The notes under the pieces: model-generated
What the model saw: the letters and a program-made list of their open reading frames with translations, nothing else
Databases searched by the model: none
What the model was told of the DNA's origin: nothing
Position numbers and translations under genes: made by a program
Source: Nymphaea colorata
Lineage: Eukaryota > Streptophyta > Magnoliopsida > Nymphaeales > Nymphaeaceae
Direction of reading: 5' to 3'
Assembly: GCF_008831285.2 (NCBI RefSeq)
Contig: NC_045138.2
Span: forward strand, 30,351,934-30,415,933
DNA length: 64,000 nt
Shown: positions 1 to 64,000 of the stretch, one piece after another
Position numbering within the stretch: the stretch's first letter is position 1
Layout of the letters: each line of letters starts with the position of its first letter

Positions 1-1500
1 ATCTAAATCATAAAAAATCCTGTCCCAACCACTTATATTTAAGAAAAAATTAGCAAAGAAACAAAGAAAAAAGAAAAAAAAGGTCTTTACACGAGTAAAT
101 CGTGAAAGCTTCTTGGAGCACCGAATGATAAAGCAGCTCATTCCCGTGGCGCCACCTGTACATGCAAATGGTTTTAAAATGACTGGGAACGGAAAAGTGT
201 GCATGTTTTGTCAAAGCTCTTACTTTTCCCCTCAAGAAATTTTAAAATGGAGCAACTCGGTAACTTTTATAATTTTGTTTAATTTCTAGTTGGGCCGCAG
301 CTTTTGTCTGATCTTCCTATCACATACCAACTTCTTTAAATACAAAAAAGAAGAAGAAAAACTTAGGTTTATTGATTCACATAAATTATATTTTTGTTAG
401 TTTGACAATTATTTGTACCAATGGAGCTTCATGCACTTGGTTGGTAAAATTGATTTTATTTTGTTAGTTTTTATTTTTCTTTGTTTACTAAGTAAGAAGC
501 AACTTCAATTGAAAGAGCCAACCATCAAACCCAAATTGCTGATGGAGCGGTTGAGATTAACTCACAAAAATTATCATATTTAATTTTCAAGCAACTCGAT
601 AAATAAAGCATGACTTGCTCACATCAACTATCAACTGTAGATCAATAATTAACACTTAACGTAGAACAAGTTTCAATCTTAATTAACAATCCCAAATGGG
701 CAAGTATATTTCCATGCCCACATTTGGTTTTCTTTATTTCTGAAAACTTGTTGGCGAAAAATGTTATTTAAGAGGAAAAAAAGGAACTTACTGGCGGGCT
801 ATTTAGAATTATAAGCAAAAGGTACGCAGCAAGATGAAATTCTCGGTTTAATTTTTCCACTTGTTGTTTAACGGCTCCCTTTAAAGTGGCCAATAAAATG
901 TATTTAGGGGGAACGTAAGTCGTCCACGGTGGTGGTGGTGGAAGGTAGCGTGTGTGCGCGCGTGAATGTCCGAACGTGTTCCCATTGTCATTCGATCATT
1001 TGTCAAATGAATGGTTCTGCTGGTGGTGGATCTGGTCATGGTGTTAGAGGACCAGCAAAGAAGAAGGAGATGATGGTGGTGGTTTTGTAGCAGGAGGATG
1101 GAGCCATCGTAGGTAAAATCTCCGTTGATTGGGCTCGTTTATCATCATCCGTTTACCATCACTCCCATTTGCCACATTGACTGAAGCCTATCTCAACCTC
1201 CCTTTTGCAGACCAACTTAAAAAACCCTAAACCCCCTGTGTGTGTGTGGGGTTGGGCTTTTTCCCCTTTTAGGTGAATATCTGGTTGCACCTGCACCACC
1301 ATTTCTTTTTTTCTTTTTTTCCTGCATAAAACAACCCAATATTCTCTAACCTGATACTGATATAAGTATAGGGTTAAGGTCTTCGATTCCATTCGCTAAT
1401 GTGGTGGTGGTGGTGTTGGTGGTGGAGGAGGAAATAGTCTTCATTCTCTTCACAGGGTTAATGTGAGTCATACCCGTTCGTCAACTACTCCCTTGTTTTC
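1..1500. other. Upstream spacer and promoter region of the F-box/kelch gene
   Basis: No coding sequence is supported here. The stretch is AT-rich, with a short TG/GC run near 950 and GGT-rich tracts (about 930-945, 1020-1080 and 1400-1430). It leads into a C/T-rich stretch (about 1495-1535), probably part of the promoter or 5' leader of the gene whose first ATG is at 1762. I could not fix a TATA box or transcription start. Confidence 0.5.
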
Positions 1501-1761
1501 TTTCCTTTCTTTTTTCTTTCTTTTCCTTTTTCTATACATCTGGAGAAGTTGGGAGTTTTCTTGGTTGATTTGAGTCACACCAGCTCCTCAACCACCTCTT
1601 GTTTGTTTTCTTCTCCACGCACCTGTAGAAAAGCTAGGACGTTGGTTGCTTCTCGGGAAATTGCGAAGCTCCTGTGTATATCTCTATTTCAGTGCCTCTA
1701 AAAGTATCTTTTTGAGATGGCTCCTTGATTTTCTGTTTGAGAAGAGCATCTTCGGAGTCGG

Positions 1762-4700
1762 ATGGATCGAGGGCCTCATCCTCCGTTGGTGAGTCCTGTA
1801 CTTCTCTTTTTTGTACTTGATAGATTGGTTGGTTATGGTGTTTTTGCGTAAGTTATGTGTTAAATTTTGGATCAATTGTCCTATTTATAGTTGATCGATG
1901 TGTAGTTGTCTTTTGTCTGTGGTCCTTTAGTTTTGCTCAACGAACTGGAGGATTGATTAACTTGCATTACTGTTTGTCACTGCTCCTGGGCCTTGGCGAA
2001 ACATTTGGTCTAATATCAGAAGACTGCTTTTCTTCACTTCCTTTTATATGTAGAAAAATATCTGCATGAAAATTATAGGTGCTGTAACACCAGGAAATAC
2101 AGGAGTAGTACCACTTCTTAGCAACAGCTACAAGCATGACAACATATAACAGCGAGTAGTTATGGCCAAATCTTGAGGCCGTAGCATGGCAAAACTTGGT
2201 AATACCCAAAATTCAGGAAACAGATGCAACCACACGCCTTCCAAGATATGACTTCAGCGGAGTGGGTCTTTTCTATCCCCATATTTTGTTAGACATCTGG
2301 ATGTGGTGTTCTGTGGCATAAAATTTATTTCAAGGAAGATGATTTGATTTCATTCGTTATTGGGTGTCCGCTTGTAAATTTTTATATTTTAAACTCTTTT
2401 GTTTCCCGTTTCATAAGTTGTTTGTCCTACTGAGTCATGCATCAAAGCCCATTTTGTTTGGTATAGAAGGTTTAGTTTTCTTTGTGAAGGTCTATAAAAT
2501 GCAATTGAGGAAAGCGGGAATTGCTAGTTCTTCTTTGCTTCGTCAATGAAAAGATTGAAAAGTTGATTGCTACCATACCCATCTTCAGCATTGGAATAAC
2601 TATCTTTCCACTAGTTAATGTTTGCAAATAGCTTGTGTAAGCTACTTCCTAAGTTACGAAAGCATGAGGGTTCAGATTTTGACAATAAAACTTTTCAATC
2701 TTTACTTGCTGATACGTCTTTTTTTTTCCTTTCTGTTGTGCTTGCCTGATACTTGAAATCTTGAGCATGTTTTACCAGGGACGTGAACATGAATGTATCT
2801 TAAGCCTTAACCTACTGGTTTTGATTTTTCTTATAATACAAGCATAGTCTTGGGATGCATCTTGTTAGAGTTTATATGTTTGAACTAGTCTCTATGTGGC
2901 TTTTGCCAAATAGTTGACCTGTTGAGGTTTTCCTCCGTCCAGTCTTCCATCACCAGATGCAACTTAATATGGAATCTAAAATGCAAGCTTTATAGAAAGA
3001 AACACGATTTGAGTCTTAGGATGGACAATCCGTGTGACATACTTGGATGCATCTCACTAAGTTCCCATACATGCCACATACCAGTGTGGAAGAGTATCAA
3101 CCAAAGAAACATGTTACGTCTGGTTGTTGGTTGAAACCCAGCATAGGTGGACTATTAACTAATCACTTGTAGGTCCAGGGCAGACAGCAGAGGCATGCCA
3201 CTAGTTCTTTGATTAAAATACTCTCCATCCTTGCATTAAGCTTGTCATCGAGGATGCCAACAAGAGAAAGGCTGTATTGATCTAGTTCTTTTCGACATAG
3301 TGAACATAATAATGAAGACTGAAGTGAATGTTGCACTTTCTCCTGTGGGGGCCAACCTGTAGGAGTTGCTGACTTGCCTGGTTTTTGAGAATTGACCTTC
3401 CTCTATACCTTGCAACACCAGTATCACATTAAAAGCCAATGAAATTTAGGAGCTACTAATTTTTTGAAAGTTTTTGACCTTTCTCTAGACCTTGCATGAC
3501 CTATATCTCAATCAATTTTTTTCTGGGAACCAGTAAAGGACATGAGAATGTATTTGAACACAAAAATGCAGTTATGCTGACATTGGGTATTGAAAGTGCT
3601 TGGGCAGAAACAGTTATGCCATTGATATCTTGATTCTGCTGCTATGTTGTAAGCTTTTTTAAGAAAAACACACACAGATATAAGCAACAGCTAAGTATGA
3701 CTTATTATGATAATCTTGTTGATTAAAGTAGTCCAAACTCTAAAGCCTAGTGGCTTGGGACTTTACTCTCCATTATTGACTCATGACTCAGTGGATTGGT
3801 CAATTCAGTGACAGGCTGGGTTTTTTGTTGACTATTGCTTTTGAAAGAAAAAAACATATATGACTTGTCAGTTAAACATAAAAGATGTTGTTGGTACTTG
3901 TATAATTCAAAAACAAGTCAAATTAGCATCAAGTTATGCCATGACTAAGTTATATTTACTCATATAATGGACCATTAATCTACTCTATAGCTGCATACTT
4001 CAACATAATTGAGTATCCATTATCAATATCTCCCCACAAAACAACTCGAAAAAAACAAGCACTGAATCAGTATAGGTCCCCCAATTTTGGGTGAGTCAGA
4101 CGAGTGTTGGGCAAGTCTTCCAAGTTTTGAATAAAACTGGGTCCGTTACTAGGTTGAAATGGTAGGAGACTGAGCAAGAATCATCTTGTTGGCATCAGTT
4201 CCCCCCGATCTATGAACTTTGTATGCCTTCTTTCTCATGTCATGGGAATTTCCTTTTGTTTCGAGCATTCATGTCTTCTCATTGTGAGATACTTTGATAC
4301 TTCGTACAAGATCTGAAGCGAAGCCTGAGCTGTTGATTCGTTGAAGCTCAAGCTGGTGTTCCAAATACCAGGTTTAGTACAGTATGAGCTTGAAGCCTTG
4401 GATGTTTTTGCTTGTCTTGGCAAACCCAAAAGAAAGCTCAGACTTAGATCAAAGCAGGGTTGATCATTTCTTTTTTAGATAGTTAATTTGTTTATGTATT
4501 CAAAGACAAAGGAAGAAGGGAAGGGTACCACCCATTTCTTCACTGCTTGCATGCTCTTTCTTGTTTATCAAGTTAGTTCAAATTTGCCATCAAGCAATGC
4601 ACTTTTTTTTAATAAATATAAGACTATAGGCGAAGAAGTTCGATTTGTCTCTGGATTTTCCTTTATTGTGTTTGAAAAAGTAACTTTCTATTTCAATTCA

Positions 4701-6072
4701 TTACTGTCTCATTCTGGAAATAAACTGTGTTTATCAAAATATGGCACCTTATGCATTTAATTTGATGTAAATAATTACGCGTAATTTCTGACACTAGTGG
4801 TCTCATCTATATTTTGCATAGGTTGACACAGCAGCATGTTTCTGCAAAGTAGATGCAGGCCTGAAAACTGTTGCAGGGGCAAAGAAGTTTGTCCCTGGGA
4901 CAAAACATTGCATTCAGCCCAATATCAAGCCATCAATACATCCTTCTCGAAGCAAGGCTGCTAGAGCTGATCGCAGCCGGGGACAGTCTCCACTATTGCC
5001 AGGCCTTCCTGATGATCTTGCAATACATTGTCTCATTCGTGTTCCACGAGTAGAACATAGAAAGCTTCGGCTAGTCTGCAAAAGGTGGCATCGGCTTCTT
5101 GTAGGAAACTATTTCTACTCTCTTCGTAAGAGCCTTGGAGTGGCCGAGGAATGGATCTATGTCATTAAAAGAGACAAAGATGGGAAAATTTCATGGCATG
5201 CCTTTGATCCAGTGTACCAGCTATGGCAACCGCTTCCACCTGTCCCCAGTGAATATTCAGAAGCACTTGGGTTTGGTTGTGCTGTTCTAAGTGGCTGCCA
5301 CCTCTACCTGTTTGGTGGGAAAGATCCACTGAAGGGATCCATGAGACGGGTAATTTTTTATAATGCAAGGACAAACAAGTGGCATCGTGCTCCAGACATG
5401 CTTAGGAGAAGGCATTTCTCTGGTTCTTGTGTTATAAATAACTGCCTATATGTTGCAGGAGGGGAAAGTGAAGGTGTCCACAGATCATTAAGATCCGCAG
5501 AGATGTATGATCCAAATAAAAATAGATGGTCTTTTATTGCAGATATGAGTACTGCTATGGTTCCATTTATTGGAGTTGTTTACCAAGGGAGGTGGTTCTT
5601 GAAAGGACTTGGCAGTCAACGGCAGGTCATGAGTGAAGTTTATCTTCCAGAAAACAACAGATGGCACCCTGTCTATAATGGCATGGTCACTGGCTGGCGA
5701 AATCCAAGTGTCTCTTTGAATGGGCAGCTTTATGCACTGGATTGCAGGGATGGGTGCAGATTAAGAGTATATGATGGGGAAACTGATTCTTGGAGCAAGC
5801 AGATTGACAGCAGATTGCACTTGGGAAATTCAAGAGCTTTGGAGGCAGCTGCTCTTGTTCCTCTCAATGGGAAACTCTGCATCATCCGGAATAACATGAG
5901 CATCAGTGTGGTTGATGTGTCAAAATCCAATGATATAAGCATGGATCAACCCTGGGAGACGATTGCTGGTAGAGGGCACTTCAGGACATTTGTTGCAAAT
6001 CTTTGGTCAAGCATTGCCGGGAGGAACCGTTTGAAGAGTCACATTGTTCACTGCCAGGTGCTTCAAGCATGA
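1762..6072 (+). CDS. F-box/kelch-repeat protein (At1g55270-like), two exons
   Basis: Exons are 1762-1788 and 4822-6072, giving 425 residues. The 27-bp first exon encodes MDRGPHPPL and ends at a GTGAGT donor. The second follows an AG acceptor in the same phase and begins VDTAAC, the expected continuation in this family. Residues about 68-105 are the F-box (LPGLPDDL, then RKLRLVCKRW), the SKP1-binding segment of SCF ubiquitin ligases. Kelch-type repeats follow, with the signatures GCHLYLFGGKD, NCLYVAGGE, YDPNKNRW and DCRDGCRLRVYD. The C-terminus ends HCQVLQA as in the Arabidopsis relative, so the protein is complete; Arabidopsis has about 434 residues. The likely role is substrate adaptor of an SCF E3 ligase; the substrate is unknown. 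The 3.0-kb first intron is the only one. Family is very secure; the tiny exon 1 rests on phase and family match. Confidence 0.93.
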
Positions 6073-6780
6073 AAGTGGCATTTCTTCTTGTACATATTGG
6101 TGTTCCTTCAATGAGGACGCATTGGACCATCTGCATTTCCCCTCAGGGGAAGTCTTCTGGGGCCAATGATATTTTATTGTGCAATACAGATAAACCATCT
6201 GAGCCTGTCCTGGCATTAGCTGGCAACTGCACGTTTCACCACAAAAGATACTGTTGGCATCACTTTCTGTGATGTTTAAGAAAACAATGTGGATCTTGAT
6301 TCCAATTTTCACGGTGCTGCGATATGTTGCTGACAGTGTGCCATGAAGAGGTTATTCTGGAAACAGTAGATTGGATTGTGAGATTTTGCTTTGAGAGGCT
6401 TTGCATGCATTAGCCACGTTTCACTTATTCTGTCGGATGAAGCTTCTCCTGGAATGAAACATTGAACCAGCATAGCTCCACTTGTAGATGGAAGAGAATG
6501 CAGAATGGAATATTCATGAATTGTTTTGGCCTGACCGAGTGAATTGTATCCAAAACCCACTTCGTGAAATTTAAGAGATTGGAAAAGATGCTATCCTCCA
6601 TATATGTACCATAACAATGTCTTGGAATAGCATCTTTTTCTTTGTTCTTATTTTTCTAGATTCTCTTGTATGTCATGCCCTTTTTTTTATGACCTTGATG
6701 TCATGCTATTATTCGATAGAAATGACTATTTGTAATAACTACATCAGCTTTTCCCTACTGTATCATTGCTGTATCACAGC

Positions 6781-6786
6781 AATAAA
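6781..6786 (+). terminator. Candidate polyadenylation signal of the F-box/kelch gene
   Basis: A canonical AATAAA lies about 700 bp after the stop codon at 6072, in T-rich sequence. No closer canonical hexamer was seen. The 3' UTR would be long, so an earlier non-canonical site is possible. Confidence 0.35.
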
Positions 6787-7699
6787 GTACCATTTCAGAA
6801 TCTTATTTGGCTGTTGGGACATCCTTCTGGTAGAATATCTCCTTCCTTATATCCAATCCGTCGTATCATCATCCCATCTTGATTAAGAGATACAAGTTGA
6901 TCTTTTCACTAGTTAAAGCTTTCATAACTATATCAGCTTTTCCTTGGTAAGTCCGTTCCAACCGTATTTGTTTTCATTTGAAGACTTATTGCAAGAATTT
7001 TGCTTTGCTACCTTCTTGGGAAACAGATCAATGTGCGTTAATAGAAATTATAAGCAAGCTTTGGAGTGAATAGTAAAAGCAATTGGTCCTGGATTGGGAA
7101 TGCGGAACTGAGCTGGATACTGAACAAGGGAATCTCTTACTTGCTGAAGATTTTTTTGGTAAATTTATAACTGCTCAACTTCTAATTTATTTACATGTAA
7201 CTGTCTGTTGTTTGAAAACAGCCCGAGTTTATAAAATAATTCGTTAAGCACATGTTTCATGAATGAAAAAATGTTAAGATATGCTTAAAAAGACTATTTT
7301 GTCGTTAACAAAAAAGGAATTCTATTTCTAAAAAATTGCAAACCATATTCTTAAATTGATCTCCCCATAATTTCACCTCTCTCTCTCTTTATCTGTCTGT
7401 CTCCATCTCTCTCCGCCTTTTGTCTCCATAAAAGAATGACGAAATCATGAAGAAACCAGCCCACAAAGGAGCACATTGTGAAGAACGCAACTTAGCAGCT
7501 GTTAGTATCAACAAATGCCAGCTGTTTTTCATAAATACATCAAAAGTTAAGCAGTTGTTGGTACTTCTTTCTAAGTGCAAGAATGCCCAAACTGCTCCCT
7601 CTTTTGAGCAATTATGGTTGATGTCCTTTGAAGTCTTCATGTATAAAAGTCCTTTTGGTCTCAATTCACCAGATCAATTTTCAGTGTTTTATTATATAC

Positions 7700-8900
7700 A
7701 GTTCTGTGCGGCTGTGCCAGGTGACCCTCTGCCACGAAGGTCTCACGGAGTTTGCAGCTGCACTCAAGCCATGCTTACGCTGATCACAAGCTCACCCTGT
7801 TTAGATGAACGAGCTGCAGGCTCTGCTTATCCAGAAGAGTAAAGCTTCAATGGATCTTAAACAAGCTGTCAGGCTTATTGATGCTAAGTCAAGCCTTAAA
7901 GCGGCTGGTCTTGACAACAAAAACTGTACAGATTGTCACTCATAAGGATATCTGGCGAGCTTGCTCAATGCAGACCTGTAGTGCTGCCTTTGTTATGCTA
8001 AGAGCAGCCAAAAACTGCTCTGGTGCTCTTGCTCTTCTTCAAAACTCGACGGGTTCATTCACTTCCATGATGATATGATCAGTTTGTGCTATTTCATGAA
8101 ATAGAGTTGGGGTCTTTTCATCCATTGGATTGATCAAATGGTCAAAGTGTTTGGATGCATTGCAAACGGATGACATCCAGGTTGGAAGTTTTGCAAATTT
8201 GAGCTGCGCCAAGTTCCAATTGCAATCATGGTCTCCATATATTTAGTTGGTCACTTGTAATTTCTTTGCACATCTAGTCCATTTCAAAATCAAACATGTA
8301 TCTAGCCTATGTGTGAATGACTTGGAATCAAGTGGGTCTGAGACTCTAATCTCACCTTCAAAATCTGATCTTATATCTGATATTACTTGGAAGAATCAGG
8401 AACAGGATCTCCTTTGGCGATTTCTTGAGGATTGACCACATTGATTATGTAGTGAACGATACGATGCAACAACACTAACCTGACTCCTGGTTCGTCATAA
8501 TTTGAAACCAATAGTCACAGAAAACTGCGTGGAAACCATTTCACCACCATTCAATATCATTTATCAGGTTTTGACTTTCTTGCAATTCAGCAATAAGGCT
8601 CTGTAAACGTGGGTACGTGGGTTGGGCTAAAGCTCCAAGCGGGAGCTGGTCTAGAGTTCAAGACACGAGGTGAACTTTATATGCTAAAAGGCCAAGACGG
8701 TGAGAAAGCTTTTCTAGTGGCCAAGGAAGTCTTGGATAAAATTTTGCATAAAAGTGGCCACAATGGGACATGGTGATCATGCAAACCTTGTTGTGACTCG
8801 CTTCAAGAATACTCTGGATGGAGCGATCCGATATATGCAGACCGTTGACATCGGCAATGCAAATTATAATCTCTCTTCATGAACGGAGGGAGTTTGAGTA
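7700..8900 (+). pseudogene. Broken coding-like fragments of an unrecognised gene
   Basis: Several short plus-strand stretches read like protein but are interrupted by stops and frame changes. At 7710-7780 there is CQVTLCHEGLTEFAAALKPC. At 7804-7945 MNELQALLIQKSKAS, then a run with LIDAKSSLKAAGL. At 7970-8075 a run ending NCSGALALLQNSTGS. At 8628-8770 GLEFKTRGELYMLKG followed by AFLVAKEVLDKIL. At 8766-8880 HANLVVTRFKNTLDGAIRY, which is out of frame with the previous piece. They could be a decayed gene copy, or exons of a gene whose introns I cannot resolve. I tried to match them to tethering-complex proteins and could not, so no function is given. Confidence 0.3.
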
Positions 8901-9753
8901 AAGGTATTTCCAAGCAGTCAGCATCTAACTAAGAACCATATATGTCTGCATTTTTGCAGTCACTGCCCTTTGCTGTTCTCTGCTAATGTGCCTTGCACGT
9001 TACTCTCATTTGTTTCTTCTTCCGCACTTTAATTTCTCTGAATCCTGTACATCACCATGCAATGATCGCTCCATTTGAATCATCCAATTCAATTGAAGCA
9101 ATACTTGTATATTACAAAGCAGATGTATTATTTAAATATCTTTTGGCAAAGTCCAAGGGAAAGCAGTTCTGTACCCAATACCAGTAAAACCACTAGGATG
9201 TGTCTCCCGGACCTCAGGAAGCACTCCTTGCTTCAACTTGAGGAGAAGAATGACATATGAGATTCAGATGCGTCGACCGCGCAGCTGTGCCATCTGGGTC
9301 TAAAACAGGTGCTATCTTAAGAGAGTATGACTGAATCTCTTTTAACCAAATCGACCATGAATTTAGACTTTTCAGTTCTTAGCTTTTTATTTTTGCAGCT
9401 AGTTTTTTGTATATCCTCTTCTGCACTTCCTTAGTTGCGACTTGCTTCACAGTTCTCTTTTCTGCAACACTCGTTTCTCCCTTTTCTGTTTCTTGCATCC
9501 TTCTTATGTTTGTCTCGTAACTGATAAACGTCGCCTTCACGTTCACTATTTCTGTCTCCAGTAGGAAAATCTGACGAGATCTTTTGCGGTGCGGGAGAGG
9601 AATGTTTCTGCTGGATGCACCCAAGAGTTGCAACAGCTTCATTCTCATTATTGTGCCTTTTTTCAGCCAACCAACTTGAAGCCACAGGTGCTTCAATCAG
9701 CACAGCAAGTTGCGGCCATTGATTTACCTGCATCTGCTTTTCAATGGTGCTGT

Positions 9754-9955
9754 GAAGTGTCGGTGAAATTTCATCTAGCTTGCTTTACTGTTGTCAATAA
9801 TGGTGCAGGGCCACATGTATATGTAAGTGAGAAACTAGTAGAATGCAATAATACGAAGTGTCGGTGAAATTTCATCAAGCTTTACTGTTGTCAATAATGG
9901 TGCAGGGCCACATGTATATGTAAGTGAGAAAATAGTAGAATGCAATAATACGAAG
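9754..9955. repeat. Tandem direct duplication, period about 101 bp
   Basis: Two adjacent near-identical copies begin GAAGTGTCGGTGAAATTTCA at 9754 and 9855. Both contain GGGCCACATGTATATGTAAG and end in GCAATAATACGAAG. The second copy has a few bases missing after TTTCATC. The high similarity indicates a recent event. Confidence 0.9.
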
Positions 9956-10038
9956 CGATGAGATTTTGTCGGACTGGTCCGAATGTTCCTTCGCCGCTGC
10001 TGCCGCCGATAGGGTGGGGTTTTTGGAGGGCATATTGA

Positions 10039-10249
10039 CAGGAGTAGACCTAAAAATTTTTCATGACATGGGTCGAATTGAAAGTTTTTAAATTTTGACA
10101 TGGGTCGAATTGAAGTTTTTAAATTTTGACATGGGCCGAATTATTATTTTTTAAAATTTTTGTATAAGATAACTGATTTTTTTTTAAATTTACATGAAAA
10201 ATATTTTTTTTTTGTGAGGTGGGGTTAGCCCTGCCTTGACTCCGCCCTG
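10039..10249. mobile_element. Small non-autonomous hAT-like element (Tip100-type ends)
   Basis: The left end reads CAGGAGTAGACC. The right end reads GACTCCGCCCTG, the reverse complement of CAGGGCGGAGTC, so the termini are imperfect inverted repeats resembling the CAGGGGCGGAG ends of Tip100-type hAT elements. The flanks CATATTGA and CATATGGT agree at six of eight positions, as expected for a decayed 8-bp hAT target-site duplication. The interior is AT-rich, with three direct copies of a unit around GACATGGGTCGAATT (10064-10140). There is no transposase ORF. Confidence 0.55.
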
Positions 10250-10594
10250 CATATGGTTCAAGCACAAGATACTATCATTACCGCCTGGACAGTTAGACAT
10301 CCAACCTCAAACTGACTGCATTCTGTCCATGAGTATCCCACCAGAGGGCGCTTTTTAGTAGACAATTGAATTATTGATACTAAAGGTCATGTCATGTCGT
10401 TCCATGTTTCAATAGAAACTAATATTAATAATATATACAAAATTCTTCAAAGTATACCTCCTATGGAGCTCAATCTAAAACCTTAAATTTATATGTCGGA
10501 ACTAGGTGAAGCTAGGTCCAATTATATAGGGCAGTCCTAACAGGTCACTGCCCCAAGGGCAATTAAAATTTTGTTAACTCTATGTTTAGTACAC

Positions 10595-10604
10595 CATATA
10601 TATA

Positions 10605-10658
<54 letters not shown>
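10595..10658. repeat. (TA)n microsatellite
   Basis: About 60 bp of nearly pure TA. Apparent ORFs across it are artefacts. Confidence 0.95.
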
Positions 10659-10662
<4 letters not shown>

Positions 10663-12109
10663 CTCTGCCCTTGGCTGGAAAGAGCTATGCATGAACCGGA
10701 TAATCGAACCTGAATCAGCTTACTGTTACAAAAATCTTAAGAGAGGAATTCCCAATTGGATTTCGTGGCCTGTTTTAAGAGTGTCAAGTGAACTTTTAAT
10801 TATTTTTTTATTTATTCTTTTAAATAAATTATTAGATAGTTTTAACTTATTCATTTAAACGTCCGATATCATCAAGTTGGCAGCTCCACTGATTCGATTC
10901 AGGAACGGATCATTACAGCAATGGTCAAAGCTAGAAACAGACAACACTATTTGCAAACAGGCATCCAATCGGAAGGCTTTGAGGCTTCTTTCCTTAACAG
11001 TAGAACATCTTATTGTACGAGAAATAGGAAGGCAAAAGAAATTTTCGGAGGAAGAACAAACAGCTCTTCCATGATTCTGAGTAAGAGAATTTTTTCATGC
11101 CCACAAGTTTTTATGAATCTACATATTTTTATACATGAATGGAGAAGTTTCTCATGTCGCAAATTGCTCTTTTTCTTTCTTTTTGGTTTCTCTCCCTCTT
11201 CTAATTAAACTTTCATATTCCTGTGTTACTTTTCATATGACAACTTATTATGTGTTAAATTCTCTTATCATATAGAACATTGTTCTCATCCATAGTATTG
11301 TTGGCAATATTCCAATCAGATGTACGTGTCATTCTGATGGTCTTTCATGTTAAGAGGGTCACACAGTAAGTGACTGATCTCCGTTATCTGCCATCTACGT
11401 CACCTGCCAGAAACTAGTCTTAGATTTTGGCTTTTGTTTCTGCACTGATGAAAATGAAGGCAAACACACCGGACACAAGAGGAACCAGCTATCAGTTTCA
11501 TATATCATCAATATTTGAAAATATCATCTGGTCTTTTGGAGCTAAAAGGCTGCTTTTATTGCATCGCTTCAGCATCAATAAAGTTGAAAGATGTACAACT
11601 GTGTTTCCCACCATTAATCTGCACTACTGAACATCCAGAGAAGCTAGAAAGGAACCATTTTCCATGAAGAAGATGATCACTTTTGGCTTCACATAAGAGA
11701 ACAGCATGGTCATGCAATTCTTTGGGAGAACCTAATCATATAATCAATAAATTTGCGGAGGGGAACAAAGATTATTCTAAGAGAAATAATTGAGCTTTTA
11801 AAGTTTCGAAAAATTGCTATGAACTTATTAAAAATGGCACAATAATAATTTTCCTTTCAAGTCCATGCCTTTGCATGAAAATAAAAAACAAGTAGGTGAT
11901 AGATGATCGACTTGGGCATCTAGAAAAGATTTTTCCAGCTTCACAACCAAGCACAACAGTACAAGAAGTACTCCTTAGACATGTCAATTCTTTGTTTCTC
12001 TGGACTGCCAAAAATCCAGAAGAGCATGAATCAGGAAAGGGGCGTGTTTTGTCCAGTTTAGACAACTTTTTGGTTCATTTTTTTGGAGGTTATTTTTTTT
12101 TGTAAGGGT

Positions 12110-12290
12110 GGGCAGTGGGTTGGGTACATGATAGGTAGTTACTTATTCCGATTGTGATGGGTCGAGCTTGGGCTTGTTATTTAACAATTGGGCCGGCCTG
12201 ATAAAAAAAACTTATTGGTTTGGGCTGGCCCGGGTCGGGTATTGAGGGGTTCGATTCTGCTCGACATATATATATATTTCTCTCTCTCTC
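12110..12290. repeat. GGGCCGG-type GC-rich dispersed repeat ending in TA/CT microsatellite
   Basis: A short G+C-rich island with motifs such as GGGCCGGCC and GGCCCGGGTCGGG sits in AT-rich DNA, then runs into (TA)n and (CT)n. Similar islands occur at about 12650-12760, 42040-42310 and 48975-49195. It is non-coding. Confidence 0.6.
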
Positions 12291-12439
12291 TCTCTCTTTT
12301 CCTTTGGCATGCCACCCAGGCTCATTTATCAAATGGGCACTCTTAGTTGGGTTTGATGCCTATGGGGCATCAAGGTGAGTTTGGTGTGGGCATGACATTT
12401 ATCTGGATCCAAATCCAGCTCCCTCATAATAAAGGATTT

Positions 12440-12493
12440 CAGGGATTGATGTTGGCTGGCGTGGGCAGTAGCCCACACCTAGCCCCGCTACAG
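12440..12493. mobile_element. Terminus of a hAT-like element (same family as 46.2 and 63.3 kb)
   Basis: The reverse complement reads CTGTAGCGGGGCTAGGTGTG and continues through GGGCTACTGCCCACGCCAGCC. It shares the terminal CWGTRGCGG motif and the subterminal hairpin of the elements at 46166-46375 and 63328-63506. No matching second end or target-site duplication was found, so this may be a fragment. Confidence 0.45.
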
Positions 12494-13162
12494 TCTATCA
12501 TTGATGACTCCCTTAAAAGTTCTTCATGTGTCACCAATGGCTCCCTTAGAAACTTTTGGCATATTATGAAGGGTTTTTAAAATATTAAAATATGAAATAT
12601 TAAGAGATTCAAATATTGATGGTCATCAAACCCCAATAAGCATAAAGTTTATGGTCAGGCCCGACCCGATAACTAAGCGGGACAAGTTTAGACCACCGGC
12701 AAGGGCTTCCGGAGAGCCTGCATTCAGTTTTGCCAAGCCTTGAGCCAGCCCGCTATCCAGCTTTATTTTTTATGCAATTAAAAAGACAGATTCTTTCCCT
12801 ATAATGCATAAAAAGGGGATCTAACTTCAGGAAGATGTGTTTACTATTTTAATGCAGTAAAGGGACGGGCGACATCATTTTCAAAGGCCATTTTGCTTCA
12901 TCTCTACGTTCTTCAAATTTTGAAGCCTTAAGTTTTCCATTAGGTCAAGGTTTGAACTTTATTTTGCATTTGAAGCGTTGAAAATCATGAGTAGAAGCTG
13001 TAGCTTAATTCCGTTATTTAAAACAAAGTGGTTGGCATAGTAGTGCGGGCCATAGTTGCCATGCGTGCAGGCATAAGTTTCAATTCTAGTGCATTATGCA
13101 TGTCACAGGAATATTCACAGGAATATGCCTAGAAAGGAGCTGCATTCATATGCATGGTTTGA

Positions 13163-13238
13163 ATACAGTGGATTCATATTTTGTATTTTTTGTTTAGTAT
13201 ATACAGTGGATTCATATTTTGTATTTTTTGTTTAGTAT
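13163..13238. repeat. Tandem direct repeat, 2 x 38 bp
   Basis: ATACAGTGGATTCATATTTT starts at 13163 and again at 13201, with the following TGTATTTTTTGTTTAGTAT identical in both. Confidence 0.9.
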
Positions 13239-14890
13239 TACATTTCATGAATCTAAATAATGAATTAGATTTATATATATGTATATGCCCACATGACCAT
13301 ATGTTCTGCATTTTCTATTGTATGCACCTGCAAGTACGTGAGATAGCTAATGAGTATCGCATGTTTTGCAAGCTAAAACAGTGTATATTTTCTTGGAGGA
13401 TGAAGACACATATAGTTTTGTTAATGTTGTTCTCATAAGGGGCCGTTTGTCATGTGAGTTTTTTCTCCAAACTTTATGGCGAATTCACAGTAACACTTAA
13501 ACGAAGTGTTCTCTGAATTTACCCCAAACAATGCATAAAATACTCACATGGTGTCCCTAACATCGAACAGCCTCCGAGGGTTAGACTTGAATTTACTTTA
13601 CCATCTTTTCAAGATAAAAAAAAAGAAAAAAAAACATTAATTATCACGACTAGACCTAGTTTACCAGCAAAATCTTGAGAAAAAAATGTGAAAATTCCAA
13701 GACATCCTGTCTAAGCATTGTTTTCTTTACACGGCAAAACAAAGTTTCTCAGTCTCTATTAGATAAAAAAAATATTAAAAAATGAAAAAAAATATTAAAA
13801 AATGAAAAAAAAAAATCTCACCTATGAAAAGCTACAAAAAGTTGGAGGGACCATCCATGCTTTATAAAAGGCGTTAAATGGCTTTGTCTATTTGATGTGA
13901 CACATGAGTCTATTAAGATTTAAGAGCAACCAAAAAGATTTGGAATGATGTTATAAACTATAAGTAAGAATCCACAATTTTTAAAAGAAAGGGAACCAAC
14001 TGAGAAAAATCTAACTCATCGGAAAGGGGAAAAAAAAAACAGTAGTCAAATGGAAAAAGTACTAAAAGAATAAACTAAATGGCGGGCATCATCTTTTACC
14101 TGATTTAGTGGCATACAAGAACCTTATTCACATGGTTAATAGGTTCATTAAGGCATCAAGAATAAAGAAGAACAAAAAAATTCCATACTCGATAAGATAT
14201 TATGTGGTTGATCTTGACTTGGCAGGGAACAGTAAGATTGTCATTGATTGATTTAGAGTAAATATGCTGTGGGCACGGAGGAAGAGTAAGGGCTCTCAGT
14301 TGGCGGTAGAATTAAATACACCTCTTACTCATCTTGGATTGGAATCTAGTGGCTATGAGATGTCTCTTTCCCTTTTCAATTATTCAGAACTGGGTTCAGT
14401 TCCATTTTTAATCTGAAAATTTGCTTCCCAGTACTATTTTGTTGACATTTTTCTTTGCCAATGCATTTGCTACAACCGTGTGGATTTCTACATGTAGTCT
14501 AATGTTTACTTTTCTATTCTTTAAAAGTCAAAATTGATCTACAACAAATCGGGAGAAATAAAATACAGAGGTATGCCCAAATCGCTTAACTTCTTGTTAA
14601 AAGTATTTTAAACAAAATCTGAACATACCAAAACATTTTTTATTACTAGTTGCTACAAAGCATATTTGATTGAAGTTATGGTTAGAAAAAAAAAAGTCGT
14701 AAAAAAACATTTAAATTAAAAAAAAATTATTTACTCGATATTTATTGTCGAACCACTCTTGATCGTGTCTATGAAACTAAATCGCACAAAGGCATTTTGA
14801 TCGTTTATTTTTTTTAGAGTCGTTTTTTTGTTCTAACCCCTACATTTATATATTAATTGCACGTTTACTGCGTTCGGTCTGGATGTCTCC
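13239..14890. other. Gene-free spacer before the ethanolamine kinase gene
   Basis: AT-rich with A-runs and a small duplication of AATATTAAAAAATGAAAA at 13770-13810. I see no coding region or recognisable element. Confidence 0.5.
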
Positions 14891-14897
14891 AAAGGGC

Positions 14898-14925
14898 AGG
14901 GAGAGAGAGAGAGAGAGGGAGAGCG
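14898..14925. promoter_or_regulatory. GA-repeat tract in the leader/promoter of the ethanolamine kinase gene
   Basis: A run of GAGAGA lies about 180-210 bp upstream of the ATG at 15106. Short GA or CT tracts at similar places precede three other genes here. Such tracts are common in plant core promoters and 5' UTRs and are known targets of BPC/GAGA-binding proteins. A role here is inferred. Confidence 0.4.
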
Positions 14926-15105
14926 GTAATCACTGGTTAGGACAGCATCATTCGTCGTAGTCATCTTTCATTATCAACGAAAAAGGCCCTACACAACTCG
15001 GATTGGCTTGTTGATCTCATTGGAGAGAGGGAGAGAGATCCTGGACTTTAGGATCCCACTCTCTCTCCTTTTGTAATACTCGAATCCACGAACAAGAAGG
15101 GAAGA

Positions 15106-18100
15106 ATGGTTGGGAAAAGAGTCTGCTCCTCTAACTGCATCCACTCTTCCCCGATGGATGTCGCGGGGAGTAATGGCGGCATCGAGGAGCTTCCTTCCTC
15201 GTCCATCACCGTCGAGATTGCGCAGCCACTCCCTCAGATGAAGCCCCACATCATGTTCGTTCGTATACCAACTGAATTAACGACGGTTTATGTTCCCTTT
15301 TCTTTTTTCTTTCTCTCCTGATAGAGCGTGATTTTCATTCTCCTTCTTCTGGGGGATCATTGACGGAGTTTTCCGTGTCTTCCAGAAAGTTGTGCAAGGA
15401 TCTGTTCAAGAAATGGGCTTCGTTCGATGATTCTTGTTTCGACATGGAAACGGTTTCTGGCGGCATCACTAATCTACGTGAGTGCTTGCCTCTTTGTACC
15501 CTTTTTTGTTTCTACCTTCTAGCTTTGTTGGTATCTCCTCTTTTGTCAAGTGTCTGCTTAGTTTGAATTTTGCAGTATGTCACGAAGAAAAGTCACGCTC
15601 GCCGTCTCTTTTGTGATTTTCTCTTTTCCATATCCTTGATTTTAGTAGAACTCCCGTTCGTTCACGACTACTGCATACGCAGACTTCTGGAACTCAACAA
15701 ACTTGTACATCTTGTTAGAAGTATTTGGCAATGGCCCTTTTGGTCCATTGTATCTGATTAACTCTTCCCATGGGACTTGAGGAATGATGGAAGGGAATAA
15801 AAGAAAAAGAGAAGGAAAGAAAAGAAACCAGATTCCAAATGGACAAATTCAAACTCGAAAAGGTCCTTTCTGATCCTCGAAGAATGAGGGACAAGGGGAT
15901 TGATCGAGAAAGATCTCTTCTTCTTATTATAAGTGTTGAATAAAGAAACTCATAGATAGACAGGATTACTTGAGAGTGATCTTCTTGTTCCTGTTAAAGA
16001 AATCCCAGGATTTTTGTTTGTCAACCTGTTCACTGTTAATTCCAGGGATTCCGCGATCGGTAACAGACAATCTCAGCAAAATGTATTGTCTGGAGCAGGT
16101 TCTCTATGTGAACCACTGTGCCATAAGGACCGAGCAGTGACCCGTAAATTGGATTCATACTGATTAGCACGTATTGCCTCCTTGCCGGAAGTTTTCTATA
16201 TAAAATATCTGACTTAATGATAGACTCACATACATATATGCATATGATGCAGATGGTAAAGATATGCACAGTTACATGTCTTTCGCACTCTTAATGTCTG
16301 CAACTATCCTTTGTGTTTTGATGGGTTGTTTTCAAGAATGGTAAAGTTGATGGATATAAGCGTGCCTATGCAACACCATGGACTAGCTGGGTATATTTTT
16401 AATGGTTATTATGGATCTGCTACTGGTGCCTAATGGTCATTTCGAGAATAGGTGTCGCTTTGCAGCTTTAACCATCAGTGTGTACACTGTGTTCGTAACT
16501 GAGGATTCAGGACTCGAGCCCTCAAGGTACCATTTTTGGTTTCTGCAATTCCCTAACGTGTCAGGGCCATGTGTATGGTACTGCATGTGGCAAGAGTGCT
16601 TATTAGCTGTACAATGTTTTACTGCATGTTTTTCAGCTGACCCTCCAGAAACATGTAAACGATTAGAAAATTTTGCCAAATAAGCGGGTGCTCAATGAAT
16701 TCAAAATGCTGTGGATGTTGCTGCTCTAAAATGAAGATATAAGCATGTCTTTTCAGTATCAGAAATGGGCATGTATATACAGGGCCAATTTCCAAATTAA
16801 TCCAAAGCACCTGCAACAGTCTTCTTCTGGGTGATTTTATAACCATCCAAAACAGCGCATCAGCACATGCGTACAATTATACATGCCACTTCATACCTTT
16901 CCTCCTCGAGAACCTTGTGTGTGGTCTTTTTTGGGAAATGCACGGAACAGCTTTAATGGTCAAAGCTTCATCCTTTAACTTCAATATAATATGATCAGGC
17001 TAGTGGCTTTAGTGTTTCTTTGATCTGTTAAAACTTACAAGTTTCACATTGCCATGCTTTATTAGTTTTATTTATATGCATTGCCTATCTCTCTTTTCTT
17101 TTCCATCAAGCAACATGCTCATTTTCGTTTGCACAAAATATATAATATACCCCACTGATTTTGTTAGTTAAATACTGACACTTGTGTAATATTTTTATAC
17201 AGGCATTACATATTTCAGTATCTGTTCATTATATTAGTGTTACATGTTCAAAATGAAAATATGCATGCATTATTTGTGTTTTTTTATGATGTTTGCTCTT
17301 CCTGCCTCATATTTGCTTGCTGACCCTGTCAAGCAATCTCACTATTTCTTTCTATAGACCAATTGATACTTATGAGAGTGCAGTTATAAACTGTATGTAT
17401 CTAGGGGCAGATGGGTTTTTGTGAATGCATGGTCTGCATGTGAACTCCTTCTAGACTAACCATGTCTGTCTCAAAGTTCTTAGCATGGTCTGTTTGGCTT
17501 TGGTGCTTTCACAGTGCTGAAGGTTTCTGTCACTGAAAACAATGGAAAAGCTGCAGTTTTTACAGTTCGTATATATGGTCCAAATACTGACTATGTGATT
17601 GATCGAAGTCGAGAGTTACAGGTTCGTGCTCTTTAGTTGCTCTTTTTGCTGACCAAGTTATGAACATTTTCATCTGTTCAAAGTATACCCTCTATTCCTT
17701 AGATTTCATTGGAAGTTCCTTACTCTGGTTGTTTCAGGCAATACATCATCTCTCTGCTGCAGGATTTGGCGCAAAGTTGCTTGGAATATTTGGAAATGGC
17801 ATGGTGCAGAGCTATATCAATGCTCAGACACTTTCTCCACCTGGTAAGTCTAGTAAGTACTAAGTAGTAACAACTGGTAATGTGAAGCATGTGTACTACA
17901 TTGAAGTGAAAAACATTAGATGGTATTGTTTTCTTCGTTCATATTAATACTTGATTGGAGAAAAATTTATCACCAAAAAATGCTCTGAAAGATCTCTGAG
18001 AGTTTCACCTTATTCTTTGCTACCTTAGATTTTTGTGCTAGCTATCAGATTGAGCTCCTTTGGTGAAGATTGTCATTTGATTTGACTGAAAAAAATCACA

Positions 18101-18208
18101 TGATAACTGATCATGTCCGAACTTCAGTTATATTAAAGTCCCTGATCTAAATTTCTGGATACTGAAGTCTGGGAAATGATGCTCCTATACCCTCTCTCTC
18201 CCTGTGTG

Positions 18209-18240
<32 letters not shown>

Positions 18241-21200
18241 ACGGAAGCTTAACACCTTGTTAGTCATATTCCAAATTTAGCAGTGTCATGCCTGTTCGTG
18301 CATGTGAAAACATGTATACAGAAAAGGAAAGATGTATAGGATAGACAGACAGTTATTGGGAATAAACATCAAGGGGTGTTCAATATTGTAAATGCTTCAG
18401 ATATTTTTATACTAGATCTTTCTAGAAACTGGGCTGTCAGATTGGATTCCATGCCCACTGGTCATCTTCAGGCTGTGGCGAGGCTTGTCAAAGAAAAATG
18501 TATTGCATGAGCAGAATGTCCATGTCTTGCAATATCTTGACTGTGGAGAGAGGGACATTTCCACTGCCTCACTGTTAGAGAATCAATATGGAATTGACTC
18601 CTTAAGCCACCTGGATTTCTCCACATTGCCAGGTAGTCATTGGGCATTATAGGTAAATTGCTCTTGTTTTAGGCGTTTAGCCATTGCTTTGTGAGCTTAT
18701 TGAGTTTTGTTGACTTCAATAGTACTTGGGGTGCTTAATTCCTTTATTACTCATTAGTTAAGAGGAAATTTGTATTGAGTTTTGTAGTAACCTAATGTCT
18801 TTACTAGTTTACCTAAATTCTTTTCAGACATGGGAAAGCCAAAACTTGCAGCTGAAATTGCAAGACAGCTCCGTATTTTCCATCAGGTTGAGATACCTGG
18901 TTCTAAAGAACCACAGTTGTGGAATGATATCATCAAGTTCTTCAATAGAGGTCCTTTCTTTGCCAATGGGAGAGTTCTACCCTGTTTTAGCATCACTGTT
19001 TCATAAATAACTTTGATAAACCATTGCATGATGCATACTTTCTTTTCCTCTCCAATTTCTGAAGTAAGATTTCAAAATGCAGCATGTGATCTCAAGTTTG
19101 ATGATCAGGAGAAACAAATGAAATATGATACAATTTCCTTCAATAAAATCAGGGACGAGATTAATAAGCTTGAGGTAACTTTCTTTCTGAATAATCTTAC
19201 TTGTGCTAATGATATTTTGCTGGTTACTTTTGTTCAAATGTGATTCTTTTTCATTATTCTTGTTGCAATCAGGTTTACTGTCTTGAAGATTGTGGATTGA
19301 TTTTGATTTTATTAGGCAAGATAGAAGTGTAACAGTCTTCGGCATGGTAGAAGGATGCGAATACCTCAGATAATGGGAAATAATTGTTTGCAGATGCACA
19401 CTAATGCATGTAGGAAAACCAGATAAAGCTTGTGCCTCTCTCTCTCTCTCTCTCCATATGCATATGCTTTCACACATGTACACACGCACACACACACTAA
19501 CATAATGATAATTAAAGGAAACCTAGTTTCTTTTTTTTTTCTTCATAATGTACCTTGTTGAGTTATCCTTTGCTCCATCAACTCTTTTCTTTTTTAAATT
19601 ACTATGTTGAAATAACCAAGTGTGTTTAAAAATGAAAAAGTGGACTTTTTTCTTGTAAATGATCGTACTTAGTGCAGGAAAAAAACTTGCACATTGGAGA
19701 TTGGAGATTGGAGAATCGGAGATTGCAAAGGCTGTTTGCATATTATGTACTTCATTTTTTTAATGGCTGAAGTGGGATCAAATACCTCCTATTTGCTCTT
19801 TTTCTCGTTATTGTCTCAATAATTATTCCAAGCACCACTTTAGCTTAATCTTTGCTCAGGATGATTGATTTAGTCAAATATTATATGTCTTTATGTATCT
19901 ATACACAACTCCCTGTTGATTTTTAGTTAACTGATAAAAGGAAAAGATTTATGTGCATAATGAAGGCTTCCATTATATGAAAGGAAAAGAAACATTTAAA
20001 TTTCTTTGCAATTCTTACCGAAAAGGAAGCAAAAGTTTTACTTGAGCTTTGTCTAGTCATCTTGGTTTGAATCATTGTCCCTTTGTTATTCTTGCTACCT
20101 GGATTCTTTGTTCTCAAATTTGCAAAATCATCAACATGTGAGGGAAGAGTGAAACAGACATAGAGATAAAGGAATGAGGATCCTGTTTAAAGACTAAATT
20201 GTGAAGGGGAATCTGGAATTCGGAACCACAACCACGACCAAGTTTCCTTGTTGAGTGAGAACAGCGATCTAGTTTGGCTCAGACAGTGGAAGAAGAAAAC
20301 CACCTGCTTGAACAAAATTGGGAGAAAGAAAAAAGAAAAAAAAAATCAGCTCCTTTTTATCCTTTCAGTTTGTAACTATGAGATTTTAAGTAATTTAGCA
20401 GCATTGGAAAACATTCTAGTTGCAGCAGTCTCAAACTTTTCGAGGAATGATGGTTGTTTCCCTTTTGTAAACATAGAATGCATAGTCAGTACTTGTATCT
20501 TTTATATCTATATTCCTTTTTAATTTAAATATGGCCTATTTTTAACAGGCCTTAACAAACCGTCTAAATGCTCCAGTAGTGTTTGCTCATAATGATTTGC
20601 TTGCTGGAAACCTGATGCTCAATGAAGATGAAGGTAAGCCGTCAGAACCCAACTGATGGAGGATTTTACTAGCTTTTTGTTCTGAGTGATAAATGGTAAT
20701 TGCTAAGATATGTTATTCCAGCACTCATTCATATTTGAGGACTTTATATATAGTTTTAGCTGTAGCTACTTACAAAATTGATGATTTAATTTCAGCCAGC
20801 TCAGTAACATCTTCATTGAAAATTTATCCTTCTTAGATGCTTGGATAAATATGAAGTGCACAAGGTTTAGGGGCATCAAGAAACCTGGATTGAAAACTTG
20901 TTAACCGAGTAAACTGAAGCTGCATGAGCAATTTTTAGTCATGTAAGAATGAATTTGTAGAGGATCACAGTGAATGAAATAATAGTGAATGAAATAATAG
21001 TGATAATATCACTGGAAAGTTTGGGCAACTAAAAGCTGCTTTTATTGTGAAAAAAGAACCGATAAAACCATAAAATAAGAGCTGCATGATAACGGACCAA
21101 CCAAGAAAGAAAAATGGAACATTTAAAATAGAAAGATTGAAATACTATGGAGGATGAAATGTAATAGTTGGATGCTAGAATCTTGCTGAGGAGAAGCACA

Positions 21201-22707
21201 ATTAGGTGGCTAACTGGATGGTCAGCTGCTTAGGTAGGCCTAGTGGCCTACCAATCTTAAAATTTGAGGAAACTATTTATATGTATATTCCCATTCATTT
21301 GTAGTTATACACTGTGTCTAATGTCATGCATGCTGGATGATCCATCTCAAATCAATAAGTTTTTTAGTAATAGTATCTTATTTGATCTTCATTTTCAGTG
21401 TTTGAGTGGATTTTATATGATATTTGTGATCTTTCTTTCAGATAAGCTATACTTCATAGATTTTGAGTATGGATCATACAGCTATCGTGGATATGACATT
21501 GCCAATCATTTCAATGAATATGCTGGGTTTGATGGTGACTACAGCCTGTATGTGTCTTTAGACCTGTTCATCTTCATCTAACAAGCATTTGCATCCAAAA
21601 TAACGCTTCAATTTTCCATTTGATGTAGGTACCCAGACAAAGGTTCACAGTACCATTTCTTCCGCCATTATTTATTTCCTGACAAACCAAATGAGGTATG
21701 CCTTAATAGTTGGCTTGTTCTTACATTGGAGGCTCTGCATTTTCTTTTTGTATTTTCGTCCTATATATGTGCAGCCCCAAGTTCTTCTAATTGGTTTGCC
21801 TATTTCTCTTCTTACGATTGGATAACATGCACCTGATGTGACCCTGAATGTGTCAGACAAAGGTAGACAGTCATATTTGCTGGAGGAAAACTTGGAGCTA
21901 TAAAAAAAAAGGGGGCTATAAAATGAAGTGGACTAAGAGTGAATAAATATGCACCTTCGTTCCCTTAATCAAATAAAGAAAATTTTAGAAGACATGACTG
22001 CATCCAAGGCCTCCATAATATTGTAGTTAATGTCATATTATTTCTTTTAGTTACGTAAAACTGCTCGTAGTTATTGTATCCAGACATCAAAAAGCAAAAG
22101 ATTATGTTGTTGCAGGCACTTGCCTCGATTTATTGAGATGTGCTTCCCCAAAAGCTTGATTTCCAGGCCTTTTCAAATTGCCAAATTTATAGTTGTTAGA
22201 TGCTAAGTTCCTCAAACTCGAACCTTCATTATTTTCTCTTGCATCGGAGTCAAAGTAAAATGTGTTAAAAAGTACTAGATTAATCACAAGTAGAAAAGAA
22301 TTGGTACTTTGCATTTTAAGTTTCAATCTTACATTTTAACTTTATACAACACTTTCCAAGTATTGCAACTAATGGGGCTTGTTAATATACAGGCGTCTGA
22401 TGAAGATCTAGAGGCTCTTTACGTTGAAACAAATTCTTATGCCTTAGCTTCACACCTTTACTGGGCATTGTGGGCACTAATCCAGGTAACTTTAGCCTCC
22501 CGTTTTCTTGGTTGATGACCTTTTTCTTGGCACATTTGTAGATTCCACTGCCAAGAAGTAGCGGATTTATCAAATTTTTCTGACTGACAGGCGAAGATGT
22601 CTCCCATAGATTTTGATTACCTAGGGTACTTCTTCCTGCGGTACAACGAGTATGAAAAGAACAAGGAAGCTTCTTTCTCGCTAGCACATGCGTATCTTTC
22701 ATCTTGA
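15106..22707 (+). CDS. EMB1187: Ethanolamine kinase (choline/ethanolamine kinase family), 11 exons
   Basis: Exons: 15106-15254, 15386-15477, 17515-17621, 17738-17843, 18828-18950, 19083-19174, 20549-20633, 21442-21547, 21629-21695, 22393-22485 and 22591-22707. All junctions are GT/AG and keep frame, giving 378 residues; the Arabidopsis EMB1187 protein has about 374. The enzyme phosphorylates ethanolamine with ATP, the first step of the CDP-ethanolamine route to phosphatidylethanolamine. Residues about 237-244 (HNDLLAGN) are the kinase catalytic loop. IDFEYGSY at 257-264 supplies the metal-binding Asp258 within the family's choline-kinase motif. VSGGITNL near residues 74-81 is the N-terminal nucleotide-binding region. 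The C-terminal GYFFLRYNEY is also typical. The first ATG at 15106 is used; a second in-frame ATG at 15154 (MDVAG) would shorten the variable N-terminus by 16 residues. The symbol is taken from the Arabidopsis orthologue. Confidence 0.94.
18191..18240. repeat. Compound CT-TG-TA microsatellite in an ethanolamine kinase intron
   Basis: CTCTCTC, then (TG)n, then (TA)n, within the intron between exons 4 and 5. Confidence 0.9.
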
Positions 22708-23899
22708 TTGGTTTAGTTGATCAGAGACGTGTCTTGGGTGGTTGTCAGGTTCGTATCATGCATTTCAATCTTCAGGCAGGAGATGGGAATGGTTTCGGCC
22801 CATCTTTCCTCCTCGAAATTTTCTCTTCCCCTTGTGTATTTGATCAGTTGTATTTAGTAGCCGTTCGTTTGGTTGTTATGATAAAGCTTAGGCTCAATCT
22901 CCTGGTTTGATAAATTTTAAATAGAAAAAATTCTAATCTACTGCCACTGTTTGAAGATTGGATGATGATGATATTGCTATGGCGCCTTTCAACTTGCTGC
23001 CAGAACAGTCTGGGCTTCACAATGGCCCGTATGGGAAGGGAAATGTACAGCCTCACTTCATTGATTTGCAGGAGAGTTTTGCCAACTATAAGCTGTTCGC
23101 TTTTGAAGCTGAAAGCTTGTTCTTCATCCATTTAAACTTGTTTTTGTAAGCTATATGACGTCATGATCGGCCATTTATCCATTGGATTTTTATTGGAAAA
23201 TACTAGTTTAGTGGCATCAGGAACTCTCTCTCCCTCCATGAATTCTCTCTCTCGCGCGCCAGTGCCAAGGATGTGAATGGGTCAGATCTGGATAAAAGTT
23301 CAGGTAAGCATGTCAGGTTTCTCCAAACCTTCCATGGAGAACGAGTTACCCGGATTTAGTTAGAATTCCTACAGTCTACAGAAGATTGAAGTGCATAGAC
23401 ATGCATGCGCGCGCACGAGAGAGAGAAACAGAGAGAGAGGTATTATTAATCTATATTATTAAAAAATCTCAAGATCATTAAGATATACGGACGGAACAGT
23501 TGCCTCAGCCCAACCCATTCTCAAAGACAGGATGAATTCACATGGAGACTGAGGATTCTTCGAAACCAAGAATCTAAATCTGCCACCAGCTTCACAAAAG
23601 TAAATAAATGGAAAATTGGATTTGAGGCTCGGAAGAATACTGATTAATCCTAAAATAAGAAAGTCGCACCATTAAATTTAATCATATAAGGTAGAAAAAG
23701 AAAAAGAAAATTATACTTCAGCCATACTCTCATAAGCTTCTCTCCATGATTTACAGCTTAACTGCATGGATAGATTAGTCACTTGTCAGTCTGTCTTCTA
23801 TGCTCACACGTCAGAATCTGTACTCAAGAACTAACGAGAAAATAGGGAACAAGTTGGATGCTAACCTTAGACAATGGTTGTTTTGCACGCGCTGAGACA
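22708..23899. other. Convergent intergenic region (ethanolamine kinase / Sel1-repeat gene)
   Basis: The two genes converge, and this stretch must hold both 3' UTRs. It contains a short CGCG-rich run and a GAGA tract near 23407-23440. I saw no canonical AATAAA close to either stop codon and no further coding sequence. Confidence 0.5.
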
Positions 23900-25380
23900 T
23901 CAATCTGATTGTACTTTCTCAGTTTCTAAAAGACGTTGCAACCATATCAAACCAAGGTCACATCCTGCTTTTGCAGCTATCTCAAACTGCCTCTTGGCCA
24001 GTTCAATAGGATCAGCATCATCGATCTTAGTGTTCTTGCTTGGGCCAACCCTCTTTAGGGAGAGTTTGTTAATCGAATCAGGAACCTTTGCACCTGCAAG
24101 TTGTCGAAAGAAGCATTTTTAAATAGCGGACAATATTTTGGCCTAATGGCAAGAGATTGTGTACCTTTTAGAAGAAGTGACCCATATGCTATTGCAGCCC
24201 CAGCATGTCCCTGGAAAATTTCTATACAGTAAATACCAATCTCGATGAATTCATTTCTAATCTTAACTGTATGTTGAACTGGATAAGCCATCAACAACTG
24301 TGAACCAATCGGCATGCAACTAATATAAGGTTGACGCTTAGCTTAGACAAACACATCGCAACAAAAAAGCTTTAACATGAAATATTGCCTATAGCTTTTC
24401 AACTTGATACAACATGCACTGATGAGATTTGCTTGGAGTCCAGACTTCAGAATGAGGAAAGCTAGGTCATTTCATTTCACTAATATTCTCCAAACCTACA
24501 TTTCAGCTGCTAGTAGACAATGTCAAAATCTCAGTCCAATCACTATAAATCGTTTCAACTGGAGAACAAGCCTGCCCCCATCCCAAGGTGTGAGACTATA
24601 AACTCTTTCAGTGGCATGTTCATAACGACAGAAAAGATGACTAACTACACCCATGTTGAACAACTAAAAAAGTAAAAAGTGACTAAAAAGAAAAATACAG
24701 AATTTGGAATTGCTACTGATTAATAAAAAAATTCATGTGTACTGTTTTAAATGGTTAAATACATCGTAGAAAAGTAAAAAATGACTAAAAAGAAAAGTAC
24801 AAAATTTGGAATTGCTATTGATGAATAAAAGAATTCAGGTGCACTGTTTGAAATGGTTAAACGCATTGTAGAAAGACCTACTGCCTCTGTAACATGGGAT
24901 CTTTAAGGAGGTCGCTGCACCTGTGTTATACCTGCACAGGGTGCTGCTCTGACTCACCAAATAATTGTCAACTATAAAAAGTGCAATAAAATTATATATA
25001 TGCACATAGACTTGAGTTTGACTGAAGTTTGGCATTGTCAAGTGAGCCATGAACTCATAATTCACATGTTTAGTCTCATAAACGATTTATTTTATGCTTT
25101 AGATGTGTGTGTGAGAGAGACTGCGTGTGTGTGTATATTATGGGCTATGTGCACGTTATAATAGCTTGGAGAAAAAATAGAGCAATGAAACAACATCAAT
25201 GAGCAGCAACTCTTTTGCGTCTGAGATAGGCGTTGTCACATGGATGCAGACACAGGAATGGAAAAAATTGGGTGCAGTGTATATATGTTCTACTCATGTC
25301 CTTGATACTCTCTCTCCTCATTCATTGCTCACCGTTGTGTAAGAAGAAAGTAGTATGAAAAAAGGAAGGGAAAGGAATAC

Positions 25381-25413
<33 letters not shown>

Positions 25414-27176
25414 GAGATTAAATTGATGCAGACATTGTTGACATATCATAGCAGTTCTCCTGTGATCCAGAATCAGGAAAGCCATATCAGTTTAAGAGAT
25501 ATAACAGAACATTTGCAAATCCAGAATGCATATGCAATACCCCGAGGTGTAAAAACAATTAAAATTACCTTCTCTGATGCTCTATGGAAGCACCAAATAG
25601 CCAAATCAATATCTTTCTTGACCCATTCGCCAGTCAAATGCATAATTCCTAGAAGATACAAGGCACCTGGATGTAACTGAAAAGCAGGATTTGTCATAAA
25701 CATAGCAGCAGTGGATGTGATTCAGGACTTGGCTGTACACCATGCATGTGTATGTGCTGCAGATAAAAGCCCTATGGCCGCTAAACTTTCTGACTTCATT
25801 ATGTATCTACTACCTTTCAACTTCAAAATATTCTACAGGCGTAACATATATCTAAGCAACACAGCTACCTGATCAACAGCCTTTTCCAGGTAACAGAAAG
25901 CTTGTTGCTCTGCCCGAATGATGTCATGCTGCCTTAAGAAATAAACAAGCAACCAAAACAAAGAAAATGTTATTGATTGAAAACGAGCATTCAAATAATA
26001 GACCAATGCAGAAACGTCAAATAAAAGCATAGAATATAAACCAGAACTATCTATTAAACTAAGCATGTCCCAGAACTAACACCCCAACAGCCAATAAGTG
26101 CCACACTCTTCCCTTTTACCAACAATGTTATCTGTATTACATTGCAACACAGTGTTAGAATAGAAATAACAAGCGCTACCCTCTTCCCTTCTTGAAATAC
26201 CAACAATGTAATCTGCATCCGAATGCACCACCTACTTTTCTACATCTCATGGAAGGACACAATATTTCAATCTTATAAGAAGGATATTCACCCTTATGCT
26301 TGGCAGACAACTCAAGGCTTCAAATCCAACAGATTGAGATAGATGAGAAAAGAAGGTCTATCCTATGCACTTGATGGAAGGAGACTGCTTTTATCCCAGA
26401 TCCAGGCTGGTTATAAATGATTCTGAAGTAGTGTGCAGGTTTCCTTTTATTTCATTAAAGGATAAAAGCATATGGATATGAAATCTGAAACAGCATGGAA
26501 TTCTTCTGTGCTGGGGTGACTCAGGTAAACTTAGATTTTCTTTTCCCAGAAAAATTGAATTTGGAAGACCGGCTAAGACAGGTAGGCCCCTGGGTTCGGT
26601 GATCACGAAACAGAAGGGAATGAATGAACGCCACTGCTGAAGGAAGAGGAAACAGTAAGCAATATCTTCCTAGTTTTGGCAGGCATTTGTGCAAGATAGA
26701 CCAAGTCTGATTGGTCCTCCATGGAAGTAGGTGCTCTTTGTTTGTTCTACTGCAATTCAGCAAGGAGATAGTGCTGGACCAGCTATCAGGCAGCTAGAAC
26801 CAGATATGCTATTTTAAAAATGATATAAAATTGATCTATAAATAGGCGATAAAGGTAGAGGCACAACACAATCTACAGGAAGTTTACATCGGGTGGAGGA
26901 AGCCCACACCTCATTGTCTAGCTATGAAGTGGACTAATTAAAAAGTCAAAATTACTACCACTGTAGTTCACCAATATATATAGGGACGTTGATTTGGTGA
27001 CACCTGTTAATATTTACTGAAGATAGAGTGACAAACACATAAAATGCTCAATCTATCTTAACAAGGGCAGATCAATAATACCCATGATTCTAGATTGTCT
27101 CACATGATTTCCCCATATGGAAACTGTTAATACACAATAAATGATTGAAGACCACAAATATATTAGATACATTGGT

Positions 27177-27222
<46 letters not shown>

Positions 27223-28518
27223 TCTCAGCAAAAAGAAGATATCTCTCTCGCAGAGAGGAAAAAGAGTTAAGGAAAATGGTTTCACTAAAAATAGCAATAA
27301 AGAAGAGATGGAAAAGGAAAACCAATGTTTATAAGACGACAAGATCAACTACAAGTCTAAAACCAAGGTTGGCAGCAAACAACCAAAGAAGAAGTCAAAC
27401 AATGGTCATTTAATCACAAAGTGACACATTTTGCCCACAACAATAAACAAGCGCAAAGAAACAGTCAGAAATAATGTTCTTGGGGAATCTTGCAAGGGAA
27501 AATCAGGTGATATTTTAAATTTATGGTCTACTGGGAAACTCGCCATACAGTTGTCAGCATGCATAAGATGTACAAAATATCAATAAAAAAAATGACATAA
27601 AAAAGGGTTTTTGTCATGTTAAGGACATGTTCATGTTTTGTCTTGTTCAAAATATCTCATCTATGTGTTGATATTTGTGGCTTTTTAAAACCCAGGTTGC
27701 CATCAAAAGAAAACAGAACTCAAACTATGTAGCATATGTTTTCTTATACAGACATGCAAATTTTCATTTTACCAACCGTAGACAGCATAGTCAACATAGG
27801 AACATAATGTATCATAGCACCAGTAGTATCTGTACAGTGCACACCTCTGAATTTAATCTTGAAGTATGTAAAGAATTATGTGCTGCAGTTTAATATTCAG
27901 AATGCTAAGGTTCATGAACATTAACATACACCATGTTTATAATCATTGGGCTTCACAGTCTAGATATTATGGGTAAATAGTAGTTTGCAATGCAAGTGTA
28001 TCATGCCATAGGAGATTAATATGGTCACTGGAAAGGCTCGATATTGAGGTAAAGGTGGTCAAAGGAAACAGTAATCAGTTTATCCGAAGTAGATCAGTGA
28101 ACAAATTAGTAAACCTCCATATCACTTTTCGGTGAAATATTTGTTAAGTTACAAGCTTAAGAACAGAATTAATAACAAAAAAAAAAAAACTGGAAAGAAT
28201 TAACCTTTGCTCGTAAGCGACAAACAAGCTCATACTGTGCATCAGCATCACCCATGTCTGCAGCTTCCACAAGCAAAGCAGCACCTCTTTGAAGAAAGAA
28301 AACACAATATGTATTATGTGCATTAGCAACTGGCACTTGCGATATAGAGATATTCTGTTACTGTAAACAACTCTTGGCTCTTGTTTGTAAGAACAATTTT
28401 CCTCACGATTAAGTTCAAAACCAGCATAGGCTAGCAACCAACTACCATTAAAATGAACACGTATCCAGATTATAAAAGCTAATTTTTACTTTGAAAAATT
28501 CATTTTAACACCAGAAAA

Positions 28519-28581
<63 letters not shown>

Positions 28582-31500
28582 GGTATTGCTTCCAATCAAA
28601 AGAATTAGTTTTGTATACACGCTTAACGATGAACATCTCATGGGATATCAAACTGTAGGAAAATTCAAAAAGAACATACCGCATGAAGCAGGGAGCACTT
28701 ACATGGCTTTACAGGCACCAGGAACATGGTACTTGAGGTGTAATCTAGATAGCCAATATCGAGCATGTGTATTCAAATTATCTGCCTCCAAAGCCAGCTC
28801 AAAATTCTCCTTTGCAGTCTATGTCAACAAATAACAATATGAGCTATATGTTTCTCTCTGCCATCTAAAAACAGAATAATGCAAAGCTTCTTGAGATGAA
28901 ATATCTGTGAATTTGTGTTACTTCATAGGAGTTGGAGTCTTGGTGTCAAAATTGTAAGTCAGACTCAGGTTGGTCAGGCAATAAAAGATTAGACGAGACT
29001 AGTAGGTTTGAGGCAGTCTATGTCGTTTGGCTAAATAAATTAAAAAGTAGCCATATAAAGACGGAAATCTAATTGAAAAAAATAATAAAAGACAAACATT
29101 ATCAAGAATCATCGTAACTGCATAGTTCAACAATCTCATAATAGTGCCACACAATGAAATTTAAGTATCCAATGTTTCTCAAGATCATATATAACCTAAT
29201 ACAAATACGAAGGAACATACATAAACAATCATATATACATACATAAGCATATATATAAGAAAAAACATATAAAAGCATGTCACACAGACAATGTACATGT
29301 GTACATACTATATACATACATGTACACACAACATGTGTGTGTGTGTGTGTGTGTGCCTGTAAACTGTAAAGCTATAGAGCACAGAAACTTTACATAAAGC
29401 TTTATGTTATAGAGCAGAAGAATATATAATAGAGCTTCACATTCATAATACAAAAAATAAGACAGAATACAGACTTAGATTTGACGCTTCTCTAGAGAGA
29501 GAAAATCCCAAAACAATAGGAGGCTGGAGATGTTGATTTATAGGTTTATAGTTTATACAGAAGGAAAAATCCAAAAGAAATGAATTTTTATCTAAAACAA
29601 CAACTACAATTATCGATTAAAAAAAACATTATCAAAAATCACATTTAATATTTTAGAAAGGCATTTTTTTTATTTTTCAGAAGGGCTCATGTTAACTACT
29701 AGTTGGTCAACGACTAGAAAATGACTAGTTGACAAAACGACCAATTAATCCCTCAAATTAAACTAGCTTCCTTTGATGGAGGGAGTAGTTGGCTGACTGG
29801 CACCTAGCCACACTGCTCTAGTCAGACCAACTAGTCCCTAGTTTCACAACTAAGCTTGGCAGAGCAAACTCACAAAGATATATTTCATTACAACAGAGGC
29901 TGAAAGCAGATCCTGGAGCACATGCAAATTCAATATTAGCAAATGACAATGGACATGTTGATCCTGCTATTGAACTATTGAAGCCCATGTGGGTGTAGCC
30001 AATTGATGGTAAACTACTTGATGATAAACTGTCTATAAATAGTTGGTTGGAAGTATTATTTACGTGATCATTGACCATCCAGATATTATCTATGCTGTGC
30101 ATATAGTCAGTCAGTTTAGAGGCAGCTGACATGAAGACCATTCATTATTTTGATGGTTGCATGCTTTTATTCTTTTCTACTTCTTGATCATTGGTAGGAC
30201 TCGTTTTATGACAGATTTTGTCAACATGAGATCTAGAACTTCCAATACAGGAGAACTGAATTGTCTGAGAACGAAAAAATGTGTAACCATGGAACTTCAA
30301 CAGCAGTAATGTTTGTTTGACATGTTGAATAAAGAAGACCATCATGAACCCATTGCAGAACCAAATGAAGCACAATTTATTCAGTGAAGGAGGCCAAAAA
30401 AAGCCACCGGATGGACTCTTTTGTTTTGGTTAGATTTATAAGACTCCGGGATATCCTCTAGTTGTTCACGAGGAAATGAGGAATTGAAATAAGTAAGAAA
30501 ATTGAGTGAAGGTCCTAAGTAATTTCTTCCAACAGGATCAAGATGGTGGAAGTATCTAAGCCAAAAACCTAAAAACACCATTCTTTTGGAACAATTAAAA
30601 GGTTTCTATTCTGCATGTAACTAGAACTATTCCAAACTATCAAATGTTAAGAACAACGGAAGTGATTAAGCAAGATAAGGCTACAAAAAGAAGTGGCTAA
30701 GGTTGGATCTCACAGTGTTCGCAAGAGGGTGATGATTTTTGACAAAAGAGAATGTGTTGTACCCTCTTCTGCTCCCGTACCCGCCAATGTCACGTACTGC
30801 TAGCTAGACCGAAGAGCAGATGAGAATGGTGACACAAGCAAGAAGAAAAGAGGGAGTTCAGAGTTCACAAGACTAATAGTTTTGCTTTAAAGAGATAATC
30901 CAAGCGCATGATCTAAACTCCTTAATGCCATAACCAAGAGCAAGTCAGAGTTAAGGATGGTCTCTGAATTCTCTTTAATGCTGCAAACTTAATATATTCC
31001 AAAAGAAAACAGCAAGCAGCACAAACAGTACTGCTGCCTGATCGCAATATGCGTTGTCCTGCCTTAAGCAAAAATTAGCCTCATTTGGGATATGGGAGTA
31101 GTGCAACTGAAAGATCACTGTGAAGAAATAAACCATTCTTATGTGCGCGATGGCAATGGATAGATGGAGAAAACCACAATAAATAGCACTTTGAACGTAC
31201 ATCCGCATACGAGAGTTCCTCGGATGCACCTTTCACAATCAAAACAGCTCATACCATCCGTGCGTCGCATTTGTACTCGTAATTTGAATAAAAAAGGTGG
31301 AGAGAAGAATTAGAATGCAAACGACTGACGGTGATTAGAGATTGTACCAAGAGAAGCGGAATCAGGCGGCGGTCATTCAGGTCGGCGTAGTCGATGACTC
31401 TATCGACTTCCTTCAATGCGCTCCATCCTCTGGCTATAAACTCCATGGCTTGTTTGTTCCTGCTGTGCATTGCCCCTCTCTTGAAAACAAGAAACAAACA

Positions 31501-31661
31501 AAAAGTGCCTGATTACTAGAAGAGACAAGTAAACCCCGTATGGGACATTGGGATAAGGGGATAATGGGTGGGGATGGAGGAGAAACCTGAAGCTTCATGG
31601 GGTTATGAAGAAATTGAAAACGGTGCTGAGTGGCCTTGCAAAGGTGCCTCAACATCATCAT
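23900..31661 (-). CDS. Sel1-like-repeat (TPR-like) protein with possible organelle presequence, 8 exons
   Basis: Exons in transcript order: 31661-31587, 31479-31348, 28818-28703, 28286-28205, 25928-25869, 25676-25569, 24210-24165 and 24093-23900. All junctions are GT/AG in phase, giving 270 residues. Exon 1 encodes [17 protein letters not shown], which is basic and lacks acidic residues, as in a mitochondrial or plastid targeting peptide. Exon 3 carries a TPR-like helix pair ([11 protein letters not shown], then [12 protein letters not shown]). Exons 4-7 give Sel1-type units: [12 protein letters not shown], and [15 protein letters not shown] with [20 protein letters not shown]. The C-terminus has a further unit ([19 protein letters not shown]). 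Sel1 repeats are protein-interaction scaffolds. The partner is unknown, and I know no assigned function for this plant family. The exon 5 acceptor could lie elsewhere, but the in-phase choice (CAT at 25928) is the only one that fits. Several introns exceed 1 kb, two of them 2.3-2.5 kb. Confidence 0.85.
24666..24870. repeat. Tandem direct duplication, period about 102 bp, inside a Sel1-gene intron
   Basis: Two adjacent copies share GTAAAAARTGACTAAAAAG, then ATTTGGAATTGCTA, ATTCA and ACTGTTT, with scattered substitutions. The second copy starts near 24768. It lies in the intron between exons 6 and 7. Confidence 0.85.
25379..25408. repeat. (AT)n microsatellite in intron
   Basis: About 30 bp of AT dinucleotides in an intron of the Sel1-repeat gene. 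Confidence 0.9.
27178..27219. repeat. (GA)n microsatellite in intron
   Basis: About 40 bp of pure GA within the Sel1-gene intron between exons 4 and 5. Confidence 0.95.
28520..28578. repeat. (AT)n microsatellite in intron
   Basis: Nearly 60 bp of AT dinucleotides between exons 3 and 4 of the Sel1-repeat gene. Confidence 0.95.
29698..29835. mobile_element. Short inverted-repeat element (possible MITE) in Sel1-gene intron 2
   Basis: ACTAGTTGGTC at 29698 is matched by its exact reverse complement GACCAACTAGT ending at 29835, and CGACTAG / CTAGTC extend the similarity inwards. Both ends have the look of terminal inverted repeats of a roughly 138-bp element. No convincing target-site duplication was seen, so the superfamily is open. 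Confidence 0.35.
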
Positions 31662-31783
31662 CTTTCTGCCTCCAAATCCAGCAACTGGAAAAACCAAAGG
31701 AATCTGCTTCTTCTTCTGTGTTTCCTTTTCTTGCTTCAGAAACTGGACAGTTGCAGGGGTCTGCTGCCGTTCTCCGTTCGAAG

Positions 31784-31784
<1 letters not shown>

Positions 31785-31843
<59 letters not shown>
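31785..31843. promoter_or_regulatory. CT/GA microsatellite in the leader of the Sel1-repeat gene
   Basis: About 55 bp of CT on the plus strand (GA in the sense of the gene), 125-185 bp upstream of its ATG at 31661. It is probably in the 5' UTR or core promoter. Long ORFs drawn through it are repeat artefacts. Confidence 0.6.
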
Positions 31844-31844
<1 letters not shown>

Positions 31845-31899
31845 CTGTCTAAGCCCCACTTGCTTCAAGGCTAAGGAGATACAAAAAAGAAGATTTCCC

Positions 31900-32310
31900 A
31901 AGAAATGCTTGACCCCTTCACCGTTCGCGTTGTTGCAGGGAGGAGATAAATACCGCCGCGCCCCAATCCTCTGCTGTCAGCGTCGCAAAGGGGTTATGAC
32001 ATTCCGGCGTCGCCCACTTTCTTTAGTTTCCGGCGTTGTGGCAGAGAGGCGCCACCCCGGCGTCGCTATCCTCCACTGCCAGCATCGCAAAGGGGATTTC
32101 TCCAAGCGGCCTCCAGGCTCCGCCTTCAGGCCGCCGCAGATAAACGGTATTTGAAGGTCGGCGTTCTAACTTGGTCGTCTTCCGCAGTCGTCGGGAGGAA
32201 ATGCTCCTCCGGCGGTCCAACAGTTGCTACCCGCACTCTACTTCTCTGCTGTATTAGACCAATTTACTGGTATCGCCTTTCGATGGCCGCTTTCACGATC
32301 TGATCTTCAG
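31900..32310. other. GC-rich upstream region of the Sel1-repeat gene with an imperfect direct repeat
   Basis: This stretch is GC-rich compared with the flanks. A motif of the form CCTCTGCTGTCAGCGTCGCA then AAGGGG (about 31970) recurs about 100 bp later as CCTCCACTGCCAGCATCGCA then AAGGGG (about 32069). A 174-codon plus-strand frame crosses this area, but it begins in antisense to exon 1 and crosses the CT repeat, so I do not call it a gene. Confidence 0.4.
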
Positions 32311-35300
32311 TAGCTCCTGGTATTGCATGCTTTTTTATCATCTAAAAAAATCATGTCATCATAATTAGATTTGTATTTGCCACGAAAAAAAAATAAGAAT
32401 ATGCTTTTCTGAGAAGATTTGAACCTTAACACATGCCTCACTACACTGTTATTATTTTCCAACAGTTCATCCTAACGATATCAACTTGGTAGGACCTTAT
32501 CGCTCATCCTGTGGCAATCCATGTGAAGAAGAAGATGGCATTCTAAATTGACATAGTCAACATTTTTCTGACACTTCAAAATCATGTTTTAGAAGTAAAA
32601 TCTGATTTTACCTCCAAAATGTTATTTTGGGCGTCTATATTACATCAAATTTGGGTTTTGACAAAATCCAAGCCTGATTTTCGTAAAGGGCCTGAAAAAT
32701 TGCCTCCTGCTGAAAAACTTATTTCTCTTGTCATCCAAACATTGAACCAAGTTTTAGAAACTGAATAAATCTTTAAGCAAATTTTTTGGTTTTCACAAAA
32801 ACCAAGTTTTGTAGGATGCCATCTAGACATCCCCTACAAGTATAACATTGCTTGATTAAATTTGACATTACAAGCAAAACATATTTGTAATATACACTAG
32901 AGACTAGACTAGATATTTCTGATGTGGGTATGTCCACTTTACAAGATTGAAATCTATTTTCTAGGCTTGACTATTGGCGAATCAAACATTGAAACAAAAA
33001 TTTATGGACAATATATCCAAGACAATTTGGTTATGGATGGCCAACACCCTTAATCAGTTATTTAAGATTTATATACCATGAACAACTGATTCCAGCGATC
33101 AAACTTAGGCTAAGAAATACGTGATCCCTTTTGTGATGCTTTTCAAGGAAAAGTCAATTTCTATCAACATAATAGATTTAAATAGGAACAAACTGGGCTT
33201 TATAGTTAGCAAACTCATAACTGATAACTGAGGCTCGAATCGGCTTGATCGAGTTTTAAAATAACCTGAATCGAACAAGTCAGGATGACTCAGGGCCGAG
33301 TTAGAGGCTAGTCTTTAGTGGTGTTGCAGATTCACAAGGTCAGCAAAAGCTCCACCTTCCAGACCCAAAAAGAAGGCTTGGAGCTACTCTGTTTAGAGAA
33401 GTTGGTTTCAATGAAAACATTGTATCAAGTGGCATTTGATTATTCGGTTCTAATGTGGAAGTGATATGCCATGCTTTTGCTGATGTGACATGCGATCTAT
33501 GGCAAAATCCATAGTTCATCAAACTATGGATCTCAGGTCTGACATAAAGTCCATACTTGAGACCTTTATTTTATTTTATTTCTTGAGAAAAGTTAGATTC
33601 AAGACTACAAGAGAAAATGTTGGATATCTAATTCAAATGGATACATTGACATTCCCAAAAAGGGACATGCTTTTTTGTTCATTAAAATCAAGTGAAAAGA
33701 ATGTGTTGGGAAGAGGTCCGACACCGTCTGCAACAGGAACTGAATCATGGTCTTTTGCGGAAAATATAGATATGAAATCCGCATTTCCGGTTATGTGATC
33801 TGTTATTTGTTTTAAAAACTAAGGATTTCAGATCTCCCCGGATCTCAGATTGGTAAAGAAACAAACACACCCTTAAATCTTATATGTAAGTATACGCCAA
33901 ATGAAAGTCCGCTAAGAAAGCACTATTGGAGAAATCGAATGTGCCCCAAAGAAAAAAGCGACCCCTGAACTTAATTCTTGAAGAACTCGACGAGCAAAAA
34001 ATTTTCAGACAACTTTGTAAAATTAACAAAGGAGATCGAGTCCCATATCAGAGTTGCAAAACAATTACCAACTTCCATGCATAATACACAAAGTTTTTAT
34101 GAACCTTAAGATTGATTAAGAACTTTTTAAATTGATTTTAAAAATAAAAATATTCAAAACCCAAGAAACATGTAGGCGTCCCTTTCAGTTCAGGGATTCA
34201 TCTTCTCTTCGCGGGCCATTTATGGCATCTGATCAAATCGGATAAGCATGAGAGTTTCAGTGGGTCCTGGCCGGTGCCCACTTGAAAAGGACGACTCCAG
34301 GGTGCAGATCTTTATATGAAAACTTAGACGAGGAGTGCGTCCAACTCAGCCCCCACATGGCTTTCTTCAGAACCATCTTATGAAAACAAAGCAATTAGCA
34401 GGTTGCGAGATTTTATGCATCTGTAGCTTCCTCGAAGAAGATCAGATTCCTTGAATCGAGTTACTTCGGTGCCTAATAAGGACAAAGTTCAAGGGCAATT
34501 AAAAAAAATCAACAGTTTGAGTTTGAAATGTTCAGAAAGTATCGTGATTTTTGTTTCAAAAACATGATTCTGGTTATGATTTTGACAAATGGGCACTATT
34601 GGATTGAGTGAGGAGTTTGCTAGCTGTTTAAATGGAGATCGAAGTTGCTTCCATTCCGTCTTTCTTTGCTTGTCCTGTGACTGCACGCAAAGGTGCTCCC
34701 AATCTCTTCGTTATCTGCTAGAAAAAATGAGACATGCCCACAAGAAACAAGCCATGAACCAGAAAGTTCACTGTGGAAAATGGTTTCTGGAAGGCTCTCA
34801 AGGGCTCCCTGATGCGGTGAGCAGAGAAGAATCTGTTTGTGAATTTCTAGGGACAGGCTCTATGACAGAAAGCCACCATGTGATGCCACGAAGAGTGGGA
34901 CCAAGCGATGTTTGTTTAGAGAACTTGTTGAGGTGAAGGTGAAGCTGGTTTTGGTGGTTTCCTGCATGAGCATTTTCGGTGGTTACAGGCTGTGATGTGA
35001 ATTATAAAATTGATGATTGGATTATAATTCAATTGGAAGAGTAATTAAAGAATTGGTGTCTCCTTCACAATTGTTTGTTGCCAATCGTTTCTTTGGTAGG
35101 ACCCAATTTCTTTCCCAATCTTTTCTTTGCTTAGGAGCTGAAGGAGTTGGCACTGTGGGGCAAGCGCTGCTGAAGATTGAGTTCTACTTGGGGTTGGGAA
35201 GATCTGTAGGATTTTACTGTCTACTCCCATGAGAGTTTAGGACCAATCCTTTAATTATAAGTTCAAGAGAAGCTGTTGTCAGAACCGGGAAGGAATCCCA

Positions 35301-36440
35301 AAGCAGGACACAACTGGACAAGGATGAAAGTGATAGGAGAAATTTGTTTAGGAAGCAAACAGTATTTGCAGTTTCTTAAACAATGATATATTTTTGCTAC
35401 AGTGGAAGCACAAGCCACGAACAGTAATCTCTAGACATATTGAAACTCTCGACGTTTGAAGTTCAGAGATTTCTGGGGAACAGAAATTCTCAAACAAGAA
35501 AACTGATTGAAAGAAATAAGAGTCGGATCGCCGATCATGAAGACAGGAAACTCCATACGTCAAGAATTGGGAATGTTGAAGGAATCAGGACCATTAATTC
35601 CGATGACATACTGTATGTAGCCCAATTCACGGTGTTGGAATTGGAGATAAGAGTGTAAAGAACAGCGTTTTAAGGACGTGAAGTTAAAACCAATTCAAGA
35701 ATGTTTCTGCTGCCGCTGCTGGTGCGCTGGCGCCATTAATGTGATGATGTGATCCACGAGGAATTGCTAGAGATTTCAACAGTTCTTTCGCTCATTAAAC
35801 CAGTCGGGAGATTTTGGCATGAATTTATGACCACCATGTTCATAGCAATAATATTTTCCTAAGTAGCTTCTTTTAGCAATCTCTGGATAAAGTTCTGAAA
35901 AAATGAATTTCTTTATATTGCACAAATATTCTCAACTCAAGATCTCTGCAGCCAAGAAAGTCGACAAGAGCTCCCTCTCTCTCAATCAATCAGAAAATCG
36001 GGAACCTTGGTGGAGCTCCAGTCACATCTGTTTCTCTCTCTTAAGAATCAAGATGGTACAGCGCACCTTCTTAGTAGAGGACAAGCGTGAAACTTAGAGT
36101 CTCCTTTTAACATCTGCACTAAAGACCACGATGAGTGCAAACAAAATATGGAGGCCCCACGAGAACTCAAAAGAATAATAAAGGCAGACAGAGAGGACGT
36201 CCTGCGCCTCCCACAACAAAACAATCAAGACCTACATACTTCCTACTGCTACTCTCTCCCAACTTTCGTCACAAATCCGTGAAATACAAAGTAGAACCAG
36301 AAAAGGACATTAGTTGAATACTGCTCCAAGTGTTAACAAAATTAACAACGAAATGGAAACCATTTCACTTTATTTATCGTCATTTAGGTATCAACAGACT
36401 GCAAAAGAAGAAAAAGAAGAAGAAGAAGAAGACTGCTCTC
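32311..36440. other. Gene-free spacer between the Sel1-repeat and glyoxalase-like genes
   Basis: AT-rich sequence. A 115-codon plus-strand frame at 34589-34936 has no recognisable domain or splice partners. I found no element with both ends. Confidence 0.4.
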
Positions 36441-36460
36441 CCTCTCTGCTCCAAAATCTC

Positions 36461-36555
36461 CTAACACGAGAGCTCATGCAAAGCCATATCATTGGTGGAA
36501 CCGACCGAGAGACGCTGCACCAGCGCCGCCACCTGTTGCTGCTGCTGCTGCTGCA

Positions 36556-36586
<31 letters not shown>

Positions 36587-37341
36587 CTTCACCATGTTAA
36601 CTCTGGGGCAGGCGGCGACGCTTCCGACGAGCGGCACCACCGGCAGGTTGTCGCAGTTGCAGATCTCGATCATGAAGCCGTCGGGGTCGTGGAAGAAGAG
36701 CTGCTCCACGTAGATGCCACCGTCCTCCACCATGCTCTGCACGTAGCGGATCCCCATCTCCTTCAGCTTCCTCTCCACCGCCCCCATGCTCTCACACTGC
36801 GACAACCACCCATTCATCATCAGATAGAAACAATCGGAAAATCATCGGTTTAACGTCACAAAACCATCTGTTTCATCGTGAAACTGGGAAAAGCCAAATT
36901 CGATTTAAGCTACCCAATTTTAACAAGCAACCAACTGATAAATATTCAATTCCACATTTTGAATCAATGAACCACCTGAAAAGAGATATGATTATCCTTG
37001 GGGTTGATCTCGGTCTTCTTCGGCAGGCATTCAGGGTCCTCCGCCTGAAGCAGATGAATGCCTATTCCGTAGTTGGACAGCCTAACAATCAGAACAGAAC
37101 AGAACATCAACAAAATCTTTCAGCTCCTTGTTAATGAACCATACGAAGCCATTAAAATTTCTTATTAATCCAAAAACCAGGATTACCAGGCGCCATCAAA
37201 ATCAAAGGACCCCGGCCTCCTGATGGGGACGAATCCGAGAACGTTCTGATAGAAGTCGATCGATTCCTCGATCGACCTGCACACGAGGGAGATGTGGTTC
37301 AGGGACGTGAGTGGCAAAGCGCCTCCTACTTTGTTCACCAT
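36461..37341 (-). CDS. Glyoxalase-I-like VOC-fold protein (GLYI4/GLYI7 type), polyglutamine C-terminus
   Basis: Exons in transcript order: 37341-37187, 37081-36976 and 36796-36461, giving 198 residues. The fold opens with PLTSLNHISLVCRS and FYQNVLGFVPIRRP. It continues with GIGIHLLQ, TEINPKDNHISFQ and a second half ending FFHDPDGFMIEICNCD. His16, His83 and Glu131 sit where VOC proteins bind metal. Close plant relatives (Arabidopsis At1g80160 and At1g15380) are called glyoxalase I homologues, but lactoylglutathione lyase activity is not proven by sequence alone. The extra feature is the tail after about residue 155: two runs of seven Gln (VKQQQQQQQHNK and KMQQQQQQQ) coded by CAG/CTG repeats, then a family-atypical end. 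The upstream leader is about 260 bp. A truncated copy of the 5' part lies at 43.35-43.76 kb. Confidence 0.93.
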
Positions 37342-37554
37342 TTTCTTCTCTCCTCGCGCTTGTTTCTTGCCCTTTCCCCCTCAACAACGAAAACAGAGGA
37401 TTTAAAACAAGGGCGGAACCCGATCGGAATGCCGCAAAACACAGAGAACAGGAGAGGCAGCCGGAATAACCGGAAAATCCCCACCGCGATTTGGGCTTCC
37501 CCTGCCGATTATAATCAAAGAATGGGAAGACACAGCGGACGACCCTAATCCAGA

Positions 37555-37575
37555 GGGGGGGAGAGAGAGAGAGAT
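37555..37575. promoter_or_regulatory. GA tract in the glyoxalase-like gene leader
   Basis: GGGGGGGAGAGAGAGAGAG on the plus strand (CT in gene sense), in the inferred 5' UTR, about 215-235 bp before the ATG. The truncated copy near 43.7 kb lacks the expanded GA run. Confidence 0.45.
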
Positions 37576-37628
37576 GTGGAGGACCGAAGGAAGACGCAAG
37601 ATGTTCGGAAGGTGGCAGCGGCGCCGAA

Positions 37629-37680
37629 CATTTATAGGCGTCGCGAAAGCCAGCTGTCACAGCCACGTGTCGGTCGGCTG
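37629..37680 (-). promoter_or_regulatory. Core promoter of the glyoxalase-like gene: TATA box plus G-box/ABRE
   Basis: On the minus strand, TATAAAT lies at 37636-37630. About 40 bp further upstream is ACACGTGGC (core CACGTG, 37679-37674), a textbook G-box and abscisic-acid response element. Spacing and order fit transcription starting near 37600, leaving a leader of about 260 bp to the ATG at 37341. Binding by bZIP/ABF or bHLH factors is inferred from the motif. Confidence 0.6.
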
Positions 37681-38615
37681 CCACGTTGCGGATGGCACCG
37701 GTGCAATCCTTGTCATCGGTGACTCGGCGTCGGTCGCGGGAAGCATCGAGCTGAGATCGGTGATCTTCGATTGTTGACGCACCGAGGGCTCGAATCTCAT
37801 GTAGCGACAAAACCCTAAACCAAACAATTTCTCATCAAATAAAATAATCAAGATATATTTTAATTAAGCTCCATTTATGAAGCTTTATTATTTAATAAGT
37901 TTATTCGAATGAAAATTTTGGTTTGTCATTTTTATGATCGAATGGTTTATCTTCCTTTATTTTGTGTTGCTAAAAACTATTACAAAATGTATATCTGAAC
38001 AGATATATATTTTGTGATGGTTTTTAGCAAAAAAATTAAAAAAAAAAAACACTGTTCAAATTAGCCGGCTGATTTGAATTTATATATAGAGAAATCGATA
38101 GATCCTGTACTAGGCCAGAGATAAAAGTTTGACCATTGAAGATTTATGTAAAAAAAAAGTATTTTGAACCAAATAAAAACCTAGTATATTTGTGAAAACT
38201 AATTGATATAAAACATGCTTTAGTTCAAGTCGCTTTTATGAAAAATGAGATTTTTTAAAAAAAAAATTATACGTTATATGAACAGTTTAGTTTTGCTTAT
38301 TATAAAAATAAGATTAAATTAAAAAAATATTAACTTAATTTAGGTTTCTATTCGACTCGTTCTTCAGATCATATATGTAAGGTTACATCATAAGGAAAAA
38401 AAAAATCTTACTTATTGTATTTAAGTGGTCTGGTTTTTATCAATGACTTGATGGTATAGGACCCACCAATTACTCTCTCTCTCTCTCTCACTGTTAAACA
38501 CATTAAAAAGTTCACATTTTGTTTAAAACATTTTTATGATAAGAGATCTGGTAAGTGGTTAGATATCTACCAATAAATTTTCATAGGTCTGGTTTTTGCA
38601 AGTGGTTTGGTTTTT

Positions 38616-38722
<107 letters not shown>

Positions 38723-39479
38723 AGAGATATAGGATACTTTTTGCTCCTTCATTTTCATGCAACGTGGAAACCGATTATGCATGATGGCGACTTTTGTATG
38801 GAAAGAGGAAGAAAGAGAGAGTTCTTAATTAAATTTAAGATTGGGATCGACGTGTGATCCAACCACTGATCTTTACTTCGATTCCTGTCTCTCAACTATT
38901 GATTGAATAATTGCTAAATAACAACTCATTATGCACATAATGCAAGTGCAAAACTTAATTTATTAGTAGTTCAACGGCAAGCATCGAGAAGAATCTTGCC
39001 TTTATATATATATATATGTGTGTGTAGAAAGAAAGAGAAAGAGCCCATAGATTTCAGAGATGAATGGGGCTGCTGCTTGGTTATTGGTTATTGGTTATTG
39101 TCGTGACGCATTTGAAGAAATGAGGGAGTTGAGCAAAGAAGTGCCTCTATCGTCGACAAAGCACAACACCAATTTTCTTTGGGGAATTTTCAAAAACACA
39201 CCACAAGATTTGGTGTTCGTGCAGAAACACCAATGTTCTTTTCTTAAATTGCTGAATACGTACTTACGTCCTTTATTTTTGAATGGTTCCTCAGTTTAAC
39301 TTTGGGTCCATCAATAAGTAATTGTCCGAAAGCCACAGTTACCTACTTAAATATCGTCCAAAAGTTCAAAAAAAGAAAAGATCCATTTCCTTATAAAAAA
39401 TGTGTAAGTAATTTTCTAGATAGATGAAATTTACTATTTACATGAACATTTAAAAGTAACCAAATGAACAGATCATTGT

Positions 39480-39780
39480 ATATGGGTAAGCTTGACTCGT
39501 TTATAAATGAGTTCAAATCAATTTGAGAAATGTATGCTGAAATGTTAAAAGAGTTGATTCGAGTTATAAAGACTCGACTCAGCTCGATTACATAATGAAT
39601 GTTGAATTAAAATAAGAGAGTAGTTAAACGAATATCAACTAAACGAGTGCCTAACAAAAACAGATTAAACTAGTTGAGCTTGAACTCTACATTGTATCGT
39701 TGAGTTCGAGCTTGTTTTATCGAGCTCAACTCAAGTTTTCTAAGTCGAGTCGAGCTCGAGCTAAGCTCATGTTGATTAAT
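39480..39780. repeat. GAGCTCGAG/TTGAGTTCGAG-type dispersed repeat
   Basis: A stretch of short degenerate units such as GAGTTCGAGCTTG, TCGAGCTCAAC and GAGTCGAGCTCGAGC. The same style of sequence occurs at 42660-43030 and, more weakly, at 33230-33300 and 41540-41620. It is non-coding, and I do not know the parent element. Confidence 0.5.
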
Positions 39781-41098
39781 TGATAACCGGCGCTTGAACG
39801 AACGTAGGCGTGGCTTGAACACATATCAAATTTCGGGTGTGTTTACGATTATTGCCAAAATGTTTAGGTGCCTGATGGAGAAATTTTTCTCCTTCTTTAT
39901 TACCCATAAAAGAACAAACTACGTGTACTTCATGAACTAAGCTACGCAGTGATGCTAACATTAATTATTCTTGTTTTGTTTGTACATAATAATGATAAAT
40001 TAAGTTTGTAAGCTACGCGTCACCCGACTTGAATTTGAATTGACATAAAATTGCAAGCTTATGAGTCCCTAAAGCAGATATATATAGTAAATTCCTCGAC
40101 CCTTAATCATATTTTTTGAGTCTTACTTTTCTTCCACTTGTATAATTCCAACAAATGGCTGCTTAAAGAAGAAAGATTAATGGAACCCACATACTTACTA
40201 ATATAAAGTGAATGCTTTAATAAGAGTTTCGGACGGGTTGTTGCAATGACTTGCGGGTGAGGAATAGTAGGTGGTCAGTTTATATTATGAATGCTTGGAG
40301 TGTGAACTTCATGTACCTCAAAAAAGTTCACTGATGCATAAATTAAAGCGCAGCAGGGGCCGCACTCCGAAATACCGAAAGCATTGTCATGTATCTTAAA
40401 AGGCTAAGGAATTGGATGAGAGATTCGGCTTTCTACTGGGCAATGAGTTTCTCTTGCTCACCAGAAATGCTTTAATAAGCAAAAGTTAATGGGCTTTATT
40501 ACTTAATCGTTTGCATGATTTCCGAGGACAATTTCTAGCATTCTTATGGCAAGTCTGCTTTCTTATATAGACAAAGCATACAAATTATTTGAAACATAAA
40601 GAGAAAGGGAGAGAGAACAAAAGTAGAATATACTTCAATATGCGATCAAATATAAAGATTTTGAGTGAGTGAGAGGCTAATCCCAGTGCTCGAGTGAAGG
40701 CCAACACCCTTTCAACCTTTCCTTCATCCTTCGAGGGTTGAGGGCTGCTTTGTGGTCCTTCGAGGTAAGCGCTTTGAGGTTGACATCATTAGAGATTGAA
40801 ACAAAGACTAGCCGCCTATCATTTCTCTTCATTGCACCAATCTCTTGGAATCAAATCTTTGGACCTAAAATCCACCGTTTTTACCGCTTAGGATTTACAG
40901 TTTAAAAATTCATTGGTTGATTAGTGGCTGGGTTTAACAAAGGGTAGAATCTCAGCCTCGGAACAGAAATCCAAAATTATCAAAGGTACCTTTAACTTGT
41001 CCTACAGACAAACTGAACTCCATTAACATCTACATTTTTATGTAACTTTATTTACTTCATTTTTTAATTTAATATCACATAAACATATCTTACATCTT

Positions 41099-41132
<34 letters not shown>

Positions 41133-42009
41133 GTCCTCTATGTTTCGTTTCTTTCTTGTCACTCGATTTTATTAATGCATCTTCCAATTTAACGGCTCTT
41201 TTTTTCTCTTTTACCAGTTGTACAAGGAACCTTATGATTCCTTCCTTGTTTCTTGCTCTATTATGAATAGAAAGGCAGTTTTGACCCGACTTCTCCCCCG
41301 AGGTGCGACCAAATGAAACCTTTGGAGGACGGTCAGGTTTGTCGGAGGGCTGAGCGCCTTTGACTGATCTAGTTTGGACCTTAGACCGAATCTGGCTGAA
41401 TTCGTGTTTGGTGAGAAACAAAGTCCCATCAAAATTTGTCCGATATTGACCGATCGATCTAGTAACATACCGTACCAGAAAAAGAGAGCAGCCTAACTCA
41501 ACAATTTATACCCAACCCTCAGCCTTTCAATAGCCGGCTGGATATTAAGTCTAGCTCGAGTCAGTCAGCATACCATGCCCGGAGCTCAGGTCGACCCCGC
41601 CTGCTTTGGCTCGATTGTAGTAAAACATACATAAAATAATATTTTATAATGTATAAATATAACTAATTATACTAAAAATATATATGTTTAACTAAAATAA
41701 TATTTTTAATAAGCTGCTGAGCTAACTTAACATAGCCCGGTAACTTATCAAATCGACCTGACACCTAAACTTAGGACTCGAACCCGAATCAAACCGAGTA
41801 CTCATCTAATATCGGGCCAGATGCCCACCCTTGCATATCAGAATTAAAATCAAACGTCTCCCCAACTAAGCTATGTCACGTGAACATGAGAACCCAAATA
41901 TCAACGTACATTTAATGCCGATTTACTAAAGAAAAAGGACATACTTGAGCTACTTTTCACGTGAATCACCTGACGCATACGAAAAGGGTGATAGGCAACT
42001 TAATTTCAA

Positions 42010-42310
42010 ATAAGCTTAGCCGCCGCGGCTAGACTCAGGCACAGGTTTGAGCCTGGGCCCAAAAAAATGTGATTCAGGTTGGCACGACTTGTTATCGGGC
42101 CGGCCCGAGTGGACCCGATAAGCTCGGATCAGGTCTCATAATGATTGTTGTTAATTTTTGTATACATTTATAATATTTTATTACCATTTTTATGTATTAT
42201 TTTATATTAAAAATATTTTTTAAATGTATCGGGTCGGGCCTACCCGGGTCTGACTCGTTATCGGGCCAGCCTTGGCCCGACTCGTTATCGGGCCGGGCCG
42301 GCTCAATGCT
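42010..42310. repeat. GGGCCGGCCCG-type GC-rich dispersed repeat
   Basis: Contains TATCGGGCCGGCCCGAG and related repeats of GTTATCGGGCC separated by an AT-rich core (42140-42220). Related islands are at 12.1-12.8 and 49.0-49.2 kb. The two GC-rich arms around an AT-rich core suggest a transposon-like unit, but ends were not fixed. Confidence 0.5.
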
Positions 42311-42659
42311 CAGGCTTAATTTCAAGACGAAAAGAAAAGCTAAAAAATGTTTTAATGTAATGTAATCAGTAATTGAAATTGATGGTAAAAGAGAAATGTG
42401 AATCAGAAGATCCTGAACTAAGTTCAAGCAATGCCATTGTACTGGTTAGGCTTTTTTCTGGGTAGTGGTGCGCCGGAAAGTTTCCCAGTCGGAGACCGGA
42501 AATCCGACCCTTACAAAACAAAAGAGTAAGTAAAGATGTCGACGACTTGAAGGGTTAAAAGATGCTCCAGTACAGATCCTTGACTCAGACATATAACCAT
42601 AGATGGAGAAACAGCTTGGGAGGCATAATTTCAGGCGCACTTTCTGCTTCCCCACAACT

Positions 42660-43030
42660 TTTGATGGTACTACTACTATCCAAAACTCAAACTCAAACTC
42701 AAACTCAAACTCAAGCTTGGCTTGAACTTGAGTCGAGCTCCATAGAACAAGCTCGAGCTCGATTTGACTATACAACATCAAACTCAAGCACAACTCGCTT
42801 AACTCGTCTAGCTCATTTCTATTAGCTCGTCAGATTTCTTTGAACTTGTTTAACTTGTCTAACTAATGCAACTATGATGAACTAATTTTATGTAGTGGAG
42901 CTGAGCTAAGTCGAACCGAGTTTAAACATGTCAAGTTCTTACAACTCAAACTCGACTCACTTAACATTTTGAATATAAATTTAAACCCAAGCTAGCTCGA
43001 GTCGAGCCTGAGTTGGCTCGACTGGTTGTG
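42660..43030. repeat. (ACTCAA)n microsatellite followed by GAGCTCGAG-type repeat
   Basis: Five to six ACTCAA hexamers (about 42679-42714) pass directly into degenerate CTTGAGTCGAGCTC-like units. Confidence 0.7.
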
Positions 43031-43350
43031 CAGTTGTTGCTGAAACTCTTCATGAGTTAACTGTATATTTGATTTTACGAACTTTAGAAAGGAGAGGGAT
43101 CTCAATTGGAAGTGAAATCCCTATCGGGAATTTGTATGCCCAATTAGCTCTTCATGTACATTTGATCTAACATTCTCATATTTTGAGACTCATGAATTTA
43201 AAATCTGACTCTCTGCCGTGATCTTGAATTAGATTTTTTTTGTTTTATGCAAAAAGTAAATGAGGATGTCAAGTCCGAATCTTTATGTTTTGACTTAAAA
43301 TCCTCAGTTTGATAAATTATAGATTTTAATATACATTTTTTTACCGAACT

Positions 43351-43757
43351 TGAACCAGATGAATGCCGATTCCGTAGTTGAAGAGCCTAACAATACAACA
43401 AAAGAAAACCAATAAAATATTTTTACTGCTTAAGGAGTCATAGCGATGAAAATTTCTTATAGAACCAGGATTACCAGGCGCCATCAATTCCTCTTCCCCC
43501 TACCTTGTTCACCACTTTTGCTCTCTCCTCTCTTTTGTTTCTTAATTTTCAAGGATTCAAAGCTAGGACGGAAACCGATCGGAATGCTGAAAAAACAGAG
43601 ACGAACCGGAAAATCCCAACTACGACTTGGGAATCGCGGCTTCTCCTGCCGACTGTGACAAAAAATTCGATCGAAGACGTAGTAGACGACCCTAGCTAAT
43701 CCAGAAAGAGATGGAGGACCAGGGGAAGACGCGAGATATTCGGATGGTGGCAGCAGC
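43351..43757 (-). pseudogene. Truncated copy of the glyoxalase-like gene (leader, intron 1, parts of exons 1 and 2)
   Basis: This stretch aligns to the glyoxalase-like gene at about 37033-37620. Shared landmarks, in order: AGATGAATGCC and ATTCCGTAGTTG (start of exon 2), intron 1, ACCAGGATTACCAGGCGCCA (exon 1 end with splice donor), TTGTTCACCA (start region), then leader segments CCGATCGGAATGC, ACCGGAAAATCCC and GACGACCCTA. About 130 bp of exon 1 are missing between GCGCCATCAA and the start region. The start codon is changed from ATG to GTG. The rest of exon 2 and all of exon 3 are absent, and similarity stops just before the TATA box. It cannot make the parent protein. Confidence 0.88.
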
Positions 43758-44751
43758 ATGGGATCTTTGTCGAGGTCTTCTCTAACTCCCGAATTTTTTA
43801 TTTTTATTTTTGTCCCCATCGATCGACCAACCGTCGCATTGACGTTGTACTGCAGTTTCGCCATTAATTCAGATGACCCCATACAGATATTCTCCCATAT
43901 GATTGAAAAGGTGAAGGAAAGGGAGGAGCTAAGAGCCATGCCAAGATGTCGGTGGCATGCCTTCATCTCAGTAACCTTTTCCCAATTGGGGATCTGTTGT
44001 TAAGTAAGCATTCACCACATCATGTTAAAAGGATATGCCACATCGTTTTGAGAGCTTGTCTGCGTTCTTCAATGGCTATAATTTGGGCACTTCGAGAGTT
44101 ACAAATAGTGATTCGATTCATTTAACCAAGCAAGTTTTCAACTTTGTTTGGCTGTAGGATTCAGACTTTGATGCCTTCCTGCTACCACTTCGCTTCTATT
44201 TGCAGCACTAATGGCAGATGGTATGCACGACATGTTGGTTTCCTCCACATTCAGCGGCATGGGATCTTTATCGAGGTCTTCTCTAGCTCCCAATTTTTTT
44301 TGTTTTTGTTTTTGTCCCCATCGATCGACCACCCGTCGCATTGACGTTGTACTGCAGTCTCGCCATTAATTCAGATGACCCCATACAGATATTCTCCCAT
44401 ATGATTGAAAAGGTGAAGGAAAGGGAGGAGCTAAGAGCCATGGCAAGATGTCGGTGGTACGTCTTCATCTCAGTAACCTTTTCCAAATTGGAGATCTGTT
44501 GTTAAGCATTCACCATATCATGTTTAAAGAATATGCCACATCGTTTTGAGAGCTTGTCTGTGTTCTTCAATGGCTATAATTTCGGCACTTCCAGAGTTAC
44601 AAATAGTGATTCAATTTATTTAACCAAGAAAGTTTTCAACTTTGTTAAGTTGTAGGATTCAGACTTTAATGTCTTTCTGCTACCACTTTGCTTCTATTTG
44701 CAGCACTAATGACAGATGATATGCACCAACATGCTGGTTTCCTCCACATTT
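43756..44751. repeat. Tandem duplication of a ~500-bp unit (43756-44256 and 44257-44751)
   Basis: Both copies begin GCATGGGATCTTT and run through CATCGATCGACCA, CATTAATTCAGATGACCCCA, GGGAGGAGCTAAGAGCCATG and TGCTACCACTT to TTTCCTCCACATT, with scattered substitutions and a few small indels. On the plus strand both keep the same open stretch INSDDPIQIFSHMIEKVKER then EELRAM, so the unit may hold a captured exon of an unrecognised gene. The left copy abuts the glyoxalase pseudogene exactly where its similarity ends. Confidence 0.93.
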
Positions 44752-45279
44752 ATGTGTGATGTGTTGTTGTTGAGAAGTTCAACTGCTCTTGGCCCTGCCA
44801 CCATGGTTTTTCTTTGCTTGTGGACAAGCCATGGCACCTTAAGTATTTGTTTTTTTCATTGATTCAACTGTGTTAGGCAGATCTGCTGATGATTAGAGGA
44901 CTATATTTCTTTTGTGGGGGCTTACTGTTTTTTCTTTGGGTTCTATAATTTCAGAACAAAGAGACAGACCACTTTTTGTAATTTTATAATAAAAGTCATG
45001 CTCTTCATAAAAGGAATCAAATGGGGTCCTCAAGTAAACTTACTATAGTCTCAAACACAGAAAAAATGAGCTGCAATTTTTTCTAAACATCATTCTGTAC
45101 TCATACAAATCCTTATCTTTCTTTGCTTTTGTCAGTTTATAATGTTCATAACACAAAAAATGGTATTTTATCTAAGAATTGTATTTTCACATACCAACTG
45201 CAGTTCTTATTATTTTGCACATAGAGATTAAGCGAATCCCAACCAATTAGTGTGTCATAAAAATGTATGTGGATATGGT

Positions 45280-45500
45280 CTCAAGGGGCATAGCGTAGCT
45301 GGTCGAGCTAGGGGCCTGTATTAAGGCAGGTCTCTAGTTCGATTCCCGTGGGCACTATGTTCCTGTGTCTTAAGACGGTAGGGCGTGGCACCCAAGCTGA
45401 AGGGTGTACCGTTGCTATCGCTGACACCGACGCAGCTCAGGACTCCAAAGGCAGGGAGAATGGGGGGGCCTTCGGGCCTTTTTCAGACGGTGGGTTTCAT
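45280..45500 (+). mobile_element. tRNA-derived SINE, copy 1
   Basis: The head CTCAAGGGGCATAGCGTAGC carries a pol III A-box-like stretch (TAGCGTAGCTGG). About 50 bp on is a B box (AGTTCGATTCC). The body and the tail GGGAGAATGGGGGGG followed by a TTCAGACGGTGGG-type end match the copies at 49.9 and 52.0 kb. The stems of a true tRNA do not pair, so it is not a tRNA gene. Confidence 0.7.
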
Positions 45501-45999
45501 ATAACCTTAAATTAACCAACAAATGACTCCTAATTTGTGCTGAGCCCGTGAAAATTTTGGCCAGCTAGCTAATCAAATGCAAGAAGTATAGTGTGTTTGA
45601 GAAGATAAAAAATCACGCAACAAGTGTATTGTGCTTGAGAAGGCAAGAAATTAGGCAAGAAATTAAGGCAAACAAGCAGACAAGTTTGAACTTTCACATC
45701 AAGCGTGAACAATGTGTGCAAAGGCCTATTAAACGTTATCTTGATGTTGGTGACGGAAGGTCTAGTCATTGAGAATATCCAGAATGGTGCCATCTATGTC
45801 GCTTTCAAAGCCATCTTGACTACTTTTCCCTCCAGAAAAAAATATCTCACATGCAGACAGTAGCAATCAGCATTGAATTATATACGAAACGCCAACTCAC
45901 ATTGAATTGATGCATAACTGGTGGTTGAGTGTCTCTTCTTCTTCTTCCTCCTCTTCTTTTTCTTCTTCTTTTTTTTTCTCTCTCTCTCTCTCTCTCTCC

Positions 46000-46110
46000 A
46001 ACCAGCTTGCGGGGTAGCTCTGGTAGGACTTATGGCACCAGACAATGCATCTCATGTTCGATTCTTATAGGCATTATATATTAGTAAAAAAGATGAAGAT
46101 GGTGTCATGC
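46000..46110 (+). mobile_element. Degenerate SINE head, copy 2
   Basis: CTTGCGGGGTAGCTCTGGTA resembles the A-box region, and CATGTTCGATTCTTATAGGC the B box, of the other copies. It is truncated soon after the B box. Confidence 0.45.
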
Positions 46111-46165
46111 GGATTAAGGACCACGGTTGTAGTTGTGCCCCCCTTTCCCTCCCTCCAACTCTCTT

Positions 46166-46375
46166 TAGTGGTGGAGCCGGAAAATTTTGGTTGAGGGGAA
46201 GTAATCGACCTCTCGCTTGAAAGAATGAGTGATTACAGGGCATTAACTCAGGTCTGGCCTGGGCACCACATGCAGCTGGACGTAGCTGTACTTATCTCTA
46301 GCTTAATCACATGCAAGATTTCAAGAGCTGGCGTGGGCCACTGCCCACGCCAATCACACAGTAGCTCCGCTACTG
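46166..46375. mobile_element. Non-autonomous hAT-like element, 210 bp
   Basis: The left end is TAGTGGTGGAGCCGG. The right end is GTAGCTCCGCTACTG, reverse complement CAGTAGCGGAGCTAC, so the termini are imperfect inverted repeats of the CAGTGGCGGAGCC type. The flanks ACTCTCTT and GCTCTCTC agree at six of eight positions, fitting an aged 8-bp target-site duplication. The subterminal palindrome GCGTGGGCCACTGCCCACGC is shared with the elements at 12.5, 54.2 and 63.4 kb. No transposase. Confidence 0.6.
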
Positions 46376-47567
46376 GCTCTCTCTCTTGTAGGTTCCATGC
46401 TGGCATTGGCTTATATATAGTTGACAACCATGAAATTGAACAGCGATTGGTCTATTATCAACCGCTGCCCCGACTAATTGTATGTGCCAAATCTTTGACT
46501 TGCATCCTCTAACATTAAATTTTATATCTTCATGCCGGCCGGCCACCTGACTTGTAAATGTGGTTGCACCTCTTATTTTCATGAAATGTGATGCATAGGA
46601 AATGAAGGGCATTCTCAATGTTCATATAAATATTTATGAGCAAAAAGATATGGTCAAAATATTCAAATATTTAAAAAAGATTTATGTGCAAAGATGAAAA
46701 ATTTCATGTAATTACTAGTGTGAATTAAATGACAAACGGCTCTCATGATTATATGCATCAATAGATCATCAAGTTTATGTATGTTTCTTGGATATTTTGC
46801 CATAAAGAGACACTTTTGATTAACTATTCTTTGTTTTTTTTTTTTGTGCAATTTGCTTTGGTATGTGTGACACTAGAAGTTTCCATACCTTAAGGACAAA
46901 TTCCAGCCTGAAATTTTCTTAGAGTATGTGTGACTACCATTGATCATCTAAGATTCACAAAAATCAAGATTCATGAATTTAATTTAAGATCAGACTCTCC
47001 CCCTCCAAAACTAGACCTATTAAATTGTTCATCCAAAACGTAAATCCAAATCTACTTGCGATGTTTAGTTTCATGAGCTATAGATTTTAGAGTAGATCTT
47101 TCACCGCATAACAAAAAGAATGGCATGTGAGATCCATGGATCTAAAATATGAGGTTAACAAACATAATATATATGATGTTTCAATAATCTGAGATGCTTG
47201 AATCCACAGCCATGAAAGTCTGCTTTGGATTTTAAACGCAGCGAGAAATAGTGAGGCTAATATACCTCTAAGTACATATTATTGTTCTCAAAGAGCGTGA
47301 CTTAGAAATTTATTTACATATTGGTTATCTCTAATTACCATTTGCATATTCATATATTGAGCCCCTCGATCATTTACTTAACGTCCTTCAATTATTTTAT
47401 TATGTATTTGAAAGTCTTAAGTTTTCTTTTGGGCAAGCGTCCCTCAGCCAAAAAATTTAATTAGCACTGCCACTATATTGCATGCAATTTGACAGGTTTC
47501 GTCTCAATCAGATGGGCCAGGTTGGTCTAGTATCTTGCCAACATTAAATTATAAGGTGCTCTTCTAG

Positions 47568-47569
47568 GA

Positions 47570-47616
<47 letters not shown>
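47568..47616. repeat. (TA)n(GA)n microsatellite
   Basis: A short TA run followed by about 32 bp of GA. Confidence 0.95.
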
Positions 47617-47620
<4 letters not shown>

Positions 47621-48974
47621 CCTTTTTTTATCACAATTTCTCCGCAGGTTTTAGAGTTTGATCATACTTGGGTATGCATATCTCAGTATACTAAGCTGGT
47701 AGATGTCTATTTATTATCTTAATAATTTCCTGAGGATAAATTTATTTTTCAGATTCTGCCGTAACTTTCAATAACTTGAGTTAAATGTTTTCTTCTAAGT
47801 GCATGACAATTTGCATAATTTCCTTTAAAAAAGCACTTTCTTTCCCTTAGTTGCAATGAGTAGCTGCCCAAAAATAATGTCAAGTAACTCAAGGAAAGAA
47901 ACAAGTTATAAACATCATCCTAGGAAGCAAATAAGTGAGATCTTAATTAGCAATATAAATATTTTAAGTGGTTAATTAACAAATAAATTTATTGACCACC
48001 GGCTTCATTTCCTATATGGTAAATCCATACGCCAAGAAGCTTAACCGATAATTGTATTTAGGTCCGACATGCATTAATTCAAATCCGAATCCAAGTCCAA
48101 TTTTCTTAATTAACTATATCAAATTGTCTTATTACTAAGTAAATGCATATCTAATCAACATAACTTCTTTTGAAATCGTTAATCACTAGTTTGGATTATA
48201 TAAAACGGTAGATGCTACAAACTAGAATGTCTTAATCTATGTTACAGTGGAATCACATTCTACCTTCTCTTCATTCTTAAGGAAAAGGGACCTTTCAAGG
48301 ACCAAAATGCACACTTAAATGGCTCATTGGCCCATATTGATTTGATAATAGAAGGCATGCATAGTAGTCGTCATTATCTTGCACTGTGAAGATATCTCCA
48401 AGTTTTCCTCAGACTTGTATGCATCTTTTGGATTCATTCTCCCATTGGAACAATATAATATTGGCTAAATTATGAAGTTGATGGCCTATGATTGGCTTAA
48501 ATATGGATCGCGGCTTCTAAATCTGATTCATGAGCACATAAATTTTGAATTTTTCATAAAAAAGGTCACGTGGATGGATTTAGTACACCAATTTAGTGAG
48601 TATCAGCGTGCACATGATAATTTAGGGAGAATATGAGACAATGGCTGCCTTTGTCCATCATCGTAATGATTTGATAGTTTTCCTTTTTTGCCAAAAAAAT
48701 ATCATTCATGAGATCGATTCATATGAAATGGTTAATAATGAGCCCTAGTCTGATTTTTATGAAATAATAATGCATAATTCATACTTTGAACTGGGATATG
48801 GGAAAATCGATATGGAACAAAATTAATATCTGATTAAGAAATCAGATTGGATTTGGATTTGGATTTAAAAAATGACATCTGATCAGATTCAAAATTGGAT
48901 TTGGATTCAAGTATACATAAATGTTCGATCGGATTTAGATTAGATTTATATTAAATAAATATCATATAAGGGTA

Positions 48975-49195
48975 GGCGCCGGGCAGGGCCGCCGGCGGGG
49001 GCCCGGCACCCTTTTGGGTGCGGCCCGGCCCGGGTCCGTGCTTGAAAAACCCGGGCCCGATGGGCCGACCCGAAAATATATTTTATATGAAAAAATTATT
49101 TTATACTTTTTTATTATATCCAGGCCGGGCACGGCTCAGGTTTTGGGTATCAGGCCTGGGACCTGATTTTTGACATCGGACCGACTCGATGCCTA
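48975..49195. repeat. GGCCCGG-rich dispersed repeat with AT core
   Basis: Contains GGGCAGGGCCGCCGG, GGCCCGGCCCGGG and CCCGGGCCCGATGGGCC. An AT-rich core (49075-49120) and a weaker right arm (GGCCGGGCACGGCTCAGG) follow. It resembles the island at 42.0-42.3 kb. Confidence 0.5.
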
Positions 49196-49895
49196 AACCT
49201 ATTTTTTAATGCTATTACATTTTGAAAATCTGCAAAATTCAGATTCAAATATAAATGTAAAAATTGAATTCTAATCTGATTCGGATTGTGGAATCAATTT
49301 TTGGGTTTCGAATTTGGATATGACTTATTTTTGTTCATATTTGAATTTGAATCAGAATATATGAATGTCCGAAAAAAATAGATACGGTTAAGGGTATTAT
49401 CCATTGACATCTCCTACCGGTTCATATGAGATAATCCCCTCATCTCTCACAGGCCGTTTGGTACAAAGAACAGTGTGTCCTTGGAACACGTGTCCATATT
49501 AGTGTTTCAAAAAATATAAAGTTCAACTATCGCTAGCATGCAATTGTTGGATCCAAAAATAATGACATCCATGATACTACATCATGTTTTCTGGAACAAA
49601 ATTGTGTCCTAAGTGTTTTAAGAACATGGTGTTTCCAAATCATATTTTAGGTCAGCATGGCCATTGGAAGTTAAACCCATATGAATAGATTTGTCATAAT
49701 TCATTTACTTAATCTGAACCTATCTTCAAGTCACTGGAATGTGTCCAGCTAAATACAAGAAGTGAAAAACCATAATTTTCTTTAACATCCCTTTCTATGT
49801 CTCTTATATGAGTAGCTTATTATAAGTTTTCTGATTTTGCTTTTATTTACATAATGGTGGTCATGATGTAGGTCATGTCTTTAACAGGTCTTCAC

Positions 49896-50120
49896 TAGGC
49901 TGGCCCAGGTGGCTTAGTATAGCAGGTCGGGTGGTTATGTGAGTGAGAATCTGGTCAACAGTTTGATTCCTATGCGCACTAAATTCTTGGATTTAATAAG
50001 TACAACTCTCTAGTCATTAGGTGTACCATAGATCCGCCCAGGTTCCAAAATAGGTTTAGACCTTCGAGGCAGTAGAATGGATGGGGGGGTTTTGTCACTC
50101 TTATAGGACGTTGGAATGAA
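49896..50120 (+). mobile_element. tRNA-derived SINE, copy 3
   Basis: The head GGCTGGCCCAGGTGGCTTAG is diverged. The B box is CAGTTTGATTCC. The body has GTACAACTCTCTAGTCATTA and the tail GCAGTAGAATGGATGGGGGG then a GGACGTTGGAATGAA end, parallel to copies 1 and 5. Confidence 0.6.
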
Positions 50121-50917
50121 ATATTTCTCCTGCCCACCTAAGTAGGTTGGCCACTTTTGAATTCTCTGTAGACCCATGCACATACATCTATTGATTGTTA
50201 AGAACGCATTAGGCTCTTCGTTCATGAACCATGAGAGAAAAAAAAAAGTCTTGTAAGACATATTTAGTGAATGTGTATGGCGAACTATTAATATCCCCAG
50301 CTCCAAAAGAAGTTTTTTTTAATTATTATGTCTATCGGGTCCAAATAACTTCCACATTTTGGCTTTGACCATTGAATCTTGATCATCCTTTTTGTCCTTG
50401 CACTAGAGATGAAGGTAACTGATTGCTTATAAATATGCAGAAATGCAGAAATGCAGCTTAATGAATCTGGATAATACACACCATATGTATATCAACATGC
50501 AGTATTCCTCTTCTTCTCAAGGTTCAGGTTTTGGGCTTCCCAAATCAGGCCAGAGTTGTGGCTATTACAGCTCTCATGTAAATTGTGGAAAGGATTTAAC
50601 AGACACACACGAAACAAATACCAGATAAGAAGAACGTAGTGTTTTGTTCCTAAAATCATCAAACGGTGGACAAGAAACACCATTGTCCATGAGAACAAGA
50701 CAAAAGCGTAATGGACAGGATGTCATGTTTGTTCTGTCTTAGTGGACAGCAATCAAACGACCTCTAAGGGAACATCAGGCTCGAGACATTCCAAATCTAA
50801 AAAGGTGAAACCAAATAGCTAGTTCAATCAGTTACAAGGAGATGGAAGGCAGCAAAAGCCGGGCAAACCAATCCTATGGTCCTTGGATTGATTAATCTTC
50901 CAGTTGTTATTTTATAA

Positions 50918-51140
50918 ACTTGAGGGGCATAATGTAGTTGGTGAGACTAGAAAAATGGTGAAAGTTTGGTACTTAGTTTGATTCTCATAGGCACTATTCT
51001 TATGAACTGCAAACAATAGATGCATGATGCTCTAATTGATACGTATACCTCTCCTTACCAAAGTTTTGAAGCATCCTAGCCCAGGGAGTAAGGGAAAAGA
51101 AGGAAGGTCTGCAGCCTCCTTGGGGTATCGCCACTAATAG
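50918..51140 (+). mobile_element. tRNA-derived SINE, copy 4
   Basis: The head CTTGAGGGGCATAATGTAGT is close to copy 1. The B box is TAGTTTGATTCTCATAGGCA. The body ends GCCCAGGGAGTAAGG then CCTCCTTGGGGTATC. Target-site duplication not resolved. Confidence 0.6.
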
Positions 51141-51992
51141 TCTCAACTTATTGTCTGGTATATAAAATCTGATCTAGACAATGAATTTTCAAGGATTTAG
51201 TTTGGTACCATTCAATTATGCATCAATTTATGTGCTTAGGCTCCTGAAAAGAAATGCATAGATCCATTGGAAACCCTAAACCATAAACCCCAGCATAATC
51301 TAAAGACCCGTCAGATGCAAACGGTATCGGAAGAGAGGATCATGAATAACAGATTAAAAATAAGTGCTGGCCAGTAGCCCAAAGATATTCGTTTAGGAGT
51401 TGTTCGTTCAGAAATACAAGTGCACTAGACTAACGATGTTGAGAACACTTTGGTCAAGAACAAAAGAAGACCATGTCCAAAGGACATTTTGTTCTTTTGT
51501 TCGTTGTTTGGTTAGCTGGTTGATCAGCATTCCCCTCACATGCTGTCAAGCATTTGATTGCATTATCATGATAACAAAGTTCTCGAAATATTTGATTCAA
51601 AGTTGATAAAATCTTTCTGTAATCCTGCTGTTTGTTTACCAAAGAGGTCCTGTTGATACCGTGAAACATGCTTTGTTTTCTCAATCAAAAACCCGTCATC
51701 CACAACTGTTATATATATAAAAAAAAGAACTTCTCTATTGGAGAGTATTGATACGTATCAGCTCCTTGCTAATGCAATACAGGTCCAGTCATGCCAGTTT
51801 ATATATTTATGCATTCTTATTTTAAAAATTACTTTAACATATGCTAATTATGCTTAATTTTAAAATAAAAATAAGGCAACATGGGTCGATAGAGAATGAT
51901 ATGTTCATATTGATATATCATGGCAGTGAACAAATCAATATATACACCAACATTCGTATTTAAAATGTTGATCGGCAACCTCATACGACATA

Positions 51993-52203
51993 CTCGAGGG
52001 GTGATAGCGTACTGGGCGGCAAAGTGGTATGTCACCTTTGAGGACTCAGGTTCGAGTCTTAGAGTGGTCACTGTCACGTCCTATTATGCTCTACCTCTGA
52101 ACAGTAAAAAAAAGTTTCGAAGCATGCTCTTTGAAACCCAAGGGGGTAGACACAACCTCTCTTAGGGGCGGTGGAATGAACCACTCACCCTTAAAAAAAA
52201 AAA
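51993..52203 (+). mobile_element. Full-length tRNA-derived SINE with target-site duplication, copy 5
   Basis: It starts CTCGAGGGGTGATAGCG and has a B box (GGTTCGAGTC). The body ends GGCGGTGGAATGAACCACTC and then an A tail. It is bounded by AACCTCATACGACATA (51977-51992) and AACCTCATACAACATA (52204-52219), a 16-bp direct repeat with one mismatch. That is the hallmark of LINE-mediated insertion. Confidence 0.85.
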
Positions 52204-52349
52204 AACCTCATACAACATAAGTAAAAAAAAAAACTATTATTTTTAATAAATGTAAGTAAATTTTATTATTACATATCACATGCTTAAGTTGTAATTACTT
52301 GTGGTAGAACCTTTGTTTCTTAAAGAGGTGATTGACAACGCTATGTTAG

Positions 52350-52430
52350 TGTCGCTAAGGGGGTTTGGTGCAACGGTTAGAGCAGGGGCTGGTGCAACGG
52401 TTAGGGCGGAGGTTGGTTGGTGGCCAGTTT
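52350..52430 (+). mobile_element. SINE-like tRNA head with internal duplication
   Basis: GGTGCAACGGTTAGAGC is followed 24 bp later by GGTGCAACGGTTAGGGC, both like the A-box segment of plant SINEs. No clear B box or tail was found, so it is a fragment at best. Confidence 0.35.
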
Positions 52431-52439
52431 CTTTTCCAA

Positions 52440-54735
52440 ATGTTCGGGGCATCAACTCTTTATTATAAAAAAGGAAGGTACCTTAGGAGAATAAGGGGTT
52501 GGATTTGAACTTTGGCTCTTTTCTGAGTAGTAGGATCAAATACTCCTCCTACTCATCCAAACAATACTATGTTAATGTTCCTATCGTCGAAGATCTCTTA
52601 AGAGTATAATTGTTTCCCCATGGATATGAGAACCAAATGGGATAGTTATTGTGGACAACCAACGTTTAATCACTGTTTTGTAGTCATGAGACTCACTATT
52701 TAAACAAGCAGTGGAAGAGATGATTGCTACTCTAATTCATGATCAACTCCACAACTAAACTACGAAGAATTGAACGGAATGAGAAACAAAATGAAAATAA
52801 ATGTAGAAGGAGAAAGGGAAACTCAAAGAAAACTTAGGGTTTTCATTCAAACGAAGACTGATGTAGGCTAAAACATGGATCCACGGATCTAGATCCAGAA
52901 CAAAGGAACAATAAATAAATCCTAAAATATTAAACTGGATCTCATGCCTTCAACTCCTGCATCACAATCTAAGGCTATGCTTGACAGCTTTGAATATGAG
53001 ATCCGAGGTTGATCTCAAAATCGCGTTTGATAAAATCCACTGCTGAAGTAAACAGTGGACTAAAGATTGACATTATATTATAAAAACCATGGGTATTGGA
53101 TCCATGTGGAAAATTAATTAGTGGTAGCCTCGAATCTCAAGTAAGAGTCTATCAAACATGGCCTAATTAGTTTTTTTTTTTTTTGGTGTTATCTTTGTAA
53201 GTCATGTCAGTCTAAACTCACTAGTTGGGAGTTTCTGAATCAGACTTAGTTTAGACATTGAGGGGCTTCTTGTTGTCAAGAAGATAGAAAAACTTTGTTA
53301 ATCATTGAGATATTTAAGCTTTTAATTTTTAATACTATGTCCAATTCTAAGATGATTTAAGAAATGTTCTTGGAATCATACAGTTGAAACACTACGTGAG
53401 TGTTTTAGGAATTTGCGTTAAAGATTTGAAACACTATGTAAGTGTTCTTATGAATTTGCGGCTAAAAGATTTGAGCATGAATTTTGAGCATATTCATGAA
53501 CATGAGCCCGTTTTGCTGTTTTCTAAAAGGGTCAACTTGAGAGTAAAAAAGTTTAAAATTTTACGTGTTTATCACTCATGCCAATCCATTTTTCCTATTA
53601 ACTATATAACAGGAAGAAAGAGATGACATGGTAAACAAATAATGAGCGTAAGTAAACTCTGATGGATGAGATTCAGATTGAATATCGGATTGAACTACTT
53701 CAGAAAAGTCAGATACATAAGTTTAACATCCAATTAAGAACTTAACTAAGATTCTAATTTGGAAAATGACAACCGGATTCCAATTCAAATTCAAGTTTAA
53801 ATAAATATCAATGGAGTTCAGATTCAGTTTTAAATAAATATCATATTATCAAATATCCATACATTTCCAAAATCAATTTTAACATATATAATGTGATTCA
53901 TGTTTAGTTGTATATTTAAAAAATCAAACTCATATTCAGATGTGAATATGATTCATATATGGCATAGACTTTTTTTGTTCGAGTGAAATCTAAATATGTG
54001 AATAATAAGGTAAGGTAAAGGGAACATCTGATTCAAGCACGATCCGTTTGCACTCCAATTTTGAAACGTAAGTACATCATCTATGTGGTTTAATCGACTG
54101 CCTTGTAAAATCTCTGCTTCCTTTTGTCACCAATGCATTAAATCTTTATTTTGTGATGCACCAAGCTAATTGATGATATTGGGTGAATGGGAAATGCCAC
54201 CGTCTGAATGAAGACCAAAGTCATTCTCATTCCTCTCATCCTAGTGGCGTAGCCACATGGTGGTTAGTGTGGGCAGTTGCCTACACTAGCCTCACAAAAT
54301 TAGTTTAATATATATCTCAAAAAAAATTAAAGATATTGGATGAGTACCATTTTTTTTCTATTCCTTTTTTAGAAGTACCATAAATTCATGGTGTTCTCCT
54401 ATCCAAAAATTGCAAACACACATACTTTTGGCTTGTCTGATTTAGATATGAAAGAAAGCAAATCGTGACGAAAGAAACCACGTGATGGTTAGAAACATGG
54501 GAGAATCTTAAAGACATCATAGTAAGAAAAAGTATGTCCACTTATCCAAGGGATTGAATTTAAAACTTTAAAATTTATTTGATGTCAGCATTATCTTCAT
54601 ATTCTTGATGAACAAAACAAACTTCAAGAAAAAAAAACCATTAAAATGACTTCTCCAAGACAATAGATGCATGAAAAACATACAAAACGCAAAAAGAATA
54701 CCCAATTTGGCTTAATTTCAAGTTCTTAGGTGATA
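52440..54735. other. Gene-free spacer upstream of the GPC acyltransferase gene
   Basis: AT-rich. It includes a short tandem repeat around GAAACACTACGTGAGTGTT / GAAACACTATGTAAGTGTT (53386-53450) and the hAT-type terminus at 54242. No coding sequence recognised. Confidence 0.45.
54242..54295. mobile_element. Terminus of a hAT-like element (reverse orientation to the 63.3-kb copy)
   Basis: TAGTGGCGTAGCCACATGGT followed by GGTTAGTGTGGGCAGTTGCC and ACACTAGCCTCACAAA matches the reverse complement of the right end of the element at 63328-63506. The second end was not found within 1 kb, so this is probably truncated. Confidence 0.5.
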
Positions 54736-55166
54736 CATGTATAAAACGGTTTCTGATACGAATTTTGATCCATTTTTTGTTACTTTAATTCTAAATGTGA
54801 GGAGGCTAAGCAAATCCAATCTCTGGAACACGCAAACCCCCTTTCAAGGTTTTTATAATGTGGGTTCTTCTTTTAAAGGAATCAATTCAAGATCGACATG
54901 TTCCAAGTTCGTACTTTTGCAGATTAAAGCCACAACCGACGAACCGTATGTTCTCACGTTGTATACGCTACCCAGAATAGGAAAGACTAAGAGAGAGAGA
55001 AAGAGAAAGCAGGAAACGTCCAGGAATCCGTTTTACTGCTTTGGAATGACGACCTTCTCGTCATCTATTCGCTTCCGTTCTTCGCGAGACCAAGAGGGAG
55101 AAGGAGAGAGAGCCAAGCTTTTTTGGCATCAGAAAAGAGAGAGGAAAACAAAGAAGTTGGGAGCAA

Positions 55167-58100
55167 ATGATGAAAGAAGAGGGAACGCAGGGGGAAGGGA
55201 GGCGATTCAAGGTCAGGCAGAAACTTGTGGCTCACAGACTCAAGGTACGCCTTTTGGTGGCCTTCCTATGTTCCAGATTTGCTGTGATTCTTCGTGTTTT
55301 CTCTTTTCTGCAATGTTGGTGCATCTGTTTTTTGGTCATGAGTGGTTCTGAAAGGGCCACTGCTTTCTTTCTTCCTTTCCGGCTGGTCGGGGACGATGGT
55401 GTAGACGAAAGAAATATTGTCGAAGCAGGCGAAAAGAATAGCGGAGCAAGCCGAAGAACATGAGCGCCTCATCAATAAGGTTCCCTTTTCTTTGTTCCTT
55501 CGTCCATTTCAACTTCCCTTATCAGGCTTTGTGTTTTTGAGTTGTTTTAATATATGTGGAGGCTTTGTGTTTTTGAGTTGTTTTAATATATGTGGAGGCT
55601 TTGTGTTTTTGAGTTGTTTTAATATATGTGGAGGCTTTGTGTTTTTGAGTTGTTTTAATATATGTGGTCATCCTTTTGGTGATCGGCAATCGCGGTGGCA
55701 TCATGACATGCAGGTTACTCATCTTCTTGGGGTGCTAGGATTTGGTGCCTTTTGCTTCCTGTTGGGATCCAGTAAGTTTGATCCTTCGTTAACTTTGTTG
55801 ACACCTCTTATTATTTTCGCCATTGTTTCTCTCTGTTTTTAATTTTGTTCAGATATACAGGGCCGCAGGATTCTCCTTATGTGTATTGTGTCTTCTACGT
55901 CACGTTTGTCCCGCTAAGGTGGATATACTATCGGTTCAAGAAGTGGCATTACTACCTTTTGGTTGGTCTCCTTAGTACCTCCGTTACTGGTTCAAGTAAT
56001 GTGATATTTTCTTCTTTTAATCTTACCCTTGTTCAAATATGTGGTCGTTCGATTGGATGTTGCACCGGAACATCTATTTTCTTAAGACTGGAGAGCGGCA
56101 GAAAGAATGAACGAATGAGAAGAAATGGGTACCGATTGGCGTATGCTTGTGGACTGTAGTTCTTCCTTTATATGTAAAATCAAATTGCGTTTAAGCAGAG
56201 CGAGCTTAGCAACTAAAATCATGTGACCTTTCTTTTCTATTTGTTTTCTTTATGAGAAACTTGATGTTATTTTGTTCTTTCTTTCAAGTAAGAAATGAAG
56301 TGGACAAGTTAGTTACGTCCTCTTTCCTTTAACTTGGGAGTTTCCACGTTGGAAAGATGACCACTGTGAAGTAGGAAGGTTAATATTTCATATCTTCCAA
56401 ACATTATCTATGCGAGCTCATCTGCCTTCTTATGGATTTCTCAGCTTCTGTACAGGAGGGTACTTTTTAGTTTTTATCCTTTTTTTGTTTATTTGATTTC
56501 TGTTAGGACTAATTTTCCTACGTCACGGCTCTTACAAGTTTAGAATGGGAACCTAGTGCGATTGGAGAGCACTTTATTCTGTTAACCAGCAGTTATAAGA
56601 GTTTCCCCCCTGTCAAAATTCTGGGGGACATAGCAGATCAAGTGAAGTTCCTAGCTTGTAGAGTATCATAAATTTGTAATCCATTAGTTAAAATGACATT
56701 ATATTGAAAAAACCAATTTAGCAACATAATTAGAAAGCTCGGTTGAAATATAAGCATATTCTTGGCCTACAGGCTACAACTAATCAATCAACATGGCTGG
56801 ATAACAAACTTTTTGTTTAAACACAAATATGAAAATCGATCTATCTCTTTTGCATTTTGTTCTTATTTTGGGAAGTGGTTGTAGTATATCCAAGTGGCTA
56901 GTGTACCCCTTTTGAGTCTGACATAGGTGAAAGAGCACATTACAGAATATGTAACTAGTCCATCTCACATGATGAGGAGTAATTGCCATGTATACTTTAT
57001 TTGTCAAAACCATGTTTGGCATGACCTTGTTACAGTTTTATCACTTTATGCCAGTGTCATGCAAATAAGCATGAGATAAATATTGGGATGATTGTCATTG
57101 TAACCAGTGACTTACACCTATTACACACTTTTTCAAGGGTTGCTGAAATAATGTCTCTGGATGCCTGTGTGTATGTTAACAATGTCAGGAGAACAACATT
57201 ATTAAGTTATATGTACATATGTATATTGGTGCATCTGCACTTATGCACATGTAGATGCAATGGAAGGAAGGAGTTAGATAACATGGTTGTACACATTGAC
57301 ATGAGCATGTGGTTTTTATGGCATACTCTCTTGTTTGAACCTAACATTCCTTAAAGCAATTACTAAAGCATTCCTGATATGTTCCTACAATTTGCTCCAC
57401 ATTCAAGCAAGTAAAAATTGATGCCATAGTCAGGTTATGTTGACAAAAGCCTTTTAGTAGGGTCAATTTGGATGTCTAGTTCTTTAATGAAGAATTAAGT
57501 TGTCATCCATTTGACCAAACTTGTTGCTCCATATCCTTTTTATTGCTATAAGTGGAAAACCTGGTGAGTTTAATCTTTTAGACACCTTGTTTTTAATCCC
57601 CATTTTTTATATGGAGACCAAGTGTTCAATTCTTTGTGAGAGGCAAGGACTAAAATTTCTGGTTAAGGTTTTCTATCTGGCATGCCAGGCACATTATACA
57701 TTATAGAGCTGGATATTCTTCTATGATCTATCTGCTGGAGCACTTACAACTTACTCCCCTTTGGTAAAATTTTCTGTTCTTTCCCCTTTTCAGTGAAATG
57801 ATGTAGTTTTTATAAACGTTGCAGGATTTTTGCTACTATGCAAATACGATCTTCCTATTTATGCTGCTTATGTGTCCAAGAAGTGAAAAGTTTTTCATGG
57901 TTTGCTTTTCTTTTGCAGAGGTGGGTACATTCCTTTGATTTAGTGATGTCCTATTTGTAATCAAAACACTTTTGATGGACTTATTATCTTCTGGGTGCTG
58001 TTATAGGGACCACTAGCCTGGGCTTTGATTGTTTGGCGTTGTAGCCTTGTTTTCAGTTCGCTGGACAAGCTTGTCAGTGTCTTGATCCATCTTTTACCTG

Positions 58101-61100
58101 GTAAGACTCATCCTATTGTCATTACAATTATAGCTATAGGCTACAACAAATTTCTGAAAGTGGCTGTTATAGCAGTGGTTGCATGGGTAAGAGGCAGGTT
58201 AATACCAATGTTGTTGCCAATTGCGGTATTCCTTACTCAAGTAATATCTACGTTGTTAAGGGCTCACTTAGGCGTGGACTAAGCATGAGTCCAGACCCAT
58301 CGCCTGAGTCCACCACTTGGGCGATGGGACATGTGTTGGTGCCTAGGCTGGTGCTTAGGCTCACCTAGGCTGACGCTTAGGCTCACCTATGCTGGCCTAG
58401 ATGCCAACACGCCTAGTCCATGAAAAAGTGAAAAATCACCTTTTTAATTGAGTATATATTGTTGTGTACTTAATTGAGTAGACATTGTTATGTACATGTT
58501 AGTATGGTTATGTACTTATATGTATTGTTACGGTTGTGTACTTATATGTATACTATTGTGTACTGTTAGTCTTTTTTATTATAGTTTGGCTTTCTTTAAG
58601 TACAGATGGATTAAAGCCTCCTTGCAAGATTTACATTCCTTCTTTTAGAGATTAGATTTAGTTTTTTTTTTCCTTGTATTAGATTAAATTTAGTGAGTAA
58701 TGTTAAACTTCTTCTATTGATTTTGCATTTTCAATGAAGTCAACAATTAATTTTTGATTGTTTAAGTTGATCATGCTTGTTATATTACTTCTCTCCACAT
58801 TTCAAGTATTAGTAATAGTTAATCAAAATAACTTGACATATTAACATAACTAAAAAAAATTGGTTGTCTTTTTTGCCTAGGCCTGCCTAAGGCCAGCCTA
58901 GGCACTAAGCCCTGCTGCCTGGGCGCCTGACAACATAGAGTAATATTCTGTCAGGATATCTACAATGAGTATTGAAATTATGAACAAACTAAACCTCTCT
59001 GTATCCTTAGATTTCAAGATAATAGCTTCTGCCTGTCATGAGGTTAGATTGTCTCTATAAATAAACTTCCACACTAACAATATTATTTGGAGCATGTTGT
59101 GGCCATATACTTAGTTGAGTTTCACAGCCTTTTTAGCTAATTAAGTATAGAATCTCAATCTATAGTAAAGCCGTAAAGGTAATATGGCTTTACAGAGGTT
59201 TTGTTTGGTTCTTTGTTTTCCTGCTTCTATGTCTCACGAAATATCTTCATCCTGCAGTCTCAGTTAGAATCTAGGAGCTTTACTTCTTAGGGTAATGAAT
59301 TTCTAGCTCATTTCTTTCCCAAGTTCTCTATGGGGAACTTTGGATTTTCAAGATTTCTGATGAGTATCTGCTGTAGGCCTTTCTTGATGACATAGCCGAA
59401 AGGAACAATTGTGCAGCTCATGATGATGAAATAGTGTTGATTCCCTTTAAATTCATGAAGCTAATGTTTGAACTAAAAGATTATCTTTTCATGATGAAGT
59501 TAATGTTTGAACTAAAATATTATCTTTTGATGTATTGATGAATTTAGGCAAGTTCATGATTTGGAGAATTTGGTTTTCACAAAATCTGGAGGCCAGAGAT
59601 GACTTGGTTACTTGTCAATTGTCATTTAATGTCAACATTCTTCTATTCATAATTCATGAAAACAAATTATGTGATAAACTCGAAGGCAGTATAAGTACCC
59701 AGCCAATTTTCGAAATGTTTTCTAAAATATAAATTGAAAGCATATTAAAAAGACTGCCTTTTTCATGATTTTCCCAGTTAATCTTGTCATGAATGAGTAT
59801 TTTCTCCTGGAGGACTTCATCCACCCTATGTATGCTAACATTTCTTTTGTTTATGTAACCGGTCGCTGATATAGGTTTTACCAAGGGCAGAATTGGCTTT
59901 CTAGGGATTGATTTTGGGTCAAGTCTTCAGTTTCTAAAGAGTTTGACATAACCACGAGAAGGTAGGTGCAAGAGTTTAGAGAAGGGAAATCGGTAAACTA
60001 AGTCCTCTGGCTTGAAGTTCCCTTTCTCCTCCTCCAACCATGGCTGTTTGACATCTTTTATCACTAAAGAAGAAGAAGTATCAGTAAAGATGCTAATATA
60101 AAATCCACTGATAACACACATGATAAATATGATGATGACCCATATCTTACTTAGTGGGGGTCAATACGCTTATCAAAATGATGTTTTACATCAGCCTAAG
60201 CTTTGATTCCATGGTACATTATGTTGTATTTTAAGATTTGATGTCCTACCAAAACTAATTTATTAGTAACACCAGGATTAATGAATCTTTCTCGAATTTC
60301 TCATAAGATATGAGAAAGTTTTACAGCCTATTGCTATGTGTATCTCTGCAATCCTTCTCTGTACAGTCTTGTGATTGTAATTGGTTAAGGTGAAGTGAAG
60401 AAAAGTGACGTTCTCAATATATTGAATATATGATACTCTTCTTGCTTATAGTATCAATGTCTCTATCTACATGTTGATACTATAACATCCAGTAATTGGA
60501 TGAGCATTTAGTTGGGATGCAGGCAGGAAGTTAATCTTACCTTATTCTTGTGAGATGCTGGTTATTCACCAGGTTGACCCAGTAACATGCCCACCCATTC
60601 TGACTAGGGGAACTTGACCAAGTTTTGAACTTTCAATTGTTTTTTACTTGTCTTGCATATGAGTGAAACTTGTGCACAAGTAGGATAAATGTACAAATTT
60701 AGCCAGAGCATGAATCTATAAGAACTCTTACCATGCTGACAATTTCATCAGGAGGTGAGAAAAAGGTGTCCAGCTTGTGCTATTTTCTCCTCTCTTTTTT
60801 TCCCTACTGAGGTAAGGAAGAAAAAATGTCTTGCTACCTCAGCGTTTTCATGGATGTAATGCTGAAATACATGGGCCTTCAGAAGCCAGGTTGCCTGTAC
60901 AAATTCCATTCTGTACTTGGTTAGATCTTAAAAGGCAAGGGATATATGCTGCTTTTGTTTGCATTATTTTTTTGTCAACTTCCTCAGAGTCGCACTGTGA
61001 CACAGTCAGTGTACAGCTATAATCCTATGGCCATTTTATCATCTTATAAGAGGTTCTCCGGCCTTGGAGAAATTTTCATAGGGGCGTAAAAGTTGTATAT

Positions 61101-61244
61101 CTTTTATGGGTTCAACCAAGGTAAAAAGAAATTTGTTAAAAGTGAGAAGTCTGACTTGTCACATGGATATGGATGCAGTAGTTGGATCAGATGGGATGTG
61201 GATACTTTTGGTACGACGCCATTTCCAAAACTTAGGATGTATAA

Positions 61245-61275
<31 letters not shown>

Positions 61276-62129
61276 GCCTACTCATTATCTACAGACTACA
61301 GTATGCCATTTCATCTTCTATTCACTAATATCTTATTATTTAATATATATATATATATATATATATAAGGACTTTCAGATCATGAGATTCCTAATACTGT
61401 AGTTAACTTGCAGGGCTTGTGTTTTTCACAATACGCTGGTGGGATCCAAATATGATTGCAGGTATTCACCGTGATCAACAGGCTGGATATAGAACCGTGT
61501 GGCCTCATGTGGAGGATAAAAAGACCTTGTGGACATGGCTCTTTTTAGTCCCCCTGGTTGCTTACACTTTGTGGCAGGTTCTTTATTTTCTTATTGTTAA
61601 TGTACTGAGACGGCAGCGATTATTAAGAGATCCAGAAGTCATGACATCTTACAGGTCTCTCCCTCTCTCCCTCTCTCCTCATGTGTGTAATAATTCATGT
61701 GTCTCAATTGTCATGGTGTTTTGGATATAATTGTTCAGAGAACTGTCAAAGAAGGCTAAAAAGGCCAATAATGTGTGGTGGAGACTCAGTGGATTGCTGG
61801 GGGATCAGAACCGTCTCCTCATGTATATTGTGCTGCAAGCTGCATTCACAGTGGCTACAACGGCTCTCACCGTTCCCATCTTCATGGTGTATGAGCTGCA
61901 TGCGACCTTCCAAATTCTCAAGGTTTCTGCTGCCGTATGGAATGGTGGAAGCTTCCTTCTGGAGGTAATGCCTAGGCAGGTTGTTATGAAGGAGAAGAAG
62001 AAATTGGAGATGCAGCCCATCATGTGCTGTGAAACGAAAGATGCACAAAAGCAAGATGCTACCCAGAATGGTCCGCAAACAACCGAAGGCGCTGGTAATG
62101 CACAGAATGCTTTGGTGGACAGTTCCTAA
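55167..62129 (+). CDS. GPCAT: Glycerophosphocholine acyltransferase (GPC1/DUF2838 membrane protein), 8 exons
   Basis: Exons: 55167-55244, 55405-55479, 55714-55771, 55861-55961, 57825-57920, 58007-58100, 61414-61654 and 61739-62129. All junctions are GT/AG in phase, giving 377 residues; Arabidopsis At5g35460 is about the same length. The family transfers an acyl group from acyl-CoA to glycerophosphocholine, making lysophosphatidylcholine for PC remodelling, probably in the ER. Residues 27-51 form a charged helix ([20 protein letters not shown]). About eight hydrophobic segments follow, starting at [15 protein letters not shown] and including [41 protein letters not shown] and [19 protein letters not shown]. 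Conserved family blocks [20 protein letters not shown] and LLGDQNR are present. The first of two adjacent ATGs is used. The tail after about residue 325 is hydrophilic and variable. Intron 6 is 3.3 kb. Intron 2 is unusual (see the repeat at 55525). Confidence 0.93.
55525..55668. repeat. 4 x 36-bp identical tandem repeat inside intron 2 of the GPC acyltransferase gene
   Basis: Units begin GGCTTTGTGTTTTTGAGTTG at 55525, 55561, 55597 and 55633 and are identical through TTTTAATATATGTGG; the last differs only at its final base. The period is a multiple of three. The host intron (55480-55713, 234 bp) is open in the reading frame of exon 2, so each unit would read [12 protein letters not shown] if retained. 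Confidence 0.97.
58255..58940. mobile_element. Insertion with GCCTAGGC-rich inverted arms in intron 6
   Basis: The left arm (about 58255-58420) is full of CTTAGGC, GCCTAGGCT and CACCTAGGC units. The right arm (about 58878-58930) has GCCTAGGCCTGCC, GGCCAGCCTAGGC and GGGCGCCTGAC, broadly the reverse complement. Between them lies about 450 bp of AT-rich DNA with TATGTACTTATATG-type repeats. The shape suggests a non-autonomous DNA transposon; no exact ends or target duplication were fixed. Confidence 0.4.
61250..61368. repeat. (CT)n and (TA)n microsatellites near the 3' end of intron 6
   Basis: About 26 bp of CT (61250-61276) and about 28 bp of TA (61340-61368), shortly before the exon 7 acceptor at 61413. 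Confidence 0.9.
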
Positions 62130-62317
62130 CCTTTTTGTACAAATACTTGCATAGAATTTTCTTTCTGTGGAAGAGTTTGTTGTACTTTGTTGTCTATCAA
62201 TAGGTAATAGTTGATACAAAGCGTGCTTATTGTACAAGGCGTGCATGTGTCCTCCCTTTGGTTCCTTTATGTTGAAATTTGATAGGGAAGAAAAGTTGCT
62301 GAAGCGTTGGAAGACAC

Positions 62318-62323
62318 AATAAA
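62318..62323 (+). terminator. Candidate polyadenylation signal of the GPC acyltransferase gene
   Basis: AATAAA about 190 bp after the stop codon at 62129, within AT-rich sequence. This is a normal 3' UTR length for a plant gene. Confidence 0.6.
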
Positions 62324-62940
62324 ATATATACCTTGTGATTTTGTACCCCGAGTTTTTCCATGTCCTTAACTCGCATAAGGCATGTCATCCTTAAAACATG
62401 CTTGTTAGACGGACCTGTTCGGATTCTCTCCAGCATTGGAGGCATCTTTGAATGAGCAGACAAAATGCCTCTTAAGATGCATTTCATATGCTTTAAGAAC
62501 TGTTGATGCGGAGGAAATTTTTTGTTTGCATTTTATACATGTAAAAGTTGCTCAGATATGATCTCCCTCAACTGTAGGGTCTATAGTTTAAAACATTAAA
62601 ACCGTACCGTGCAAGAATAGACACATGGTCACTTAAGTGTGTCTCGTCTTAAACACATTGGACCTATACAATACTGATTTTGACTTGTGACAGCTTGGGG
62701 CACCCGCACGCTACCTGTTGAAAAACTATATATATATATATGTCATCGTTAAAAGTGCCATAAACGATTTCTCCATCATAAACAGTCCTTAATGTTCACG
62801 TAGCGGATTCCATTTTAGTGATAAGTTTTTAGTTTTTAATTATTTGACAGCATTTGACAAATTGAGATAGAAAAAAAGAAAAAAAAGTAGTAGATGCTAA
62901 GCAGTTACATTTTACCAGATAAGAAACAGTCTTTAACTTT

Positions 62941-63016
62941 TGATTTTTTTTTTAAATCTGACTGTTTAAGAGAAAACTTCTGATTTTTTTTTTAAATCTG
63001 ACTGTTTAAGAGAAAA
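62941..63016. repeat. Tandem direct repeat, 2 x 40 bp
   Basis: TGATTTTTTTTTTAAATCTG starts at 62941 and 62981 and continues identically through ACTGTTTAAGAGAAAA. Confidence 0.95.
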
Positions 63017-63327
63017 GTGTGTATACCAAATACTAGATAATAAAAATGATCCATCACTTTTTTCTTCTTGTTTTTCTCTCAATTGAATGTTACCACATAG
63101 CTAAAATTTAAAAAAAAAATCACTAAAAATATCATAAACCATTGTTAAACTGTGGTTAATACTTATATAATGATTCTTTTTTATCAATATATTTTTAATT
63201 TTTAACCATCTGCCAGCCAACATGTATATATATGTTCCCAATGTTCTGCTCTTGGCAATTTGATGAGTCTGTTCAACTTCAGTATGCGAATTTAACTGTC
63301 TTCCGTTTAACTAATCTGGGTGACACT

Positions 63328-63506
63328 CACTAGCAGAGACAGAAATCTGGGCTGGTGAGGGCATTAGTTCAATAACATTAATGTTTTAAGGGGCACTTAT
63401 AATGTAAACAACCAAATACAAGAAATTATTAACATAAAAATAAGCAAAGTTTGTGAGGCTGGTGTGGGCAACTGCCCACACTAGCCACCATGTGGTTCTG
63501 CCACTG
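63328..63506. mobile_element. Complete 179-bp hAT-type MITE with perfect 8-bp target-site duplication
   Basis: The left end is CACTAGCAGAGAC. The right end is GTTCTGCCACTG, reverse complement CAGTGGCAGAAC, so the imperfect inverted termini are Tip100-like. The flanks are GTGACACT at 63320-63327 and GTGACACT at 63507-63514, identical. The palindrome GTGTGGGCAACTGCCCACAC sits about 30 bp inside the right end. There is no ORF, so mobility would need a transposase from elsewhere. Confidence 0.82.
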
Positions 63507-63514
63507 GTGACACT

Positions 63515-64000
63515 CATGATGCATGAGTCTACCAACCCACGGTCGAAAAATCAACGCACTCCACTAACAGTCTGGCAGAACTGAGCGTACAAAGCTACCA
63601 AGACACTCCCACCTTCACCTGAGTGCAAAGAATATCTGAGAAATTCCTAAAGTTTCCACAGGGTGCCAAGATTTATTTTCCTCCATTCTTTTCCTAATCT
63701 TCATTTTCTGCACCAAACACTTGACGCTGCTCGATGGAGAAAGCAATGTCACGGCCATGTTTATTTTAGGAGGCGCTTACATTCCACCGCACAGTTTTTA
63801 GTGATGCAATGCACCTTTTGTGATGCCTTTTAGGGATATTACGTAAAAACAGATAATTAGTCATAGCGGTAGCTGACTGGTTTCAATATATATATACATA
63901 TAAGCACTGCATGAAATTTTTCTAAGGCTTATTCGTTCCTAGGACAAACAGATAAAGAGAATTAACATATTTTTAATTGCTTCTATTACTGATACAGAGT
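63515..64000. other. Right-edge spacer
   Basis: No coding region, RNA gene or complete element recognised; a short TATATATA run lies near 63888. Confidence 0.5.

Follow-up and report, generated by a model that had tools for sequence, protein, structure and literature searches.

Exitrons, according to Marquez et al. (2015, PMC4484396), are internal parts of coding exons that lack stop codons and are flanked by weaker splice sites. The same study places their GC content above that of introns and below that of exons, and describes the retained form as the major isoform. In Arabidopsis, the length of 45.8% of exitrons is divisible by three, which is an enriched rather than a required trait, and synonymous substitutions are prevalent. 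Introns that are divisible by three and carry no stop codons form a related group (Jaillon et al. 2008, as cited in PMC4484396). Both descriptions are relevant to the second intron of a plant glycerophosphocholine acyltransferase (GPCAT) gene, which had preliminarily been described as a possible exitron or as a recently expanded minisatellite under frame constraint. The corresponding Arabidopsis gene, AT5G35460, encodes a 381-aa protein with DUF2838 at residues 67-176; it comprises nine exons and gives rise to two splice variants, neither of which loses the domain (PMC13027849).

The GPCAT gene and its repeat-bearing intron

The gene model was assembled manually, guided by splice signals and the protein expected of plant GPCATs, and uses sequence alone. 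Its features are collected in Table 1, where positions refer to the window, meaning the whole 64-kb stretch of DNA that was analyzed.

Table 1. Positions and supporting evidence for the features discussed in the text
Feature	Position	Strand	Basis
GPC acyltransferase (GPCAT/GPC1, DUF2838) coding region, 8 coding exons	55167..62129	+	Hand-made gene model; Pfam PF10998, E 2.3e-37
Intron 1, 160 bp, stop-free in frame, not divisible by three (internal control)	55245..55404	+	Gene model
Exon 2, 25 codons	55405..55479	+	Gene model
Weak 5' splice site AAG/GTTCCC	55477..55485	+	Consensus match at 5 of 9 positions; U1 pairing the weakest among 7 donors
Intron 2, 234 bp, GT..AG, phase 0, exon frame stop-free	55480..55713	+	Gene model, frame reading
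Minisatellite, four identical 36-bp units in exon frame, 12-residue peptide x4	55524..55667	+	36 bp x 4.0, 100%
Branch-point-like A of TTAAT motif, unit 4, 55 nt before 3' splice site	55658	+	Consensus match only
Exon 3, 58 nt	55714..55771	+	Gene model; with the acceptor, first bases CAG/GTTACT also donor-like

The sequence identifies the gene as one for a plant glycerophosphocholine acyltransferase, with an activity predicted from the family (PMC5122774). Removal of all seven introns from the hand-made eight-exon model yields an uninterrupted protein of 377 aa, and Pfam family PF10998 (DUF2838) matches this product with 128 bits against a cut-off of 25.2, covering profile positions 2-111 of 111. 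If intron 2 is retained, the product is 455 aa long and the match is 124.3 bits over positions 3-111, so that the two forms differ by one aligned residue. The match to the spliced protein starts at residue 51, the last residue of exon 2, and the match to the retained form starts one profile position later. Because the match crosses the join between exons 2 and 3 by only one residue, it is hardly a test of that join. Since the 377 aa of the spliced form are close to the 381 aa of the Arabidopsis protein and the retained form reaches 455 aa, the spliced version is very probably the usual one. The Arabidopsis gene has nine exons, and the model here has eight that are coding.

The intron status of positions 55480-55713 is based on splice signals and on the expected protein. 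The boundaries, length, phase and stop-free frame given in the preliminary description all agree with our gene model and frame reading. The frame remains open from exon 2 through intron 2 into exon 3. The four repeat units (55524-55559, 55560-55595, 55596-55631 and 55632-55667) have no mismatches among them, which likewise bears out the earlier report, and the period ends exactly at both edges of the array, with no extra base to the left or right. Together the units make up nearly two thirds of the intron. Both other forward frames contain a stop in each 36-bp unit, and one reverse frame is open throughout the array. The intron as a whole is 47% T and 37% GC, and the array is 53% T.

Minisatellites are composed of head-to-tail units of roughly 10-100 bp, and the array, with 4.0 head-to-tail copies of 36 bp, conforms to this pattern. 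No further copy of the unit with three or fewer mismatches was found in the rest of the 64-kb window, and 100 shuffles gave no match at the same threshold; the array is beyond chance. The absence of any difference among the four units suggests recent duplication or homogenization. The earlier label of a minisatellite thus stands, with identity among the copies as the grounds for calling its expansion recent.

Short tandem arrays are frequent in the window, where Tandem Repeats Finder (TRF) reports 18 others with a period of at least 12, making 19 in total (36 TRF rows, less 15 with shorter periods and two that duplicate another array). The period is divisible by three in nine of the 19, or in eight if the alternative row is used for the array near 29215. 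At 4.0 copies, the intron 2 array has the highest copy number of the 19, the next being 3.0. Nothing in these arrays suggests that the one in intron 2 was selected by frame.

No Pfam family matched the 78-residue insert at E values up to 1, and a search against solved structures gave one match, at chance level (E 0.97). A 35-base stretch of the unit had no exact match in the viral_contigs collection. A 272-aa part of GPCAT gave one pattern stretch in viral_contigs and eight in genome_contigs, of which none was confirmed. Because these two collections hold viruses, bacteria and archaea, the lack of matches is uninformative about plants. A repeat-bearing intron in this GPCAT gene was not found among the literature titles listed, which is not proof of its absence from print.

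Other parts of the window also contain features that deserve mention. An open frame of 416 codons at 4822-6069 has F-box and kelch Pfam matches; of the 20 open reading frames scanned among the 29 listed, no other exceeded the curated cut-off. Two 65-bp stretches (54243-54307 and 63441-63505) that are 86% alike flank the GPCAT gene, one on each side and inverted relative to each other, and may belong to a dispersed mobile element. Within intron 6, GC-rich motifs of the cctaggc type were seen by eye at 58260-58400 and 58870-58935, and TRF reports a 22-bp period at 58342-58396. These motifs may mark where an inserted element begins and ends. Self-comparison of the two intron 6 regions gave no match of at least 35 bp among the matches listed.

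The open frame and the composition of the intron

The stop-free frame of 78 codons holds little surprise. The four units are all open because 36 is divisible by three and one unit is open, and copies two to four therefore contribute no independent codons. With a single unit the intron would be 126 bp, still divisible by three and stop-free. Dinucleotide shuffles of the single-copy intron were stop-free in 1910 of 5000 cases. When the unit and its flanks were shuffled separately and the unit was then quadrupled, 627 of 5000 remained open. Of the 126-nt stretches drawn from the window, 286 of 2556 had no in-frame stop (87 of 624 for T-rich stretches), as did 62 of 2552 stretches of 234 nt. Among T-rich GT..AG spans of 80-300 nt on both strands of the window, 477 of 6130 were stop-free and 115 of 6130 were also divisible by three; the spans are overlapping rather than independent, and intron 2 looks rarer by this control than by the shuffles.

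Within the gene itself, two of the seven introns (1 and 2) are stop-free in frame, and three (2, 4 and 7) are divisible by three, which is expected of about one third of introns. Intron 1 runs through 53 in-frame codons without a stop. The open frame of intron 2 is therefore weakly unusual, at most. The same arithmetic leaves the proposed frame constraint unsupported, because a 36-bp unit preserves the frame automatically. For this reason, length variants in multiples of three cannot distinguish constraint from its absence, and we discarded length steps as a test of it.

The preliminary description also emphasized the hydrophobic character of the repeats. A 12-residue peptide can indeed be read four times in frame, but its hydrophobicity is what T-rich DNA is expected to encode. 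The mean Kyte-Doolittle value of the array is 1.73 compared with an average of 1.99 for shuffled units, and 3315 of 5000 shuffles were at least as hydrophobic. Nearly all shuffles of the single-copy intron are more hydrophobic than it is, with 4983 of 5000 reaching its value.

Codon usage was examined with a rough score trained on the GPCAT gene and the F-box/kelch reading frame versus introns 4 and 6, with each exon left out in turn. The array scores -0.60 bits per codon, and the eight exons range from -0.19 to +0.46. Single-copy intron 2 and intron 1 score -0.13 and -0.01, respectively. Because the training set is small and exons and introns are poorly separated, only the array stands clearly apart. 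The final 45 nt of intron 2 are exon-like (GC 0.53, codon score +0.325), although this is a tiny sample.

At 0.37, the GC content of intron 2 is the third highest of the seven GPCAT introns, which span 0.31-0.47 with a middle value of 0.36. The whole coding sequence has a GC content of 0.458, and exon 5 alone has 0.34. With one unit, the GC content of intron 2 would be 0.42, the second highest of the seven.

Splice signals and competing explanations

Donor sites were scored by agreement with the general donor consensus and by pairing with the end of U1. The intron 2 donor pairs with U1 at -4.1 kcal/mol, close to the -4.5 kcal/mol of the intron 4 donor, which likewise agrees with the consensus at 5 of 9 positions. 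Among the 3363 GT sites on the plus strand of the window, 41.5% equal or exceed the intron 2 donor by consensus and 15.8% do so by U1 pairing. The branch-point pattern is yUnAy, and every 36-bp unit offers a branch-point-like TTAAT motif together with U tracts.

Two other junctions in this region have features of their own. The 3' junction of intron 2 (55711-55719) scores 7 of 9 and -5.6 kcal/mol as a donor, which beats the intron's own donor, and splicing from this junction to exon 4 would skip exon 3, 58 nt long, and shift the frame. Intron 3 ends (55850-55860) with two AGs 8 nt apart (CAGATATACAG); the second gives the expected protein, and the first would cause a frameshift. RNA structure as a purpose for the repeats found no support: intron 2 has a less stable fold than its shuffles (z +2.01), and 197 of 200 shuffles fold at least as well.

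We assign a probability of about 0.86 to the reading that intron 2 is a normal U-rich intron that underwent recent tandem duplication within its borders and is spliced out, with repeats that are likely inert. One T-rich stretch of 36 bp in an ordinary spliceosomal intron would recently have been copied from one to four. The ancestral intron, presumably 126 bp with a single unit, would by chance have lacked a stop and had a length that is a multiple of three, and a unit open once would be open in each copy, giving the stop-free 234 bp seen today. Splicing would normally, and probably constitutively, remove this segment. The repeats most likely do nothing but lengthen a U-rich intron. At most, they would multiply U-rich tracts and branch-point-like motifs, and if anything should therefore favor rather than hinder splicing at the weak donor. 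The array is possibly length-polymorphic. Several points count against this reading, namely the weak donor, the 115 of 6130 spans, the exon-like last 45 nt, the single-unit GC of 0.42, and a Pfam match that barely crosses the join. Even so, noncoding DNA of an ordinary kind, recently duplicated, is the best reading of intron 2.

An unlikely alternative is that the weak donor, last of seven by U1 pairing, occasionally leaves intron 2 in the message, yielding a low-level 455-aa protein that is mostly noise and carries extra hydrophobic segments ahead of the first membrane span. The frame is open through exon 3, and retained transcripts should escape nonsense-mediated decay because they contain no premature stop. 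Moreover, retention costs the DUF2838 match just one profile position, and this near-intact match, together with the weak donor, hints at occasional retention. However, the intron 4 donor is equally poor by consensus and similar by U1 pairing, and the composition of intron 2 is intron-like. A true exitron, in which a regulated coding segment uses the repeat peptide to alter enzyme topology or redox behavior, is far less probable. Its appeal comes from the weak donor and the stop-free length divisible by three. Against it, the usual protein length is obtained only without intron 2, the GC content of this intron is mid-range for introns, the array differs from exons in codon use, and the 78 residues of the intron contain no Pfam family at E values up to 1. 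We give just as little credence to the more specific proposal that retention is tissue-regulated, and that copy-number steps of 36 bp set the count of hydrophobic, Cys-containing repeats by the first membrane span. Finally, identical short tandem copies can be assembled wrongly, and the real number of units could be other than four. Ordinary reads can span 144 bp, however, and we consider an assembly artifact very improbable.

Comparison with known systems

This locus offers a caution for the interpretation of open introns. Where T-rich plant introns are open, they spell hydrophobic peptides, and units divisible by three are open in all copies, such that a repeat-bearing open intron can mimic coding sequence. 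If retention were true, an intronic length polymorphism would be tied to the topology of a membrane protein.

Intron 2 shares with exitrons the absence of in-frame stops and divisibility by three. Its donor, the splice site compared, is also weak, being last of the seven by U1 pairing and level with that of intron 4 by consensus. Unlike exitrons, its GC content is typical of GPCAT introns (0.37, a weak departure from the exitron pattern given that one gene is compared), and the usual protein length results only when it is removed. With the introns of Jaillon et al. (2008) it has in common divisibility by three and the lack of an in-frame stop, but differs in that nearly two thirds of its length is repeat, with a unit that is itself divisible by three. 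The closest likeness is to intronic minisatellites or small tandem duplications, which also place short identical units head to tail in an intron. From these, the array in intron 2 differs in nothing but its copy number, which tops the 19 arrays of the window.
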